This document shows, one piece after another, positions 1 to 64,000 of a stretch of 64,000 nt of DNA; position 1 is the first letter of the stretch, and each line of letters begins with the position of its first letter. The stretch lies in assembly GCF_002954265.1 (NCBI RefSeq), contig NZ_PPSL01000003.1, positions 1 through 64,000 of the forward strand, in the 5' to 3' direction. The notes beneath the pieces were generated by a model, which did not search any database, was not told the DNA's origin, and saw only the letters and a program-made list of their open reading frames with translations. The position numbers were made by a program, and so were the translations under genes. Origin of the DNA: Flavipsychrobacter stenotrophus (GTDB taxonomy: Bacteria > Bacteroidota > Bacteroidia > Chitinophagales > Chitinophagaceae).

Positions 1-144
1 CATTGCGAACAGGCTTAATGCCCAATGACAAACCTCAGTCTTGTTCTTTACCCCTTTTCTTCTGCAATGATTCAATACCTAAATTATCTCTATTTACTTG
101 CTATTGCAAACATAGGATGACCCAACTGTTGCGGTTTACAGGTG

Positions 145-1554
145 CTATGCACCAACAAAAAGTTTGCCGGGGTTGAGGATGCCATTGCGGTCGAAAACGT
201 GTTTTATTTGCTTCATGAGCATGGTCTGGGTGTCGTTGAAGGCGATGTCCATATATTCCTTTTGTACAAGGCCAATGCCATGCTCGCCGGAGATGGTGCC
301 GCCAAGGCGAACCACCTCTTTGAACAGTTCACGAATGCCGAGTGTTAGTTTGCCGTTCCAATCTTCATCGCTCATTGTTCCCTTTACAATATTCACATGC
401 AGGTTGCCATCGCCGGCATGGCCGTAGCATACGCTCTGGAAGCCGTATTCAGCACCAATTCGCTTAATGATCTGCAATAATTCCGGCAGTTCGGCACGAG
501 GGACTACGGTGTCTTCTTCTTTGTATATGGAGTTGCTCTTTACTGCTTCGCCCACTTTGCGGCGGAGGGTCCACAGCATATTTTTTTGTTCGGCACTGTC
601 AGCAAAGAGTACTTCGCCAATATCGAATTTTTGAACGATCTCAGAGATGGCTTCCGCATCGCGGTAGAGCTCGTCCATATGGTTGCCATCTACCTCTATG
701 AGCAGGTGGGCTGCAATATCTTCGGGCAGGTGTACACCAGTACTTTGTGTAAATTTCATAGACCATTCCAGTGCATCGCGCTCCATGAACTCTAATGCCG
801 AAGGTGTATAGCCACCCAGGAATATGGCGTTGACTGCGGCGCAAGCCTCAAATGCAGAACGAAAAGGGACCAATAAGGTAAGGTCGTGTTTTACTGCGGG
901 TATCAGCCTCAATACAATTTTTGTGATGATGCCCAGCGTGCCCTCGCTACCTACTATCAACTGTGTGAGGTTATAGCCGGTGGCATTCTTTAATACATTG
1001 GCTCCTGTCCATATGATGTTACCATCGGGCAGTACTAACTCTATATTGAGCACGTAGTCTTTTACCACGCCGTACTTAACGGCTCGTGGTCCACCGCTGT
1101 TTTCGGATACGTTGCCCCCAATAAAGCAAGAGCCTTTGCTGGCGGGGTCGGGTGGGTAGAAGAGTCCTTCTGCTTTAAGGTGTTCCTGCAGCTCCTGAGT
1201 GATAACACCGGGCTCAGTAGTTACCTGAAAATTGCGCTTGTCAACATATAGTATTTTGTTGAAGCGTTTCATATCGAGCACCACGCCACCATAAACGGGT
1301 AGTGCGCCTCCACTAAGCCCTGTGCCTGCACCACGGGCGGTTACAGGTATCAGCTGTTGATTACAATAGGCCATTATTGTGCTTACCTCGGCAGTAGTGC
1401 CTGGTTGCAACACTATCTCGGGCAGGTAACGCAAATCTTCGGTATGATCTCCCGAGCAACGTTCAAGGTGCTCGGTGTCGGTCATAACGTAGCGAGTATC
1501 CAATATCGTTTGGAAGTGCTCAATATCTTCTTTGGTTATTTTCTTGAAAGACAT
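145..1554 (-). CDS. FAD-linked oxidase, GlcD / D-lactate dehydrogenase type
   Basis: Flavoprotein of 469 aa that probably oxidises a 2-hydroxy acid such as glycolate or D-lactate to the 2-oxo acid. The N-terminal FAD_binding_4 (PCMH) domain has the pyrophosphate loop RGAGTGLSGGA (about residues 73-83) and SEGTLGIITK (about 205). The C-terminal FAD-oxidase domain has YGHAGDGNLHVN and SGEHGIG. I start at 1554 (MSFKKITKED), because the 30 residues in front read as untranslated leader and TACCTTTA, one base off the Bacteroidota -7 box, sits 4 nt upstream of this ATG. There is no glcE/glcF partner nearby, so it is a stand-alone enzyme. The family is secure; the substrate is not known. Confidence 0.9.
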   Translation of the reverse strand: MSFKKITKEDIEHFQTILDTRYVMTDTEHLERCSGDHTEDLRYLPEIVLQPGTTAEVSTIMAYCNQQLIPVTARGAGTGLSGGALPVYGGVVLDMKRFNKILYVDKRNFQVTTEPGVITQELQEHLKAEGLFYPPDPASKGSCFIGGNVSENSGGPRAVKYGVVKDYVLNIELVLPDGNIIWTGANVLKNATGYNLTQLIVGSEGTLGIITKIVLRLIPAVKHDLTLLVPFRSAFEACAAVNAIFLGGYTPSALEFMERDALEWSMKFTQSTGVHLPEDIAAHLLIEVDGNHMDELYRDAEAISEIVQKFDIGEVLFADSAEQKNMLWTLRRKVGEAVKSNSIYKEEDTVVPRAELPELLQIIKRIGAEYGFQSVCYGHAGDGNLHVNIVKGTMSDEDWNGKLTLGIRELFKEVVRLGGTISGEHGIGLVQKEYMDIAFNDTQTMLMKQIKHVFDRNGILNPGKLFVGA

Positions 1555-1678
1555 GCTGTAAAGGTAATGAGAGATTAGGTGCTGACGACTTACCTGCCGG
1601 GAATTGGTATTATGTTTATACAAATGCCGGTGCGGGGAAATCAATTTCCGATATTAGCAAAGAGCACTGAGAGTTGCT

Positions 1679-3706
1679 TTACACTGCCACTTTCTTTACC
1701 CTTGCCAATAACCACGTCTCAACAGCCAGCATCAATACAGCCAATAGCACGCATACTTTCCAAAGGGGGAAATTGCTGACGGCTGATTCTTTAAGGCTGC
1801 CGCCCTTTGTGACATCAGGCCACTTAATATTATCACCTTTCCATTCGCTTTTCAGGGTGCTGATGTTTTTATATTCCAAAACTGATTCGCGCTTGTCCTG
1901 GTTAAGTGCCACATCTGTAGTATCACCCTCTGCTGCTGCCAGCTGGTAAAATCCGGGTACCTGCACTGCCTGATCCATAAACACATCGAGCCCCGCACCG
2001 TTAGGGCGCTGCGGCGGGATCACATCAACATTTTTTGCGAGCACATGCATCGTATTTCTTTCCGACACATTGTTAATCGGCAGATATATAGCCTGCTGCG
2101 ATCCGCTGGTTACAGCGTAAATATTGCTGCTGCCACTCTGCATGGCCATCTGGTAAAGGAATGGCGCAAAAAAGTAGCTGCCGGGGAAATTGCCACTCTG
2201 GAGATCGGCACTGGTAGCGCAGATATACAACTGACCCTTACCCGGTGTATAACGCGCAAATAGTGGATCACCATTACGGAAGCTCAGTACAGACTGCTGG
2301 TTAGCGTTCAGTCCTGCGGAAATGCTGTAGTGCCAGTTGGCCACGGGCAACTGCACATTGTCCGGTATTTTCTCAAAAAGGTCTTTTACCAATGCACTAC
2401 CCTGCTGCAGTGAGCTGGCTGCCTGCACTGCGGTGTCGATACCATTGATGCGTATATCGCCTGATTGCTTCAAACCCTCATTGATAGCTTCAAAATTGTT
2501 GGTCTTGCCGGGGAATATACAAATGCTCTGCCCTCTCGACAATGCATCACTAACCGCTTTGCCAAGGTTTGCATCCATGCGCGTAATGCCATTCAGGATG
2601 ACGAGGTTATAGCTGTTCCATTCTTTTGGTGCATTATTTACATCCAGTTGGTTCAACCTGAAACCTTCATACGCCCTGAAAGCCGCTTGCAGATAGGGAT
2701 TGGCCTGGCCCTCATTCAGCACAAGTATAGAAAAATTTGAAGCGCTGCGCGCTGTAATGCGGAAGGTGTCGTCAAAACGCATCACGACATCATTGAGTGT
2801 CAGCTGTATCTGTTGCCAGTTAGCATTGTTTACCTGGAAGCTAAGCGTATCTATACTTTCTTTTTTATCTTTAAAATTGAGTGTAGCAGCGCTCTTTACC
2901 TGGCCGTTTATGCTTAGTTGCAATACCACTGCGTCTTTAGCTTCCTTGCCACTAAGGCGTGTATGTACGATCAGACTATTGTTCTTTCCGGTTTGTAGCA
3001 CAGGCATAGCCAGGTAGGCAGTATCTATATATATATCCTGCACTTCGTCGGCCTGTACCGGCATGCCATAGAAGGTAATGTTCTTCATCATGGCTTTGTC
3101 GGGTGTTGCCGGGAAAGCGTTTTGCTGAAAGTCGGAATAGTAGAAAAGGTCACCACCTTTGGTTGCTTCATTCTGCACCATACTCTGGGCAGTGGCAACC
3201 ACCTGTGCAATTGTCTTTGTTCCCGCAGTTACATCCAGTGCGTTAATAGCCGCAAATACCTTGTCCGCAGGCTCAGAGCGGTAGCTCATTGGCTTGTCGT
3301 TGGTGAGCAATATAAAGCGGGTGCCGGGTGCGGCGGTGCGCACCTGGCGGGCAGCGTCTTCTTTAGCTATATCCAGCATTGTACGTGCGCCTTTCTTTAC
3401 GCTCATGCTGTAAGAGTTGTCTATATAGATGATCTGCGTGCGGTTGCCCTTATCTGTAGCGTTAGAAGTATTAAAGAAAGGCTGTGCGAATGCCAGTATC
3501 AGAAACAACAGAAACAGCAAACGCATGGCCAGCAATGCCTTATATCTTACCTGGCTTTGCTTCTGACTGTTCAGCTGAATGTCTTTTAAGAAACGGGTAT
3601 GCGGAAACATCACCGTCTTGTACTTACGCAGGTTGAACAGGTGTATCAGTATAGGTATGGCCAGGGCCGCCCCTGCCGTTAAAAAAAGCGGATATAAAAA
3701 ACTCAC
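1679..3706 (-). CDS. BatA-type membrane protein with von Willebrand A domain
   Basis: About 675 aa. The N-terminus is the BatA (aerotolerance regulator) hairpin: a membrane segment, the conserved LIHLFNLRKYK region, then a second hydrophobic segment near residue 60. A VWA-like domain follows with a MIDAS-type DNSYS (DxSxS). A single membrane anchor lies at the extreme C-terminus (VCVLLAVLMLAVETWLLA). I choose the GTG at 3706 (VSFLYPLFLTAG) because family members begin at this point and a perfect TATATTTG box ends 4 nt before it; an in-frame ATG lies 9 codons upstream at 3733. Bat proteins usually come with a MoxR ATPase, which is absent here. The family is clear; the cellular role is only partly understood. 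Confidence 0.85.
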   Translation of the reverse strand: MSFLYPLFLTAGAALAIPILIHLFNLRKYKTVMFPHTRFLKDIQLNSQKQSQVRYKALLAMRLLFLLFLILAFAQPFFNTSNATDKGNRTQIIYIDNSYSMSVKKGARTMLDIAKEDAARQVRTAAPGTRFILLTNDKPMSYRSEPADKVFAAINALDVTAGTKTIAQVVATAQSMVQNEATKGGDLFYYSDFQQNAFPATPDKAMMKNITFYGMPVQADEVQDIYIDTAYLAMPVLQTGKNNSLIVHTRLSGKEAKDAVVLQLSINGQVKSAATLNFKDKKESIDTLSFQVNNANWQQIQLTLNDVVMRFDDTFRITARSASNFSILVLNEGQANPYLQAAFRAYEGFRLNQLDVNNAPKEWNSYNLVILNGITRMDANLGKAVSDALSRGQSICIFPGKTNNFEAINEGLKQSGDIRINGIDTAVQAASSLQQGSALVKDLFEKIPDNVQLPVANWHYSISAGLNANQQSVLSFRNGDPLFARYTPGKGQLYICATSADLQSGNFPGSYFFAPFLYQMAMQSGSSNIYAVTSGSQQAIYLPINNVSERNTMHVLAKNVDVIPPQRPNGAGLDVFMDQAVQVPGFYQLAAAEGDTTDVALNQDKRESVLEYKNISTLKSEWKGDNIKWPDVTKGGSLKESAVSNFPLWKVCVLLAVLMLAVETWLLARVKKVAV

Positions 3707-3710
3707 CGAA

Positions 3711-3718
3711 CAAATATA
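3711..3718 (-). promoter_or_regulatory. -7 promoter box TATATTTG for the BatA-like gene
   Basis: Perfect match to the Bacteroidota TAnnTTTG box on the minus strand. It ends 4 nt before the GTG at 3706, so the transcript is probably leaderless. Confidence 0.55.
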
Positions 3719-3881
3719 AGTTAATGTAAGCAATGACCGCCCACGGCTGGAGGTTATAGGTTTGTTAGAGTTTTTGGAGCCGCCCCAATGAGCAATAAGC
3801 CTGTTATTTTATTAATGTAAATATTTGCCTGGTGGCACGATATTGCCGTAACTTAACCGTTAATCATAAAAACAACACATC

Positions 3882-4232
3882 ATGACAATCCAGGTAAGTA
3901 CAGACCACAATATTGAGGGTAGTGAGAGACTGAACGCACATGTAAAAGATGTAGTAACTGCATCATTAGGCAGGCATACCGAGCATATAACAAGAGTAGA
4001 CGTTCACTTTAGCGATGAAAATGGCAACAAAAGCGGTGTAGACGATAAGAAATGCGTACTTGAAGCACATATGGAACGCCAGCAACCTGTTGTAGCGACC
4101 AGCCATGCCGGAACAACAGAACAAGCATTAGAGATGGCAATCGAAAAGGTAAAACACTCATTAGAAACAATAATAGGGAAAATGCGCCAACACGACAGAA
4201 CAGCAAAAGATCAATTAATTGATATGCAATAG
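3882..4232 (+). CDS. hpf: Ribosome hibernation-promoting factor, HPF/RaiA family (short form)
   Basis: A 116-aa protein with the single S30AE domain (beta-alpha-beta-beta-beta-alpha). MTIQVSTDHNIEGSERL is the first strand and helix, ITRVDVHFSDENG the second strand, and the EQALEMAIEKVKHSLETII helix follows. It lacks the dimerising C-terminal domain of long HPF. Members bind the 30S subunit between head and body in stationary phase and block translation. It is monocistronic and ends at a strong hairpin terminator. Family assignment is good; the HPF versus RaiA (YfiA) subtype cannot be settled by eye. Confidence 0.85.
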   Translation: MTIQVSTDHNIEGSERLNAHVKDVVTASLGRHTEHITRVDVHFSDENGNKSGVDDKKCVLEAHMERQQPVVATSHAGTTEQALEMAIEKVKHSLETIIGKMRQHDRTAKDQLIDMQ

Positions 4233-4253
4233 TCCGCAAACACACACATGAAC

Positions 4254-4291
4254 AGAAAGGCTTCCCTTACATATAAATGGGAAGCCTTTCT
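4254..4291 (+). terminator. Rho-independent terminator after hpf
   Basis: Near-perfect 13-bp inverted repeat (AGAAAGGCTTCCC / GGGAAGCCTTTCT) with a 12-nt AT loop, then a T-rich stretch. Confidence 0.8.
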
Positions 4292-4473
4292 CATTTTACA
4301 TTACATAAGGTGGAAATTAAGAACTTGGCTATGCCGATACTGAGCTATAAAATGGTTGTGCGCACCAATGCCGCCACTGTGGCTATTCCTGCCACATTAA
4401 CATTCGGCATTTGTTTTTATCTGGGGAAAACACAGAACTTTTTTATTTCTTTGCAGTACAATAACAAACTCCA

Positions 4474-5184
4474 ATGCTCCCAAAATACAGACGCATCCTT
4501 TTAAAGCTCTCCGGCGAATCGCTGATGGGCACACGTAACTATGGTATTGACCCGCAAATGCTGGATCAGTATGCAAAAGAAATAAAAGAGATCACTAATA
4601 TCGGTGTTCAGGTAGCAGTAGTAATAGGCGGTGGTAATATATACCGCGGTATGAACGAGCACGAAACAGGTATAGAGCGTGCACAGGGCGACTATATGGG
4701 TATGCTGGCAACAGTTATCAATGGTATGGCCTTGCAGGCTGCGCTGGATAAGGTAGGTGTAAGCACCCGCCTGCAGAGTGCTATTAAGATGGAGCAGGTA
4801 GCAGAACCATACATTCGCCGCAGGGCTATGCGCCACCTTGAAAAAGGCCGTGTAGTAATATTTGGTGCAGGTACAGGTAACCCTTACTTCACTACAGATA
4901 CTGCAGGCTCACTGAGAGCGATTGAAATAAAGGCAGATGTTATTCTTAAGGGAACGCGTGTAGATGGTATCTACTCTGCAGATCCTGAAAAAGATCCAAC
5001 AGCTACCCGCTACGAAACATTGTCTTTTGCAGATGTGATCAGCCAGAACCTTAAGGTAATGGATATGACGGCATTTACCCTTTGCCAGGAGAATGATTTG
5101 CCGATCATAGTTTTTGACATGAACCGTACCGGCAACCTACTGAACGTGGTTACAGGCAAGCATGTGGGCACACTGGTTAGCTAA
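4474..5184 (+). CDS. pyrH: UMP kinase
   Basis: UMP kinase of 236 aa, the usual length for bacterial PyrH, which phosphorylates UMP to UDP with ATP in pyrimidine synthesis. It has the amino-acid kinase fold: N-terminal [13 protein letters not shown] phosphate-binding strand and loop, [32 protein letters not shown] (UMP/ATP site), and [17 protein letters not shown]. The start at 4474 gives the expected short [17 protein letters not shown]-terminus. Many bacteria place pyrH with tsf and frr; here it stands alone between hpf and a convergent small secreted protein gene and has its own terminator. Confidence 0.97.
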
Positions 5185-5202
5185 GCAACAAACTATTTAT
5201 TT

Positions 5203-5235
5203 AAAAAGCATCAACATAAAATGTTGGTGCTTTTT
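5203..5235 (+). terminator. Rho-independent terminator after pyrH
   Basis: AAAAAGCATCAACA pairs with TGTTGGTGCTTTTT around a 5-nt AT loop, with a T-run on the plus strand and an A-run on the other side. Confidence 0.8.
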
Positions 5236-5321
5236 ATTTTGGCCAGCGATCGTACCGGATAAATGAAACAGCAAAGGCGACCATCAGGCCGCCTTTGCGC
5301 AAATATCAAATAAGAGATCAA

Positions 5322-5756
5322 TTATCTTTTACCACCTTTCTTAGGTTCCAGCTTAGGCATAATTGTTTCCAATGCTATCATTGTGTCTTCTGCAGGCGGA
5401 TTTGCTGTGTAGTTGATCTGTACACTTTTCTTTACATCAATGTTATAAACCAAGGCTACCTTATCTGTAGGATATATAAACTTTACAAAGTAAAGACCGG
5501 GTTGCAGGCCATTAGTTTCATAATTACCCATCATATCTGTAATGCCTGAAGCAATAATGGTAGAATCGGGTTTGTAAACAAATGCCTTTACGCCTCTTAC
5601 CGGCTTGTTACTGGCATCTCTGAGTGTGCCGTAAATGGTAGTTTTATCAGGATCGCCGGGCTTATGTACCGGGCTTTTTTTAGTTGCAGAAGCGGTTTGT
5701 CCAAATGAGGCGCTGAATACAAACAGACATACAGATAGTGTAGCTATTAATTTCAT
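5322..5756 (-). CDS. Small secreted protein with carboxypeptidase-regulatory-like domain
   Basis: A 144-aa protein. Signal peptide MKLIATLSVCLFVFSASFGQ with cleavage after the GQ typical of this phylum, a short basic Pro/Lys linker, then one CarboxypepD_reg/Cna-B-like beta-sandwich (TIYGTLRDASNKPVRGVKAF ... GNYETNGLQPGLYFVKF). The C-terminus is basic (KLEPKKGGKR). This fold often forms the N-terminal extension of TonB receptors; here it stands alone, probably periplasmic or surface exposed. Convergent with pyrH. No specific function can be assigned. Confidence 0.75.
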   Translation of the reverse strand: MKLIATLSVCLFVFSASFGQTASATKKSPVHKPGDPDKTTIYGTLRDASNKPVRGVKAFVYKPDSTIIASGITDMMGNYETNGLQPGLYFVKFIYPTDKVALVYNIDVKKSVQINYTANPPAEDTMIALETIMPKLEPKKGGKR

Positions 5757-5983
5757 ACTTATTGCTCTGGTTTTTTTATACGATTAAATGTAAGCATTAT
5801 TCTAAAATTATAATAACATCTGTGTCAATGACGCTAATTATCTTAATAAAATTATGCGTTTTCGTGCTTTTTCTGCACTGATAGCCATGGTTTTACAACA
5901 ATGATCTATTATTAACCGTGAGTTACAGAAAGCCAAATATTATATTATAATAACAATAACATGCATTTCTCCTGCTGAATTTT

Positions 5984-5991
5984 TACTTTTG
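5984..5991 (+). promoter_or_regulatory. -7 promoter box TACTTTTG for the flippase gene
   Basis: Perfect TAnnTTTG match 37 nt upstream of the ATG at 6029. The preceding 5757-5983 stretch is AT-rich with no gene seen. Confidence 0.5.
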
Positions 5992-6028
5992 AACATTGCC
6001 GCTACGCGGCAACATCTTACACACATAA

Positions 6029-7540
6029 ATGGCATCACTCAAAAAACTTGCAGGACAAACACTCTGGTATGGCGTAAGCAATATAGCGGCCAAACTGCTC
6101 AATCAACTTCTTACCCCACTTATTACCTATATGCTCAATAAGCCTGCCGGCATGGTTGACTATGGTAATTTCAGTACCCTATATGCATTTATATCGTTTA
6201 TTAATGTAGTATATACCTATGGTATGGAAACAGCCTACTTCAGGTTCTCCTCTGCAGGTGAAGATCAGAAGAAGTTGTTTCAGACCACTTTTACGTCATT
6301 ACTGGTTACTTCAATAGTATTAAGCACCATACTCATCGGTTTCAGAGGGCCAATAGCGGAGTATGCGGGAGTGGGAGTGCATTCTGAGTATATAACATGG
6401 TGTGTATTGATACTGGCCATCGATACCATGGCGGCCATTCCTTTTGCACGCCTGCGGCAGGAAGAACGGCCCCGCAAATATGCATTTGTACGACTGTCCG
6501 GTATCGTGGTCAATATAATCCTTACGTTCTTCTTTATTGCCTATAGTCCTCGCTTTGTTGCTGAGCATCCGGGCAATGCATATGCCATCTGGTATAAACA
6601 GAACACCAATGTCGGTTTCCTTATCATCGCCAATCTTACACAAGCGGCTGTAACATTCCTTCTGCTATACAAGGAATGGCTTGGGTATCGGTTTCGATTT
6701 GATAAAGAACTGTGGAAGAGACTGCTTACCTATAGTGCCCCAATGGTGATAGTGGGCCTTGGAGGAATGGTCAATGAGACGATAGACCGTATAATGCTGC
6801 CTCATTTGTATGGTAGCAGGATACAGGGCACAATAGAAACATCGATCTATGCCGCCAATTATAAAATAGCCATTTTCATTACTCTGTTTATTACCGCGTT
6901 CAGAATGTCTGCCGAGCCATTTTTCTTCAATCAGGCGGCAGATAAAAATGCCCCTAACACATATGCCCGTGTGATGAAGTGGTTTGTTATAATACTTTGT
7001 TGTGCGTTTCTATCCACAGCCTTATTTCTTGATGGCATAAAGTACTATGTGGGACCCGCATTCAGGAATGAACGGTCTTTGGGTATCGTGCCTATTTTGC
7101 TGGCTGCCAATGTGTGCCTGGGTATTTACTACAATCTGTCGGTATGGTATAAGATAACAGACCGTATGCGCATGGGCATGTACATAACACTTATGGGTGC
7201 TGCAATAACGCTGGTGAGCAATACATTGCTTATTCCAAAGTATGGTATGTATGCCTGTGCCTGGACCACCTTTGCGGCCTATTTCAGCATGATGGTGGTT
7301 TCCTACTTACTTGGTCAGAGATACTTCCCTGTGCCATACAATATGAAAAAGCTGCTCTCTTATCTTGGCGTAATGGCGATCATGTTTTTCACGCAAAAGC
7401 TGGTTGGTCATTTCACGGAGAGCTTGATCGTTCGCCTCACATCAGCTACCGTGTTGATGCTGATGTTCCTGCGAATGGTAGTTGCCGTGGAAAAGGAAGA
7501 GTTAAAAGGAATGCCGGTTATAGGCAAGTATCTGAAATAA
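6029..7540 (+). CDS. Wzx/MATE-type polysaccharide flippase
   Basis: Integral membrane protein of 503 aa with about 12-14 hydrophobic segments throughout and the opening typical of polysaccharide_synt (MOP superfamily) proteins (LAGQTLWYGVSNIAAKLLNQ). Members flip lipid-linked glycans or O-antigen units across the inner membrane. Conserved features include YGMETAYFRFSS and a central MIVVGLGGMVNETIDRIMLP. The gene is alone, not in a glycan cluster, but manC (GDP-mannose supply) is 400 bp away, so a role in surface polysaccharide export is plausible. The substrate is unknown. Confidence 0.85.
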   Translation: MASLKKLAGQTLWYGVSNIAAKLLNQLLTPLITYMLNKPAGMVDYGNFSTLYAFISFINVVYTYGMETAYFRFSSAGEDQKKLFQTTFTSLLVTSIVLSTILIGFRGPIAEYAGVGVHSEYITWCVLILAIDTMAAIPFARLRQEERPRKYAFVRLSGIVVNIILTFFFIAYSPRFVAEHPGNAYAIWYKQNTNVGFLIIANLTQAAVTFLLLYKEWLGYRFRFDKELWKRLLTYSAPMVIVGLGGMVNETIDRIMLPHLYGSRIQGTIETSIYAANYKIAIFITLFITAFRMSAEPFFFNQAADKNAPNTYARVMKWFVIILCCAFLSTALFLDGIKYYVGPAFRNERSLGIVPILLAANVCLGIYYNLSVWYKITDRMRMGMYITLMGAAITLVSNTLLIPKYGMYACAWTTFAAYFSMMVVSYLLGQRYFPVPYNMKKLLSYLGVMAIMFFTQKLVGHFTESLIVRLTSATVLMLMFLRMVVAVEKEELKGMPVIGKYLK

Positions 7541-7560
7541 CTTGTTTACAGATTATCTCC

Positions 7561-7803
7561 TTACAAACCGCAATCGTGCATATAGTTGAGGCCGCCTGTT
7601 GCGTTATAATTGGCTGCTTCTGAAGAGCACTTTTTGCGGGCCTGTGCTCTCGTTACACTGGAATAAGGAAATATTACGTTGCTCTGCGAATACGCATGGT
7701 TTTGCAGCCGGGTATCTAATGTGCAGGTGCAAGTGTAGTTTTTTTTGCAAGATAAGAAAGCAGTACAAAAGGCGAGGACAACAACATGAAATAGGGTTTT
7801 CAT
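7561..7803 (-). CDS. Small lipoprotein, unknown function
   Basis: An 80-aa protein with a lipoprotein signal (MKTLFHVVVLAFCTAFLSCK; lipobox FLSC, Cys19). The mature part is short and has further Cys residues (YTCTC, KKCSS, MHDCGL), which may form disulfides. It lies between the flippase (convergent) and manC (same strand, 138 bp away, separated by a hairpin). Not recognised beyond being a probable lipoprotein of a common small Bacteroidota type. Confidence 0.6.
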   Translation of the reverse strand: MKTLFHVVVLAFCTAFLSCKKNYTCTCTLDTRLQNHAYSQSNVIFPYSSVTRAQARKKCSSEAANYNATGGLNYMHDCGL

Positions 7804-7906
7804 ATTTGTTAGTTTAAGAGGGTTCAGGATATAAACGGGATAGGTGTTTTTTTATTTTGTATATCAGGGCGCTATTCCAATCAGGGAACAGAATCATATT
7901 AGAACG

Positions 7907-7936
7907 AGAAAGGGTTGCCATGTGGCAACCCTTTCT
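7907..7936 (-). terminator. Hairpin after manC
   Basis: Perfect 14-bp inverted repeat AGAAAGGGTTGCCA / TGGCAACCCTTTCT with a 2-nt loop just beyond the manC stop. The T-tract on either side is weak, so it may act as a terminator or as an mRNA 3' end stabiliser. Confidence 0.6.
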
Positions 7937-7941
7937 AATTA

Positions 7942-9027
7942 CTATAAATACTTATCTCCTTTATTCCGTTTCACTTCCGCTACATATTCCTTTATCTGCT
8001 GTTCGCGGCTGCGCTCGCAGATCATCAAAACATCGGGGGTGTCAATGACAATGAACTTTTCGAGGCCCTGAACAACCAGTAGTTTGTCTTCAGGCATTTT
8101 GATCATGCACTCGCTGGCATCAATGACCATTACATTAGATCCCAATACGGCATTGCCCAGGTAGTCTTTCTGTGCATTGTCGTAAGCCGACTCCCATGTG
8201 CCGAGGTCGCACCAGCCGAAGTAAGATGGGATAACGTATACATTACGCGCCTTTTCCATGATACCATAGTCTATAGAGATATTGGTGCAATGCGGGTACA
8301 GTTTCACCATAGCCTCATATTCAGCCGGTGTATTATACTGGTTAGTTGCCTGGCTGAACACCTCATGCATTTCGGGCATGTGTTGCGCCAATGCTTCCAT
8401 TATTGTCTGTACATTCCATACAAAGATGCCGGAGTTCCAGAGGAAGTCGCCGCTTTTCAGGAAGGTTTGTGCCAGCTCAAGCGTAGGTTTTTCTGTAAAT
8501 GTGCGTACACGGTGCGCCTTATCCAGCTCTTCTTCAGTATCGTACTGAATATAACCATAGCCTGTGTCGGGGCGGGTAGGCTTTATGCCCAGAGTAAGCA
8601 GGCACTTATGGTGCGCTACAAAATCAAGGGCATCATGTGCTGTGCGCTCAAATGCGTGCTCGTCCATGATCAGATGATCGGCCGGAGACATAATGATATT
8701 AGCATTGGGGTTCAATGCCATTATTTTATGCGCGAAGTAAGCAGCGCATGGTGCTGTATTCTTTCTTGATGGCTCGGCAATGATGTTGGCATCGTCTACC
8801 TCAGGTATCTGCGACTTTAATGTGCCGATATACTGTTCATTGGTAATGAAGTAGATATTTTCTTTGGGGCAGATATGCTTAAAGCGATTGTAAGTCCACT
8901 GTATCAGCGAGCGGCCGGTACCCAGCAGGTCGAGGAACTGCTTAGGTAAATGCGTACGGCTTTCGGGCCAGAAACGACTACCGATACCACCGGCCATTAT
9001 TGCAACGTAATTATTCTGTATGCTCAT
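7942..9027 (-). CDS. manC: Mannose-1-phosphate guanylyltransferase
   Basis: GDP-mannose pyrophosphorylase of 361 aa, making GDP-mannose from GTP and mannose-1-phosphate for surface glycans. It has the signature AIMAGGIGSRFWPESR followed by LPKQFLDLLG, plus GDFLWNSGIFVW and the sugar-binding FGWCDLGTWES. The length fits the short monofunctional form without the C-terminal isomerase domain of AlgA-type enzymes. Start at 9027 gives a short MSIQNNYVAIMAGG leader, as in relatives. Transcribed alone and toward the small lipoprotein gene. Confidence 0.93.
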   Translation of the reverse strand: MSIQNNYVAIMAGGIGSRFWPESRTHLPKQFLDLLGTGRSLIQWTYNRFKHICPKENIYFITNEQYIGTLKSQIPEVDDANIIAEPSRKNTAPCAAYFAHKIMALNPNANIIMSPADHLIMDEHAFERTAHDALDFVAHHKCLLTLGIKPTRPDTGYGYIQYDTEEELDKAHRVRTFTEKPTLELAQTFLKSGDFLWNSGIFVWNVQTIMEALAQHMPEMHEVFSQATNQYNTPAEYEAMVKLYPHCTNISIDYGIMEKARNVYVIPSYFGWCDLGTWESAYDNAQKDYLGNAVLGSNVMVIDASECMIKMPEDKLLVVQGLEKFIVIDTPDVLMICERSREQQIKEYVAEVKRNKGDKYL

Positions 9028-9213
9028 AATAAAAATTCACTATTCAATGCCAAAATTGGCTATGATCGTGCACAAACAATTGCGCAACGCCTTCTAAGAG
9101 GGTATAAAAATAGGATAATCAGCGGATTTATGGACTACCCGCCAATCCAGAAGGGTAATTTAATAAACCGTTGTTTTACCTACACGTGGCTAATGATTAA
9201 TTAGCTGCTATTT

Positions 9214-9822
9214 TTATTTATCCCAATATGGTGCAGGATCAACATTAATCTCATTTCTCCTCATTATGAAAATCTCCTTAATGGCAGGCACATTATCTTC
9301 GACATTATATAAAAATGTTACATTATCTAACCTGCTTTTCGAACTTTTGTGTCTCATCGTTATTGTCGGGTAATTATGATAATAGCTGAGTTTGTCGAGC
9401 CTGATAATGTTGTACGATTTGTCTTTAGGCACATCCTTATAACTATTAACAACAACCCAATTCCTGTTGTTTATGCGGCAGCTGCATTCAGGGGTGAAGA
9501 AGCGAAGCGTGTCAATGATCAGGTTTTCGCTAGCTAAATAAAATAATGAGTCATGCCTGGAATGCGTTATTTGTGAGATATTCGGAAGATGTATTATGCT
9601 GTCTAATTCCCGGTCATTGAGATACGCATCTTTTGCCTTTATTTCCCCGCCAGCAAAAAAGACCTTGTCGTCGGAAACCAACGAACTGATTTCGAGATTT
9701 GTTCTTTCCGTATCGATCCTGAGGATGATCTCGTTGAGTATCCTGCAGTTAAAAGGCCGCTCCTGACCAGCAGCACCCAGAGAAATCATTAAATAAAATG
9801 CGACTATTAGTGTTTTCACCAT
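9214..9822 (-). CDS. Secreted protein of unknown function
   Basis: A 202-aa protein. Signal peptide MVKTLIVAFYLMISLGAAGQ, then a soluble mixed alpha/beta sequence with no motif I recognise; two Cys lie in ECSCRINNRNW. It is flanked by manC and nfu on the same strand but with gaps over 150 bp, so probably separate transcripts. TGATTTTG, one base off the -7 box, lies about 9 nt before the start. No function assigned. Confidence 0.6.
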   Translation of the reverse strand: MVKTLIVAFYLMISLGAAGQERPFNCRILNEIILRIDTERTNLEISSLVSDDKVFFAGGEIKAKDAYLNDRELDSIIHLPNISQITHSRHDSLFYLASENLIIDTLRFFTPECSCRINNRNWVVVNSYKDVPKDKSYNIIRLDKLSYYHNYPTITMRHKSSKSRLDNVTFLYNVEDNVPAIKEIFIMRRNEINVDPAPYWDK

Positions 9823-9866
9823 ATAAATTTACAAAATCACTGGCGCTTAAATAATCCCAAAATGAA

Positions 9867-9898
9867 AGAAGTGGTTCCGCAACTGCAAAACCACTTCT
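9867..9898 (-). terminator. Hairpin downstream of nfu
   Basis: AGAAGTGGTT / AACCACTTCT inverted repeat (10 bp) with a 12-nt loop, about 80 nt beyond the nfu stop. Confidence 0.6.
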
Positions 9899-9979
9899 TA
9901 TTATTGACTTTCAGAGCAAATACTTACCGAACTAAAGTCACTAAGCACCTCTTTTTACTTTTAAGTTTTTACTTTTTAC

Positions 9980-10570
9980 TTATTCGGCTTCCGCTACTAC
10001 TTCTTTTACCTCAGGTATCATACGCTTCATCATGCCTTCTATGCCTGACTTAAGGGTGATCATAGACGATGGGCAGCCGCTGCAAGAGCCTTGCAACATA
10101 AGCGTAACCGTGCCATTATCAAAACCACGGAAGCTGATAGCGCCACCATCCATCTCAACAGCCGGCTTTACATAATTTTCTAACAATTCCTTAATACGCA
10201 CTACCACATCGGTGTCGTCTGCACTAACGGTATTGTTGATAGCCTTGGCAACGATCTGGTCTTCATTGATCACCGCCTTGCCTTCCTCCAGATACTGCTT
10301 CAAAAACTCGCGGATAGATGGTATCACCTCATCCCAGTTAGTTTCGGGGGTCTTGGTAAGGGTTACGAAATTGCTGGCAATGAATACACTTCTTATAAAA
10401 GGGAATGCAAATAATTCTTTAGCTATAGGAGATGGTGCAGCACTTGTTTCATCCGGAAAATCGATGCTCTTACCTGGGTACAAAAGCTTGTTAGCTACAA
10501 ACTTCATTGTTTCCGGGTTAGGGGTCATTTCGGTATAAATGCTCACTATGGTATTTCCTGTCTTCAACAT
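9980..10570 (-). CDS. NifU-family iron-sulfur cluster carrier (Nfu type)
   Basis: About 196 aa in the two-domain architecture of Nfu1: N-terminal Nfu_N domain (TEMTPNPETMKFV ... SPIAKELFAFPFIRSVFIASNFVTL) and C-terminal NifU_C domain with the cluster-binding CxxC in GSCSGCPSS, preceded by VEMDGGAISFRG. It delivers Fe-S clusters to client enzymes. I start at 10570 (MLKTGNTIVS): the upstream in-frame ATG at 10591 lies inside a TATTTTTG promoter box, so it cannot be in the transcript. It is alone, without suf genes. NadA, also in this window, is a likely Fe-S client type, but no direct link is shown. Confidence 0.9.
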   Translation of the reverse strand: MLKTGNTIVSIYTEMTPNPETMKFVANKLLYPGKSIDFPDETSAAPSPIAKELFAFPFIRSVFIASNFVTLTKTPETNWDEVIPSIREFLKQYLEEGKAVINEDQIVAKAINNTVSADDTDVVVRIKELLENYVKPAVEMDGGAISFRGFDNGTVTLMLQGSCSGCPSSMITLKSGIEGMMKRMIPEVKEVVAEAE

Positions 10571-10588
10571 GTTCAATAGTATTTGATG

Positions 10589-10596
10589 CAAAAATA
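10589..10596 (-). promoter_or_regulatory. -7 promoter box TATTTTTG for nfu
   Basis: Perfect TAnnTTTG on the minus strand, 18 nt upstream of the ATG at 10570. It overlaps an upstream in-frame ATG and so decides the start. Confidence 0.6.
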
Positions 10597-10760
10597 CTTA
10601 AATAACTTTTTGAGGAGTCATTAATTATGCAAATACCATTATTATGACACAATTCATACATGTCTGTACATGTATCACATTTCACCGCCTTATTCTTACC
10701 ATTTACCGACAACCCATCTTAATTAGCCGAAATAAAGTGTAATATATGTTGCCGCTGATT

Positions 10761-10768
10761 TAGCTTTG
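10761..10768 (+). promoter_or_regulatory. -7 promoter box TAGCTTTG for the TonB-dependent receptor
   Basis: Perfect TAnnTTTG match, 19 nt upstream of the ATG at 10788. Confidence 0.55.
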
Positions 10769-10787
10769 CACCATAATTTTTAACAGT

Positions 10788-13028
10788 ATGAAAAGAATAA
10801 TACCCATCTTATATTTTATTCCTTTATTATTTATCTCTTTCGCTTCTTTTGCTCAAACCAAAATAAGCGGCAGGGTACTGGATAACAAAGACAAGCCGCT
10901 GAAAGGCGTAAGTGTGGCGCTGAATAATACACTTGACGGAACTACAACAGACAGCGCAGGGTTTTTTAATTTCGAAACAACAGAAACAGGAAACCAGAGC
11001 CTGGTAGCCAGCGATGCCACACACAGCACTATGGGGCTGCCATTGGTAATAACAGGCGCGGAAATAAAAGGGCTGATACTGCGTATGCGTGTGGCTGTGC
11101 TGGATAATGTTACCATTACAGCGGGTTCGTTTTCCTCGGGTGGCCGTGCTATAACGGTGATGAGTCCGTTGGATATTGTGACCACCGCCGGGTCTAACGG
11201 AGATGTGGTAAAGGCCATGCAAATGATGCCCGGTACACAGCAGAATAGCACAGATAATGGATTATTTATTCGCGGTGGTGATGCCTATGAAGCGGCAACG
11301 ATAGTAGATGGTATAGTAGTACAGTCGGCATTTTCGGCCGGTCCTCCGGGAATGGCTACACGCAGCAGGTTCAACGCGTTTCAATACCAGGGTGTACAGT
11401 TCAGCAGTGGTGCGTATAGCGCACGCTACGGGCAGGCGCTATCGGGCATACTGGAACTGAACAGTACCGACCTGGCCGACAAAAGCAATGTGAACCTGGG
11501 CATTAACATGGCCGGATTATACGCATCGGGCACCAAACGCTGGAAGAACAGCAGCCTGGATGTAGGTGGTGGCTATAACAATCTTGCTCCCCTTTACGCA
11601 CTGGCATCAACTAATTTTAATTTTTACAAGGTGCCACAGGGTGGCAATGCCTACGCAAGATATGCCTGGAAGCCGAATAAGAACGGCATCTTTAAAGCTA
11701 CTGTATCGGGTTCATACAGTGAAAGTGGTATCGCTATACCTAATCCCGGAGCAGGTATTACCGACACCTTGAATCCATCAAATTATATGAGCCGTCTACC
11801 GGATACTATCCATTTTGTGACCAGAGACAAATATATTTTTGGCACAGCTACCTATAAGCAGATGTACAAGAACAAGTATTCTTTGTTTATAGCAACATCT
11901 GCCAGTTATGACCGCAACAACAATGAGTTTGAGAGCTATCCGCTGAGACAGGATGAATACAGATACCAGGCCCGTGTGGAAGGAAAGGACTTTATTACCA
12001 GCCGCCTTACCCTGCTTGTCGGTGCAGATATGCAGAACTATGGGATGAAGAAAGAAATGGGCGATTCATTTGTGCGCAAGCAGAGCTTTAATGAAACTAT
12101 AGCATCGGGCTTTGCAGAACTGGACTGGACACCCGTATACTGGCTGGCAATACGCCCCGGTGTAAGATATGAACACAGCGCAATGCTGAACACAGATAAG
12201 ATAGCACCAAGGTTTTCAACGGCTATAAGAACAAGTACCAACAGCCAGATATCTGTGGCAGGTGGCTTGTTTTATCAGGAAGCCAACAATAACTACTACG
12301 TGTTGGGTCTTCGCCCCGAGATGTCTTATGCCACGCACTATATAGCCAACTGGCAGATAAGCAAGAAAGACCGCACCTTCAGGATAGAAGGTTATCATAA
12401 AGACTACCAGCACCTGGTGCGTGAACTCATTAACCGCGATTCTTTTATAGCTAACCGCTACCGCCAGATAAATCCAAATATTCCTATCAATAATAAGGGT
12501 TATGGGTATGCCAATGGCCTGGAACTATTCTGGAGAGATAAGAAATCTATAAAGAACGCTGATTACTGGATATCTTATTCTTATATAGATACCCGCAGGC
12601 TGTATGAAAATCTGCCTGTAGAGGGTACACCAACCTTTATAGCTGCTCATACACTCAACGTGGTAGGTAAGTACTTTATAGACAAGGCGCACACAAGTGT
12701 GAGCGCTACTTATAGCTTCTCTAACGGGTTCCCGTATTACAACCCTGCAGCCGGTACGATCACCAAGGATAACTTCCTGGCCGATAAAACACCTGCATAC
12801 CACAACGTAGCGCTATCGTTTGCTTACATGCACTCATTTGGTAAGTGGTTTACAGTATTCTACGCACAAATTGATAATGTGTTGAATACCCACAATGTAA
12901 GCGGGTACAGGTTTACAGGAGATAACGCAAGCGGATACACAAGAAATCCTATAGTGCCGGCAATGTATCGCACGGTATTTGTAGGTATGAATATGTCGCT
13001 ATCGCAATTCTCAAAAGACGAATTATAA
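10788..13028 (+). CDS. TonB-dependent outer-membrane receptor
   Basis: A 746-aa protein. Signal peptide about 1-22 (ending SFAQ), a CarboxypepD_reg-like domain about 24-105 (TKISGRVLDNKDKPLKGVSV), a plug about 115-230 (SPLDIVTTAGSNGDVVKAMQ, GLFIRGGDAYEAATIVDGI), then a beta-barrel to the C-terminus. It imports an unidentified ligand using TonB energy. There is no SusD partner, and barrel features favour a siderophore/cobalamin-like or peptide receptor over a glycan SusC. The following gene starts 33 bp downstream on the same strand and is probably co-transcribed. Confidence 0.88.
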   Translation: MKRIIPILYFIPLLFISFASFAQTKISGRVLDNKDKPLKGVSVALNNTLDGTTTDSAGFFNFETTETGNQSLVASDATHSTMGLPLVITGAEIKGLILRMRVAVLDNVTITAGSFSSGGRAITVMSPLDIVTTAGSNGDVVKAMQMMPGTQQNSTDNGLFIRGGDAYEAATIVDGIVVQSAFSAGPPGMATRSRFNAFQYQGVQFSSGAYSARYGQALSGILELNSTDLADKSNVNLGINMAGLYASGTKRWKNSSLDVGGGYNNLAPLYALASTNFNFYKVPQGGNAYARYAWKPNKNGIFKATVSGSYSESGIAIPNPGAGITDTLNPSNYMSRLPDTIHFVTRDKYIFGTATYKQMYKNKYSLFIATSASYDRNNNEFESYPLRQDEYRYQARVEGKDFITSRLTLLVGADMQNYGMKKEMGDSFVRKQSFNETIASGFAELDWTPVYWLAIRPGVRYEHSAMLNTDKIAPRFSTAIRTSTNSQISVAGGLFYQEANNNYYVLGLRPEMSYATHYIANWQISKKDRTFRIEGYHKDYQHLVRELINRDSFIANRYRQINPNIPINNKGYGYANGLELFWRDKKSIKNADYWISYSYIDTRRLYENLPVEGTPTFIAAHTLNVVGKYFIDKAHTSVSATYSFSNGFPYYNPAAGTITKDNFLADKTPAYHNVALSFAYMHSFGKWFTVFYAQIDNVLNTHNVSGYRFTGDNASGYTRNPIVPAMYRTVFVGMNMSLSQFSKDEL

Positions 13029-13061
13029 AAAGACCATAAAAACACATAAAACCACAGTAAG

Positions 13062-13730
13062 ATGATAACAATGAAGAAAGTAATGATGATGGCCGCTCTG
13101 TCGGTATCGGTATTGAGCACGCAGGCACAGGATTTTAAAGCGCCGCTGAAAGCAACATGGGATGCTTTTGATACTACAAAGTCGCCGGAAGGTAAGGTTG
13201 CCCTCTCTAATAAGTTGGCCCTCATAGCTAAGAAATGGCCGGACGAATGGGCTACCCATTTCTACGCAGGCCTGAGCAAAGTATATGTAGCATATGATGT
13301 AAAGGACGAAGCTAAGTGCGATGCGATACTGGATGAGGCCGAAAAAGAGCGCGATGAAGTAGTAACGCTGCTAGGCAAAAAAGAGACAGACGAAACAGTA
13401 GTATTTTCTGCCCTTATAGCTAACGCGCGTATGGCGGTAAACCCTATGCAGCGCTGGCAGAAATATGGTAAGATATTTGGCGACAAGCTGAGAGAAGCAG
13501 GTGAAATGAACCCTAACAATCCGCGCGTGTACTACCTGAAGGCCGTATCTACCCGCTTTACACCAAAAGCATTTGGCGGCGGTAAAAAAGCTGCATTGCC
13601 TTACTTTGAAAAAGCCGAAGGTCTTTACGCAAAAGAGAACAGCACAGACATCACCAAGCCATATTGGGGAAAGAACTGGAACACCTTCTTTATGGCCGAT
13701 GCAAAGACAGAAGACAAAGATGACAAATAA
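13062..13730 (+). CDS. Secreted alpha-helical protein, probably TPR-like
   Basis: A 222-aa protein. A signal peptide ends at STQAQ (about residue 23); the mature part is helical, with paired helices resembling tetratricopeptide units (DEWATHFYAGLSKVYVAYDV, NNPRVYYLKAVSTRF, AALPYFEKAEGLY). Start could be 13062 or the ATG at 13071 (MKKVMMMAALS), which gives a more ordinary signal peptide. It follows the TonB receptor by 33 bp and ends at a strong terminator, so the two form an operon; a periplasmic accessory role is inferred only from this. Confidence 0.7.
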   Translation: MITMKKVMMMAALSVSVLSTQAQDFKAPLKATWDAFDTTKSPEGKVALSNKLALIAKKWPDEWATHFYAGLSKVYVAYDVKDEAKCDAILDEAEKERDEVVTLLGKKETDETVVFSALIANARMAVNPMQRWQKYGKIFGDKLREAGEMNPNNPRVYYLKAVSTRFTPKAFGGGKKAALPYFEKAEGLYAKENSTDITKPYWGKNWNTFFMADAKTEDKDDK

Positions 13731-13820
13731 ATTGATAATGAATAAGATAAGATTGCGGGCAATGCGTGGCACGATAGTTTAACACATTAGAGTATAGCAA
13801 TATCGGTAACAGTTAAAATA

Positions 13821-13858
13821 AAAGAGGGCATTCGTATATACTACGAATGCCCTCTTTT
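13821..13858 (+). terminator. Rho-independent terminator after the TonB receptor operon
   Basis: AAAGAGGGCATTCGTA / TACGAATGCCCTCTTT stem with a 6-nt loop. It also faces the last gene of the Mu-like module and can serve both strands. Confidence 0.8.
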
Positions 13859-13877
13859 GATAAACTCAATTTATAAA

Positions 13878-14168
13878 TCAGTGGTAAACAACCTGCATAC
13901 CCAGCCTTAAGGCTATGTCGCGTTCCAGTTGTGCACCACGGCTTTCCTGCCAGTCGGGGAGCAGGTGTACTTCATCGCATTCCAGCATTTGTTTAATGTC
14001 GCTGCGCACGGCATCATTCCAGTTGCGGGTGTCATCGAGTACACATACGGGGTTAATTACATTATATCCCATGCCTGTAAGACGGCTGGTAAGTTGATCA
14101 AATTTACTCTGAACGTCTTCCTTAGGAAGGCCTGTTATTTTTCCTGCTACATATGCTGTTCTGTTCAT
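13878..14168 (-). CDS. DUF4406-type protein (phage-associated)
   Basis: A 96-aa protein matching the pattern of DUF4406: N-terminal YVAGKITGLP strand-loop, NPVCVLDD, then a C-terminal VHLLPDWQESRGAQLERDIA. The fold is related to nucleoside 2-deoxyribosyltransferases, whose catalytic Glu sits in a similar place (S-x-G-A-x-x-E). Common in phages of this phylum. Last gene of the minus-strand Mu-like module. A role in nucleotide metabolism is only inferred. Its start lies in a 13-bp sequence shared with the start of the MuB-like gene (14162-14174 and 16820-16832). Confidence 0.75.
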   Translation of the reverse strand: MNRTAYVAGKITGLPKEDVQSKFDQLTSRLTGMGYNVINPVCVLDDTRNWNDAVRSDIKQMLECDEVHLLPDWQESRGAQLERDIALRLGMQVVYH

Positions 14169-14339
14169 GATAGTACATTTTTTAAAAGTGATATTAAAAA
14201 GGGTTTAAAAATTATGCCAATTGTTTTCGTGCCGGGTTTTAAAGGGGCTGAAGTAAATACTCGTACACTTATAATGACGAATAAATGGACTTAAATGTTT
14301 GTTTCTCAGCAATTATATTTTGAACCCTCCTTTTCCTAT

Positions 14340-14543
14340 TTAAAGGAAAATAGATAAAAGACTACGCAGGAAAGAGAGCCGGGGTGCGGCGGCACGTTGT
14401 TTCTTTACCGACTGGTTGGCCATAAAGGTGAGCAGCATATCGTGCTTTTGCTGCCGGCGGGTAGCCTTGTCATGTAGTTTTTCTCTTTTCAGGTTGTAGC
14501 TGATAAATGAATCTGCGGCTGATTTGTAGGAAGTATTTTTCAT
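14340..14543 (-). CDS. Small basic protein of the Mu-like module
   Basis: A 67-aa, strongly basic protein (KREKLHDKATRRQQKHD, SVKKQRAAAPRLSFLR) with a hydrophobic C-terminal end. It begins 1 nt after the Gam gene stop, so it is very likely translated with it. No recognised domain. Between it and the DUF4406 gene (14169-14339) I see only AT-rich sequence. Confidence 0.5.
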   Translation of the reverse strand: MKNTSYKSAADSFISYNLKREKLHDKATRRQQKHDMLLTFMANQSVKKQRAAAPRLSFLRSLLSIFL

Positions 14544-14544
14544 A

Positions 14545-15057
14545 TCACGCGGCTTGTTTTGTTTCTACATAAAATAATTCGTCCTGCACTACTTCTACCC
14601 CCATCTCCCGCAATACTAATGCCACAGTTTCTTTATGCCTGTCGGCCAGCAGCATATCTTTTGCAGGTTCTTCTACTGTGCGTATATAAGTGGGTAATTT
14701 TTCCTTCAGCTGAGTAAGAATGTTTGTCCAGTTGGTGCCCTTTACCGTCTTTAGCCTTGGTGTGCCCAACCTGAACCCTGCAATGCCACTTGGTGTGCCT
14801 ATGCTGCGGCGTTTGGTAAACAGTGCATTTTTATTGGTAGTGCAGTAATGCTTAATTGTGTCGTATGCCGTGCTTTTAGTGTACGCAGCGCACTGCAATT
14901 CATGTTCGTACCTTTCCAGTACTTCGTTCACTTCTGCTTCTATGGCTTTGTTTATTTCCAGTCCACGCAATCCTGCCGCCGCGTAGCGCGCCATTGCCTG
15001 CTGAAATTCTGCCGGTGTTATCCGTGTATCTATTCTGTCAGTTATTCTGGTTTTCAT
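14545..15057 (-). CDS. gam: Mu Gam-like host-nuclease inhibitor
   Basis: A 170-aa protein of the phage Mu Gam family, which binds DNA ends as a dimer and blocks exonucleases (a relative of Ku). Visible features: long N-terminal helix and coiled-coil region (ITPAEFQQAMARYAAAGLRG ... EAEVNEVLERYEHELQ), then the beta region with IGTPSGIAGFRLGTPRLKT (family pattern is a G-x-x-G-x-R strand) and a C-terminal helix region. Length fits Mu Gam (about 174 aa). It is the best single marker that 13.9-17.8 kb derives from a transposable phage. Confidence 0.8.
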   Translation of the reverse strand: MKTRITDRIDTRITPAEFQQAMARYAAAGLRGLEINKAIEAEVNEVLERYEHELQCAAYTKSTAYDTIKHYCTTNKNALFTKRRSIGTPSGIAGFRLGTPRLKTVKGTNWTNILTQLKEKLPTYIRTVEEPAKDMLLADRHKETVALVLREMGVEVVQDELFYVETKQAA

Positions 15058-15097
15058 ACCAATACATTTGCATGTGTTAATAATGATAATACTATTA

Positions 15098-15415
15098 TTA
15101 TGCCGCCAGGCTACCCATTTTTTTGAGCATTGTCTCCACTATTACCGCGGCATACTTGTCGTGTCTTATGTCCAGCATGTTCCATAGCTGATAAAACGCT
15201 ACAGACTCGGTAGTTGTGAGCGAAAGTGTATAATTCTCCTGTATCCTTTTGATCATTAATGTGAGTTTGAATTGCAGCTCACGCATATATTCGCGTAGCA
15301 GGAAGTGATGGTCGTTAACAGGCTTGAACGATTGCAGCATTTCTTCACATATTTCAAGCAGGGCTTCTACGCGCTGATGGCTGATCCGTACCCTAACATT
15401 TCTTTTTGTAGCCAT
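15098..15415 (-). CDS. Hypothetical protein of the Mu-like module
   Basis: A 105-aa helical protein (RVRISHQRVEALLEICEEML, MRELQFKLTLMIKRIQENYT). Its start lies 49 nt inside the end of the DnaA domain IV-like gene in another frame, suggesting translational coupling. It precedes Gam by 40 bp. No domain recognised. Mu-like early regions commonly hold several such small genes of unknown role between B and gam. Confidence 0.55.
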   Translation of the reverse strand: MATKRNVRVRISHQRVEALLEICEEMLQSFKPVNDHHFLLREYMRELQFKLTLMIKRIQENYTLSLTTTESVAFYQLWNMLDIRHDKYAAVIVETMLKKMGSLAA

Positions 15416-15828
15416 TGGTTTACAGAGTTTAAAACGGTTTCGTATTTGGTTAAGAATCTTTCATCGCCGGTGGCCAGTAGCTCATTAGTGCGGGTAAGTC
15501 CGTTAATGATAGTAGCATGGTCTAGCGCGCCGAAATAGTGAGATATATTGAGCAATGTGAGTGTGGGGAAATAGGTGCGCAAAAAGTGCGATGCGATAAA
15601 GCGTAATTCTACAAACGGCCGGGAGCGGGATCTTTGCTTATAGCAGGTAGCGTCCATTCCCAATGTGCCGGCAATTACCTGCAGCATAGATTCGGGGCTT
15701 TTGGAGTATTCGTACCCCGAACATAGTACAAGGTTCATTGTTGCGCCTGTGTTTCTTTGAATTTTTCTTTGTGCTGAACGGGCTATGCCCCTTGTTGAGC
15801 TGCTGTCGATCTTTACTGACTTCTTCAT
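15367..15828 (-). CDS. Protein with DnaA domain IV-like DNA-binding region
   Basis: A 153-aa protein. About residues 65-125 resemble the C-terminal (domain IV) helix-turn-helix of DnaA: RSRSRPFVELRFIASHFLR matches the basic loop and the region following it, and HYFGALDHATIINGL matches the signature helix in which DnaA has G-x-x-D/R-H-x-T/S-V/I. There is no AAA+ domain, so it cannot act as an initiator by itself. Start could also be at codon 31 (MNLVLCSGYE), which would remove a basic N-terminal tail. It sits between the MuB-like ATPase and Gam. Domain call good; the function (DNA site recognition for the element, or interference with host initiation) is inference. Confidence 0.7.
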   Translation of the reverse strand: MKKSVKIDSSSTRGIARSAQRKIQRNTGATMNLVLCSGYEYSKSPESMLQVIAGTLGMDATCYKQRSRSRPFVELRFIASHFLRTYFPTLTLLNISHYFGALDHATIINGLTRTNELLATGDERFLTKYETVLNSVNQWLQKEMLGYGSAISA

Positions 15829-15866
15829 ATGTTCGTGTTGTTTTTTTCGTGTTGTTGCTTTGTTAT

Positions 15867-16826
15867 TCAGGCCGCTATATTATTGTTAAGCCTCACCCCG
15901 GCCCTCTCCAAGGGAGAGGGAGGATTAATGTCCACGCTATCGCGTGGTGTAGTGTTCTCAGTATGGTTTCTTTTTTTCTGAACTATTTCAGGTATGCCGT
16001 GAAGACTGCCTCCGCACGCTTCTGCAATGTCTCTCACTGTGGCTTCATCAAAAAGGCTGTTTGCTTTACAAACCAGTTCTACATCGCGGGGAGAAAGACC
16101 GGTGAGGGTGATAAAGCGTTTACCAAAAGCATTGTAGAGCCTTTCATACCCTGTCTTTTGTATCAGCACACCTTCCATTATGCGGGGCCTTAGTTCTTCG
16201 TTGCCCATGATCACCACGCCTACTGTGCCGGTGAGCGTGTTAGCCAATGCTACCATCAGCTGCAATACCCTGTCTTTCAGTTTATGTGCATCATCTATTA
16301 TCACTAAGGGTTGCTCTCTTGCCGATACTGATGTGGTGAAGCTGTTGATCATATCTGGGATAAGGTCTGCCGGCGAAAGGCCAGCTGTCTCCATAACCAG
16401 GTTCATAAATGATCTGCGGTTGTGTGCTTCGCGGCATGGAATGTAGATCACATTTTCCTGTTCGCGTTTGTATTGCTTTGCGGTGAAGGTCTTGCCTAAA
16501 CCGGTACTCATGGTGATGCCGTAAGACATGGCATAGTGCTGAGCATCTGCAAATAAGATGCGTAACAACAATGATGCACTAGTGTCTGCGGGATGCCACT
16601 CCCCACAGTAAAAGCCTACCTGTCGGGCTATCTGCAACCAAAGCTTATTACTGAGTAATTCCCAGTTCTCGTTCTTTACCTGCGAGATAGTAGCCTGGCT
16701 TATACCATGCAGGCTGGCTGCCGCCTCGGCCTGGGTGTCAAAGCTGCTTATATACCGCATCAGTGCGTCTTTTACCTGTAGTTTGTGTTCGTGTGTCATG
16801 TGATCTGAGATTTTAAGCGTGTTCAT
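15867..16826 (-). CDS. MuB-like transposition ATPase
   Basis: A 319-aa AAA-family ATPase resembling phage Mu B, which coats target DNA and activates the MuA transposase. Residues 1-65 contain a helix-turn-helix (QAEAAASLHGISQATISQVK). Walker A is STGLGKTFTAK (about 106-116) without the usual first glycine; Walker B is PLVIIDDAHKL; a sensor-like VIMGNEEL follows. The last 15 or so residues (PPSPLERAGVRLN) are encoded by a dispersed palindromic repeat, so the C-terminus appears rewritten. It diverges from the repressor gene with 166 bp between them. The MuA gene expected beside it is missing. Confidence 0.75.
   Translation of the reverse strand: MNTLKISDHMTHEHKLQVKDALMRYISSFDTQAEAAASLHGISQATISQVKNENWELLSNKLWLQIARQVGFYCGEWHPADTSASLLLRILFADAQHYAMSYGITMSTGLGKTFTAKQYKREQENVIYIPCREAHNRRSFMNLVMETAGLSPADLIPDMINSFTTSVSAREQPLVIIDDAHKLKDRVLQLMVALANTLTGTVGVVIMGNEELRPRIMEGVLIQKTGYERLYNAFGKRFITLTGLSPRDVELVCKANSLFDEATVRDIAEACGGSLHGIPEIVQKKRNHTENTTPRDSVDINPPSPLERAGVRLNNNIAA
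15891..15923. repeat. Dispersed palindromic repeat inside the end of the MuB-like gene
   Basis: CCTCACCCCGG followed by the hairpin CCCTCTCC-aag-GGAGAGGG. This type of GC-rich intergenic repeat recurs in many bacterial genomes; here it lies in frame in a coding 3' end. Confidence 0.6.
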
Positions 16827-16868
16827 GATAGTGTCTACTTACTCTTCGGATTTATGCTTTTTACACTG

Positions 16869-16970
16869 TTTGTGGAATTTCTTGACAGAAATCATTATGT
16901 TTGTCTTATAAAGCATCAATTCCAGTACAAATATATTCCATTATTTTTGACAAATCCAAATTTTGTGGAA
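16869..16970. promoter_or_regulatory. Probable operator region between repressor and MuB-like gene
   Basis: Two direct copies of TTTGTGGAA (16869-16877 and 16962-16970), a GACA...TGTC inverted pair near 16884-16905 and ACAAA-n7-TTTGT (16950-16966) lie in the divergent intergenic region. These are natural candidate sites for the S24 repressor. Assignment rests on symmetry and position only. Confidence 0.4.
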
Positions 16971-16979
16971 AAATAATTC

Positions 16980-16987
16980 TATTTTTG
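16980..16987 (+). promoter_or_regulatory. -7 promoter box TATTTTTG for the S24 repressor
   Basis: Perfect TAnnTTTG ending 5 nt before the ATG at 16993; predicts a leaderless repressor mRNA and supports that start. Confidence 0.6.
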
Positions 16988-16992
16988 TTGTC

Positions 16993-17796
16993 ATGAACTT
17001 AGCAACCAACCTTAAATATCTAAGAAAGAAAAAGGGCAAAACGCAGGATGCGCTTAGTGCAGAGCTGCAAATTGGGCGTACTACGCTGGCCAATTATGAA
17101 GCAGGCATCAGCGAACCAAATGTGGAGACGCTGATCACTATTTCCAATTATTTTGGAATTTCGGTAGATGCCCTGTTGTCAAAAAATGTGGAAGAAGCAG
17201 CCAAAGTTCCGGTTTCCGGCGCCCATTTTATAGATCCTAAGGCATATGTGGCCGATAAATACAATGGCGTACCAAGAATAATAACTGTAGATACAAAGGG
17301 CGTAGACAATATTGTGTACGTACCCGTAAAGGCCCGTGCAGGCTATTTGTTGGGTTATGGCGATACAGAGTTTATGGAAACGCTGCCCACCTTCAGGCTA
17401 CCGGGACTAAACAACAGCACCTATAGAATGTTTGAAGTAGATGGCCCATCAATGGCGCCTAATGTACTGCACGGCGATAAGCTGATAGGCGAATGGGTGG
17501 ATGAGCTGGATAAGATAAGAGATAACCGAGTATATATAGTAGTGCATAGTGGTGGTGTGGCTGTAAAGCGCGTCATCAACCGACTGAAAGAACGTGGTAA
17601 ACTGTACCTTAAAAGTGATACCATAGCCCATCGCCATGAGTTCCCTACTTTGGAAATAGACCCGTCGGACATAAAAGAAGTATGGTATGGCCGTTTAAAG
17701 ATCAGCAGCGACTTTAGCGAACCGGCAGAAGTATACCATCGCCTGGCCGACCTGGAAATGGATATGATGGAAATGAAACGGAATCTGAAGGGCTAA
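16993..17796 (+). CDS. XRE-S24 repressor (LexA/CI-like, self-cleaving type)
   Basis: About 267 aa. N-terminal XRE helix-turn-helix about residues 1-60 (NLKYLRKKKGKTQDALSAEL, GRTTLANYEAGISEPNVET). C-terminal S24 peptidase domain with the Ala-Gly cleavage site in VKARAGYLLGY, catalytic Ser in DGPSMAPN and Lys in GVAVKRVIN. Such proteins repress lytic or transposition genes and cleave themselves when RecA filaments form. It faces away from the MuB-like gene, exactly where Mu keeps its repressor. The ATG at 16993 is preferred because the promoter box ends just upstream and the HTH begins at once. Confidence 0.85.
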   Translation: MNLATNLKYLRKKKGKTQDALSAELQIGRTTLANYEAGISEPNVETLITISNYFGISVDALLSKNVEEAAKVPVSGAHFIDPKAYVADKYNGVPRIITVDTKGVDNIVYVPVKARAGYLLGYGDTEFMETLPTFRLPGLNNSTYRMFEVDGPSMAPNVLHGDKLIGEWVDELDKIRDNRVYIVVHSGGVAVKRVINRLKERGKLYLKSDTIAHRHEFPTLEIDPSDIKEVWYGRLKISSDFSEPAEVYHRLADLEMDMMEMKRNLKG

Positions 17797-17866
17797 CGGT
17801 TACAATAGCACTCTGCAAAAGGTAATGGATATCATTGATACCTAAATTAATTATGAAATAACCCCT

Positions 17867-17906
17867 AAATAAAATAGGCGAACCGTATGGCGCGCCTATT
17901 TTATTT
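17867..17906. terminator. Bidirectional terminator between repressor and peptidase genes
   Basis: AAATAAAATAGGCG pairs with CGCCTATTTTATTT; T-rich and A-rich flanks suit the convergent genes on both sides. Confidence 0.75.
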
Positions 17907-17926
17907 ATTATTATTTAGTTATATGC

Positions 17927-19984
17927 TTAGTTAACTACAGGCAGATAGCCGTATTTCTTTCCGTATTCCATCATCTGGTTAAAGAAGTTGTCGGGGTATT
18001 CTACTTTTACATTGCTGATGGTCTTGCCCTTCATAACAGGTACCAGCTTTGGCTGTATAAAACCGCGGTATGGTTTGATACCCAGTTTCATAAAGCGTTC
18101 CAGTACTTCCTGGTGCAGTTTACCATCCACCTTTACGCCGTAGTTCTCTACCAGATTTTTACCCGCTTCGTAGTCGCCCTCAGACTTGATGCGCTGTATT
18201 TCTTTCAACAGATCGCCGAACAGTTTACGGAGCTTGGTGTAGTCGTTTACCTGTACATAGGTCTTGCCATTGCGGGTGATCATTTCAACAACCTTTTCTA
18301 TCTTGCCTTTTTCGAATGCCCAATGCGCAATGAGTGCACGGTTACGCATATGCGCTTCTTCGATCTGGTCGCCCGACTTAATACGGGTCAGCTGTGTCAT
18401 CAAGCCGTTCATCATGTAGTTGTCGTAAGCCGCTTTTGCCACGTCCATGTTCGGCATAACGCCAATATCTACCAGCTTCTGATCATTAACATAATATAAA
18501 CCTACAAGGTCGGCGCGAGCTTCTTCGAGGCAGCTGGCATAGTTTTTCAACGTTTTGTCGGTTGTCTCTACACCCGGGTTGATCTGACCTGACGCATGAC
18601 CTATACATTCGTGCATGTCGGTATGAAGATCTGAAGCCAGAGCACCGTACTTTTTCATACGTGCAATAACTTCTTCATTTGTACCAAACTCTGTGAGCAT
18701 ACCACCCTTGGCACTTGCCAGGTTGTAAGAGTGAATAATGTTACTCAGCGATACCGACTTAGAGCCATGCTCTTTACGGATCCATTCTGCATTGGGCAGG
18801 TTGATACCGATCGGTGTGCTTGGTGCAGCGTCGCCACACTCAACTATTACTGTAATTGCTTTAGCCGTAATGCCTTTTACTACAGCTTTCTTGTGCTCCT
18901 TCATGATAGGGGAGTTGTCCTCAAACCACTGCGCTTCAGCAGCTATCTTTTCCAGGCGTTTGGTCTCCTCCATATCACGAAGTGATAATGTGCTTTCGAA
19001 GCTGGCTTTCTTGCCTATGGCATCGAGGTACACTTCAATAAAGCCGTTCACTACATCTATACGGGAGTTAACATCCTTCACCCACGCTACGTTGTAGTCG
19101 TCCCAAACTTTAAGGTCGCCTGTTTTGTAGAAACGGATCAGCTTATCGAGCGCATCCTGTTGTTCTTTATTTTCGGATACTGCAAGCGCTTTCTCGAGCC
19201 ACATAACTATGTGTCCGATAGAGGCACCATACATGCCATCGCGCTTCCATGTTTTCTCTACGATCTTGCCATCTACCTTCATGAGCTTGCTGTTCAATCC
19301 CCACGACGGTGCATTGCCTTTGGTATCAAACTTGTCGTAGTATGCTTCTACTTCTTTCTGAGTTACGCCTTCATAAAAGTTGTTTGATGAGTTAACTACA
19401 TTATCAACATTAGGACGCAGGTCTACTACCTTAGGCTCGAAGTTCATATCGAATACGATGGGCTTAAGGCGCTTCGCAAAAGCATCAACAGATTCTGATT
19501 TTTCCTTTGGTAGCTTAGTTACATCGCTTGCTTTCAGTACGGACAAGAAATACTCATACGAACACTCCGGTATAAACTTATCGTTGCTATAATGGTGGTG
19601 ATTACCATTGCTGAACCAGAAGCGACCGCAGTATTCTTCAAGTGCTTTCCAGTCTTTGGTATTCTTATCGCCCTTGTAGGTGCCATACATTGCTTCTATT
19701 GTCTTCCGCAGCAGAATGCCGTATTTGCTCTTTTGGTCGTAGATGATATCGCGACCACAAAGGGCAGCTTCATAGAGATAGTAAGCCTGTTGCTTTTGTT
19801 TGAGTGTGAGCTCGTTAAAACCCGGTACCTCGTAACGGAGTAATTGCAGATCGGCAAAAGATTGTGCTTCTACATTGAAGTTAGGGTCATATCCCTGTGC
19901 CAGGGAGGTGTTGCCCGATAATTGCAGACTCATGAGCGCGATGGCGGGAATAGCCCATTTTTTTATGTGGTTAAACTTTTTCAT
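17927..19984 (-). CDS. Dipeptidyl-peptidase III-like zinc metallopeptidase (M49), secreted
   Basis: A 685-aa protein. Signal peptide about 1-30 (ending SLAQ). It has the M49 zinc motif HEXXGH as HECIGH (about 457-462) and the second ligand motif EEARAD (about 491-496; family EECRAE/D). DPP III removes dipeptides from the N-terminus of short peptides; the bacterial enzymes of this phylum are about this size. It is probably periplasmic and monocistronic. Zinc-site residues are all present, so it should be active. Confidence 0.88.
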   Translation of the reverse strand: MKKFNHIKKWAIPAIALMSLQLSGNTSLAQGYDPNFNVEAQSFADLQLLRYEVPGFNELTLKQKQQAYYLYEAALCGRDIIYDQKSKYGILLRKTIEAMYGTYKGDKNTKDWKALEEYCGRFWFSNGNHHHYSNDKFIPECSYEYFLSVLKASDVTKLPKEKSESVDAFAKRLKPIVFDMNFEPKVVDLRPNVDNVVNSSNNFYEGVTQKEVEAYYDKFDTKGNAPSWGLNSKLMKVDGKIVEKTWKRDGMYGASIGHIVMWLEKALAVSENKEQQDALDKLIRFYKTGDLKVWDDYNVAWVKDVNSRIDVVNGFIEVYLDAIGKKASFESTLSLRDMEETKRLEKIAAEAQWFEDNSPIMKEHKKAVVKGITAKAITVIVECGDAAPSTPIGINLPNAEWIRKEHGSKSVSLSNIIHSYNLASAKGGMLTEFGTNEEVIARMKKYGALASDLHTDMHECIGHASGQINPGVETTDKTLKNYASCLEEARADLVGLYYVNDQKLVDIGVMPNMDVAKAAYDNYMMNGLMTQLTRIKSGDQIEEAHMRNRALIAHWAFEKGKIEKVVEMITRNGKTYVQVNDYTKLRKLFGDLLKEIQRIKSEGDYEAGKNLVENYGVKVDGKLHQEVLERFMKLGIKPYRGFIQPKLVPVMKGKTISNVKVEYPDNFFNQMMEYGKKYGYLPVVN

Positions 19985-20072
19985 TAAAACGTGTTGGTTT
20001 TTTAAGAACGGGTTAAAAGTAAGATTATGTAGGGATTTGATGAAATGGCTATCCCCTTTAGTTGGATAATAG

Positions 20073-20080
20073 TATTTTTG
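20073..20080 (+). promoter_or_regulatory. -7 promoter box TATTTTTG for the 20120 gene
   Basis: Perfect TAnnTTTG, 39 nt upstream of the ATG at 20120. It lies inside a longer reading frame, which argues against the earlier ATG at 20045. Confidence 0.5.
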
Positions 20081-20119
20081 AAATCTGAGATTTGCTCAGG
20101 CATCATTAAATCAGACATT

Positions 20120-20743
20120 ATGAAATTGCTAGTACTTGTGTTATCGCTTATTTCTTTTACAGGATTTGCGCAGAATTTTGAGGGGAAGATCGTTTATAAG
20201 AATACCTATAATAGCAGAATACCCAATGTGACTGCCGAACAATTGGCTACTGCCGCAGGTGCCACAGAGGAATATTACATCAAAGGGAATAACTACAAGA
20301 TAGTGCTTGATGGCACTTATATGAAAGGTGTAACCTATATAGGAGCAGAAAATAAGGCATTCACTTCTCTCGGCATATCAGACTCGCTTTACTGGCAAGA
20401 CTATAGCACCTATACGGATACACCCATAAAATACGAGATCAAAAAAGATGCGGCTTATGTAATGGGATTGCTCTGTGATGTGATCATAATTACTACACAA
20501 AAAAGCAAGATCTCTTGTTACTACAATACAAAATATGCGGTAAACCCTGAATTGTATAAACACCATATTGATGGCCACTGGTACTACATCATATCCAAAA
20601 CCAACGCTTTGCCCCTGAAAACCATTACCGAAAATCAAATGTTGACCATCATAAATACTGCTGTTTCTGTAACTCCGGAAAAATTGAATAACAAACTCTT
20701 TGATGTGAAGGACAGAACAAAACTTGCAAAAGCGAGGTTTTAA
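20120..20743 (+). CDS. Secreted protein, first of a tandem paralogue pair
   Basis: About 207 aa. Signal peptide MKLLVLVLSLISFTGFAQ followed by FEGKIVYKNTY. The body shares a plan with the next gene: a FxGxI-Y strand, YYIKGNNYKIV, YIGAENKAFT, DSLYW, PIKYEI, GLLCDVIII, YYNTKYAVNPE and LPLKTI. This is close in style to DUF4412-like periplasmic proteins that follow lipoprotein-carrier folds, but I cannot confirm that family. Start at 20120 gives the proper signal peptide. Function unknown. Confidence 0.7.
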   Translation: MKLLVLVLSLISFTGFAQNFEGKIVYKNTYNSRIPNVTAEQLATAAGATEEYYIKGNNYKIVLDGTYMKGVTYIGAENKAFTSLGISDSLYWQDYSTYTDTPIKYEIKKDAAYVMGLLCDVIIITTQKSKISCYYNTKYAVNPELYKHHIDGHWYYIISKTNALPLKTITENQMLTIINTAVSVTPEKLNNKLFDVKDRTKLAKARF

Positions 20744-20793
20744 ACCAAATTGTACGCACAACTTATATTCTTCTGCTTAACTAAATTTAGCAA

Positions 20794-21429
20794 ATGAAAT
20801 CATGGGCTTTTTTTCTACTCATTTTTGTTACAAGCTGTAAAAAAAGCTTTCAGGGACGAATTACTTACTCATCAACTTTTACTAATAAAGTTAACAATAC
20901 AACGTTTAAAATTTTGGATGAACGGCTTGGTACAAAACAAGAGTTTTTTATTGATGGTAATAACATTCTGATTTTTTCCAACGGCAGCATTTTAAAGTCT
21001 CAGGTTTATCTTGGGTCAAGTAATAAAGCGTACACCCGCTTAGCTAATGACAGCCTCTATTGGAAAAGTTGCGACGCTAGTATTGACCCACCCACCAGAT
21101 ACGAGATTATTAAGGGCGGAGCAAAAGACACTGTACTTGGATTAGTCTGTGACGTTATCATTATCTACACTAAGAAGAGTAAAACAACAAACTATTACAA
21201 TACTAAGTTCTCTGTCGATCCTGAACAGTTTAAAAAATGCAAATACGAAAACCGTTATTTTCTCTACTCTAAAATAAAATCTATCCCTTTAAAAACGATA
21301 TATGAAACATCTGAATGGGTATTAACTTCGCAGGCAGTTGAAATTGAACCAATGAGTATAAGTAAGAGTTCTTTTGACCTGGGTGATACCAGCAAGCTAA
21401 CTCCCCTTATATCACCAAACCAACAATAG
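20794..21429 (+). CDS. Lipoprotein, second of a tandem paralogue pair
   Basis: A 211-aa protein. Lipoprotein signal MKSWAFFLLIFVTSCKKS with lipobox VTSC (Cys15). The mature part aligns by eye along its whole length with the preceding gene (FQGRITYSSTF, FFIDGNNILIF, YLGSSNKAYTRL, DSLYWKSC, TRYEI, GLVCDVIIIYTKKSKTTNYY, IPLKTI). The pair differs in anchoring: the first is soluble periplasmic, the second lipidated. TAAATTTA, one base off the -7 box, ends 4 nt before the ATG. Function unknown. Confidence 0.7.
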   Translation: MKSWAFFLLIFVTSCKKSFQGRITYSSTFTNKVNNTTFKILDERLGTKQEFFIDGNNILIFSNGSILKSQVYLGSSNKAYTRLANDSLYWKSCDASIDPPTRYEIIKGGAKDTVLGLVCDVIIIYTKKSKTTNYYNTKFSVDPEQFKKCKYENRYFLYSKIKSIPLKTIYETSEWVLTSQAVEIEPMSISKSSFDLGDTSKLTPLISPNQQ

Positions 21430-21459
21430 GCTTGTTTTTCTCTCCCCAAATACCTTTTT

Positions 21460-22044
21460 ATGCACCTTGCAGACCTCGACCTAAATCAATCTTATACCTA
21501 TGCAGACTACTACTCATGGGATTTTCCTCAGCGTGTGGAGTTGATATATGGTAAGGCTTTTATAAAAGACCCTGTTACCTATACTGTGCACCAGCGAATG
21601 TCTATGAACCTCGCAATGCCTATATATGCCTATTTGAAAGGAAGCAAGAGCGCGATATATACTGCACCATTTGATGTGCGACTACCTCATGGTCCATCAC
21701 GCGCTGATATTGATATTATCCATGTTGTGCAGCCTGACCTATGTGTGATTTGCGATCCTAATAACCTGGATGAGCGCGGAGGTATTGGTGTTCCTGATAT
21801 AATTGTGGAGATACTCATTCCATTAAATAATGTTGTTGAACTCAACGATAAGTTTGACCTATACGAGGAAGCCGGTGTTAAGGAATATTGGATCGTGTCG
21901 CCTCAGGACAATACATTTCTTGTAAATACGCTGGTTAATGGTAAATATGTTACTGGCAGGCCCTTGGTAAGCGGGATACTTACCTCGTCTATATTGCCAG
22001 AATTCTTGCTTGATCTCTCCAAATTGTTTGCAGACAATATTTAA
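21460..22044 (+). CDS. Uma2-family putative endonuclease (DUF820)
   Basis: A 194-aa protein of the Uma2 family, a PD-(D/E)XK nuclease-like fold. Key positions: VQPDLCVICDPNNLDERG (acidic metal ligand), GVPDIIVEIL (Glu) and DKFDLYEEAGVKEYWIV (Lys and closing strand). In most members the middle strand reads EILSPSN; here it is EILIPLN, a small deviation beside the active site. It follows the lipoprotein by 30 bp. Cellular role of the family is unknown; members often multiply in genomes of cyanobacteria and Bacteroidota. Confidence 0.85.
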   Translation: MHLADLDLNQSYTYADYYSWDFPQRVELIYGKAFIKDPVTYTVHQRMSMNLAMPIYAYLKGSKSAIYTAPFDVRLPHGPSRADIDIIHVVQPDLCVICDPNNLDERGGIGVPDIIVEILIPLNNVVELNDKFDLYEEAGVKEYWIVSPQDNTFLVNTLVNGKYVTGRPLVSGILTSSILPEFLLDLSKLFADNI

Positions 22045-22174
22045 TACCCGCTTAGTAATCCCAGCGTCATTTAACAAAATAGCATCTTATCTATTATCGT
22101 TGATTATCATGCGGGTGCAAGATGATTTATATCAGTATTGAAAGAATTATGTTTTCCACTTGGATAGTTTCTTT

Positions 22175-22182
22175 TAATTTTG
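22175..22182 (+). promoter_or_regulatory. -7 promoter box TAATTTTG for the desaturase
   Basis: Perfect TAnnTTTG, 22 nt upstream of the ATG at 22205. Confidence 0.55.
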
Positions 22183-22204
22183 CCACGCAAATAAAATTTT
22201 TTTA

Positions 22205-22960
22205 ATGGCTGTTGTTATTTTCTTTTTTAGTATCTGGTATTTATCTCTTTTTTGCCAAACGTTCTTTCATCACAGGTATGCATCGCATGCGGCTTTTAAA
22301 ATGAGCAAGGGTGCAGAGAAGTTCTTTTACGTTTTGTCGTTCATCACGCAGGGTTCTTCTTACCTGAGTCCGCGTGCGTATGCTATTATGCACCGTATGC
22401 ACCATGCATTCACCGACACTGAAAAGGATCCACATTCTCCGTCTTATTCCAAGAACGTGGTGGACATGATGTGGAAGACTTATATTATCTATGCCGGTAT
22501 CAGCAACCGCACTACCGAGGTAGAGGCGAAGTTTACCAAGAACGTACCTGACTGGCCTGCGTTTGACAAGTTTGCGGGATCTATGTGGCCAAGAATATTC
22601 TGGTCTTTGTGCTATTTCACTTTCTTCTGGTTTTTTGTAACCTCTCCGTGGCAGTGGTTGTTATTGCCACCACTATTGCTGATGGCTCCCGTACATGGCG
22701 CTATCATTAACTGGTATGCCCATAAGTATGGTTATGAGAGCCACGACATGCCTAATACGTCTAAGAACCTGATCCCGGTCGACTTTTTAATGCTGGGTGA
22801 GTCTTACCACAATAATCACCACAAATTTCCTTCTTCGATCAACTTCGGAAGAAAATGGCATGAGCTGGATCCGATCTACCCGATCATCCGTCTGCTGGGA
22901 GCTGTACATGTGATCAAGCTGCCTAAGAAGGGCGCCGCACCTGAGTTTAGTGAATGGTAG
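22205..22960 (+). CDS. Acyl-CoA / acyl-lipid desaturase
   Basis: Membrane fatty acid desaturase of 251 aa. All three histidine boxes are present: HHRYASH (22-28), HRMHH (63-67) and HNNHH (about 201-205), with hydrophobic segments before, between and after (FFYVLSFITQ, MWPRIFWSLCYFTFFWFFV, WLLLPPLLLMAPVHGAII). It inserts a double bond, probably delta-9, into membrane acyl chains using two iron atoms and O2. Length is slightly short because the first transmembrane hairpin is reduced to a single segment before box 1. Monocistronic, closed by a terminator. Confidence 0.9.
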   Translation: MAVVIFFFSIWYLSLFCQTFFHHRYASHAAFKMSKGAEKFFYVLSFITQGSSYLSPRAYAIMHRMHHAFTDTEKDPHSPSYSKNVVDMMWKTYIIYAGISNRTTEVEAKFTKNVPDWPAFDKFAGSMWPRIFWSLCYFTFFWFFVTSPWQWLLLPPLLLMAPVHGAIINWYAHKYGYESHDMPNTSKNLIPVDFLMLGESYHNNHHKFPSSINFGRKWHELDPIYPIIRLLGAVHVIKLPKKGAAPEFSEW

Positions 22961-22963
22961 GTT

Positions 22964-22998
22964 GAAAAGTAAAAACTTAAAAATAAAAAGTAAAAAGT
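22964..22998 (+). repeat. A-rich AAAAGTAAAA-type repeat after the desaturase stop
   Basis: Runs of AAAAGT, AAAAACTT and AAAAAGT begin 3 nt after the stop. Similar stretches occur at 9951-9979 (minus strand orientation), 30697-30728 and 48008-48040. Confidence 0.5.
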
Positions 22999-23003
22999 GT
23001 TTG

Positions 23004-23032
23004 AAGCGGCTTCCTTTGGGAGCCGCTTTTTT
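23004..23032 (+). terminator. Rho-independent terminator after the desaturase
   Basis: AAGCGGCT / AGCCGCTT stem, 9-nt loop, then six T. Confidence 0.85.
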
Positions 23033-23069
23033 GTGCATTGTATGGCTCGTGTTGGGTGGTCTTAGCGCA

Positions 23070-23129
23070 TCTCGAAGAGAGCCGACCCGTGCGAATGTCG
23101 CAGTTCGAGAGCCTTCACCGTGACATTCG
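23070..23129. repeat. Interleaved inverted repeats in an intergenic GC-rich block
   Basis: Two perfect inverted repeats cross each other: TCTCGAA (23070-23076) with TTCGAGA (23104-23110), and CGAATGTC (23092-23099) with GACATTCG (23122-23129). The block lies between the desaturase terminator and a convergent gene and encodes no clear protein. See findings. Confidence 0.5.
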
Positions 23130-23159
23130 GGGGTGTGCTGACGAAAAAGGATCCTGCAC

Positions 23160-23513
23160 CTAAAAAACTAAAAACTTCTTTTTCTTCTTTTTAGGCAGTT
23201 CAATAGCAACGATCTTATCTGCCTTTATGGAGTACTTTAAGTTATAGGCCAGTTTATATTTCTTCTTACTTTTCTTCTTCAGCATACCCAGCTTATTGAT
23301 GACGGTATCGCCGGTAATGATGGTTCCGAGGGAAACTAATGTGGCGGGTTCGAAGTTCTGCTGGGTGGTTGGGTATTGCTTTGTACGGATGAGCTCGTCG
23401 ATTCTGTGCTGTACTTCCTGCGATGAGCGGAATTGAGTCGCGCCGCCCTTATTCTGGGCAAAAGAGCAAGCGGCACAGAGGATAAATGACAGTAACAACA
23501 GCAGGCGTTTCAT
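23160..23513 (-). CDS. Small secreted basic protein, unknown
   Basis: About 117 aa. Signal peptide MKRLLLLLSFILCAACSFAQ; the mature part is rich in Lys with a poly-Lys tail (KKKSKKKYKLAYNLKYSI, LPKKKKKKFLVF). A Cys in the signal (CAACS) could be a lipobox, but SFAQ cleavage looks more likely. Start 23513 is preferred over an upstream ATG because it begins the signal peptide. Divergent from the aldehyde dehydrogenase. Not recognised. Confidence 0.55.
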   Translation of the reverse strand: MKRLLLLLSFILCAACSFAQNKGGATQFRSSQEVQHRIDELIRTKQYPTTQQNFEPATLVSLGTIITGDTVINKLGMLKKKSKKKYKLAYNLKYSIKADKIVAIELPKKKKKKFLVF

Positions 23514-23585
23514 ATGATCAAATATAACGCATAATAACATAGTGGGGCGTTAAATGCGTGTAGGAACAGGTAAGGGCATTTTCCG

Positions 23586-23593
23586 TAATTTTG
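23586..23593 (+). promoter_or_regulatory. -7 promoter box TAATTTTG for the aldehyde dehydrogenase
   Basis: Perfect TAnnTTTG ending 4 nt before the ATG at 23598; predicts a leaderless mRNA. Confidence 0.6.
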
Positions 23594-23597
23594 CGAC

Positions 23598-25055
23598 ATG
23601 AATCTTTCCGCTCCATCGCATATCGCCAATTATATTGGCGGCAACCTGCAGGCTCCCATCAATGGTAATTATATGGACAATATGAACCCGGCAACGGGTG
23701 AGATATATAGCCAGACGCCTGATAGTGATGGTGCAGATGTGGAAGCGGCTGTAGTTGCGGCAAAAGCTGCTTTTCCGAAATGGAGCACGACTACGCTGGA
23801 GGAGCGCTTTAAGATTCTTAACCGCATTGCTGAGTTGATAGATCAGAATCTGGACGCACTGGCACTTGCAGAAACCAATGATAATGGCAAGCCTTTGTGG
23901 CTGAGCAAGCGTGTGGATATTCCTCGTGCTTCGAGCAACTTCAGGTTTTTTGCTACGGGTATTATGCACTTCAGCACAGAGAGCCATAACATGGAAGACA
24001 AGGCCATCAACTATACGCTGCGCCAGCCGATAGGTGTAGTGGGCTGCATCTCTCCATGGAACTTACCTTTATATTTATTTACCTGGAAGATAGCGCCTGC
24101 ACTGGCTGCCGGTAACTGCGTGGTCTCTAAACCAAGCGAGGTAACGCCGATGAGCGCTTACCTGCTGAGCATTATCTGTAAAGAAGCTGGTTTGCCTGAT
24201 GGTGTATTGAATATCATTCACGGTGGTGGCCCTAAATGCGGGGCGGCTATTGTGGCTCATCCGCAGATAAAGGCCATATCGTTTACAGGCAGTACTCGTG
24301 CCGGTAAGGATATTGCTGCAGTTGCAGCCCCTATGTTCAAGAAGATATCGCTGGAGCTGGGTGGGAAGAACCCGAACATCATCTTTGCCGATTGTAACTG
24401 GGATAAGATGATGGCTACAAGTGTGCAGAGCAGTTTTAGCAACCAGGGGCAAATATGCCTGTGTGGCAGCCGCATACTGGTGGAAGAAAGTATCTACGAA
24501 AAATTCAAAGAAGAGTTTATTGCCCGTGCTAAGAAGCTAACTGTTGGCGATCCGCTACAGGATAGCAGCAAGCAGGGCGCCATAGTAAGCAAGCTGCACT
24601 ACGACAAGGTGCTTGGCTGTATAGAACTGGCGAAGCAGGAAGGCGGTAAGATATTACTGGGCGGCAATGCTGTGAAAGGTGAAGGGCGCTGCGAGAATGG
24701 TATGTTCATAAAGCCTACTATCATAGAGGGCCTTGGGCCTAATTGCCGCACGAACATGGAGGAGATATTTGGGCCGGTGGTAACCTTACAATCATTCAAA
24801 ACAGAAGAAGAGGCATTGGAACTAGCCAATACCAGCGATTATGGGTTGGCAGCTACTATATGGACGCAGGATGTGAGTCGTGCTAACCGTGTGGCGGGTA
24901 AGGTGCATAGCGGTATTATATGGGTGAACTGCTGGTTGCTGCGCGATCTGCGCACTCCATTTGGTGGATTTAAAAGTAGCGGTGTTGGCCGAGAAGGAGG
25001 CTGGGATGCGCTGAGGTTCTTTACCGAACCGAAGAATGTTTGTATAGAACTGTAG
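23598..25055 (+). CDS. Aldehyde dehydrogenase, 2-aminomuconic semialdehyde (ALDH8) type
   Basis: NAD-dependent aldehyde dehydrogenase of 485 aa. Catalytic Cys in NQGQICLCGSRILVE (about 287), general base Glu in LELGGKNPNIIF (about 253), VGCISPWNLPLYLFTWKIAP and the C-terminal WVNCWLLRDLRTPFGGFKSS. The CLC motif and the NCWL..L..PFGG stretch are like animal ALDH8A1 and bacterial 2-hydroxymuconic semialdehyde dehydrogenases, so oxidation of 2-aminomuconic semialdehyde in tryptophan/kynurenine breakdown is the best guess. No other kynurenine genes are in the window. Followed at once by octamer tandem repeats. Confidence 0.9.
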   Translation: MNLSAPSHIANYIGGNLQAPINGNYMDNMNPATGEIYSQTPDSDGADVEAAVVAAKAAFPKWSTTTLEERFKILNRIAELIDQNLDALALAETNDNGKPLWLSKRVDIPRASSNFRFFATGIMHFSTESHNMEDKAINYTLRQPIGVVGCISPWNLPLYLFTWKIAPALAAGNCVVSKPSEVTPMSAYLLSIICKEAGLPDGVLNIIHGGGPKCGAAIVAHPQIKAISFTGSTRAGKDIAAVAAPMFKKISLELGGKNPNIIFADCNWDKMMATSVQSSFSNQGQICLCGSRILVEESIYEKFKEEFIARAKKLTVGDPLQDSSKQGAIVSKLHYDKVLGCIELAKQEGGKILLGGNAVKGEGRCENGMFIKPTIIEGLGPNCRTNMEEIFGPVVTLQSFKTEEEALELANTSDYGLAATIWTQDVSRANRVAGKVHSGIIWVNCWLLRDLRTPFGGFKSSGVGREGGWDALRFFTEPKNVCIEL

Positions 25056-25057
25056 AA

Positions 25058-25105
25058 ATGGCTCAATGGCTCAATGCCATAATGGCTCGATGGCTCAATA
25101 CCCAT
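25058..25105 (+). repeat. Degenerate 8-bp tandem repeat
   Basis: Six octamer units starting ATGGCTCA, ATGGCTCA, ATGCCATA, ATGGCTCG, ATGGCTCA, ATACCCAT, beginning 2 nt after the aldehyde dehydrogenase stop. Confidence 0.75.
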
Positions 25106-25148
25106 TTGGAGAAAGAAATGTAATGGAATGTGGGGAATGAGTGTGCAG

Positions 25149-25592
25149 TTATTTGCCTCCCTGGTTACTAACGTACCGTTTAAATTCCGGACTCATCCCT
25201 GCCCATTTTGCATTCTTCTGTGCGGGAACGTCAATACTCGGTATAAAATAATTGCAACCAAGGCATATTATTATGTTAGCGACAGGGGTTTCATTCCGAT
25301 AATAAACAAATGCAAGGTGTGGCATAAAACATTTAGCTCGCATACCACCGTAAGACTCCGGCAGTCCGATGCGGGTATTAAAGTCTTTCGCCGTAGCATC
25401 ATCAAGCCGGACACGGCTCTTTACATGGGGATTTAGCCGACCTCTTTTGTCTATGATGTATGTGCTGTCATGAGGTGGGGAATAGTGATACATCACCAAA
25501 CTATCGTATTTTAGAGTAAGGAATGGGTTTTTTATCTGTGCATGATTACAGATAGAACAGTATACGAGGAATATTAGTGCTAATAGTTTCAT
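25149..25592 (-). CDS. Secreted protein of a tandem triplet family (copy 3)
   Basis: A 147-aa protein. Signal peptide MKLLALIFLVYCSICNHAQ. Shares with the next two genes the plan LKYDSLVMYHYSP, a KxxRLN linker, then CFMPHLAFVYYR and IIICLGCN. Its start overlaps the stop of copy 2 (ATGA), so the two are co-translated. The conserved Cys positions suggest a metal site or disulfides in the periplasm. No family recognised. Confidence 0.65.
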   Translation of the reverse strand: MKLLALIFLVYCSICNHAQIKNPFLTLKYDSLVMYHYSPPHDSTYIIDKRGRLNPHVKSRVRLDDATAKDFNTRIGLPESYGGMRAKCFMPHLAFVYYRNETPVANIIICLGCNYFIPSIDVPAQKNAKWAGMSPEFKRYVSNQGGK

Positions 25593-26080
25593 TTGATTTT
25601 CTTTGTTGGTTTTATCGGGGCTTGTATTTCCGCTAAATGATACTTTACTCCCAGATCACGAAGGTATTTTTGAAAGCAGCCAGTCATTCCGCCCGCGAAA
25701 TACCATTTCGGAATATCATTTACGGAACAGATAAAGACATTGCAGGCCAAACAAACAACGATGTCAGCAATTGGTTTGCCGGATCTGTAATAAACAAATG
25801 CAAGATGTGGGTCGAAACATAGCCCCATGCTATCATTAAACGATCCAGAAGTTTCTAATTTATTGTTGATCTCTCTTGCTGTAACGGAATCTAACAATGC
25901 ACTTTGATTAACAGACTGATTCAGTTTTCCGTTTTTGTCAATAATATCCGGGTTGTCTCGTTGTGGAGAATAGCTATATATAACCGCGCTATCATATCGT
26001 AATGCCGGAAGGTTATGGCCAACCTGAGCAAACGTTGCAAAACAGCGTAGAATAAGCAGGGTAGCTATAAAATATCTCAT
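25589..26080 (-). CDS. Secreted protein of a tandem triplet family (copy 2)
   Basis: A 163-aa protein. Signal peptide ending TFAQ; core LRYDSAVIYSYSP, DKNGKLN, CFDPHLAFVYYRSG and IVVCLACN. Slightly longer at the C-terminus (Lys-rich tail) than copy 3, which it overlaps by 4 nt. 41 bp separate it from copy 1 on the same strand. Function unknown. Confidence 0.65.
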   Translation of the reverse strand: MRYFIATLLILRCFATFAQVGHNLPALRYDSAVIYSYSPQRDNPDIIDKNGKLNQSVNQSALLDSVTAREINNKLETSGSFNDSMGLCFDPHLAFVYYRSGKPIADIVVCLACNVFICSVNDIPKWYFAGGMTGCFQKYLRDLGVKYHLAEIQAPIKPTKKIK

Positions 26081-26121
26081 TGGTTTTAGTTTATTTTGTC
26101 CTGCTACGGCTTAGCTGCTAC

Positions 26122-26595
26122 CTATTCTTTTTTCTCCTGAGCAGCAGTTAGGATATAGGAAAATTTATACCTGATCAACAACTGGTTAAAATAGTGGCGG
26201 AGCGAATTGCTAAGCCCCGGCATTCTTCTTTTTATATCGGGCGTGGAATATAGTTGGTTACAGGCCAGGCATACCGAGATGTGTCCTACGATCTTGCCGG
26301 ATCTATAGTATACAAAGCCTAAATGTGGATCGAAACAGCCTGCAATAATGCCGTTAAAAGAACTTTTCAATCCAAGTATTTTGTTGAGCGAATTGACTGT
26401 CGCTTTGTCCAACACAACCCTCTTTTTAATTTTCCCGTCAAGCTTACCTTTGGAAACTATCTGACCTTCTTCGCCACCGGGTATAAAGTCATACATCACT
26501 ACGCTGTCGTATTTGAGTGTAGCAAATGGATTTGTGATCTGCGCTTTTGCATAGTGACATAGCAAGACGAACAAGAGCAGCAAAAGATAGCGCAT
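26122..26595 (-). CDS. Secreted protein of a tandem triplet family (copy 1)
   Basis: A 157-aa protein. Signal peptide MRYLLLLLFVLLCHYAKAQ; core LKYDSVVMYDFIPG, SKGKLDGKIKKRV, CFDPHLGFVYYRSG and ISVCLACNQLY. It is the promoter-proximal gene of a three-gene operon, with its own TAAATTTG box. Function unknown. Confidence 0.65.
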   Translation of the reverse strand: MRYLLLLLFVLLCHYAKAQITNPFATLKYDSVVMYDFIPGGEEGQIVSKGKLDGKIKKRVVLDKATVNSLNKILGLKSSFNGIIAGCFDPHLGFVYYRSGKIVGHISVCLACNQLYSTPDIKRRMPGLSNSLRHYFNQLLIRYKFSYILTAAQEKKE

Positions 26596-26614
26596 TGAAA
26601 AATTCCGGTTTATT

Positions 26615-26622
26615 CAAATTTA
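26615..26622 (-). promoter_or_regulatory. -7 promoter box TAAATTTG for the triplet operon
   Basis: Perfect TAnnTTTG on the minus strand, 19 nt upstream of the start at 26595. Confidence 0.5.
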
Positions 26623-26651
26623 GTGATATTTGTAGAAACAAGATCCTGATT

Positions 26652-27623
26652 ATGAGATCGATATTGTTGTTGCTATCCGTTCTTTTCTGTGTCGAGAGTG
26701 TTGCGCAGATAAATATAACTACTTCGGCACCTGCAGGCGGCCAGGCTCCATACAGTAAGGCGCATAGAGAGCGGTTGATGGATGAGTTGAAAAAAAGTAC
26801 AACCATATTCATTTTGCAATACCGCGATTATGATCAGTTGGCTACTTTTGAAAAGGCCATAAAAGAATCGTGGACGTTTACTCCGTATAAGGTCATCAGA
26901 CCCGGTGAACTGCAGGACTACGAGGGCAAGAAGGGGTTTACGTTTTTTACTTTCGGGGCTTATTATACCGGCAAACACCATAATACACAACATTTGCAAT
27001 ATGGGCTTTGGTGCCCGGTACTCAACAAGCATGGTAAGTTAAAGAGCCAGTTCTTTTACTCCAGCGAGGTGTTATACCCCGATGATAGTACAAGAATTGC
27101 AATGGTTCCCTATTCGCTTTCCAGACATAAGTATGATGCAGCGTTAATGAATGATATGCTGGATAATGCGCACTACTATAACTGGAACGCGCAGTTTCTG
27201 AAATCATACCTGCAAACCACCAATGACTTTCTTACTCGTAATGAGAACCTGGGCATGTGGAATACATACACCACCGAACACTTACATGAATTAAGGACGG
27301 ATACCCTATATATACCCGACTATGTAAAGACCAGGGAAGAATTCTGGCGCAACATAACTTACACTGACTCGATAATAACAGAGGCTTCCATTCATGTCGA
27401 ATACCCCTATCCTGTAAAGTTTGTAAGTACTGAACAACTCACGCAGATGCTCGCAGATCATAAGCGCAACATACATTACCTTATCTATTCAGTAGATGCT
27501 TCTGTAAAATATATTGACGTGTTTTCTTCGCGCGATGGATTGTTGTATGCATTTACCCGATTAATGTCCTGGACATTCAAAGAGAAAGATCTGGGGCGTT
27601 TGGCAGGGTTTGTGAACGGATAA
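26652..27623 (+). CDS. Secreted protein of unknown function
   Basis: About 323 aa. Start at 26652 gives the signal peptide MRSILLLLSVLFCVESVAQ. The mature part has ERLMDELKKSTTIFILQYRD near its start and IHYLIYSVDASVKYIDVF near its end, a layout common in Bacteroidota proteins of unknown role that test or report a periplasmic state. No catalytic motif recognised. It is divergent from the triplet operon with a shared intergenic region of 56 bp. Confidence 0.65.
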   Translation: MRSILLLLSVLFCVESVAQINITTSAPAGGQAPYSKAHRERLMDELKKSTTIFILQYRDYDQLATFEKAIKESWTFTPYKVIRPGELQDYEGKKGFTFFTFGAYYTGKHHNTQHLQYGLWCPVLNKHGKLKSQFFYSSEVLYPDDSTRIAMVPYSLSRHKYDAALMNDMLDNAHYYNWNAQFLKSYLQTTNDFLTRNENLGMWNTYTTEHLHELRTDTLYIPDYVKTREEFWRNITYTDSIITEASIHVEYPYPVKFVSTEQLTQMLADHKRNIHYLIYSVDASVKYIDVFSSRDGLLYAFTRLMSWTFKEKDLGRLAGFVNG

Positions 27624-27696
27624 TGTATTCCCTTTTCAGGCTTGTTAAGTTATTTGGTATTAATTGTTCCAATACTGTCCTATAATACAATTCCCT

Positions 27697-27704
27697 TACT
27701 TTTG
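27697..27704 (+). promoter_or_regulatory. -7 promoter box TACTTTTG for nadC
   Basis: Perfect TAnnTTTG ending 7 nt before the ATG at 27712; fixes the start against an upstream in-frame ATG at 27664. Confidence 0.6.
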
Positions 27705-27711
27705 TTGCTTC

Positions 27712-28551
27712 ATGACTACTACAGAATTTATAGCAGCAGCCCTTAGCGAAGATGTGGGTGCAGGTGACTTTTCCTCGTTGGCGAGCATTGATGCTGATGC
27801 AAGAGGTTTGGCGGTGTTGAAAATAAAGGAAGCGGGTATCATTGCCGGCATTACTCTGGCTGAAGAAATATTTCGTTTCCTGGAGCCGGATGTTACTTTC
27901 ACGGCATTCAAAAAAGATGGCGATAGAGTAGCGGTTGGTGAGGTAGCTTTCGAAGTAGCTGCATCTGTTCATACCATTCTGAAAGCTGAGCGATTATCTC
28001 TTAATTGTATGCAGCGCATGAGTGGCATTGCTACACTTACCAATGAATATGTGACTGCAATAAAAGACTATCCTGCAAGAATACTGGATACCCGTAAGAC
28101 TACACCACTATTCAGGGCTTTTGAAAAAGAAGCAGTTTTAATGGGTGGTGGTGTGAATCACCGTATGGGGTTGTATGATATGATCATGCTCAAGGATAAT
28201 CACATAGATTTTTGTGGTGGCATTGAGATGGCAATAGCCAAAACAAATGACTACCTGAAGGCTAATAACCTTGACCTGAAAATAGAGGTGGAGACCCGCA
28301 CTATTGATGATGTTAAACGCGTAATGGCATGTGGTGGGGTGCACCGTATTATGCTGGACAATTATTCTCCGGCTCAGCTGGAAGAAGCAATACAAATAAT
28401 AGGAGGCAAATATGAGACCGAGGCTTCGGGGGGCATACAGTTGTCCAACATTGTTGACTACGCCCGCACGGGGGTTGATTATATTTCGGTGGGTGCCATC
28501 ATCCACCACGCAGTGAGTATGGACCTTAGCCTGAAAGCAAAGACGGTATGA
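27712..28551 (+). CDS. nadC: Nicotinate-nucleotide pyrophosphorylase (carboxylating)
   Basis: Quinolinate phosphoribosyltransferase of 279 aa: quinolinate + PRPP to nicotinate mononucleotide + CO2, in NAD synthesis. Motifs: ALSEDVGAGDFSS, AERLSLNCMQRMSGIAT, DTRKTTPLFRAFEKEAVLMGG (the DTRKT signature), HRMGLYDMIMLKDNH and EVETRTIDD, all with the substrate-binding Arg/Lys/His positions intact. It overlaps the following lipid kinase gene by 4 nt (ATGA). Its pathway partner nadA lies 9.2 kb away, across the candidate origin; nadB is not in the window. Confidence 0.95.
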   Translation: MTTTEFIAAALSEDVGAGDFSSLASIDADARGLAVLKIKEAGIIAGITLAEEIFRFLEPDVTFTAFKKDGDRVAVGEVAFEVAASVHTILKAERLSLNCMQRMSGIATLTNEYVTAIKDYPARILDTRKTTPLFRAFEKEAVLMGGGVNHRMGLYDMIMLKDNHIDFCGGIEMAIAKTNDYLKANNLDLKIEVETRTIDDVKRVMACGGVHRIMLDNYSPAQLEEAIQIIGGKYETEASGGIQLSNIVDYARTGVDYISVGAIIHHAVSMDLSLKAKTV

Positions 28552-29432
28552 CAAACCCGCCAAGACATATCACCTTCATCATTAACCCACGTGCCGGTAT
28601 GGAACGTGAAAAAGAGATCAAGGCTGCTATCAAGGCTCAGCTCAATGAATTTTTATACACCTTCGATATTCAGTACACTCAATACGCCAAGCATGGCATT
28701 GAGTTGGCCAAAGCCGCTGCTGACAAGGGCACATATGCTGTGATAGCGGTAGGCGGTGATGGGTCTGTAAATGATGTGGCGCAAGGGTTACTAGGCAGCA
28801 AAACTGTGCTGGGTATCATTCCTAAAGGTTCGGGCAATGGTATGGCGAGGACTTTAAAAATTCCGTTGGATACTTTTGCCGCTGTAAGAACTATTAATGC
28901 AGGACGCTTAGTGGGCACCGATGTTGGCTTTGCTAATGAACGCCCCTTTATAAGTAACGCAGGTGTGGCATTTGATGCATTGATCTCCAAAAAATTTGCC
29001 AAAAGTGAGAAGCGTGGATTTGGAGTATATAGCTGGCTGGTGACCAAACATCTGTGGCTGTATAAGCCGTGGCAATTTGAGATAACTATAGATGGCGAGC
29101 GTATTGATGAAAAGGCCTTTATGATAGTTGTGGCCAACGGACAACAGTTTGGTTACAACTTCAGAATAGCGCCAATGGCTTGCTATAACGATGGCTTACT
29201 AGACCTAATAGTTGTTCGAAAATTTCCCAAGATACTTGGTGGGCTGATAGCATTGCGCGCTATGAACGGTACAATAACCGACAGCCAATATGTGAGTCAT
29301 AAAAGAGGTAAAGAAATTATTATAGCCCATCCAGAACTGAAGTTGATGCAGACAGATGGTGACGCTCATGCATGTGAACACAGTATCCGTTTTACAGTAA
29401 AGAAAGAGGCACTGAAAGTAATAGTGCCATAG
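28548..29432 (+). CDS. Diacylglycerol/lipid kinase (DAGK catalytic, YegS/BmrU-like)
   Basis: A 294-aa protein with the DAGK catalytic domain at the N-terminus: FIINPRAGMERE, AVIAVGGDGSVNDVAQGL (GGDG nucleotide loop) and IIPKGSGNGMARTLKIP. The C-terminal YegS-like lobe has the GTDVGFANERPFISNAGVAFD and IAPMACYNDGLLDLIVV patterns. Phosphorylates a lipid such as diacylglycerol or a sphingoid base. Translationally coupled to nadC by a 4-nt overlap, with no obvious functional link. Confidence 0.88.
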   Translation: MTNPPRHITFIINPRAGMEREKEIKAAIKAQLNEFLYTFDIQYTQYAKHGIELAKAAADKGTYAVIAVGGDGSVNDVAQGLLGSKTVLGIIPKGSGNGMARTLKIPLDTFAAVRTINAGRLVGTDVGFANERPFISNAGVAFDALISKKFAKSEKRGFGVYSWLVTKHLWLYKPWQFEITIDGERIDEKAFMIVVANGQQFGYNFRIAPMACYNDGLLDLIVVRKFPKILGGLIALRAMNGTITDSQYVSHKRGKEIIIAHPELKLMQTDGDAHACEHSIRFTVKKEALKVIVP

Positions 29433-29471
29433 GGACTGCACATAAAAAAAGTGTGGCATGCCATCGTAAAG

Positions 29472-29680
29472 CACACCACACATTTTTCAACCTCAACTCT
29501 AACCTCACAACTCCTCAACTCACACACACTTCTAACTCCTCATACTCTTTTTCACATCCGCCTCAAACGCTCTTTCACCAACACCTCAGACACTTTCATT
29601 CACTATATCGATTCACTTATTTTCCATTCCGCCCCAGACTCTTTTTCACGCTCTCGTCCTCTACTCTTGCTCTTTCTGAT
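29472..29680 (+). terminator. G-free C-rich tract; candidate Rho-dependent terminator
   Basis: From 29472 to 29559, 88 nt contain no G and about 42% C; the next 120 nt hold only about 10 G. This starts 40 nt after the lipid kinase stop. Rho binds unstructured C-rich, G-poor RNA, so the tract fits a rut site for the nadC-lipid kinase mRNA. No hairpin terminator is seen there. The rest of 29433-29968 has no gene. Confidence 0.45.
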
Positions 29681-29718
29681 GTAAAAATACTATGCCGCAT
29701 GAAGGCATACCAAATAAA

Positions 29719-29750
29719 GTTCACGAACGGTCGTAAAAGTTTATGAACGG
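29719..29750 (+). repeat. Two direct repeats GTTyAyGAACGG, 20 bp apart
   Basis: GTTCACGAACGG (29719-29730) and GTTTATGAACGG (29739-29750), start to start 20 bp, i.e. about two helical turns, as for tandem protein-binding sites. No gene starts directly downstream. Confidence 0.4.
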
Positions 29751-29910
29751 CATTTTATGTGGTTTTCTGTTAAAGGATTTTGTGATTGTGGGGTGGGGTT
29801 ATGGCGCTATTTGGGCATTTGCATTATAGTATATGTTGTGTACATATTCAGAGGTCCGATACCTTCTGCATCATTACATCTGCTTGCTTTGGATCATTGA
29901 CCTTTTCTAA

Positions 29911-29955
29911 AAAAGAAAGCGGCATCCTTATCGAATGCCGCCTGATTGCTTTTTT
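29911..29955 (-). terminator. Terminator after the FNR-like gene
   Basis: GCGGCAT / ATGCCGC stem inside A- and T-runs on both sides (AAAAAAG before, CTTTTTTAG after), usable on either strand. Confidence 0.7.
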
Positions 29956-29968
29956 AGTTTTTTACTAA

Positions 29969-30685
29969 TTATCCATAGATCTCTACATGCACATCTTTAC
30001 TTGTGTAGCCATGCTTTAGTATGCGGTCGCGGGCTTCATCTGTCATGGCGCGCCAGCCGCAAAGCATGAAGTACGCAGGATTTTTTGCCGCGCTCAGCTG
30101 TTCGTAAATATCATGCACATAACCGGTGCGGCCCTGCCATTCTTCTCTCGATAGCGTAGCATGGTAAGTAAAGCCCGGAAGTGTTTTTTCCAGTTCTTTC
30201 ATTTCGTCGTGGTAAAGGAGGTCTTTACTTGTGCGTGTGCCGAAAATGAGGTGAATGTCTTTATGGGGTATGTTGTGTGTCTTAATATAATGAGCCATAC
30301 TGCGGAAGGGCGCTATGCCGGTGCCCGTGCAAATCATGTACAAGTCACGATCTATTATTTCTGGCATTACAAATACGCCCTGCGGGCCACGCAATGTGAA
30401 TTGATGTCCTTCCTTTACTTCATTAAAAATATAGTTGGAACCGACACCTCCATCCAGCGCTACAATAACCAGTTCTATCACATTACTACCATCCGGCATA
30501 GAGGCTATGCTGTAGCTGCGCCAGCGCTTGTTGCGCTGTTCATGTATGGGTAGGTCGAGCGTTACAAACTGGCCGGGTTTGAAATCAAACTTTTCTGCTT
30601 CGGGCAGTTGTATCCAGTAGCGTCGCGTGTTGGGCGTAGCCTGTTCTACTTTAGTTACTATTCCGGTTTGCCAGCTAGGTATCAT
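29969..30685 (-). CDS. Ferredoxin-NADP reductase-like FAD oxidoreductase
   Basis: A 238-aa protein of the FNR family. FAD-binding barrel about 1-100 with RWRSYSIASMPD (the RxYS FAD motif) and FTLRGPQGVFVMPE; NAD(P)-binding lobe from about 110 with MICTGTGIAPFRSM and IHLIFGTRTSKDLLY; terminal VHVEIYG. It has no fused ferredoxin or globin domain, so it passes electrons between NAD(P)H and a separate partner. Single gene. Confidence 0.88.
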   Translation of the reverse strand: MIPSWQTGIVTKVEQATPNTRRYWIQLPEAEKFDFKPGQFVTLDLPIHEQRNKRWRSYSIASMPDGSNVIELVIVALDGGVGSNYIFNEVKEGHQFTLRGPQGVFVMPEIIDRDLYMICTGTGIAPFRSMAHYIKTHNIPHKDIHLIFGTRTSKDLLYHDEMKELEKTLPGFTYHATLSREEWQGRTGYVHDIYEQLSAAKNPAYFMLCGWRAMTDEARDRILKHGYTSKDVHVEIYG

Positions 30686-30859
30686 ATGCTTGCGCTAAGT
30701 TAAAAGTGAAAAGTCAAAACCTAAAAGTATCCAATCGCCAGGTCAAAGTTTACGGCTCAAAGAACCCATATTTGTTGGACTATTTTGACCGTAATAAAGG
30801 TATCTATTATTTGCGGGATGTAAATGTTGTTTTGCTAATGGTATTATAAGCTGTTTGTA

Positions 30860-31843
30860 TTGTCTTGGTATATTGCATCATTCTCTTCTTTTTCACGATA
30901 TTTGATCTGTTCAATATCCATACTCTTGATACGCGGCTCTATTAGGTTGATTTTTATCTTATGTCTTTTGCTTCCTTTTTTTGCTGAGGCGCAAACCGGC
31001 GTGCTTACCTTAAATGTGAAATATAAAAAAATGGGTATTGACGACCGCATCGATGTTGTCTACAAATACAGTTATAAAACAACAACTGATTCCGCCAATA
31101 TCCAGGCAGACGAGTGGTTAGTAGGTGATAGTACCGCTTACGCCAATATTGATACTGCAAAACAAAAGCTGCCCGATGCTACTTACAATGTGCGATTCGA
31201 CGATTTTTATATGTTGGAAGGCGCAAAAAGAACAAAAAAAAGCACTATCAAACTTTCGGGTAAAAGGTATGTGCATACAGGCTCTTTAACACTCACCTAT
31301 AACTTCAAACCCAGAAAGTTAGGCGTATTGACGATCCCTGCCATGGTATTGAAGCTCGATAGCGTGGTTTATCGCCAAACAAAACCTGTTTTGATAACTG
31401 TGGTCAAAGGCTCCATTATTCCCGGCCCAGGTAGCCGGCGGCGAACATTAGAGAAAGATGCGGCAACCATTAGCATGGCATTAAAAAAGGCACCAGGCAA
31501 ATATTTGGTCAGCACAGGTCCGTTTTTCCGTTTGCCGGCAGATTCTGTTGCGGTTGAGTCTATGCTCGATCTTCTTGCGGAGCGGACAAATATGATTTCT
31601 CGCAGTACCGATTTAGGAAACTACTATTGGAATGGTATTCCTCGCAGATATATGATTATAAATGACACTGCTTGGGTGCGCAAAAGTCTCGACATTGAAT
31701 ACCCGAACTACAAAGAGACAGACTTTTCTACGTGCTTTTTCCCTGCTGACAACTGGAAGGCTACAACTGAATTAACAGCGCTCAAAAGCAAGCAGCACGA
31801 GGCCACCCGTCCGCAAAAAGATTATATCGAGCGCAAACCGTAG
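30860..31843 (+). CDS. BatD-like secreted protein (partial similarity)
   Basis: Up to 327 aa. A hydrophobic signal (IFILCLLLPFFAEAQ) is followed by a domain whose end, LGVLTIPAMVLKLDSVVYRQ then PVLITVVKG, reads like one repeat of BatD (oxygen-tolerance protein). The C-terminal 140 residues are unlike BatD. The start is unsure: 30860 gives a long, poorly typical leader, while TTG codons at the head of LIRGSIRLIFIL or LIFIL would give a normal signal peptide. Not in a bat cluster; the BatA-like gene is 27 kb away. Confidence 0.6.
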   Translation: MSWYIASFSSFSRYLICSISILLIRGSIRLIFILCLLLPFFAEAQTGVLTLNVKYKKMGIDDRIDVVYKYSYKTTTDSANIQADEWLVGDSTAYANIDTAKQKLPDATYNVRFDDFYMLEGAKRTKKSTIKLSGKRYVHTGSLTLTYNFKPRKLGVLTIPAMVLKLDSVVYRQTKPVLITVVKGSIIPGPGSRRRTLEKDAATISMALKKAPGKYLVSTGPFFRLPADSVAVESMLDLLAERTNMISRSTDLGNYYWNGIPRRYMIINDTAWVRKSLDIEYPNYKETDFSTCFFPADNWKATTELTALKSKQHEATRPQKDYIERKP

Positions 31844-31911
31844 TTCCATCAGAAATCAGCCTTTTAAGCGCACCCTCATTAAGCCTTTGACCCATTCCGC
31901 CATTATATTAT

Positions 31912-31919
31912 TACCTTTG
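31912..31919 (+). promoter_or_regulatory. -7 promoter box TACCTTTG for ychF
   Basis: Perfect TAnnTTTG with TTTG at 31886-31889 (22-nt spacer, near the usual -33 element position); 21 nt upstream of the ATG at 31941. Confidence 0.65.
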
Positions 31920-31940
31920 CGCAAAATTTCAATATAGATC

Positions 31941-33041
31941 ATGGCATTACAGGCAGGAATAGTTGGGTTGCCCAATGTAGGAAAATCAACATTATTTAAC
32001 GCAGTAAGCAACAGTGCAAAGGCGCAGGCCTCCAATTATCGTTTTTGTACCATTGAGCCTAATGTGGGCCAGGTAGACGTTCCGGATGACAGAATGAAGG
32101 TGCTTGAAGAGCTGGTGCAGCCGCAGCGCACCGTACCTACTACTATAGAGTTTGTAGATATAGCCGGCCTTGTAAAGGGTGCCAGCCAGGGAGAAGGTTT
32201 GGGAAACAAGTTCCTGGCCAATATCCGCGAGGTAGATGCTATTGTGCATGTGATCCGTTGTTTTGAAGATGAGAATATTCTACGCGAAGAGGGTGATATC
32301 AACCCTATAGCTGATAAGGAGATCATTGATACAGAATTACAGTTGAAGGATCTGGATAGTGTAGAAAAGAAAATACATCGCCTGGAGAAGATGGTGAAAG
32401 CCGGTGATCCTAAGGTGAAGAGTCAGCTGGAAGTTTTGGCGCGTTGTAAGCAACACCTGTTTGAAGGAAAGAACATTCGCGGTATGGAGCTGGAAGGCGA
32501 AGAGAAAGAAGCTACTGCCGATATATTTCTGCTGACCGAAAAGCCGGTTTTGTATGTTGCTAATGTAGACGAAGCTGCATTGCTTACAGGTAATAAATAT
32601 TCTGATGCGCTGGTTAAGATGGCTGCTGAAGAAGGTGCACAGGTAATAGTAATGAACAATTCTATTGAAGCACAGATCACTGAGCTGGATACCATAGAGG
32701 ATAAAGAAATGTTCTTTAGCGAATATGGTCTTACCGAGCCGGGCCTGAACCGCTTGATCCGCTCTGCTTACAAGTTGCTGAACCTGATCACTTACTTTAC
32801 TGCAGGAGTGCTGGAGGTTCGTGCATGGACCATCCATACCGGTTGGAAAGCGCCACAGGCAGCAAGTGTCATTCATACCGATTTTGAAAAAGGCTTTATC
32901 AAGGCAGAAGTTATTGCCTATAAAGACTATGTACAATATAAAACAGAAGCAGCCTGCCGCGAGAATGGTAAACTACGCATAGAAGGTAAGGAGTATGTGG
33001 TACAGGATGGAGATGTGATGCACTTCCGTTTCAACGTCTAG
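31941..33041 (+). CDS. ychF: Obg-family ribosome-binding ATPase YchF
   Basis: A 366-aa protein. G1 GLPNVGKSTLFNA, G3 DIAGLVKGASQGEGLGNKFL, the YchF-type NVDE in place of NKxD (which makes it prefer ATP), a coiled-coil insertion (LQLKDLDSVEKKIHRLEKMV) and a C-terminal TGS domain ending GDVMHFRFNV. Length is typical. It binds ribosomes and takes part in stress responses. The start at 31941 gives the standard MALQAGIVGLPNVGKS. Confidence 0.97.
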   Translation: MALQAGIVGLPNVGKSTLFNAVSNSAKAQASNYRFCTIEPNVGQVDVPDDRMKVLEELVQPQRTVPTTIEFVDIAGLVKGASQGEGLGNKFLANIREVDAIVHVIRCFEDENILREEGDINPIADKEIIDTELQLKDLDSVEKKIHRLEKMVKAGDPKVKSQLEVLARCKQHLFEGKNIRGMELEGEEKEATADIFLLTEKPVLYVANVDEAALLTGNKYSDALVKMAAEEGAQVIVMNNSIEAQITELDTIEDKEMFFSEYGLTEPGLNRLIRSAYKLLNLITYFTAGVLEVRAWTIHTGWKAPQAASVIHTDFEKGFIKAEVIAYKDYVQYKTEAACRENGKLRIEGKEYVVQDGDVMHFRFNV

Positions 33042-33060
33042 TTTTTGAATTCATTTTATT

Positions 33061-33128
33061 AAGATAAGCGATATCAATATGTATTTACGCCTCCGTTCTT
33101 ACACATTTATGTCGCTTATCTTTTTTTT
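33061..33128 (+). terminator. Hairpin with T-run spanning the start of the next gene
   Basis: AAGATAAGCGA (33061-33071) pairs perfectly with TCGCTTATCTT (33112-33122), followed by T to 33128. The 40-nt loop holds the ATG at 33079. It can end ychF transcription or attenuate the lipoprotein gene. Confidence 0.5.
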
Positions 33129-33753
33129 GTGCCTTGCCAGCTGTAAGCCGTCGCCGGAAAGACCCACTTCATTGTGGGATGCCGGAGAATATATTCCTCC
33201 CGGATCACCGCTTCCTGCCTTGCCGGTTAAAGCTACTGATGTACTGGATAATTTAAAAAGCGGGGATGTTGTCTTGCGTTCCGGCATAGGGCCAGACAGT
33301 TATATTCTGTCGAAACTGAACCAGAAAGACAGAACCTATTCCCATTGCGGAGTAGTAATGATTGAAGATGGGTATCCGTTCGTGTATCATAGCATAGGCG
33401 GTGAGGATAACCCCGATGAGCGGTTGCGCAGAGATTCTGCAGACATTTTTTTTACACCGAAGTATTGCAGGGGTTTGGCGGTTGTGCGGTATGACTACGA
33501 TAGTGTTCACATAGAAAAGTTGCGTGCGGTGGTTCGCGGTTATTATTCTGTTCGTCCACGGTTTGATATGCGTTTCGATTTGGCAACAGACTCTGCTTTG
33601 TATTGTTCAGAGTTTGTTTGCAAAGCCATTAACAAGTCTATGGATGATACCGGTTATATAAAAACATCTTTTGCTTATGGGCGTAGGTTTGTTGGTATAG
33701 ACGATCTGTTTATGAACCCCCATAGCCGTATAGTTTGGAAAGTGGCTTATTAA
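33079..33753 (+). CDS. YiiX-like permuted papain-fold lipoprotein
   Basis: A 224-aa protein. Lipoprotein signal (MSLIFFLCLASC, lipobox LASC). Mature part has the permuted NlpC/P60-like (YiiX/YebB) pattern: LKSGDVVLRSG, YSHCGVVMIEDGYPFVYHSI (His) and YCSEFVCKAI (catalytic Cys). Such enzymes hydrolyse amide or ester bonds in the envelope; the substrate is unknown. Start may be 33079 (basic n-region) or 33109 (MSLIFF). The 5' end overlaps a terminator-like hairpin. Confidence 0.8.
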   Translation: MYLRLRSYTFMSLIFFLCLASCKPSPERPTSLWDAGEYIPPGSPLPALPVKATDVLDNLKSGDVVLRSGIGPDSYILSKLNQKDRTYSHCGVVMIEDGYPFVYHSIGGEDNPDERLRRDSADIFFTPKYCRGLAVVRYDYDSVHIEKLRAVVRGYYSVRPRFDMRFDLATDSALYCSEFVCKAINKSMDDTGYIKTSFAYGRRFVGIDDLFMNPHSRIVWKVAY

Positions 33754-33757
33754 ATAA

Positions 33758-33765
33758 TAACTTTG
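33758..33765 (+). promoter_or_regulatory. -7 promoter box TAACTTTG for the DUF4878-like gene
   Basis: Perfect TAnnTTTG just after the previous stop, 19 nt upstream of the ATG at 33785. Confidence 0.5.
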
Positions 33766-33784
33766 ACAGGCAATTCCATTAAGT

Positions 33785-34282
33785 ATGAAAAAAATTATTC
33801 TTTCTCTTGCCGTTATCTTGACTTCGGGCTTTTTCCTGATCAGCTGTAACAAAAGCTCACCTAAAGATGTAGCCAAAGAGTGGCTTACAGATTTCTACCA
33901 TCAGGACTACGACGCGGCTAAGAAATTGTCGACCGAGGATACTAAAAATATGATGACAACTTTGCAGGGCTTTACCAGTGCATTGCCTGATTCGGTAAAA
34001 CTGAAAGCAAAAGCCGTGATCATTAATATAAAGTCTGTGAAGGAAGATGGTAATAACGCTACAGTAACGTTTACAACATCTGACGATAACAAAGAGCAAC
34101 CACCATTAAAACTGGTTAAGCAGAATGATAAGTGGCTGGTACAGTTTTCTAAGGGAGACTTTGTTGGCGGCGAAGCTAAAGAAAATGGCAGTGGCGCTAC
34201 TATAACCCAGGAAGCGCCCGTGGCTCCGGCAACTGCTGACGCACCAATGACCAAGCCAGATACAGCACCGCTGCAACACTAA
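33785..34282 (+). CDS. DUF4878-like lipoprotein
   Basis: A 165-aa protein. Lipobox FLISC (Cys21), then a helix-strand domain (SPKDVAKEWLTDFYHQDYDA ... KLVKQNDKWLVQFSKG) typical of DUF4878/NTF2-like small lipoproteins, and an Ala/Pro/Thr-rich low-complexity tail (EAPVAPATADAPMTKPDTAP). Own promoter and terminator. Function unknown. Confidence 0.75.
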   Translation: MKKIILSLAVILTSGFFLISCNKSSPKDVAKEWLTDFYHQDYDAAKKLSTEDTKNMMTTLQGFTSALPDSVKLKAKAVIINIKSVKEDGNNATVTFTTSDDNKEQPPLKLVKQNDKWLVQFSKGDFVGGEAKENGSGATITQEAPVAPATADAPMTKPDTAPLQH

Positions 34283-34357
34283 GTAAAAACTTATGAGTAA
34301 AAAAGCACTTCTTTTTCTCTGCTTTTTTGAACAAGCTAATAACAGATTTCTTAATTA

Positions 34358-34388
34358 GAAGACCCCTTAGGTGGTCTTCTTTTTTTTT
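34358..34388 (+). terminator. Rho-independent terminator before the SpmAB gene
   Basis: AGAAGACC / GGTCTTCT stem around a short loop, then nine T. A frame-compatible ATG at 34371 lies inside it, which supports the later SpmAB start at 34416. Confidence 0.8.
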
Positions 34389-34415
34389 ACGCGTTTTATT
34401 TTTTTACTTTACAGT

Positions 34416-35672
34416 ATGGCATTAAACTATGTATGGATCGCATTCCTGCTAATTGGTTTTGTTGTAGGTATCATCAAGGCAATATTCCTGGGTCAGTCAG
34501 GGTTGCTGGCAGATATGCTTACCGCACTATTTGATGCCGCTAAAAATGGTTTTGAGATTTCCCTTGGTCTTACCGGTATAATGACCCTTTGGTTGGGCAT
34601 AATGAAAGTAGGGGAGCGCGCAGGCGTTATTAGTGTATTTGCCAAAGCGGTATCACCTCTCTTCAGAGTATTATTCAAAGGTGTTCCTAAAGACAGCCCT
34701 GCTTATGGTAGCGTTATGATGAACCTATCGGCCAACATGCTTGGACTAGACAATGCAGCCACCCCTCTTGGTCTTAACGCCATGAAGGAATTACAAGAGC
34801 TTAACCCTGAGAAGCAACAAGCATCAGATTCTCAGATCATGTTCCTTGTGTTGAATACGGCTGGCATCACGTTGATACCAACATCTGTTATTGCCATGCG
34901 GCAGACCATTGCGTTAGAGCAACATGTGACCGGTTTTAATGCTGCCGATATTTTCCTGCCCACACTTATTGCTACATTCATCGCTTTTGTTTCGGGTATC
35001 ATTATTGTGTCTATTTACCAGCGAATCAATATTTTTAAACTGCCCGTTCTTCTGTTTATTGGTGGGTTTTGCGGATTGATAGCACTATTGCATTTCAGCC
35101 TTTCTCAAATGCCCGCCGATCAGGTCAATAAGACCATCGGTGCAATAGGTAGTGGCGTTATTCTAAGTATTATCATTCTATTCGTATCAGCCGGCGCTAT
35201 TAAAAAGCAGAATGTCTTTGACAACTTTATTGAGGGCGCTAAGGAAGGCTTCAATGTAGCTATTCGCATCATTCCTTATCTTATAGCTATGCTTGCCGCA
35301 ATAAGTGTTTTTCGCGCTTCGGGCTGCATGGACTATGTGGTGCAGGGCATAGCCAATGTAGTTGCTGCCTGTGGACTGAACACCGATTTTGTACCTACTT
35401 TACCTATAGCATTGATGAAACCATTGAGTGGTAGTGGTGCCCGTGGTCTTATGGTAGATGTAATGAAACATTATGGTGTGGCGTCCTTCCAGGGTAAGCT
35501 GGCCGCTATTATACAGGGTTCAACAGAGACTACTTTTTATGTCCTGGCAGTTTACTTTGGCAGTGTGGGCATAAAGAACACACGGCATGCATTAGTTTGC
35601 GGATTGATAGCAGATGCTATGGGGTTGATCGGCGCTATAGTGGTGGGGTATATCTTCTTCTGGCATAAGTAG
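34416..35672 (+). CDS. SpmA-SpmB fusion nucleoside-recognition membrane protein
   Basis: About 418 aa with two Gate (nucleoside-recognition) domains, one SpmA-like (about 30-200, ISLGLTGIMTLWLGIMKVGE, MMNLSANMLGLDNAATPLG) and one SpmB-like (about 280-418, RIIPYLIAMLAAISVFRASG, MKPLSGSGARGLMVDV, QGSTETTFYVLAVYFGSVG), and many membrane segments. In Bacillus the two halves are separate spore maturation genes; in Bacteroidota this fused form is common and has no link to sporulation. Transport role suspected, substrate unknown. Confidence 0.85.
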   Translation: MALNYVWIAFLLIGFVVGIIKAIFLGQSGLLADMLTALFDAAKNGFEISLGLTGIMTLWLGIMKVGERAGVISVFAKAVSPLFRVLFKGVPKDSPAYGSVMMNLSANMLGLDNAATPLGLNAMKELQELNPEKQQASDSQIMFLVLNTAGITLIPTSVIAMRQTIALEQHVTGFNAADIFLPTLIATFIAFVSGIIIVSIYQRINIFKLPVLLFIGGFCGLIALLHFSLSQMPADQVNKTIGAIGSGVILSIIILFVSAGAIKKQNVFDNFIEGAKEGFNVAIRIIPYLIAMLAAISVFRASGCMDYVVQGIANVVAACGLNTDFVPTLPIALMKPLSGSGARGLMVDVMKHYGVASFQGKLAAIIQGSTETTFYVLAVYFGSVGIKNTRHALVCGLIADAMGLIGAIVVGYIFFWHK

Positions 35673-35795
35673 GGGCTTTTCTCATTTCGCGATTTACGAA
35701 ATGAGTATTATTCGTTGTGCACGTAAAATCCCCTTTTTAAGTATTTAAGCTATTACGCTCATTTCATTACCTTCACATTTCAATTTTTATCTCAG

Positions 35796-37082
35796 ATGAA
35801 ATACCTACCAATTGATTCTAAACTTTATGAGCAGAACAGGCAGCGTTTTATAAAAAAAATGAAGCCTAATTCGGTTGCTATTTTCCCGGCCAATCCTACC
35901 TTTCCTACAGCAGGCGATGGTACGATGACCTACAAGCCTAACGCTGATGTGATATGGCTATCGGGTATCACCCAGGAAAAAACGATCGTTATTCTCTACC
36001 CTGATAATCCGGATAAAAATGCACGTGAGGTGTTGGTATTGATACGTCCTAATGAGTTAATGGAAAAATGGAATGGCCATCTGCTGCGTAAGCATGAAGC
36101 TACTGAACTCTCCGGAATAAAAAATATTCAGTGGCTAGATGGTTTTGACACGTTACTACAGGTAATGATGAACAGCGCAGATACTGTCTATTTAAATACT
36201 AATGAACATAACCGCCTGGACACAGAGTTACCTCGTACGGAGTTGGCCTTCGTTGAGTCGGTAATGAAGAAATACCCTATCCATCATTACGAGCGTGCTG
36301 CAAGAGTAATGAAGGAACTGAGATCGGTAAAAACAAAGGAAGAAGTAGAGGTACTGAAAGAGGCTATCAATATTACGGCCAAGGCATTCGACCGGGTGTT
36401 GAAGTTTATAGAACCGGGTGTAATGGAGTATGAGATAGAAGCCGAGATCACACATGAGTTTTTAAAGCGCCGCGCTACAGGTCATGCATACGGATGTATA
36501 CTTGCATCGGGCGACAGAGCGCGTACGCTACATTATGTAGAGAATAATGAAGAGTGCAAAGATGGCGAACTGATATTGATGGACTTTGGTGCTGAGTATG
36601 GTAATTACAATGCCGACCTTAGCCGCACAGTTCCTGTAAACGGTGTGTTTACAAAAAGGCAAAAAGAAGTATACAATGCTTGTCTGGCGGTCCATAATCA
36701 TGGTAAGAAAATTTTGAAGCCGGGATTATTGTTCCAGGACTATGTAAAGAGTATCAATGAAGAGATGGAGCGCCAACTATTAAAGATCGGTTTGATTTCT
36801 AAAAATGATATTAAGAACCAGGATCCTGAAAGTCCGGCATTTAAAAAGTACTTCTATCATGGCGTTTCGCATCACTTGGGTCTTGTAGTGCATGATGTAG
36901 GTTCTTATACAGATCCCATTAATGAAGGTAACTTGTTCACCATAGAACCGGGCATCTATATTGAAGAAGAGCAGATGGGTATCCGTATTGAAAACAATGT
37001 CTGGATCACCAAAACAGGTAATGTCGATCTGTTCAAGGGTATTCCTATAACGGTAGAAGAAATAGAGGCTGCGATGAAATAA
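35796..37082 (+). CDS. pepP: Xaa-Pro aminopeptidase (aminopeptidase P, M24B)
   Basis: A 428-aa protein. N-terminal creatinase-like domain (FIKKMKPNSVAIFPANPTFP, DVIWLSGITQEKTIVILYPD), then the pita-bread M24 domain with the five metal ligands in place: LMDFGAEYGNYNADLSRTVP (Asp, Asp), HHLGLVVHDVG (His), LFTIEPGIY (Glu) and GIRIENNVWI (Glu). Removes N-terminal residues next to proline using two Mn ions. No signal peptide, so cytoplasmic. Closed by a classic GC hairpin at 37108. Confidence 0.93.
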   Translation: MKYLPIDSKLYEQNRQRFIKKMKPNSVAIFPANPTFPTAGDGTMTYKPNADVIWLSGITQEKTIVILYPDNPDKNAREVLVLIRPNELMEKWNGHLLRKHEATELSGIKNIQWLDGFDTLLQVMMNSADTVYLNTNEHNRLDTELPRTELAFVESVMKKYPIHHYERAARVMKELRSVKTKEEVEVLKEAINITAKAFDRVLKFIEPGVMEYEIEAEITHEFLKRRATGHAYGCILASGDRARTLHYVENNEECKDGELILMDFGAEYGNYNADLSRTVPVNGVFTKRQKEVYNACLAVHNHGKKILKPGLLFQDYVKSINEEMERQLLKIGLISKNDIKNQDPESPAFKKYFYHGVSHHLGLVVHDVGSYTDPINEGNLFTIEPGIYIEEEQMGIRIENNVWITKTGNVDLFKGIPITVEEIEAAMK

Positions 37083-37107
37083 TTTTCGCGCAACCCGGTA
37101 ATATACG

Positions 37108-37134
37108 CGGCGGCCTTTGGCCGCCGTTTTTTTT
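37108..37134 (+). terminator. Rho-independent terminator after pepP
   Basis: CGGCGGCC-ttt-GGCCGCCG followed by eight T. Confidence 0.9.
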
Positions 37135-37208
37135 GTTTATAACATGTCTTGTATCTCGTTGCGCATTATCCCCTACAATTTTTCGGCCGCAACCCCTTTT
37201 AATCAAAA

Positions 37209-37237
37209 CCGGCGGCATAGCCGCCGGAAAATTTTTT
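37209..37237 (+). terminator. Second GC hairpin with T-run at the edge of the origin region
   Basis: CCGGCGGC-ata-GCCGCCGG (perfect 8-bp stem) then AAAA and seven T. It lies between pepP and the DnaA-box cluster and would stop readthrough into it. Confidence 0.65.
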
Positions 37238-37321
37238 TGAATTTTAGGTGTATTATATAAATAGATTTTCAGGCACGAAATTTATACCATATTGTTGTCT
37301 ACATTGGCTTTCAGACGCCTG

Positions 37322-37590
37322 TGTGGATAACTTTTTGAATTTTCACTGGGTTGTCCACAATACACTGGAAATATGTGGATTAGTGTGGGCTGTGTGGTGG
37401 CAAACTCGTTCATATTATAGCAGACAATAGTACATCAAAACACCTCATTTTTTTATCCTCACAGATTCCACGTTTACCCACACCCTTCTACGAAATTCAC
37501 AAAGATGTTTTTACTAACACCACAATTAATCCACAATTAACATTGCACCCGTTAAAATGCCCTATTTACTGCAATTTCACATGTGTATAA
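37322..37590. other. oriC: Candidate replication origin (DnaA-box cluster)
   Basis: In the 638-nt gene-free stretch 37083-37721 there are DnaA boxes: TGTGGATAA at 37322-37330 (perfect), TTGTCCACA 37351-37359, TGTGGATTA 37374-37382, TTATCCTCA 37453-37461, TTACCCACA 37474-37482, TAATCCACA 37527-37535 (each one mismatch) and TGTGTATAA 37582-37590 (matches TTATNCACA). AT-rich stretches lie on both sides (37231-37268, 37560-37721). No protein is encoded. The five parS sites 8-9 kb away support an origin-proximal location. Gene strand bias does not clearly switch here, and dnaA is absent. Confidence 0.6.
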
Positions 37591-37623
37591 ACTTTGGTTT
37601 AGTGTTGATAAAGTAAAGAAGTG

Positions 37624-37631
37624 TAATTTTG
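37624..37631 (+). promoter_or_regulatory. -7 promoter box TAATTTTG for nadA
   Basis: Perfect TAnnTTTG, 90 nt upstream of the ATG at 37722, at the edge of the candidate origin. Confidence 0.45.
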
Positions 37632-37721
37632 CAAGTGGGATAACTTTTATTATCCCCCTAATCCCCACTCCTAATAGTAATAGCCTTTTCTTTTAAATAA
37701 ATCTTTTAATTAGAATATATT

Positions 37722-38735
37722 ATGAATGTGCAAAACGTTTTGGAAGCCGAAGAATTAAATATGAAAGGTTTTCTTGATGTGGAAATTGATCCGTCACTTG
37801 ATCTGTTTGCGGAGATAGAAAAACTCAAAAAAGAAAAGAATGCTGTTATCCTGGCGCACTATTACCAGGAACCTGATATACAAGACATTGCAGATTATGT
37901 GGGAGATAGTTTAGGGTTGGCACAAAAGGCAGCGGCAACCGATGCAGACATAATTGTCTTTGCCGGCGTGCACTTTATGGCGGAGACAGCTAAAATACTT
38001 AATCCCAATAAAAAAGTACTGTTGCCTGATCTTAAAGCAGGTTGCTCACTGAGTGATAGTTGTCCTCCACCTTTATTTAAAGCATTTAAAGACAAACACC
38101 CTGATCATATAGTTATATCATACATCAACTGTTCTGCTGGTATTAAGGCTTTAAGTGATATCATTTGCACTTCATCCAACGCGCAGGCAATTGTAGAAAG
38201 TTTGCCAAAAGATCAGAAGATCATTTTTGCGCCGGATAAAAACCTGGGTGGCTACATTAATAAGCAGACTGGCCGTAATATGCTCTTATGGAATGGAGCT
38301 TGTATGGTGCATGAAATTTTTTCCAGAGAGAAAATGGTCAAACTAAAGGAACGTCACCCTCATGCGAAAATAGTTGCGCATCCGGAGTGTGAGGAGTCTG
38401 TACTGGAAGTTGCAGATTTTATTGGGTCAACTACTCAGATCCTGAAATTTACGGAGACCGACCCATGTCAGTGTTTTATTGTCGCTACAGAAACGGGCAT
38501 TTTACATAAGATGCAGCAGACAAATCCTGGTAAGACATTTATAGCCGCACCACCCGATAATTCATGCGCTTGTAATGACTGCCCCCACATGAAGCGCAAT
38601 ACACTGGAGAAGGTGTATATATGTATGAAGTACGAGCTTCCCGAGGTTACAATGGTTGAAGATCTGAGACTTGCTGCAAAGAAGCCTATACAGAGAATGT
38701 TGGACCTGAGTAAAGAATTGAATATTGGAGGATAG
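37722..38735 (+). CDS. nadA: Quinolinate synthase
   Basis: A 337-aa protein that condenses iminoaspartate with dihydroxyacetone phosphate to quinolinate, using a [4Fe-4S] cluster. Repeated substrate loops [30 protein letters not shown] and [16 protein letters not shown]; cluster Cys candidates in [23 protein letters not shown] and the C-terminal [10 protein letters not shown]. All conserved Cys are present. It starts a short distance right of the candidate origin and works with nadC (27712-28551); nadB is elsewhere. Confidence 0.95.
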
Positions 38736-38895
38736 GAATTTATATTAAATATATTTTATTAGTGGTAGGATATAAATACTTAAGGTGTTTATATCCTATA
38801 CTTTTTTTATCGAATTCGTCCCCCTCACGGTGTTAATTTTTGGTTAGTTCTTATAATCTTCTTACTTTGTGTGTCTAAAATAAATTATATTAGTT

Positions 38896-40869
38896 ATGAA
38901 GTACTTTTACACATTAAGGAACCTTGTCCTTGCCGCATGTGTAGGCATGGCGGGCATTGCTACAGCACAGACGTCTCATCCGTTATCATTCGGTATGGCT
39001 ACGTCTACAGCTTCTTCGAATAATTTTTACAAAGACTATGTTGGTCTTCGTTTTCAGGTTTCATCGCCCGCTGCAATTGCAGGTGATAAATCTTACACTG
39101 CTGCTTATGACATTACCGACAGTGGTGCTACAGGTAACTGGGGTGGTGCTCCTTTGGTTATGGTAGATTCACCTGTTAAGTTTGGTTTACCTGCAGATAG
39201 CAATGGTTGTGCAGCTTACCCTGCAAATTATTTTGCAGGTAAGATTGCAATTGTATGGCGTGGTACATGCGAGTTTGGCTTTAAAGCTTTACAGGCACAG
39301 AACGCTGGTGCTGTTGCCTGCGTAATTGTTAATAACGCTTCAGGTGGTCCGGTAGGAATGGCTGCAGGTGCTTCAGGTGGTTCTGTTACCATCCCTGTTT
39401 ACATGATCTCTCTTGCCGATGGCCAGGATATCACTTCAGTATTGAACACAGGTGGTACAGTAAAAATGACCATTATACTTAACTGGGGTGTTGGTAACAA
39501 TAATGATCTGGGTTTTGTACCAGGCGGTTATAGCACATCTACAAACTTCGCTATGCCTTTAACTCAGTTGATGGCTGCAAGTCACCCTGATGCTTATAAG
39601 AACATCAATGGTGCATTTGTTGCTAACTATGGTCTGCACAATGCAACCAATGTTCAGTTACAGTCTGATCTGATGTTTACACCAACCGGCGGCTCAACGT
39701 CAAGCATCTATAAGGATACTGTTAAATTGCCTGCTTTTCCTGCAGCCGATTCTATTCACACATTCTTTGGTGCTGAGTACAATGTACCTACTGTTACCAA
39801 TACAGGTAGGTTTGATCTCAAGTACACAATTGCTTCTGATTCTTCTGATGCTTTCCTTGGTGATAATACTTTCACTCATACTTTCTACGCTACAGACAGC
39901 CTTTATTCTAAGGGTCGTTATGACTTCGCTTTAAACAAGCCGGTAAGCACTTACTATACTCGCCCGGGTATCACTGATCCTTACATCTGGGGTGTTCCTT
40001 ACTACATCGCTAACGGTGGTTCTGTGATCAAGACAGCTCAGTTCTCAGTTTCTAATGGTCCTGGTGTATTGCCTGCAGGTCAGCAGATGTATGTTTATGT
40101 ATTCAAGTGGGTTGATGCTACTAGCGGTACAAATCATGATTCAGTTATGCAGAATTCTGAATTGGAATTGGTTGGTGCTGGTATCAAGACTTTTGATGGT
40201 ACATTGGATTCTTCTTTCCAGTCTTTCACAGTAGCTATAGGTGATACGATCAATGGTGATGCTGGTACTCAGGTTTTCCTTGATGCTAACAGTTGGTACC
40301 TGATCGCTCCTGAAGTTCCGGGTTCATGGGCTTTAGGTTTGGATGGTGTTGTAAATGGCTACCCACGTACTTACGGTCGTAACCACTTCCATAGCTACTT
40401 TGAAATGTACAACCCACTATGGCCTGGTGACAGATCTAGCAGCACAAACAATCAGATGGCTTTCCCTAATGATATTTTGTCTCCGATCGCATTCCCTAGC
40501 ATTTCTTCTTATGATGTTGACTCTGTTGTTTATAGCTCTCAGAGACACCTCTTGCCTTCTGTTCCTTTCACAGTAACTACGCATCCAAATGCAGTAGGTA
40601 GTGTAAAGACTCCGTTTGCTAAGATCAACATGTATCCTAACCCAGCTACTGATAACATCAATGTATCTGTAAGCCTTGAAGCTACTGCTCCAACTCTTAC
40701 TTATACTATCATTGATGGTCATGGCAAGTTCGTTAGCAGAGAGATTCACCAGAATGTTCAGAACGAAGTATATAACTACAATACTTCTAACCTGGCTTCC
40801 GGTAACTACTACATATTGGTTTCTTCAGGTGACAAGTTCACTTCTAAGAAATTCACTGTTGTTAGATAA
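38896..40869 (+). CDS. T9SS cargo protein with PA domain and type A sorting domain
   Basis: A 657-aa protein. Signal peptide about 1-24 (ATAQ). A PA (protease-associated) domain about 95-190 (ANYFAGKIAIVWRGTCEFGF, AVACVIVNNASGGP, IPVYMISLADGQDI). The middle 350 residues are beta-rich with no enzyme motif. The last 75 residues are a type A sorting domain: INMYPNPATDNINVSV and ending GDKFTSKKFTVVR. Exported across the outer membrane by type IX secretion. Codons favour T-ending forms much more than neighbours, as in highly expressed genes. Possibly a surface adhesin or binding protein; no catalytic domain is visible. Confidence 0.88.
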   Translation: MKYFYTLRNLVLAACVGMAGIATAQTSHPLSFGMATSTASSNNFYKDYVGLRFQVSSPAAIAGDKSYTAAYDITDSGATGNWGGAPLVMVDSPVKFGLPADSNGCAAYPANYFAGKIAIVWRGTCEFGFKALQAQNAGAVACVIVNNASGGPVGMAAGASGGSVTIPVYMISLADGQDITSVLNTGGTVKMTIILNWGVGNNNDLGFVPGGYSTSTNFAMPLTQLMAASHPDAYKNINGAFVANYGLHNATNVQLQSDLMFTPTGGSTSSIYKDTVKLPAFPAADSIHTFFGAEYNVPTVTNTGRFDLKYTIASDSSDAFLGDNTFTHTFYATDSLYSKGRYDFALNKPVSTYYTRPGITDPYIWGVPYYIANGGSVIKTAQFSVSNGPGVLPAGQQMYVYVFKWVDATSGTNHDSVMQNSELELVGAGIKTFDGTLDSSFQSFTVAIGDTINGDAGTQVFLDANSWYLIAPEVPGSWALGLDGVVNGYPRTYGRNHFHSYFEMYNPLWPGDRSSSTNNQMAFPNDILSPIAFPSISSYDVDSVVYSSQRHLLPSVPFTVTTHPNAVGSVKTPFAKINMYPNPATDNINVSVSLEATAPTLTYTIIDGHGKFVSREIHQNVQNEVYNYNTSNLASGNYYILVSSGDKFTSKKFTVVR

Positions 40870-40892
40870 TTGCTAAGAAATTAGTTAATAGA

Positions 40893-40925
40893 AAAAGGGC
40901 TACTCACTGGGTAGCCCTTTTTTAT
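40893..40925 (+). terminator. Terminator after the T9SS cargo gene
   Basis: AAAGGGCTAC / GTAGCCCTTT stem with a short loop and T-run; it also lies at the end of the convergent minus-strand operon. Confidence 0.85.
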
Positions 40926-41432
40926 TTAGTACTTCAATATGAAATGTTGTTGCTCTTTAAATTCCTTTCTGAAGAAGATGAGTCCAATGCCATAGACATC
41001 TATGCTGAGTAGTATTTTGGGATGTGTATATAGTCGGCGCCATTTAGCTGTGTGACGTTTGGTGCTATGTATAGCTGGTACTATTATTACGCTTTCTGTT
41101 GTGATGCTCTTGAAGTGTTTATTAAATAGTTGTAGCCATGTGCCGGGGTTACTTTCTGTGAATATTGTAAGATCAAATTGTTGATGTTGGTCTGACGTTG
41201 CAGATGCCAATAAGAGACTATTATTACAATGGTAGTGCTCACTGATCTTTAATATTAGATCAACGTATTTTACTGGCAGATCTAATTTTGGGAGTCTTGT
41301 GTCTGTCGACTTTGTTGCGGGAGCATACAGAACTTCTTCAGAAAAGGAATACACAAAGGGTGAGTGTACACCATGTAATCTTTTAGCGCGTAAAGAGTAT
41401 TTAATGTATTCTATGATAGCGTGGCGTGTCAC
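40926..41432 (-). CDS. Degenerate SAM-methyltransferase-like protein
   Basis: A 168-aa protein. N-terminus IEYIKYSLRAKRLHGVHSPF and C-terminus HTAKWRRLYTHPKILLSIDV then GLIFFRKEFKEQQHFILKY match a Bacteroidota class I methyltransferase family that is normally about 230-250 aa. The glycine-rich SAM-binding loop (E-x-G-x-x-x-G) expected after the KISEHYHC region is missing, and about 70 residues seem deleted. It probably no longer binds SAM. It overlaps folA by 4 nt (ATGA), so it is still translated behind it. Confidence 0.6.
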   Translation of the reverse strand: MTRHAIIEYIKYSLRAKRLHGVHSPFVYSFSEEVLYAPATKSTDTRLPKLDLPVKYVDLILKISEHYHCNNSLLLASATSDQHQQFDLTIFTESNPGTWLQLFNKHFKSITTESVIIVPAIHSTKRHTAKWRRLYTHPKILLSIDVYGIGLIFFRKEFKEQQHFILKY

Positions 41433-41932
41433 AGTTCTATTCTTTCAAATTGCTGAAATGTATAGTCGTATTCATGCTTATCATCGTGTGTATGCTTTTC
41501 TTCCCATACCAGTTTCCAATGGGAGTGATCTATACTAGGGAAAAATGCATCAGCATTGTTTATGGTAGTATGCACGCGTGTTATGTACATTCTATCTACG
41601 TATGGCATTGCGAGTTCAAATATCTTACCACCACCTATTATGAATGCTTCTGCTACATCTTCTTCTTCAACGCGTTCTATTGATTCTGCAAGTGAATCAA
41701 ATAGCAATACACCTTCGGGTAGAGTAATATTTCCTGATTGAGAGAGTACTACATTCAAGCGACCTGGCAGTGGTTTACCTAATGATTCAAATGTTCTTCT
41801 GCCCATGATCACAGGTTTACCAAGAGTAGTTCGTTTAAAGAACTTCAGATCCTCAGGCAGGCGCCAAGGCAATTCATTATGCACACCTATTGCATTGTTT
41901 TCAGAAGCCGCTACTATGAATGATAGAACCAT
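41429..41932 (-). CDS. folA: Dihydrofolate reductase
   Basis: A 167-aa protein reducing dihydrofolate to tetrahydrofolate with NADPH. Motifs: IVAASENNAIGVHNELPWRL, PEDLKFFKRTTLGKPVIMGR (Asp27-equivalent and the cofactor-loop Thr), RTFESLGKPLPGR and AFIIGGGKIFELAMPYVDRM. Start at 41932 gives MVLSFIVAASENNAIG. A TACTTTTG box ends 4 nt upstream. It follows thyA by 39 bp, the classic thyA-folA pair that regenerates the folate used by thymidylate synthase. Confidence 0.95.
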   Translation of the reverse strand: MVLSFIVAASENNAIGVHNELPWRLPEDLKFFKRTTLGKPVIMGRRTFESLGKPLPGRLNVVLSQSGNITLPEGVLLFDSLAESIERVEEEDVAEAFIIGGGKIFELAMPYVDRMYITRVHTTINNADAFFPSIDHSHWKLVWEEKHTHDDKHEYDYTFQQFERIEL

Positions 41933-41936
41933 ACTA

Positions 41937-41944
41937 CAAAAGTA
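41937..41944 (-). promoter_or_regulatory. -7 promoter box TACTTTTG for folA
   Basis: Perfect TAnnTTTG on the minus strand ending 4 nt before the ATG at 41932; predicts a leaderless folA mRNA. Confidence 0.6.
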
Positions 41945-41971
41945 TTCATTTTATCAGTGACTATGTTACTT

Positions 41972-42766
41972 CTAAACTGCTATGGGTGCTTTGATACCCG
42001 GGTGACTTATATAATTCTCTAAGGTGAAATCTTCGTACGTAAAATCAAAAAGATCTTTTACGTTGGGATTCAATTTCATTGTTGGTAATTGGTATGGAGT
42101 ACGGCTTAGTTGTAGTCTAGTCTGATCCAGATGATTGGTATATAGATGAGCATCTCCAAGTGTGTGAATAAACTCTCCAGGCTGCAGATCACATACCTGT
42201 GCTATCATCATAGTTAGCAATGCGTATGAGGCTATGTTGAAAGGAACACCAAGGAATACATCAGCACTGCGCTGGTATAGCTGACAACTTAACTTACTAT
42301 CTGCTACATAAAATTGAAACAATGCATGACATGGACTTAAAGCCATCTTAGGAAGGTCAGCTACATTCCATGCATTCACGATCATTCTTCTACTATCAGG
42401 GTTGGTTTTTATCTGGTGCAGCACGTCTTTTATCTGGTCATATATTTGTCCATCAGCTCCAGCCCAGCTACGCCACTGATGGCCATATACAGGGCCCAGA
42501 TCACCATTCTTATCTGCCCATTCATCCCATATACTTACATCATGTTCATTAAGGTACGCAATATTGGTATCGCCTTTTAGAAACCACAGCAATTCATATA
42601 TTATAGACTTGAGATGCAGTTTTTTGGTGGTTACTAATGGAAAGCCTTTTTGCAGATCGAAACGCATCTGGTAGCCGAAAACACTTATTGTTCCGGTTCC
42701 GGTGCGGTCGCTCTTCTGCACACCTGTTTCTAAAATATGATTGAGTAGATTTGAATATGCCTGCAT
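41972..42766 (-). CDS. thyA: Thymidylate synthase
   Basis: A 264-aa protein, the standard ThyA length, converting dUMP to dTMP with methylene-tetrahydrofolate. Motifs: [20 protein letters not shown], the catalytic Cys in [12 protein letters not shown], the [18 protein letters not shown] signature and [15 protein letters not shown]. Start at 42766 ([15 protein letters not shown]); a longer frame begins upstream of the promoter and is rejected. Own promoter at 42787-42794; folA follows. Confidence 0.97.
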
Positions 42767-42786
42767 AAATTTGTAGAATATTATAC

Positions 42787-42794
42787 CAAAGATA
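42787..42794 (-). promoter_or_regulatory. -7 promoter box TATCTTTG for thyA
   Basis: Perfect TAnnTTTG on the minus strand, 20 nt upstream of the ATG at 42766. Confidence 0.6.
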
Positions 42795-42878
42795 CACAGA
42801 ACTCGTTTTATCTTAAATTTATGAGGGGACAAGATGTTATAATTATCCTTTTGTTACATACTACACCCAAAATCTTTA

Positions 42879-42886
42879 TACTTTTG
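42879..42886 (+). promoter_or_regulatory. -7 promoter box TACTTTTG for the glycosyltransferase operon
   Basis: Perfect TAnnTTTG, 31 nt upstream of the ATG at 42918. Confidence 0.55.
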
Positions 42887-42917
42887 CACCGGCTTATAAG
42901 GCCTTATTAATTTTTGA

Positions 42918-43634
42918 ATGAGTACATTATCTATAGTCATACCTGCTTACAATGAAGGGCCTACTATTCATCACATATTGGATAGGGTAAAGGCAGTACA
43001 GCTTACAGGCAATATCAGTAAGGAAGTGATCATTGTTAATGATTGTTCTAAAGACAATACTGAGGAGTCGATACTTGCTTATCAGTCTGCTAACCCCGAT
43101 CTGCAGATCAGCTATTACAAGCATCCTGTAAACCAAGGGAAGGGTGCTGCATTACATACAGGCATAAAGATGGCTACGGGTGATTATGTAATTATTCAGG
43201 ATGCAGATCTTGAGTACGACCCCGAAGAATACAACATACTGCTTAAACCCATTCTTACGGGTTTTGCCGACGTGGTGTATGGTTCCAGGTTCATGGGTGG
43301 TAATCCGCATCGTATTTTATTCTTCTGGCATTCTATAGGTAATAAATGGTTGACCCTTGCTTCTAATATGTTTACTAACCTGAACCTTACTGATATGGAG
43401 ACATGTTATAAGGTATTTAGAAGAGAGACAATTCAAAGCATTAATCTTAAAGAAAAAAGATTTGGTTTTGAGCCTGAAGTTACCGCCAAGATCTCCCGCA
43501 TACCAAAAATACGTATATATGAAGTTGGTATATCTTATTATGGCCGTACTTATGAAGAAGGTAAGAAGATCGGTATGAAGGATGCATTCCGTGCACTGTA
43601 CTGTATTATAAAATATAACATATTTAGTAAATAA
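42918..43634 (+). CDS. Family 2 glycosyltransferase, dolichol-phosphate mannosyltransferase-like
   Basis: A 238-aa protein, GT-A fold. [35 protein letters not shown] (nucleotide-sugar Asp), [20 protein letters not shown] and [19 protein letters not shown] (DxD-like). [24 protein letters not shown] and [13 protein letters not shown] are typical of the DPM1/PglC-like polyprenyl-phosphate sugar transferases. No C-terminal membrane segments, so it works at the inner face of the membrane on a lipid-phosphate acceptor. First gene of a tight pair with the carbonic anhydrase (9 bp gap). Confidence 0.9.
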
Positions 43635-43643
43635 AATTGATCT

Positions 43644-44156
43644 ATGCCGGTAATATTGCCTGTTAAAGGAATTCACCCACAGATACCAGATAGTTGTTTT
43701 GTTGCACCTAATGCAACAATAGTTGGTGATGTAGTAATGGGCGAAGATTGTAGTGTATGGTTCAATGCTGTGGTGCGTGGTGATGTGAACAGTATAAAGA
43801 TTGGCAACAAGGTGAACATTCAGGATGGGGCAGTGATACATTGCACATACGAGAAAACTAAAGTACTATTGGGTAATAATGTTTCTATTGGTCATAATGC
43901 ATTGGTACATGGTTGTACTGTTGGTGATAACGTATTGATAGGAATGGGTTCTATAGTTATGGATAATGTGGTGATAGGTGAGAACTGTATCATTGCTGCC
44001 GGTGCAGTTGTTTTGGAAGGCACTCATGTACAGTCCGGCAGTATCTATGCCGGTGTACCTGCTAAGAAGGTTAAAGATATCAGTGCTGAACTATTGAAGG
44101 ATGAGGTAGGGCGTATTGCCAATAACTACCTGATGTATAGTTCATGGTTCAAATAA
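43644..44156 (+). CDS. Gamma-type carbonic anhydrase family protein
   Basis: A 170-aa protein. Left-handed beta-helix of hexapeptide repeats (PDSCFVAPNATIVGDVVMGE, CSVWFNAVVRGD, IKIGNKVNIQDGAVIHCTYE). Metal ligand His positions appear in AVIHC and in SIGHNALVHGC, and a C-terminal helix closes the trimer. Members are trimeric zinc/iron enzymes or acyltransferase-like proteins (YrdA/PaaY); activity cannot be proved by eye. Confidence 0.88.
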   Translation: MPVILPVKGIHPQIPDSCFVAPNATIVGDVVMGEDCSVWFNAVVRGDVNSIKIGNKVNIQDGAVIHCTYEKTKVLLGNNVSIGHNALVHGCTVGDNVLIGMGSIVMDNVVIGENCIIAAGAVVLEGTHVQSGSIYAGVPAKKVKDISAELLKDEVGRIANNYLMYSSWFK

Positions 44157-44223
44157 TTTTGATTCGGGTTTGCTAAGGTGCCCCGATGTTTCTTTTCTAT
44201 AGTTATAAATACAGAGTTCTATA

Positions 44224-44949
44224 ATGGTAAAAAATGCTACACCTGCTGAATTGAAAAAGGGAGGTGTTATTCTTGTGGATAAGCCCGCAACCTGGACATC
44301 CTTCGATGCAGTTAATCAGATCAAGGTGACCCTTAAGGCTAAGATCGGTCATTGCGGTACACTTGATCCCTTGGCTACAGGTTTGCTAATTTGTTGCACC
44401 GGTGATATGACTAAAAGTATTTCGGGTTACCAGGGGCTGCCGAAAGAGTATACCGGGATCATCAGGCTTGGCGCAGTCACCGAGACATACGATCTGGAAA
44501 GTGAGCCAATGGATCATAAGCCTTTTGAGCATATTACAGAGCTGCAGATTCTGGAAACCACTAAACAGTTTACCGGAGATATCATGCAGACACCGCCAAT
44601 TCACTCTGCTATTAAGAAGGAAGGTAAACGATCTTATGATCTTGCACGTGCAGGTATAGAAGTGGTATTGAATGCCAGGCCTGTGACCATAGGTGAATTC
44701 GAAATTACTAAGATCGATATGCCTGAGGTCCACTTCAGGGTATTGTGCAGTACCGGTACTTACATCCGTTCACTGGCCAATGATTTTGGAGCTGCGCTAG
44801 GTTGTGGTGGTTATCTGCAATTGCTAAGGCGAACAAAGATTGGTAACTTTAAAGTAGAGGACGGCCATTCTCCTTTGGAGTGGAAAGAGATATGGAAGGA
44901 AATGAAAAACGAGGAGAGGAACAAACCACAGACAGAAGAGACGTTGTAA
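44224..44949 (+). CDS. truB: tRNA pseudouridine-55 synthase
   Basis: A 241-aa protein that makes pseudouridine 55 in the T-loop of tRNAs. GVILVDKPATWTSFDAVNQI, KIGHCGTLDPLATGLLICC (catalytic Asp), KEYTGIIRLGAVTETYDLES and VLCSTGTYIRSLANDFGAAL. Slightly short because the C-terminal PUA domain is reduced, as usual in this phylum. Ends at a terminator shared with the convergent porin-like gene. Confidence 0.95.
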   Translation: MVKNATPAELKKGGVILVDKPATWTSFDAVNQIKVTLKAKIGHCGTLDPLATGLLICCTGDMTKSISGYQGLPKEYTGIIRLGAVTETYDLESEPMDHKPFEHITELQILETTKQFTGDIMQTPPIHSAIKKEGKRSYDLARAGIEVVLNARPVTIGEFEITKIDMPEVHFRVLCSTGTYIRSLANDFGAALGCGGYLQLLRRTKIGNFKVEDGHSPLEWKEIWKEMKNEERNKPQTEETL

Positions 44950-44969
44950 GTAACACAAACTATAAAGCA

Positions 44970-45005
44970 AAGAGCCGATCACTAATAGTTTTCGGCTCTT
45001 TTTAT
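44970..45005. terminator. Bidirectional terminator after truB
   Basis: AAAGAGCCGA / TCGGCTCTTT stem with a loop of about 14 nt and A/T runs on both sides, between convergent genes. Confidence 0.8.
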
Positions 45006-45022
45006 TTTGTTTAGGTATTCGA

Positions 45023-45634
45023 TTAAGGAACGTAGAATGTTACGCCAAAGTTCAACCCGAAGTTTGTCTTGCCTTCTGAACTGATGACATGAAGTGATTC
45101 TGTGAGGTGAATTTTTGTATTGATCTCAATGTTTACTCCTTGTGTTATCAGTAAGCTGATTGGGCTTGACCCCTGCATTATCTTTATACCATCACCGTCT
45201 TTAACGAACATGTACTTCTGCGCATCAGGAACGATCATTGCTCCAAAGCCAAAGTAAGGTTGTATTTTACTCTTCTTAGGCAAGAGGTAATATTGAATAG
45301 ATACAGGTATGGAAACAAGGTTTCCCTTTCTTAGCGAGAGGCCATTGTTCCTGTTGCTGTTATTGGTGAGGAGATTGCTCATTGATAGATCAACCTCTGC
45401 GCGGAATTGATTGACAATAGGAAAGCCTACAGAGAAACCTGTTGATGATGTTTGTTTGTGTGCTGGGGTATTACTTCCTTTTGTTACATCAAAGAATGCT
45501 ACTCCTCTGTAGAAACCAATGCTGAAATCTTTAAGGAAATGCTTCTTGTACTTAGGGTGAGTTTTGCCAATGGCTACAGTGCCCATCAGGAGGATGGCAA
45601 CCACAAGCATTGATATGTATTTGAATGATTTCAT
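45023..45634 (-). CDS. Outer-membrane beta-barrel (porin-family) protein
   Basis: A 203-aa protein. Signal peptide about 1-24 (VAIGK). Alternating strands end in aromatic residues (IPVSIQYYLLPKKSKIQPYF, NFGLNFGVTFYVP), the usual pattern of small OMP_b-brl barrels of about eight strands. The final ...FYV-P fits an outer-membrane insertion signal. No specific ligand is suggested. It faces the parS cluster upstream. Confidence 0.75.
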   Translation of the reverse strand: MKSFKYISMLVVAILLMGTVAIGKTHPKYKKHFLKDFSIGFYRGVAFFDVTKGSNTPAHKQTSSTGFSVGFPIVNQFRAEVDLSMSNLLTNNSNRNNGLSLRKGNLVSIPVSIQYYLLPKKSKIQPYFGFGAMIVPDAQKYMFVKDGDGIKIMQGSSPISLLITQGVNIEINTKIHLTESLHVISSEGKTNFGLNFGVTFYVP

Positions 45635-45692
45635 TGGTATAGTAATATTAACGTTCTTCTTCTAATAATATTGTTAAAGCTTTGGAATTATT

Positions 45693-45708
45693 TGTTCCAC
45701 GTGGAACA
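45693..45708. other. parS: parS site 1
   Basis: TGTTCCACGTGGAACA, a perfect 16-bp palindrome matching the ParB-binding parS consensus TGTTnCACGTGnAACA. Confidence 0.85.
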
Positions 45709-45749
45709 ACTTCCTTTATGATTTCTATAACAAATTGTATGCCACACTA

Positions 45750-45765
45750 TGTTCCACGTGAAACA
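45750..45765. other. parS: parS site 2
   Basis: TGTTCCACGTGAAACA, the same motif with the G-to-A form seen in Bacillus; 57 bp from site 1 start to start. Confidence 0.85.
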
Positions 45766-45801
45766 ATGTCAGGGATCGTCTTGCTATTTGCAGGGTTGTA
45801 T

Positions 45802-45817
45802 TGTTCCACGTGGAACA
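45802..45817. other. parS: parS site 3
   Basis: TGTTCCACGTGGAACA, perfect palindrome, 52 bp from site 2. Confidence 0.85.
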
Positions 45818-45951
45818 TTAAGTGTCTCCAACATACTTAATAGTATAGTGGTGGTCCTGTACAAAAACTACTACCATCAGGTAGGAAAGGTTGGGTTATC
45901 TGTTGTGGGTTTTCCAATTCCAACTAGACGAATATACCTCGCTGTAATATT

Positions 45952-45977
45952 GTGCCTGCCTGCCGGTAGGCGTGGTT
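45952..45977. repeat. GCCTGCCGG-type intergenic palindrome
   Basis: GCCTGCCGGTAGGC is a near-perfect palindrome of a kind dispersed between genes in many Bacteroidota. No gene is seen from 45818 to 46080. Confidence 0.45.
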
Positions 45978-46080
45978 AGACAGTCTGATCATCACGTTAG
46001 CGATCTTACAAGTATATAGGCACTTCGGAAAGATCACCGTCGTCTTCCGGTATGGGATCACCGTGGCTATACCGCTATAG

Positions 46081-46096
46081 TGTTCCACGTGGAACA
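46081..46096. other. parS: parS site 4
   Basis: TGTTCCACGTGGAACA, perfect palindrome, ending 27 nt before the mnmG -7 box, so ParB bound here could affect mnmG transcription. Confidence 0.85.
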
Positions 46097-46123
46097 CAGG
46101 TGTTTTGTTTAGGGGATACGCTG

Positions 46124-46131
46124 TATCTTTG
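46124..46131 (+). promoter_or_regulatory. -7 promoter box TATCTTTG for mnmG
   Basis: Perfect TAnnTTTG ending 4 nt before the ATG at 46136; predicts a leaderless mRNA and settles the start. Confidence 0.65.
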
Positions 46132-46135
46132 CCCA

Positions 46136-48004
46136 ATGTTTCCTGAGTATGATGTAATAGTAGTAGGTGCCGGACATGCCGGTTGTGAGGCTGCGGCTGC
46201 GGCAGCCAATATGGGGTCTAAGGTTTTATTGGTAACAATGAACATGCAGACCATTGCACAGATGAGCTGCAACCCGGCCATGGGTGGTATTGCCAAAGGC
46301 CAGATAGTGCGTGAGATAGATGCCATGGGTGGCTATAGTGGTATTGTAAGTGATAAGAGTACTATCCAATTCCGTATGTTGAATAGGTCTAAGGGTCCGG
46401 GAATGTGGAGTCCTCGTTCGCAAAACGACCGTGCATTGTTTGCAACAACCTGGAGAAACATGCTGGAGCAGACACCCAATGTAGATTTCTGGCAGGATAT
46501 GGTGCAGGGATTGATTGTTTCACGTGGAACAATACAAGGCATTGTAACCGGAATGGGGCAGGAGATAAGAGCTAAATCTGTAGTACTCACCAACGGAACG
46601 TTCCTTAACGGAGTGATACATGTAGGGGAAAAGCAGTTTGGCGGAGGTAGAATGGGGGAGAAAGGTGCTACAGGAATAACCGAACAATTGGTTTCCCTAG
46701 GCTTTGAAAGTGACAGATTGAAGACAGGAACACCGCCAAGAATAGATGGACGCAGTCTTGATTACACAAAAATGGAACGTCAGGAAGGAGACGACGAAGT
46801 AGTTGGCTTCTCTTACCTGCCTATAGAAAAGGTAAAACCACAGAACCAACGTTGCTGTTGGATCACCTATACCAACCCTGAAGTACATGATATTTTGAAG
46901 ACAGGCTTCGGTCAGTCGCCAATGTACCAGGGTAGAATAAAGGGAAGTGGACCAAGATATTGCCCGAGCATTGAAGATAAGGTTACCCGTTTTGCCGAAA
47001 AAGAAAGGCATCAATTGTTTGTGGAACCTGAAGGTTGGGACACAGTAGAGATCTATGTGAATGGATTCAGCACTTCTTTACCTGAAGAAGTACAGTACAA
47101 AGCACTCACTATGGTGCCCGGTTTTGAGAAGGCTAAGTTCTTCCGTCCGGGCTATGCAATAGAATATGACTACTTTCCACCAACGCAATTGACCGCTACA
47201 CTGGAAACCAAACTGATAAAAAATCTCTTTTTCGCTGGTCAGATCAACGGAACTACAGGATATGAAGAGGCAGCTTGCCAGGGATTAATGGCCGGAATTA
47301 ATGCAAGCAGAAATGCTCATGAGCAGGAACCGGTAATTTTGAAGAGGAGTGACGCATACATTGGTGTGCTCATAGATGACCTTATTAGCAAGGGAACTGA
47401 TGAACCATACCGTATGTTTACCAGCCGCGCGGAGTACAGAACCATTCTGAGACAAGATAATGCAGATGTAAGATTGACTCCATTGGCTCATAGCATCGGG
47501 TTGGCATCTGACCAAAGGTTGGCATTGGTAAATGCGAAGCAAGGTGAAGTAGCGAGGGTGAAAAAAATAATGGAAGAGTTCAAAGCCGAGCCGGAAGCAT
47601 TCAATGAATTTTTGGAAAGCAACAACTCTTCACTACTCACAGAAAAATCAAAAGCACTAAAAGTGTTGCTCCGACCGAACATAGGGATCAAGGAAATGAT
47701 GGAATCTGTGCCCGATTTAAAGGCTTCTATAGGCGAATGTAGCCCACTGGTACTCGAGCAGGTTGAAATTATGGCCAAATATGCCACTTATATCGAAAAA
47801 GAGCACGAAATGGTCCAGAAAATGTCCAATTTAGAGGACTTAGCGATACCCGAGCACTTCAACTACGAAAAACTCACTGCCATGTCTATTGAGGCGCGAC
47901 AAAAGCTGATGAAAATAAAACCGAGGACAATTGGACAGGCAAGTCGCATAAGTGGAGTCAATCCAAGCGACGTGCAGATACTAATTGTTTATATGGGGAG
48001 ATAG
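46136..48004 (+). CDS. mnmG: tRNA uridine 5-carboxymethylaminomethyl enzyme MnmG (GidA)
   Basis: A 622-aa protein. With MnmE it modifies U34 of tRNAs, using FAD. N-terminal dinucleotide fold YDVIVVGAGHAGCEAAAAAA, GTFLNGVIHVG, GGRMGEKGATG, KTGTPPRIDGRSLDY and FFAGQINGTTGYEEAA; C-terminal GidA_assoc domain with QASRISGVNPSDVQILIVY. It starts at 46136 (MFPEYDVIVVG), not at an upstream ATG that would lie before the promoter. A fifth parS lies within codons about 128-132. In many bacteria gidA lies close to the origin; it fits the parS cluster here. Confidence 0.97.
   Translation: MFPEYDVIVVGAGHAGCEAAAAAANMGSKVLLVTMNMQTIAQMSCNPAMGGIAKGQIVREIDAMGGYSGIVSDKSTIQFRMLNRSKGPGMWSPRSQNDRALFATTWRNMLEQTPNVDFWQDMVQGLIVSRGTIQGIVTGMGQEIRAKSVVLTNGTFLNGVIHVGEKQFGGGRMGEKGATGITEQLVSLGFESDRLKTGTPPRIDGRSLDYTKMERQEGDDEVVGFSYLPIEKVKPQNQRCCWITYTNPEVHDILKTGFGQSPMYQGRIKGSGPRYCPSIEDKVTRFAEKERHQLFVEPEGWDTVEIYVNGFSTSLPEEVQYKALTMVPGFEKAKFFRPGYAIEYDYFPPTQLTATLETKLIKNLFFAGQINGTTGYEEAACQGLMAGINASRNAHEQEPVILKRSDAYIGVLIDDLISKGTDEPYRMFTSRAEYRTILRQDNADVRLTPLAHSIGLASDQRLALVNAKQGEVARVKKIMEEFKAEPEAFNEFLESNNSSLLTEKSKALKVLLRPNIGIKEMMESVPDLKASIGECSPLVLEQVEIMAKYATYIEKEHEMVQKMSNLEDLAIPEHFNYEKLTAMSIEARQKLMKIKPRTIGQASRISGVNPSDVQILIVYMGR
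46516..46531. other. parS: parS site 5, inside mnmG
   Basis: TGTTTCACGTGGAACA inside the mnmG coding sequence (encoding VSRGT). The palindromic core CACGTG is intact. Confidence 0.8.
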
Positions 48005-48198
48005 TGCAAAAGTTAAAAGTAAAAACCTTAAAGTAAAAACCGGATCAGAATATCAAATGTTCAGTCTGTTAGTCAACTATACTGTAGGCAGTATGAAAAA
48101 AAGAGAGGGATGAAAATCCTCGTAACAATTGCAATTTATAAAAAAACCTGAAGTGCGTTCGCGTGGGTGTATGCCGGGAGAAAAACTGTTCTAACTAA

Positions 48199-48669
48199 AT
48201 GTTGTTGCAAACCAAAGCTGCTATAACTCATTACTGCGAATACCAGGAACGATGCCATAGCGAGGTGCGCAACAAACTCTATGAGTTGGGGTGCACAACC
48301 CCCGAAGTAGAAGACGGTATTGCCGGACTTATTGAGATCGGATTACTGAATGAAGAAAGATTTGCCAGAGCATATGCACGCGGAAAGTTCAGAATGAAGC
48401 AATGGGGCAGAGAAAAGATAAAACAGCAGCTAAAACTGAAAAAAATCTCTGACTATTGTATAAAAAATGGCCTTTCCGAGATAGATGCAGAAGAATATGA
48501 TCGTATTTTTCAGAAATTGATGGAAAAGAAGGTGAATGAACTGAAAAGCGAGCGAAGTGAAATGGTTTTGAAATCAAAGATATATAGATATATGGTGCAA
48601 AAAGGGTATGAGCGCGATATGGTTATTGATTTGTTAAACAATATGATTAAAGAAAAAAAGAAATATTAA
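48199..48669 (+). CDS. recX: Regulatory protein RecX
   Basis: A 156-aa protein of the RecX family, which inhibits RecA filaments. Three tandem three-helix repeats are visible: HYCEYQERCHSEVRNKLYEL, GLLNEERFARAYARGKFRMK (the conserved RecX box) with WGREKIKQQLKLKKI, and LKSKIYRYMVQKGYERDMVI. recA is not nearby. Downstream of mnmG by 194 bp, in which I see only an A-rich repeat and no gene. Confidence 0.88.
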   Translation: MLLQTKAAITHYCEYQERCHSEVRNKLYELGCTTPEVEDGIAGLIEIGLLNEERFARAYARGKFRMKQWGREKIKQQLKLKKISDYCIKNGLSEIDAEEYDRIFQKLMEKKVNELKSERSEMVLKSKIYRYMVQKGYERDMVIDLLNNMIKEKKKY

Positions 48670-48675
48670 AAGAAT

Positions 48676-48683
48676 TAATTTTG
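48676..48683 (+). promoter_or_regulatory. -7 promoter box TAATTTTG for apaG
   Basis: Perfect TAnnTTTG in the recX-apaG gap, 22 nt upstream of the ATG at 48706. Confidence 0.55.
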
Positions 48684-48705
48684 CAGTTGAAAATATCAGT
48701 CTATT

Positions 48706-49092
48706 ATGGTGCATTTGGTAACGGAAGGGATAAGTATAATGGTTGAGACTTTTTATCAGCCTACACAATCCAACCCGCTTAATTCTGAATACCTGTTCGC
48801 TTATCGCATCACTATAGAGAACCAGACAATGTACCCTGTAAAACTCCTCAGCAGACATTGGCACATAAAAGATAGTAATGGCACTCACCGCGAAGTACAG
48901 GGCGAAGGCGTAGTAGGCCGCCAGCCGATCATAGAGCCGGGCGATAGTTATCAGTACACATCAGCAGCAGGCCTGCGGAGTGATATCGGTAAAATGTACG
49001 GTACCTACCTTATAGAGAATCTGTTCAACAAGAAGAAATTTACTGTGCTCATCCCCGAGTTTCAGTTGCTCGTTCCTGCCAAGATGAATTAG
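48706..49092 (+). CDS. apaG: ApaG domain protein
   Basis: A 128-aa protein, one ApaG/DUF525 immunoglobulin-like beta-sandwich: GISIMVETFYQPTQSNP, YLFAYRITIENQTMYPVKLL, RHWHIKDSNG, REVQGEGVVGRQPIIEPGDS and FTVLIPEFQLLVP. The family was linked to Co/Mg efflux and to nucleotide metabolism genetically, and occurs in F-box proteins; its biochemical role is not settled. Convergent with the next gene. Confidence 0.93.
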   Translation: MVHLVTEGISIMVETFYQPTQSNPLNSEYLFAYRITIENQTMYPVKLLSRHWHIKDSNGTHREVQGEGVVGRQPIIEPGDSYQYTSAAGLRSDIGKMYGTYLIENLFNKKKFTVLIPEFQLLVPAKMN

Positions 49093-49124
49093 AACGGTCC
49101 GCCACATCTTCGTTTTACGCCCTG

Positions 49125-49949
49125 TTACCAAAAAAATATAAGTTTTAGTTCATTATTGCTTATTTCTTGGAATCTAAAATAATGATCGCCATCGTATTTG
49201 GGATTGCTCAAATTAGGTATCGGTTTGTTAATGTAAAGAACCGTGTCCTCAGCAATTCTTGTTTCGTAAGAATGTGTGTTGCTTATTCCGGGTAATTTGC
49301 ATGATACTATATTATTTTTCAAGAATTCGACGTAGTAAGCACTTATCTTATTGTTTGAAAAGGTAATAACACTATCTTTCTCCATTCCTTTTTCTACATT
49401 TTGCAGATACCATTTGCCCAGTATCCTTTGATCCATCGCTATGTGCTTATCGCCAAATAACTGTTCATCAAGATAGTCGAAACTTAGTCCGTCCCAATCA
49501 CATTCACCATAAACAAAATACACCTTATCTCCTATTGTAATATCATGGCGATATTCTGAAGAACTTGACCTACCACACCCTGCAGGGAGTGTTTTAGCTT
49601 TATTGAGAAAACGTGAACATGCGTCTCTTTGTTTCTCATTCAGTTCAATGGTCCATACAACCTGCGTGGGAATCGAGTTGTCATAGATTGGTGCAAAATA
49701 GGCGGCATAATATCTGCCACGTACAAAGTATACGCCAATCCTGGATCTTCTTATTGCGAAGCATCCTTCAGTAAAAACAACAGAAAAGGAGGGATCCCTG
49801 GGGTGGGTAGTCTCTTTTAAAGCGATAATGTTGGAGTCGCTGCGGTGTATTTTTTCTGTCTGATTTTTATTTGTAGATGAGGAACAACTCGTGTTTATCA
49901 GAAATAGAGCCATTATCAGTAGCTTAACTACATCCTTTATATAAATCAT
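49125..49949 (-). CDS. Lipoprotein of unknown function
   Basis: A 274-aa protein. Lipobox NTSC (Cys22). The mature part contains a short DQRILGKWYLQNVEKGMEKD stretch followed by DSVITFSNNKISAYYVEF, similar in style to the lipocalin-like domain in Bacteroidota lipoproteins, and a Cys-rich first half. CACCTTTG, one base off the -7 box, lies 2 nt before the start. Divergent from the foldase gene. Function unknown. Confidence 0.65.
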   Translation of the reverse strand: MIYIKDVVKLLIMALFLINTSCSSSTNKNQTEKIHRSDSNIIALKETTHPRDPSFSVVFTEGCFAIRRSRIGVYFVRGRYYAAYFAPIYDNSIPTQVVWTIELNEKQRDACSRFLNKAKTLPAGCGRSSSSEYRHDITIGDKVYFVYGECDWDGLSFDYLDEQLFGDKHIAMDQRILGKWYLQNVEKGMEKDSVITFSNNKISAYYVEFLKNNIVSCKLPGISNTHSYETRIAEDTVLYINKPIPNLSNPKYDGDHYFRFQEISNNELKLIFFW

Positions 49950-50129
49950 AGCAAAGGTGTATTATAAATGGGCTAAATTATGAAAAACAATGATACAGAT
50001 GAAGGGAAGAAGATGCTGTTTTATTCTTAATACACCGTTGTTGAAAAAAATATAGCGAAAAATTCTGAAAAAATGAAAAAATACGCTATTAATAATCCCC
50101 AATAAGGTGTAAATTCACTTTTTTTGGTA

Positions 50130-50137
50130 TAAATTTG
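50130..50137 (+). promoter_or_regulatory. -7 promoter box TAAATTTG for the foldase gene
   Basis: Perfect TAnnTTTG, 31 nt upstream of the ATG at 50169; the rest of 49950-50168 shows no gene. Confidence 0.55.
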
Positions 50138-50168
50138 CACTCCTTAATAAAAATAATATAGAACCTTC

Positions 50169-52373
50169 ATGGCTGTAATTCAGAAGATCAGAAATAAGTA
50201 TGGAAAAATAGCGGGTGGCGTCATTGGTGTTGCTCTTATAAGCTTTATCATATCTGATGCCCGTAATGGTAGCTTCGGCCGCTTGTTTGGCGGTAACGGT
50301 ACCGACGTAATGACCGTTAACGGTAATGCAATAGAAGCAAAAGAATACGAAAAGAGAGTAAAAGAATACGAAACTTTGACCAACATCTACAGCAACCGCG
50401 GCCCTCTTGATGATGCCGGAAGAGCGCAGATAAGGGAGCAGGTTTTGCAGTCTATAAGCTATGAAACTATTGTTGGCGGAATATGCGACAAGATGGGTAT
50501 CACCACATCTGAGCAGGAAGCTAAAGATCTTATCTATAGCCCTAATGCACATCCGTTGGTTAAGCAGTTCCAGTTCCAGGGACAGCAGGTTTTCAACAAT
50601 CCTGAAACGAAGCAGTTCGATCCGGCAAGGGTGAAAGGCTATGAAGATGAGATCGCGAAAAATCCAAAGGTTGATCCTACCGGTACTTTCATGGAAAACT
50701 GGAATGCGGTTAAGGGTTATGTTATACGCAACTCGAGGATCGACAAGTTCAATACTATGATGTCTGCAGGTGCTTATGCGCCTATGTACCAGGCTAAGCG
50801 CAGTGTTGCCAATGGCGATATGATGGCGTCTATCCGTTACATCAAGGTTCCTTTCACAACTATTCCTGATGATCAGGCGAAGGTAACTGACGAAGACATC
50901 AAGGCTTACATGCAGAAGCATAAGGCAATGTTTGAAACAGACCAGGCTACGCGCACTATCGATTACGTTTCTTTCGACATCATACCATCATCTGCCGACT
51001 CTTCAAGAGCTACAGGTGCATTGAATGAAATTAAAGACGAATTCTCTAAGGCCAAGGATGATAAAACATACGTTGGTAACAAGAGCGATGATATCAACAC
51101 TTTCAACGAAGCATATGTAAACAGCAAGAACTTCGGTTCAAGGTTTGCAGATACTATTATGAAGGAGCCGGTAGGCAGCATCTATGGTCCTTACCTGGAG
51201 AACGGAAGTTTCCGTATCACTAAGATGATCGACAAGAAAGTATTGCCGGATAGTGTTAAGGTTAGGCAGATACTTATCCGTACTAACGACGGTAAGACAG
51301 CCATCCGCGAAGATTCTACAGTTAAGGCAAGAATGGACAGCATTGCTACAGCAATAAAGAATGGTACTCCATTCGATTCAATGCTGGCTAAGTATTCTGA
51401 AGATTACAACCCACAGAACCCTAAGGGTGAAATACCGGTTACATTGGCCGTAAGACCACAGTTATCTAAAGAATTCGGTGATTTCATTTTTGAAGGCAAG
51501 ACCGGAGAAAAGAAAGTTGTAAAAGCAGATAACAGCAAGACAGGCGGATACACTGGTTACCACTACATAGAAATATTGGAGCAGACAGCTGTAAGTTCTA
51601 CAGTTAAGGTAGCTACGATCACTAAGAGCCTGGTACCTAGCGACAGTACTGTAAATGCGATCTTCGGCCGTGCAAATGAATTTGCAGCCAAGAGCACAAA
51701 CGCAGCTGAGTTTGATGCTAATGTTAAGAAGATGGGCGTTGACAAAAGAGTTGGCGAAAACATCAAGGAATCAAGCTTTACAATACAGGGCCTGGGCGGT
51801 GCAAGAGAAATAATCAAGTGGATGTACGGAGCTAAGGTTGGCGAAGTTTCTAAAGATCCTTTCCGCCTGAACGACCAGCGTTATGTAGTTGCTAAATTGG
51901 TTTCTGCTGACGAAAAAGGCATGACAGCAATAACAGCGGCTAACAGACCAATGTTGGAACAGAGAGTAAGAGACGAAAAGAAAGCTGCTTTGATAGCTGC
52001 TAAATATAAGGGCGCTACATTGGAGTCAATAGCAGCTGGCGCAGGTGCCGCAGTTCAGCAGTCAGATTCAGTAATGCTAGGTGCATCATTTGTACCGGGT
52101 CTGGGTTACGAGCCTAAGGTTGTAGGTTATGCATTCTGCCAGAGCTTTGCTGCAAATACAGTTTCTCCGGCTATTAAAGGCCAGGGTGGTGTATATTTCA
52201 TCAGCGTTAATAGCAGGTCTTCAAGGCCGGCACCAGATCAGATGACCATGCAGATGGGCATTATGCAGCAGCGCCAGCAAGAAGAAGGTCAGCTTCGCGG
52301 CTACCTCGGCCAGATGTTGCAGCAGACACTTACCAAGAAGGCAGACATCAAGTACAACATTGCCAATTTCTAA
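50169..52373 (+). CDS. Periplasmic peptidyl-prolyl isomerase, PpiD/SurA type
   Basis: A 734-aa protein. One N-terminal membrane anchor (GVIGVALISFIISDA), SurA_N_3-like helical domain about 40-230 (GNAIEAKEYEKRVKEYETLT), a parvulin-type rotamase about 350-460 (VKVRQILIRTND, GTPFDSMLAKYSEDYNPQNP, GYTGYHYIEILEQ) and a second degenerate rotamase-like region after that. It assists folding of exported and outer-membrane proteins, so it supports the many beta-barrels and T9SS cargos of such cells. Single gene with promoter and terminator. Confidence 0.9.
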   Translation: MAVIQKIRNKYGKIAGGVIGVALISFIISDARNGSFGRLFGGNGTDVMTVNGNAIEAKEYEKRVKEYETLTNIYSNRGPLDDAGRAQIREQVLQSISYETIVGGICDKMGITTSEQEAKDLIYSPNAHPLVKQFQFQGQQVFNNPETKQFDPARVKGYEDEIAKNPKVDPTGTFMENWNAVKGYVIRNSRIDKFNTMMSAGAYAPMYQAKRSVANGDMMASIRYIKVPFTTIPDDQAKVTDEDIKAYMQKHKAMFETDQATRTIDYVSFDIIPSSADSSRATGALNEIKDEFSKAKDDKTYVGNKSDDINTFNEAYVNSKNFGSRFADTIMKEPVGSIYGPYLENGSFRITKMIDKKVLPDSVKVRQILIRTNDGKTAIREDSTVKARMDSIATAIKNGTPFDSMLAKYSEDYNPQNPKGEIPVTLAVRPQLSKEFGDFIFEGKTGEKKVVKADNSKTGGYTGYHYIEILEQTAVSSTVKVATITKSLVPSDSTVNAIFGRANEFAAKSTNAAEFDANVKKMGVDKRVGENIKESSFTIQGLGGAREIIKWMYGAKVGEVSKDPFRLNDQRYVVAKLVSADEKGMTAITAANRPMLEQRVRDEKKAALIAAKYKGATLESIAAGAGAAVQQSDSVMLGASFVPGLGYEPKVVGYAFCQSFAANTVSPAIKGQGGVYFISVNSRSSRPAPDQMTMQMGIMQQRQQEEGQLRGYLGQMLQQTLTKKADIKYNIANF

Positions 52374-52394
52374 TAACAGTATTTATACAACAAG

Positions 52395-52425
52395 AAAGCC
52401 CGTCAATCATATTGACGGGCTTTTT
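52395..52425 (+). terminator. Terminator after the foldase gene
   Basis: AAAGCCCGTCAAT / ATTGACGGGCTTT stem with a 3-nt loop and T-run. Confidence 0.9.
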
Positions 52426-52445
52426 CATTTTTAAGGTCGTTAGTG

Positions 52446-52625
52446 CTACACCAGGCCATCCTCATGACCTCCGGTAGCACCGTCGGCAAAGAAGCCTTCA
52501 ACTACCGCGCTGAACATTGGCGGTACTTTAGATAGTACAAACTCTTTCATAATAGCCACAGATTGCTGTGCTTGTTCTTCTGTAAGGCCGGCCTTGCCGG
52601 TAAGTTGGTTCAATAGTTCCTGCAT
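52446..52625 (-). CDS. Small conserved-type protein, 59 aa
   Basis: Reads MQELLNQLTGKAGLTEEQAQ, then QSVAIMKEFVLSKVPPMFSA, and ends GGHEDGLV, from an ATG at 52625 to TAG at 52446. The amphipathic helices with a LTxxAGLTEEQA start and a KSKxPP turn resemble small Bacteroidota proteins of unknown role. It starts about 130 nt beyond the clpX stop, with a terminator between them, so it probably has its own promoter. Shorter than usual gene-calling cut-offs, but codon use is regular. Confidence 0.65.
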   Translation of the reverse strand: MQELLNQLTGKAGLTEEQAQQSVAIMKEFVLSKVPPMFSAVVEGFFADGATGGHEDGLV

Positions 52626-52693
52626 ATAAGATCAATTAAAAGGGTGCTGAATGTTGATAGTCGGAATGAATGCCCAAGGTACTGCCTAAAACG

Positions 52694-52733
52694 AAAAAAG
52701 TGAATACTCATTTACGGAGTATTCACCTTTTTA
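52694..52733 (-). terminator. Terminator after clpX
   Basis: GTGAATACTC / GAGTATTCAC-type stem with flanking A- and T-runs just beyond the clpX stop. Confidence 0.8.
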
Positions 52734-52757
52734 ATAGTTTAATAACAACGGTAGAAC

Positions 52758-54002
52758 TTAAGCTGCTTTTAACTGCTCCAGTTTCGTATGTTCTATCATT
52801 TGTTTAGCATAGTCAGCAGTCAGGTGGAATGTACCATCGTGCTTGGCTGTAGGCATGTCGAACATAGCATCGGTGAGTATCATTTCACAGATAGCACGTA
52901 ATCCACGGCCACCCAGTTTGTACTGTACCGCTTTCTGCACCATATAGTCCAGCGCCTCATCTTCTACAGTCAAAGCAATACCATCGAAATCGAACAAACG
53001 GGTGTATTGTTTTACCAATGCGTTCTTAGGTTCTGTAAGTATGCGTTTCAAAGAAGCATTGTCCAACGGATTAAGATAAGTAACAATAGGCAACCTGCCC
53101 AGCAACTCCGGTATCAAACCGAAAGTGCGCAGATCCTGTGCATTTACATACTGCAGCAGGTTAGCACGATCTACATCTTTAGATGCCTTGATGGCGTTAT
53201 AACCGATAGAAGCAGTCTGCACACGGCGGGCTATCATCTTGTCAATACCTTCAAATGCGCCACCGCAGATAAAGAGGATATTGGTGGTATTCACCTTTAT
53301 CATCTTCTGCTCAGGGTGCTTACGGCCTCCCTGTGGTGGTACAAGTACCTCAGAACCTTCTAAAAGCTTCAGCATGGCCTGTTGCACTCCTTCGCCACTT
53401 ACATCGCGTGTAATAGACGGATTATCGCTCTTACGGCCTATTTTGTCTATTTCATCTATGTATACGATACCGCGCTCGGCAGCAGGTACATCATAGTTGC
53501 TGGCTTGCAACAGGCGCGAAAGAATGCTTTCCACATCTTCACCCACATAACCGGCCTCTGTAAATACTGTTGCGTCAACTATAGCGAAAGGCACCTGCAG
53601 CATACGGGCTATACTCTTAGCCAGCAATGTTTTACCGGTTCCGGTCTCACCAACCATTATGATGTTAGACTTTTCGATCTCCACATCATCCTGCACCGGC
53701 ATACTCAGGCGCTTGTAGTGATTGTATATTGCTACAGAAAGTACTTTTTTAGCATCGTCCTGGCCAATTACGTATTGATCAAGAAATGTTTTTACCTCCA
53801 TTGGCTTGTAATGCTTGTTGCGCATTATATCGGGAGGAGGAGGTGGGGTCTTTTGTTTTTCCCCGGTAGCTTCAGTAAGCAGCGAGTGTGCATTTTCTAT
53901 ACACTGATCGCAAATATTACCTTTTAAGCCGGTAAAAAGAATGTTCACATCACTCTCAGATCGATCGCAGAAGGAACATTTTTTTTCAGTTTGCTTAGCC
54001 AT
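52758..54002 (-). CDS. clpX: ATP-dependent Clp protease ATP-binding subunit ClpX
   Basis: A 414-aa AAA+ unfoldase that feeds tagged proteins to ClpP. N-terminal C4 zinc finger (CSFCDRSES ... NICDQCI), Walker [13 protein letters not shown], Walker [12 protein letters not shown], sensor-region [15 protein letters not shown], the arginine-rich RGLRAICE and [11 protein letters not shown] loops. The ClpP-docking IGF-type loop is not obvious. clpP and tig are not adjacent here, unlike in many bacteria. Confidence 0.97.
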
Positions 54003-54028
54003 TATTCAGATACTTATTTTTTGGACGC

Positions 54029-54036
54029 CAAAGGTA
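54029..54036 (-). promoter_or_regulatory. -7 promoter box TACCTTTG for clpX
   Basis: Perfect TAnnTTTG on the minus strand, 26 nt upstream of the ATG at 54002. Confidence 0.55.
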
Positions 54037-54120
54037 CGAAAAAGTGCACGGATGAAGTCTTTATTATAAATGGGTCGTATACATTAACGTTTACGCTAGC
54101 CTCACGAGTCAGCACATAAA

Positions 54121-54148
54121 AAAAGCGACGGCAATGACCGTCACTTTT
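54121..54148 (-). terminator. Terminator after the thioredoxin-like gene
   Basis: AAAAGTGACGG / CCGTCGCTTTT stem with one mismatch and a 6-nt loop, then T-run on the minus strand. Confidence 0.65.
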
Positions 54149-54169
54149 AAATATAAATTTAGATACCGG

Positions 54170-54736
54170 TTAGTGTCCCGCAGGCGCTGTTACAGGCCCG
54201 TCAAGAGAAGCCCATGATGGCTTGAATGCTTTCTGATAAGCTTCCCATTGTGCCTGATTTTTTGCTGCTACTTCATTAAAGAAGCGAACTATCAGTTCCA
54301 TTCCTTTCACATCCTGATAGCCTGGCACCGGCATCGGGCTCTGGTAAAACTGTTCCATAAATACGCTTGTTGGATATGATACTCTTGGACCTATCCACAT
54401 AGCAGCAAGTGAATTCATCTTCTTTTCGGGATCAAAGCCATATTGCTTACCCATAAAGTAGATCACATCTTTACGTTCTGCATTGAACCGTACGCAATAG
54501 AAGTTATCATTCATATACTTGATCACATCAGGATTGGTAAATGTGGTAGCTTCCATCTTCTTGCACCAGCCACACCAGTCGGTATACATATCTACATATA
54601 CTCTCTTTGGCTTTTCCTTCATTTTCACCTGCAGCTCATCAATCGACAACCACTTAATTCCGCCCTCCGCCTTCTGCGCCATCAATGCCGGGGTCATCAT
54701 CAAAATAGCCACAGCAATAAGTATAATACGTTTCAT
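54170..54736 (-). CDS. Secreted thioredoxin-fold protein
   Basis: A 188-aa protein. Signal peptide MKRIILIAVAILMMTPALMA. Thioredoxin_7-like domain with active site DWCGWCKKMEATTF (CGWC, about 50-53), and TSVFMEQF for the cis-Pro region (SYPTSVF). It acts in the periplasm as a thiol oxidoreductase, likely reducing or isomerising disulfides. DUF255-like proteins share this CGWC-KxME pattern. Confidence 0.88.
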   Translation of the reverse strand: MKRIILIAVAILMMTPALMAQKAEGGIKWLSIDELQVKMKEKPKRVYVDMYTDWCGWCKKMEATTFTNPDVIKYMNDNFYCVRFNAERKDVIYFMGKQYGFDPEKKMNSLAAMWIGPRVSYPTSVFMEQFYQSPMPVPGYQDVKGMELIVRFFNEVAAKNQAQWEAYQKAFKPSWASLDGPVTAPAGH

Positions 54737-54780
54737 TTCTTTGGTTCTTGTTGGAAAAACGAATTTACAATTAATCCATG

Positions 54781-54788
54781 TAGTTTTG
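54781..54788 (+). promoter_or_regulatory. -7 promoter box TAGTTTTG for ubiX
   Basis: Perfect TAnnTTTG, 18 nt upstream of the ATG at 54807; rules out the long upstream frame. Confidence 0.6.
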
Positions 54789-54806
54789 CTAGTACTAATT
54801 AAAATT

Positions 54807-55364
54807 ATGACAAAAATAGCAGTTGCGGTAACGGGTGCAAGCGGGTCTATCTACGCGAAAGTATTACTGGAAAAACTGCAGGCGCTTAGCTCTCAGGTTG
54901 ATGAGGTAAGTGTGGTGTGGAGTGATAATGCACGTATGGTGTGGGAGCATGAATTGGGTAATAAAGACTATGAAAAGATACCGTTCAAGAACTGGGAAAA
55001 GAACAATTTCCTGGCGCCATTTGCATCGGGTAGTTCTTCTTACAGCGCATTGATCATTTGTCCTTGCAGTATGGGTACACTCGGTCGTATAGCAGGGGGC
55101 ATCAGTAATGACCTTGTTACGCGCGCTGCAGATGTAATGTTGAAGGAACGTCGCAAACTGATATGTATGGTTAGGGAGACACCTTATAATCTTATTCACC
55201 TGCGCAACATGACAGCAGTAACGGAAGCAGGCGGCATCATCTGCCCGGCAACGCCATCGTTTTACAGTAACCCGGTTACAGCCGATGATATCGCTTATAC
55301 AGTTGTACAACGTGCGTTACAATTGGCCGGGCTTAAACCCGATGGATACAAGTGGGGAGAATAA
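54807..55364 (+). CDS. ubiX: Flavin prenyltransferase UbiX family
   Basis: A 185-aa flavoprotein that prenylates FMN to make the cofactor of UbiD decarboxylases. AVAVTGASGSIYAKVLLEKL (FMN loop), APFASGSSSYSALIICPCSM, GRIAGGISNDLVTRAADVML and MVRETPYNLIHLRNM are all typical. Start 54807 gives the standard MTKIAVAVTGASGS. No ubiD homologue is in the window. Its first base pairs lie 70 bp from the divergent thioredoxin-like gene. Confidence 0.93.
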   Translation: MTKIAVAVTGASGSIYAKVLLEKLQALSSQVDEVSVVWSDNARMVWEHELGNKDYEKIPFKNWEKNNFLAPFASGSSSYSALIICPCSMGTLGRIAGGISNDLVTRAADVMLKERRKLICMVRETPYNLIHLRNMTAVTEAGGIICPATPSFYSNPVTADDIAYTVVQRALQLAGLKPDGYKWGE

Positions 55365-55456
55365 ATTTGACGATTAGCCAATGTTCAGATGAGACACCAA
55401 GGTTATGAATTACCCCTTTTTAACCAATTGCCTTTTTAACTCTTTAACTTAGACAA

Positions 55457-56227
55457 ATGGAATATTCTAAATCGCTGGTACGACTGAGGTCTATACTGGA
55501 TGAGCTGCGGGAGCAATGCCCGTGGGATAAAAAGCAGACATTACACACACTACGGCCGCAGACAATAGAAGAGATCTACGAGCTGAGTGATACATTAGTT
55601 AATGAAGACTGGAACGGAATAAAAGAAGAGCTGGGCGACTTGCTCCTGCACATAGTTTTCTATAGTAAGATCGGTGCTGAGCAAGGCAAGTTCACGCTCG
55701 ATGATGTGATAGAAGGGGTGTGCAATAAATTGGTCAATCGCCATCCCCACATATACAGTAACGTGAAAGTGGATGATGAGGAGCAGGTGAAGCAGAACTG
55801 GGAAAAGATAAAACAGAAAGAAGGTAAGAAGTCTATTCTCAGCGGTATACCACCATCAATGCCCGCATTGGTAAAAGCATTGCGACTGCAGGAGAAAACA
55901 AAGACGGTGGGTTTTGAATGGGAGAACACCGGGCAGGTAAAGGATAAGGTAGAAGAGGAAATGCAGGAGCTGTATGAAGCTGTGGAAGCGGGCAACCAGG
56001 ATGAGGTAGAAGCGGAAATGGGCGATGTATTCTTTGCGTTGATCAACTACGCGAGGTTTGTAAAAGTTGACCCGGAGCTGGCTCTCGAAAGAACGAACAA
56101 GAAGTTCATTCGCAGGTTTAAGCGAGTGGAGGAAATGGCAGCAGAAGAGGGCAAGACCCTGCATGATATGACCCTGTGGGAAATGGATGCATTATGGAAT
56201 AAAGTAAAAGCTGAGGATCGTAAATAA
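55457..56227 (+). CDS. mazG: Nucleoside triphosphate pyrophosphohydrolase MazG
   Basis: A 256-aa protein with two MazG domains, as in E. coli. First: RSILDELREQCPWDKKQTLH, EEIYELSDTL, DWNGIKEELGDLLLHIVFYS (the EExxE ... ExxD metal-binding pattern). Second: TVGFEWENTGQVKDKVEEEM, EELYEA-type acidic run and EAEMGDVFFALINYAR. It hydrolyses non-canonical NTPs. Its stop is directly followed, with no gap, by the histidine kinase start, so they are co-translated. Confidence 0.95.
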   Translation: MEYSKSLVRLRSILDELREQCPWDKKQTLHTLRPQTIEEIYELSDTLVNEDWNGIKEELGDLLLHIVFYSKIGAEQGKFTLDDVIEGVCNKLVNRHPHIYSNVKVDDEEQVKQNWEKIKQKEGKKSILSGIPPSMPALVKALRLQEKTKTVGFEWENTGQVKDKVEEEMQELYEAVEAGNQDEVEAEMGDVFFALINYARFVKVDPELALERTNKKFIRRFKRVEEMAAEEGKTLHDMTLWEMDALWNKVKAEDRK

Positions 56228-59200
56228 ATGTTCAATCGTTTTCCATATTGGGGCTGGCTTACATTGAGCATATTGCTTTGGTGTAGCAGCATCTATTACT
56301 TCAGGGCGCACCGACAGGAGTTGCTTCCTGAACAGATGGCCCGTTTGGTAAACGAAGACCTGGCAAAGAGGGAGAGATCGTTCAACGATTTTATGCAGGA
56401 CAGGTCGTTGACCCATCGCATATTTACTGACTCACTTACAGAGAAAGAAGTAAAAGAAATTGCAGAATTACCTTTCTACATTTATGCCTACAGTGGCGAC
56501 TCACTTAAGTTCTGGAACAACAATTCAATAATAGGATTGAACAACGATTCGCTGCAGGGCAACACCTCTGTTAGAAAAAATCAGAAGGGAATATTTATTA
56601 GGAAGTACCTGAAGCAGACCGACCTGCCGGGTAATAAGACCTACATTGTTCTATTCCCGGTACTGATCACGTACCCTATAGAAAATGATTACCTGCATAC
56701 TCACTTTGCAGCGTCAGACAACATACCGGTAAAGACAAAGATCACCAACCTGCCGTCACACGCCCCCGATGAGTATAAGATCATAATGTCGGGAAATGAA
56801 ACAGTTGCTTACCTGGCATTTAACGGAGAAGACATACAGACCTGGCAGCCGGATGTCTTGTTCATGTCGTTGCTCATTGCAGCAATGCTATTCTCTATAG
56901 CGTGGCTACAGCATGTAATACTACATCTTACCCGCAACGCTAAAAAGATAGTGGCTCCCATCATAATTACTTGCGTGGCCATATCTATCAGGCTGATGTT
57001 GTTTGAATGGGGCTTGCCCTTCCACTTAGATACACTGACTATATTTTCACCCACACTTTATGCAACCAGCAGGTATTTATCGTCATTAGGAGATCTCTTT
57101 ATTAGTTTGGTGCTGGTCCTCTGGTTACTTGTTTTTGTTAGCAGGCACACAGATCACCGCAACTATTTTATAAAGGTCAGGTCACCTTTATTGCGAACTA
57201 TTACAGCTGCGGTAATGTTGAGTTTGTTCGCATCGTTCGTACTATTCTTCATAAAAATATTACGCAGCCTTATACTCGACTCCCGCATATCTTTTGACGT
57301 AACCCATTTCTACGAGGTAACCATTTACACGGTCTTCGGGCTGGTAGCGGTAATTGCTATAATGGGCATATCGTGCATGGCCATTTATCTTTTAAATGTG
57401 CAACTGCAGTTGCTGATAAGAAACCGACTAGTAAAGATGGTGGGTATGGCGGTGGCGCTTTTTCTGTTCTATTATTTGTTGGGTTATACACAAGATGTGT
57501 TTTATGAATACTTACTGGGTTGTATCCTCGTCTTTGTTTTCCTGATGGATATCCCTTCGTTCAGATTGACCTCTAAACTTTTCGAGCCGCGTATGATCAT
57601 ATGGGCGCTTATTATCTGCACCTTTTCTACCGCTATAGTCCGCTACTACAACGAGATAAAGGAACAGGCAACAAGGATGGCATTTGTAGAGCAAAGATTA
57701 TCTCCGCATCATGACGATCAACTGGAACTCTCTTTCGATAAAACGGCAAAGCTTATAGAGCGAGACAAACAACTGAAGAACTTCTTTTATAAGCCATCTG
57801 CACAGGCCCGCAAAAGCCTGAATCAACATTTAGATTCCCTTTATCTTACCGGCTTAGGTAGGTACCAGACCACCCTCTATCTTTTTGATGAAGACTACAC
57901 TAACCTGTTAAATAAAGATACGCTCACATACCCTGAGCTAATGGACGAGAAATACGAGTCAGTCATCACTAACTCTTCTTACCTCTTTTATAAAGAATCC
58001 ATTCTTAGCAAACAATACTATCTGTCTTACATACCTATCTATAACGATACTGTCAACAACATAATTGGGTATGTATTTATAGGGCTTGACCAAAAGCGAG
58101 CAACCTCTGAAACCGTTTACCCTGAACTGTTACAACCAAATACCAACAAAGGCGCATCGGGAGAAACACACTATTCTTATGCCATGTATATCAGTGGTAA
58201 GCTCATTAGCCAGACCAATGATTATCCCTTCCCCGTGAGGCTATTATATGATACGCTTAAAGAGCAGGAATATGTTTATGAAAATTACAGAGGCTTCTCT
58301 ACGTTGTATACCAAGATAGCAGATAAGCGAACTGCTGTGGTCGTGCACCACCATAGTGAGGTAATTGAGGCCATAACCCTTTTCTCTTATCTTTTTGGTA
58401 TACAGGTAGGTATCGCAATCATCATATTTTTGTACCAGGTCTTTTTGTCATTATCTGCCGGAAAGCTTTACCGGGAGCAGTTTGTAAGGCTCACTCTGCG
58501 TAGGCGTGTACACCTTTCCATGCTGGCCATAGTGTTCGTTTCTTTTATTATCATCGGGTGGGTGACCACACAATTCTTTACCAGCGAGTATAGAAAATCT
58601 AATGCTAATAAGCTACAGGCAGCACTGCAGGTGGCCAAGCAATCTGTACAGGATTACCTGGTAAAGGGGCAGGCTTTTGATGCGGAATTCATCTTCGACA
58701 CAGTGAGCAGATCGGCTGCATTTAAGTCATACATAACAACGGTTGCCAACAGCCAGAAGGTGGACATTAATATTTTTGACGACGCCGGCAATCTGCTCTC
58801 GTCGTCTCAGGACGATATTTATGACAGAGGGCTCATTTCACGCAAAATTAGGCCAGATGCGTATTACAGCCTGGAAAACGAAGGCTTGTCTATGGTGACC
58901 CAAAACGAAACAGTGGCCGGCCTTTCATATACATCGGTATATCAGGCATTGCGCAATGAGCAGGGATCCACGATAGGTTATATCAATGTTCCTTTCTTTA
59001 CATCAGAGAAAGATCTTGACTTTCAGATCTCCAACATCCTGGTTACGCTTATTAATCTGTATGCATTCCTGTTCCTTATTTCCAGCCTGCTTACGGTGGG
59101 TGTTACACGATGGATGACCAGAACATTCGATATGATCATCAAGCAGTTTGATAAGCTGAATCTGGAGCAGAACGAAAGAATAGAATGGCCATATAATGAT

Positions 59201-59959
59201 GAGATAGGAAGCCTTGTTGCAGAGTATAACAAGATGGTAAAAAAGGTGGAGGAAAACGCGATGCGCCTTGCACAGACGGAGCGTGAGATGGCATGGCGTG
59301 AGATGGCCCGACAGGTGGCGCACGAGATCAAGAATCCGCTTACACCTATGAAGCTCAATATCCAGTATCTGCAGAATGCAATGCGGAATGATAACCCCAA
59401 CATTAAGCAGCTTACCGAGCGTGTGTCTATATCTATAATAGAGCAGATAGATAACCTGTCATACATCGCATCAGAATTCTCCAACTTTGCCAAGATGCCG
59501 GAGGCAAAACCGGAGGAACTGGAGATAGACCAGTTACTGACCAAGGCAGTAGAATTGTATACTAAAGATGAAGTTGTAAAAGTGACGATAGATCAGTTAG
59601 CTACTCAACTTACTGTTCTTTGCGATCATAGCCAGATGTTGCGTGTCTTCACCAATCTGCTGGAGAATGCAAAGCAGGCAATACCCCCCGATAGGCAAGG
59701 GGTGATAAAAGTATTTGCAACAAGAGACAGTGATGATGTGTTGATAGCCATTACAGATAATGGTAGCGGTATAGATGAAGAAACATCTAAGCGAATATTT
59801 CAGCCCTACTTCACCACCAAATCATCAGGCACCGGCCTCGGCCTGGCAATGACCAAAAAGATCATTGAGTTCTGGAAGGGGAAGATCTGGTTTGAGACAG
59901 TTGAAGATGAAGGAACAACATTCTACATAAGGTTGCCGCTGGTAAAAGCAGAAAAATAA
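56228..59959 (+). CDS. NtrY-type membrane sensor histidine kinase
   Basis: A 1243-aa protein. N-terminal anchor, a long extracytoplasmic sensor (about 25-205), about eight hydrophobic segments (about 210-480), a second extracytoplasmic region (about 490-720), two more membrane helices near 725 and 775, a third sensor-like region, one helix near 950, a HAMP-like linker, then HisKA with the phosphorylated His in VAHEIKNPLTPMKLNIQYLQ (about 1032), N-box FTNLLENAKQAIPP and G-boxes ITDNGSGIDEE and GTGLGLAMTKKIIEFW. There is no receiver domain nor response regulator nearby, so it is an orphan. Adjacent to mazG without a gap. Confidence 0.9.
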   Translation: MFNRFPYWGWLTLSILLWCSSIYYFRAHRQELLPEQMARLVNEDLAKRERSFNDFMQDRSLTHRIFTDSLTEKEVKEIAELPFYIYAYSGDSLKFWNNNSIIGLNNDSLQGNTSVRKNQKGIFIRKYLKQTDLPGNKTYIVLFPVLITYPIENDYLHTHFAASDNIPVKTKITNLPSHAPDEYKIIMSGNETVAYLAFNGEDIQTWQPDVLFMSLLIAAMLFSIAWLQHVILHLTRNAKKIVAPIIITCVAISIRLMLFEWGLPFHLDTLTIFSPTLYATSRYLSSLGDLFISLVLVLWLLVFVSRHTDHRNYFIKVRSPLLRTITAAVMLSLFASFVLFFIKILRSLILDSRISFDVTHFYEVTIYTVFGLVAVIAIMGISCMAIYLLNVQLQLLIRNRLVKMVGMAVALFLFYYLLGYTQDVFYEYLLGCILVFVFLMDIPSFRLTSKLFEPRMIIWALIICTFSTAIVRYYNEIKEQATRMAFVEQRLSPHHDDQLELSFDKTAKLIERDKQLKNFFYKPSAQARKSLNQHLDSLYLTGLGRYQTTLYLFDEDYTNLLNKDTLTYPELMDEKYESVITNSSYLFYKESILSKQYYLSYIPIYNDTVNNIIGYVFIGLDQKRATSETVYPELLQPNTNKGASGETHYSYAMYISGKLISQTNDYPFPVRLLYDTLKEQEYVYENYRGFSTLYTKIADKRTAVVVHHHSEVIEAITLFSYLFGIQVGIAIIIFLYQVFLSLSAGKLYREQFVRLTLRRRVHLSMLAIVFVSFIIIGWVTTQFFTSEYRKSNANKLQAALQVAKQSVQDYLVKGQAFDAEFIFDTVSRSAAFKSYITTVANSQKVDINIFDDAGNLLSSSQDDIYDRGLISRKIRPDAYYSLENEGLSMVTQNETVAGLSYTSVYQALRNEQGSTIGYINVPFFTSEKDLDFQISNILVTLINLYAFLFLISSLLTVGVTRWMTRTFDMIIKQFDKLNLEQNERIEWPYNDEIGSLVAEYNKMVKKVEENAMRLAQTEREMAWREMARQVAHEIKNPLTPMKLNIQYLQNAMRNDNPNIKQLTERVSISIIEQIDNLSYIASEFSNFAKMPEAKPEELEIDQLLTKAVELYTKDEVVKVTIDQLATQLTVLCDHSQMLRVFTNLLENAKQAIPPDRQGVIKVFATRDSDDVLIAITDNGSGIDEETSKRIFQPYFTTKSSGTGLGLAMTKKIIEFWKGKIWFETVEDEGTTFYIRLPLVKAEK

Positions 59960-59962
59960 GGA

Positions 59963-60376
59963 TTATGCTACCAACTTCACCTTTTTCAATTCAGTCGCTA
60001 AATGATGAATGGCATCTTCTATTTTTTTTGCTTGTTCAGCAGAAGGATATTTTGTGCCAGTTTTATAGTGGTTTAATAATGTGCGATTAATGCCAATCTT
60101 GTTCGAAATAACAGATAGATTCAAATAATTAAAGGTTTCAAAAAAGGAAACGAGATCATATTTAAAGGAGAGTTCAATCTCCGACCAGATAATTTTATTC
60201 CATTTCTTATCATCCTTTCCTTCGTGTAGTACGTAATCCCCAACAAGGTCCTTCAGATTGTTGATTAATGCGCCCAAAGTATTGCCATAGGGTGATGGCT
60301 GCCACCCTTTCACGTCTTCAATTCGACCCCAAAAAAGGCCATCGTTTTTCTCTATTATTACTTCCAGCTTTTTCAT
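59963..60376 (-). CDS. hicB: HicB-like antitoxin with C-terminal HTH
   Basis: A 137-aa protein. N-terminal HicB domain (KKLEVIIEKNDGLFWGRIED, NTLGALINNLKDLVGDYV), then a Cro/XRE-like HTH about 85-130 (SVISNKIGINRTLLNHYKTG). It binds and neutralises HicA and represses the operon. Overlaps hicA by 4 nt (ATGA). Lies between the histidine kinase (convergent, 4 bp away) and the PorP-like gene. Confidence 0.8.
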   Translation of the reverse strand: MKKLEVIIEKNDGLFWGRIEDVKGWQPSPYGNTLGALINNLKDLVGDYVLHEGKDDKKWNKIIWSEIELSFKYDLVSFFETFNYLNLSVISNKIGINRTLLNHYKTGTKYPSAEQAKKIEDAIHHLATELKKVKLVA

Positions 60377-60558
60377 TTTAACCCAGCTTTTTTAAGAATT
60401 GAATTTGCTGTTCCGGTTGGCACCTCTTTGCTGCCGTGATCGGGAACAGGTAGTGAGTATTGAAAACCAGGGTGAACGAATATTTTATGGCTGCCAGTCT
60501 GGCGAATTTCTACCCAACCGGCTTTTTTAACCATTCTGATGAGTTCACTGGATTTCAT
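60373..60558 (-). CDS. hicA: HicA-like mRNA interferase toxin
   Basis: A 61-aa protein. Double-stranded RNA-binding-like fold: MKSSELIRMVKKAGWVEIRQ, TGSHKIFVHPG (catalytic His in GSH) and VPTGTANSILKKAGL. Cleaves mRNA when free. I use the ATG at 60558; the earlier in-frame start at 60621 precedes the promoter box. Toxin precedes antitoxin, the usual hicAB order. Confidence 0.85.
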   Translation of the reverse strand: MKSSELIRMVKKAGWVEIRQTGSHKIFVHPGFQYSLPVPDHGSKEVPTGTANSILKKAGLK

Positions 60559-60566
60559 ACAAAAAG

Positions 60567-60587
60567 CAAAGGTATCATTTTTGATAC
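60567..60587 (-). promoter_or_regulatory. hicAB promoter and probable autoregulatory operator
   Basis: -7 box TACCTTTG on the minus strand (60567-60574), overlapped by the palindrome GTATCA-tttt-TGATAC (60572-60587). A repressor such as HicB bound here would block RNA polymerase. Confidence 0.65.
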
Positions 60588-60605
60588 TTTCTATAAAAAT
60601 AATTT

Positions 60606-61655
60606 TTAGAATTTCGGACAAACCGTCTTCTTCAATATGCCCGTTTTGTTGATGAAATCGCCCGTTATAGAGAAGGTTATTTCGTAGCCACCTTGTAGTT
60701 TACTGGCCTGTTTCAGTGTAGATGTATTCACATCATAACTCATAGCAACAGCTGTGCGTTTGTACTTAAGCTTTACAACAGGTATTACCGCATCGAACAG
60801 GCGATAGAAACACCCTGCGGTAAGGGCATATTCAGGCCGTTCACCACCACCTTTTTCAGAAACTGTGAATAGTGCTCCGGTGACAGACTCCATATAAGTA
60901 CCTTGTAAAGCAAAGTTAGTGTGTAGCTGAACCGACATATTATCTCTTACACTGAAACCAATTGCGCCATTCACATTCCAGCGCATATTGTGTGTTACTC
61001 CCGGTGTCTCGAAATAAGAGAACGACGGTTGTGTAAGGTGATAGCCAGAAAGGCCCAGGATATAAGTCACCTCATTGTTGTCACCACTACTGGTGTTGTA
61101 GTTAATGCCAGCGCCAATATCCCACATGGTCATCTTGTTATTGGTAAAGTTTTCAAACGTAGGGTTGTTCGGGTCGTAGTGCCCGCCCTGGTACTGGGCA
61201 TTGGTGGTAGCGTTACTTTTATCAAAGCTATGTTGCGTATAGCCCGCAGTAAAGCCAACAGAAAGATACCGGTTTTTTTCACTGTTCAGCGACTTGCTGA
61301 AGTTGATAGCAGGGTAAACAGAGGTAATAGTCTGCTGTAATGACCCTGCTTTATCAGAATAGCCCAGTAAGCCAAAGCTGAGATAGTCGTTAGAAAAATG
61401 CCCGATCGGTACACGGGCCTCACCGTAGGCCGACATGGTTATGAACGGGTTACTTATACTACTCCACTGGTTGCGATAGTATGCCCCTAACTTAAAATCG
61501 TTAGAGAAGATACCTACCAGCGATGGGTTGCGCAATATTGATGTTTCATAAAACTGGGAAAAATGCACGTCGGCCTGCGCCATTACCAACGAAGGGCAAA
61601 GGGCAATTCCGGCAATCAGTAAGGCTTTCTTTATTCTCGTTATCATGGCGCACAT
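60606..61655 (-). CDS. PorP/SprF-family T9SS-associated membrane protein
   Basis: A 349-aa protein. Signal peptide about 1-26 (MAQ). N-terminus ADVHFSQFYETSILRNPSLV is the PorP/SprF signature (HFSQF...NP), followed by a beta-barrel (SFGLLGYSDKAG, VGFTAGYTQHSFD, YALTAGCFYRL, GYEITFSITGDF). Such proteins anchor or guide T9SS cargo, usually with a cargo gene directly upstream. That is true here: its start is 1 nt from the stop of the PKD-repeat gene. Start 61655 or M4 at 61646. Confidence 0.88.
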   Translation of the reverse strand: MCAMITRIKKALLIAGIALCPSLVMAQADVHFSQFYETSILRNPSLVGIFSNDFKLGAYYRNQWSSISNPFITMSAYGEARVPIGHFSNDYLSFGLLGYSDKAGSLQQTITSVYPAINFSKSLNSEKNRYLSVGFTAGYTQHSFDKSNATTNAQYQGGHYDPNNPTFENFTNNKMTMWDIGAGINYNTSSGDNNEVTYILGLSGYHLTQPSFSYFETPGVTHNMRWNVNGAIGFSVRDNMSVQLHTNFALQGTYMESVTGALFTVSEKGGGERPEYALTAGCFYRLFDAVIPVVKLKYKRTAVAMSYDVNTSTLKQASKLQGGYEITFSITGDFINKTGILKKTVCPKF

Positions 61656-61656
61656 T

Positions 61657-64000
61657 TTACTTGATTATGGTAACATCTCCCTTTATAAATATCGGCTCTC
61701 CGGTATCACATATAGCATCTACCAGATACACGTAAACATCCGGACGAACATTGCCGCCATTGAACGATCCGTCCCATGAATTACCTGCGTCGTTGATATT
61801 GATATTCGTTCTTTCAAACAATAATTCACCCCAACGGTTGTACACCCTGAATGCTTTGATCTTGCTAACACCAGACCCTCGTGGATAAAATATATCATTC
61901 TGTCCATCGCCATTAGGCGTAAAGGTATTTGGTATAAATATCTGGCTCTCGTCGCAGAATAGATAGATGGTAACCGAGTCAGAAGCTCTACAACCAAAAT
62001 CAGTAGTCACATTCGCAGTGTATGTCGTACTACTAAAGTTGTTGGCAACCGGGTTCAAACAGGTGTCGCAACTCAAAGTATTTGCCGGCACCCAATCTAT
62101 GTGGAAGATATTAGTACCTGTCGCGTTGATCTGTGCATGAGACCCTGCCACAAGGCGCTGATCAGGACCCGCATCAACAGTTGGCAACGGATGTATGATC
62201 ACAGTTACATAGTTTGTATCTGGTATACAGCTTGCCAACTGTGCGATAACCATGTAGGTAGTGGTCACAGATGGTGTTGCAATGGGATTGGAGATCGTTG
62301 AATTATTTAATCCGGCAGCTGGCAGCCAGGTATATTTTGTACCTCCGGTATCGAATAATGGCACAGGAACAAGGTGACAAACTTCACTATCTCCCCATGC
62401 TGCACTTATAGTATTCGTTCTGAGATACACGGTAACCGTGTCTGTGTTTACACAGCCATTGGCATCCGTTCCTGTCACCGTATAGGTAGTTATCACAACA
62501 GGCGATGCTTGCGTGGTCTGGCAGGTGTTGCAAGTCACCGGCAATGGTATCCACGTATAAGAAACACCTCCGGTTGCACTCAATGTTGCTGGATCGCCCA
62601 CGCAAACAACGGTATCCTTGCTGGCAACTATTGTTGGCGGCGGGTTAACAGTAATATTCTTAGTTACTGTACCCACACAACCCCATCCGTCTTTTACGAC
62701 CAGGGTAACAGGGAATGTACCAACGGTGTTGTAAAACTGAGTTGGACCTGAAATGTTACTTGTGTCAGTAGGACTGAAAACCCAATGCCACGAAGTGATG
62801 GTTGAGAAGTAGCTGCCCGAAGTATCTACATAAGCCACAGTAGAGTTTACGCAGATAGGGTTAGGGTTGGTGGTGAACCCCGGCCGCACTGCATCTACTT
62901 TTATGGTGTCCACACCAAGGCTCGAACTCTGGCAACCTGTATTGTCGCTCAATATTAGTTTCGGCACATAAGCGCCAGGGTATACATAATAGTGGGTCGT
63001 AGTGTCTGACATAGATGTCGAGAACGTCGTGCCATCGGCAAAGTCCCAGACTATATTGGGCACATTGCTCAATGCGGCTGAGAAATGCACGGCAAGCGGA
63101 GCGCAACCCATGAGTGGTGCGTAGGTAAAGCCTCCGGCAGAGCCATAAACTATAGCGTGTCCCAGGGCGGTGTCTTTACAACCATGAGCATCTGTTGCAA
63201 TAAGGGTTACTGTATATATACCACCAGATGTATATAGATTTCCCGGAGATGCTAAAACGGATGTACCGCCGTCGCCAAACGTCCAGTTATAGCCTGTGGC
63301 TCCTGTACTTGTATTAAAATAGTGAACAGCTAGTGGAGGACATATAGAGAATGAGTCATCCATATAAAAGTGGGCAGCCGGTTTCGCCACAACAATATAG
63401 TTCACATAAGTTGCCGTATCTGTGCAACCATTGGCATCGGTCACAGCCAGCCTTACCGTATAACTACCAAGGCTCGAATAGGCATGGTCGGGCGACGAAA
63501 GCGTTGACGTAGCACCATCTCCAAACATCCAGTAAGAGCTTACTATACTTGCAGAAAGGTTAGTAAAATGAACCAGCGTATTGATGCATGGAAAACCAGT
63601 GCTGGATAAAAACGCTGCATGTGGTCGCCAAACAGTAATAAGCGAAGGACGCGTGATCGAGTCTTTGCAACCAATATTATCTGTTATTATTTCTTTTACA
63701 CTATAGGTTCCTGCGGCTGTGTAAGTATGCGATGCCGTGGGAATACCGGCACTGGCCGTACTGGTAAGGCTGGCATCTCCGAAGGCCCATTTATAATTGG
63801 TAAGGTAGGTACCCGTAATCGTTGTACTTGCATCAGTAAAGGTGACTATTAGCGGAGCACACCCTATCACCGGCGCCGCATTAAAGTTGGCTACCGGGTG
63901 AGAAGATAATATCCAGTTATTGTGGACTGCGGTATCCATACAACCATGCTGATCTCTAACTCTATACCTGATGGAGTAAATACCTGCGGTCGGGAACCAG
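61657..64000 (-). CDS. PKD-repeat gliding-motility/T9SS adhesin (5' end outside window)
   Basis: At least 780 aa visible; the reading frame continues beyond 64000 without a stop, so the true start lies outside. It has repeated PKD domains (each with a W-FGDG-type core such as YKWAFGDASLT, SYWMFGDGATST, YNWTFGDGGTSV, and a GxYxVxLxVxDxxGC end), Ig-like repeats in the second half, and a C-terminal gliding-associated CHU_C domain (IFIPNTFTPNGDGQNDIFYP, GNVRPDVYVYLVDAIC). It is exported by T9SS and probably bound to the surface by the adjacent PorP-like protein. Confidence 0.88.
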   Translation of the reverse strand, partial: WFPTAGIYSIRYRVRDQHGCMDTAVHNNWILSSHPVANFNAAPVIGCAPLIVTFTDASTTITGTYLTNYKWAFGDASLTSTASAGIPTASHTYTAAGTYSVKEIITDNIGCKDSITRPSLITVWRPHAAFLSSTGFPCINTLVHFTNLSASIVSSYWMFGDGATSTLSSPDHAYSSLGSYTVRLAVTDANGCTDTATYVNYIVVAKPAAHFYMDDSFSICPPLAVHYFNTSTGATGYNWTFGDGGTSVLASPGNLYTSGGIYTVTLIATDAHGCKDTALGHAIVYGSAGGFTYAPLMGCAPLAVHFSAALSNVPNIVWDFADGTTFSTSMSDTTTHYYVYPGAYVPKLILSDNTGCQSSSLGVDTIKVDAVRPGFTTNPNPICVNSTVAYVDTSGSYFSTITSWHWVFSPTDTSNISGPTQFYNTVGTFPVTLVVKDGWGCVGTVTKNITVNPPPTIVASKDTVVCVGDPATLSATGGVSYTWIPLPVTCNTCQTTQASPVVITTYTVTGTDANGCVNTDTVTVYLRTNTISAAWGDSEVCHLVPVPLFDTGGTKYTWLPAAGLNNSTISNPIATPSVTTTYMVIAQLASCIPDTNYVTVIIHPLPTVDAGPDQRLVAGSHAQINATGTNIFHIDWVPANTLSCDTCLNPVANNFSSTTYTANVTTDFGCRASDSVTIYLFCDESQIFIPNTFTPNGDGQNDIFYPRGSGVSKIKAFRVYNRWGELLFERTNININDAGNSWDGSFNGGNVRPDVYVYLVDAICDTGEPIFIKGDVTIIK

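Follow-up and report, generated by a model that had tools for sequence, protein, structure and literature searches.

A predicted chromosomal centromere (parS array) at mnmG in Flavipsychrobacter stenotrophus and its relatives among the Bacteroidota

Described partition systems and the present locus

Chromosomal ParAB-parS systems of the Spo0J/Soj type, as described in B. subtilis, Caulobacter and P. aeruginosa, are characterized by a 16-bp parS consensus and by clustering of the sites near the likely origin. The locus analyzed here resembles them in both respects, as well as in the presence of a canonical ParA and ParB, ScpA and an SMC-like frame in the genome. It differs from them in its mnmG address and in the 0.7-3.3 Mb that separate parS from parB and from dnaA in three single-contig relatives. 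According to the accessible part of a study of twelve bacteria of the gut, among them two Bacteroidetes, the origin was placed by parS clusters in combination with skew; it does not always follow dnaA, and dnaA can mislead (PMC10197239). Our locus is probably similar to those of the two species concerned, Bacteroides caecimuris and Muribaculum, in that parS clusters mark the origin, which need not be at dnaA. Unlike these two, for which the same part of the source gives no known condensin, the family studied here has ScpA (7/7 genomes tested); neither mnmG nor a site within it is named in that part of the account (PMC10197239).

In the Flavobacteriaceae Mariniflexile and Algorimicrobium, an oriC was predicted by Ori-Finder next to mnmG (PMC11278836, PMC12843772), with the text and a figure legend of the former paper disagreeing on which label denotes oriC. 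The mnmG neighbourhood is shared with our locus, and parS goes unmentioned in the available portions of both papers; unlike in those origins, it is nadA that the DnaA boxes precede, at a distance of 4-9 kb from parS, in the window (the whole 64,000-nucleotide stretch of DNA that was analyzed) and in two relatives (G018, G022). A general rule of an origin at mnmG is weakened by two origins that lie elsewhere, as reported in excerpts of the respective papers: between dnaA and dnaN in Melioribacter, a member of the wider Bacteroidetes/Chlorobi group (PMC3534657), and, by skew, in dapB of the endosymbiont Blattabacterium, whose genome has no gidA (PMC2768785). Location of parS within coding sequence has a precedent in the intragenic parS1 and parS2 of P. 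aeruginosa (PMC5521831, in part); here, the position is conserved to the base within a clade and is accompanied by changed amino acids.

Thus, the sites themselves belong to a known kind and are ordinary examples of it. What is new, within the open-licence literature searched, is first the nearly phylum-wide mnmG address and second the protein-altering site that has been conserved. In the accessible parts of this literature we found no statement of a parS-mnmG link and no description of a fixed parS address or of a protein-altering copy; since the 2007 parS survey by Livny and others may list such sites, priority is not claimed. With a centromere address that seldom moves, the origin region of Bacteroidota, where dnaA can mislead, would be easy to locate; such an address also raises the question of what keeps parS at a gene for tRNA modification.

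The five sites and their predicted partner proteins

The features of the mnmG region are as follows, with the parS sites obtained by a pattern search of both window and genome.

45023-45634, minus strand: OmpW-like gene (below the Pfam cut-off), followed by a 501-bp gap that holds the four upstream parS sites
45693-45708, no strand: parS 1, perfect palindrome TGTTCCACGTGGAACA
45750-45765, no strand: parS 2, TGTTCCACGTGAAACA, a hybrid and not a perfect palindrome
45802-45817, no strand: parS 3, perfect palindrome TGTTCCACGTGGAACA
46081-46096, no strand: parS 4, perfect palindrome TGTTCCACGTGGAACA, 39 nt 5' of the mnmG start codon
46124-46131, plus strand: putative -7 promoter box, TATCTTTG, fitting what we take to be the Bacteroidota consensus TAnnTTTG
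46136-48004, plus strand: mnmG (gidA), 622 aa, tRNA wobble-uridine modification enzyme (TIGR00136, 828 bits; Pfam GIDA)
46516-46531, no strand: parS 5, a hybrid inside mnmG, +380 from the start codon, codons GTT TCA CGT GGA ACA (V-S-R-G-T)

All five exact matches to the 16-mer TGTTnCACGTGnAACA claimed in an earlier note on this DNA (starting at 45693, 45750, 45802, 46081 and 46516) were recovered together with their spacings of 57, 52, 279 and 435 bp, and the number of perfect palindromes was corrected from four to three (45693, 45802 and 46081), the sites at 45750 and 46516 being hybrids. Because comparison with homologues puts the mnmG start at 46136, the described division into four upstream sites and one in the coding sequence holds; an alternative longer ORF from 46052 would include the site at 46081. 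The encoded MnmG shares 80-81% identity with its counterparts in 'Bacteroidetes bacterium 46-16' and 'Chitinophagaceae bacterium LGM1'.

The sites had been judged very unlikely to occur by chance and, indeed, the number of exact sites expected from base composition is 0.0003 for the window and 0.02 for the genome. A search of the whole 5.43-Mb assembly (5,429,324 bases, 21 contigs, 98.9% complete) returned these five sites as the only matches at ≤1 mismatch, and the reversed pattern gave two matches per strand in the same genome at the same threshold. At ≤3 mismatches, the window yielded the same five sites and nothing more; since at least five matches also occur at this threshold in 23 of 100 shuffles of the window, the strength of the cluster, all of which lies within 839 bp, is in the exactness of its 16-bp palindromic sites. 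A chance origin was rejected based on the base-composition arithmetic and on controls with the core motif GTTYCACGTGRAAC reversed (no match in any of the 60 genomes of the family; among 118 of the phylum, six with a single match on each strand).

Four terminator-like hairpins were found in 45600-46600 (shuffle mean 0.8), two of which are parS 1 and parS 4; these two are treated as a by-product of the palindromes. A sigma-70 type promoter scan of the same interval gave two candidates (shuffle mean 2.6). No tRNA genes were found in the window, and no Rfam families reached gathering score in 36.0-48.5 kb.

The absence of parA and parB next to the sites, remarked on in the earlier note, agrees with the location of the pair on another contig; the ParB homologue on which the reading of the sites depends is thus present, in canonical form and with an adjoining ParA:

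L006 528-1331: ParA, directly upstream of parB, identified by sequence match
L006 1333-2283: ParB, 316 aa, with ParB_N, HTH_ParB and ParB_C domains and a GERRWRA stretch

This ParB is the single match in the genome (E ≤0.001; C13:216831; dnaA is on a further contig, C21). A CTP-binding motif, as expected of a cognate ParB, is recognized in it by sequence, with residue roles that we assume. Among solved structures, ParB, Spo0J and Noc chains come closest to it in sequence. Its recognition helix has ParB-type letters and aligns with ParB, not Noc, in the region whose residues presumably set ParB versus Noc specificity. A Noc nucleoid-occlusion system was rejected on these recognition residues, on a Noc score of 226 (cut-off 315) and on the sites being parS.

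CACGTG is the core of other regulators' sites too, and ParB binding to the five sites is a prediction from sequence. Nevertheless, it is extremely improbable that the palindromes belong to another CACGTG-recognizing protein: the genome encodes one ParB above the family cut-off, a ParB was likewise detected in 58 of the 60 genomes sampled from the family, and the 16-mer fits the published parS consensus in the form in which the available text of PMC10197239 uses it.

Overall, we read the sites as the chromosomal centromere (parS array) of a Bacteroidota ParABS system, situated near a likely origin upstream of nadA (probability about 0.93). The earlier interpretation as a partition centromere is strengthened by the uniqueness of the sites in the genome, by the ParA-ParB pair and by the presence of ScpA and of an SMC-like frame of 1198 aa. 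From the known system we infer that ParB produced from parAB, an operon far away, would load with CTP at all five sites, that its clamps would slide outwards over mnmG and probably the origin (spreading over some kilobases on each side would cover mnmG and perhaps the origin), that ParA would pull this ParB in segregation, and that ParB would load the SMC-ScpAB condensin.

A search for ScpA in ten genomes was positive in eight, including all seven from the family. Two class relatives (G113 and G150) have parS at mnmG and gave no ScpA match; no full-length SMC-like frame was among the matches listed for them, and parS may therefore act there without SMC-ScpAB.

The mnmG address and the candidate origin

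Sixty genomes of the family were drawn; 31 of them contain the full 16-mer and 46 the core. In these 46, mnmG is on the same contig and at most 2.5 kb away for 114 of the 117 core sites (for nine genomes, the count was taken from sites within their mnmG loci), and the three exceptions (two in G033, one in G053) are on contigs without mnmG in fragmented assemblies. The core is missing from 14 genomes, four of which also lack an mnmG match; seven of the other ten have a degenerate parS (1 to 3 mismatches) starting ≤120 bp before mnmG, and no such site was found within this distance in the remaining three (G034, G057 and G059).

A draw of 118 phylum genomes extended this pattern, with a core site in 111 and exactly two sites in 78 of these. 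MnmG was placed in 80 of the 113 phylum genomes beyond those already searched. Among 23 order/class genomes, 54 of 63 core sites, distributed over 21 genomes, are within 2.5 kb of mnmG; both genomes without a site at mnmG belong to one family (f2; families are known to us as codes, not names), and six further distant sites are located at a contig end of G082 (five) and in G128 (one). In 21 further families, each represented by one genome, a site within 2.5 kb of mnmG was found in 19 and no core site at this distance in f16 (G071) and f30 (G164); G062, G087 and G151 have additional sites elsewhere. Thus, 27 of the 30 sampled families include at least one genome with parS within 2.5 kb of mnmG, mostly just 5' of its start or just 3' of its stop. 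Among named mnmG loci (the best 80 of at least 588 confirmed), 52 have a core site within the retrieved flank, which is short in some; the other 28 often have titles that place them in the Saprospiraceae, Lewinellaceae or Spirosomataceae, lineages in which parS may have moved or changed. No core parS was seen at mnmG in G093, G120, G071 and G164 or in these Spirosomataceae and Saprospiraceae loci.

An operator role of the upstream sites, with ParB at parS 4 repressing or tuning mnmG and segregation being secondary, was weighed against this background. Such a role would be in line with the distance of only 27 nt from parS 4 to the putative -7 box, which was as previously claimed, and with many relatives in which a site starts 8-80 nt before the mnmG start codon. 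ParB of P. aeruginosa, in the excerpted report, represses promoters next to intergenic parS3 and parS4, but at its native level leaves genes beside intragenic parS unaffected (PMC5521831), and in B. subtilis the loss of Spo0J left parS-adjacent genes unchanged, as the available text has it (PMC7022226). Moreover, the number of sites and their upstream position (-8 to -1709 relative to the start) vary widely, and of the 19 further families with parS at mnmG, eight are represented by a genome whose sites are all downstream of the gene. We therefore regard a primarily operator function as unlikely; regulation of mnmG by ParB, by analogy with P. aeruginosa, is possible in addition to the centromere function that we favour.

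The candidate origin lies in the same window.

37083-37721, no strand: candidate oriC, an intergenic gap of 37% GC with eight DnaA-box-like 9-mers at 37322-37611
37722-38735, plus strand: nadA, directly 3' of the candidate oriC

The proposal that the array marks an origin-proximal region is supported by this cluster, 8.1 kb from parS, and by two relatives (G018 and G022), whose matching gene neighbourhood is near the skew minimum, not by the skew of the window. The eight words (≤1 mismatch to TTATCCACA; one of them exact) span 290 bp, and the densest 300 bp holds eight boxes as compared to at most four in 200 local Markov simulations; one of 200 permuted words, perhaps the identical one, also reached eight. 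GC skew changes no sign at the parS sites and is noisy in samples of the 1.05-Mb contig to which the window belongs, so that the skew of this genome gives no origin support either way.

In the single contig of G018, five exact boxes (2375680-2375887) directly precede nadA, the parS array (2371560-2371729) is about 4 kb from them, and the cumulative skew minimum of a joined 260-kb stretch (2385715) is 14 kb from parS. In that of G022, six boxes (640220-640516, in a stretch of 29% GC) likewise directly precede nadA, with the skew minimum of a joined 180-kb stretch at 640660 and parS (631313-631407) about 9 kb from the boxes. Other loci with sufficient sequence before nadA have six (G061), three (G035) and two (G136) boxes at 6.3, 2.9 and 7.3 kb from mnmG, respectively; in G055, the skew has more than one sign change and is ambiguous as to the origin. 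With the single contigs of G018, G022 and G055 taken as circular, the distance from parS is 1.8, 0.7 and 3.3 Mb for parB and 1.9, 1.4 and 3.0 Mb for dnaA.

The site inside mnmG

A core at exactly +380 of mnmG was found in 16 of 121 loci (15 without a near-copy). The carriers read V-S-R-G-T at this position, with V-P-R-G-T in G032 and V-S-R-E-T in three, and non-carriers mostly read V/I-K/E-D/N-G/N-K/R. In a quick MnmG tree (74 rows, two near-copies dropped, residues 122-138 left out; its outgroup rows are not monophyletic), 12 of the 13 rows of one clade carry the site, G001 being the exception. Three carriers fall outside this clade (G011, on a long branch, and G032 with L156), which implies three changes on the tree; either an early gain followed by losses or repeated gain would account for this history.

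The site could in principle have arisen accidentally from MnmG codons, or be a remnant, without DNA-level function, and its absence from the other 105 loci and from one clade member would fit such an explanation. We consider this very unlikely, as a 14-bp window of the site is kept in 11 of the 12 clade relatives of the window's genome, although their mnmG genes match ours at only 40-46% of third codon positions; no other of 1853 windows is kept in 10 or more of the 12, the tree was built without the residues concerned, and the reading of the site departs from the usual one. Given this retention despite third-position divergence, we read the in-gene site as being under selection on DNA and not on protein alone. 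It looks like a single DNA stretch serving as both centromere and protein code, with a visible protein change. Codon constancy among carriers only was dropped from the analysis as circular, the carriers having been chosen for the site.

A broader reading, for which as a whole we would give somewhat less than even odds, combines three propositions: (i) mnmG has been the address of parS since early in the phylum, with dnaA and parAB having moved and selection having put sites 5' and 3' of the gene in many families; (ii) one lineage acquired a parS within the coding sequence of MnmG and paid for it with altered amino acids; and (iii) MnmG expression and chromosome segregation may be functionally coupled, a suggestion that follows from strong selection for parS at mnmG.

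A second in-gene parS, at +1595 of mnmG, was observed in L065 and L156. The mnmG contig of L142 is labelled as a metagenome-assembled genome of Azovibrio restrictus (Pseudomonadota); its mnmG groups within the Bacteroidota clade of the window, and the contig is therefore probably misbinned. Finally, an ORF before mnmG in G018 (L230 11113-11586), which looks like ybeY, ends in ...SVPRGTKLR, which fits a parS read as the C-terminus of a protein.
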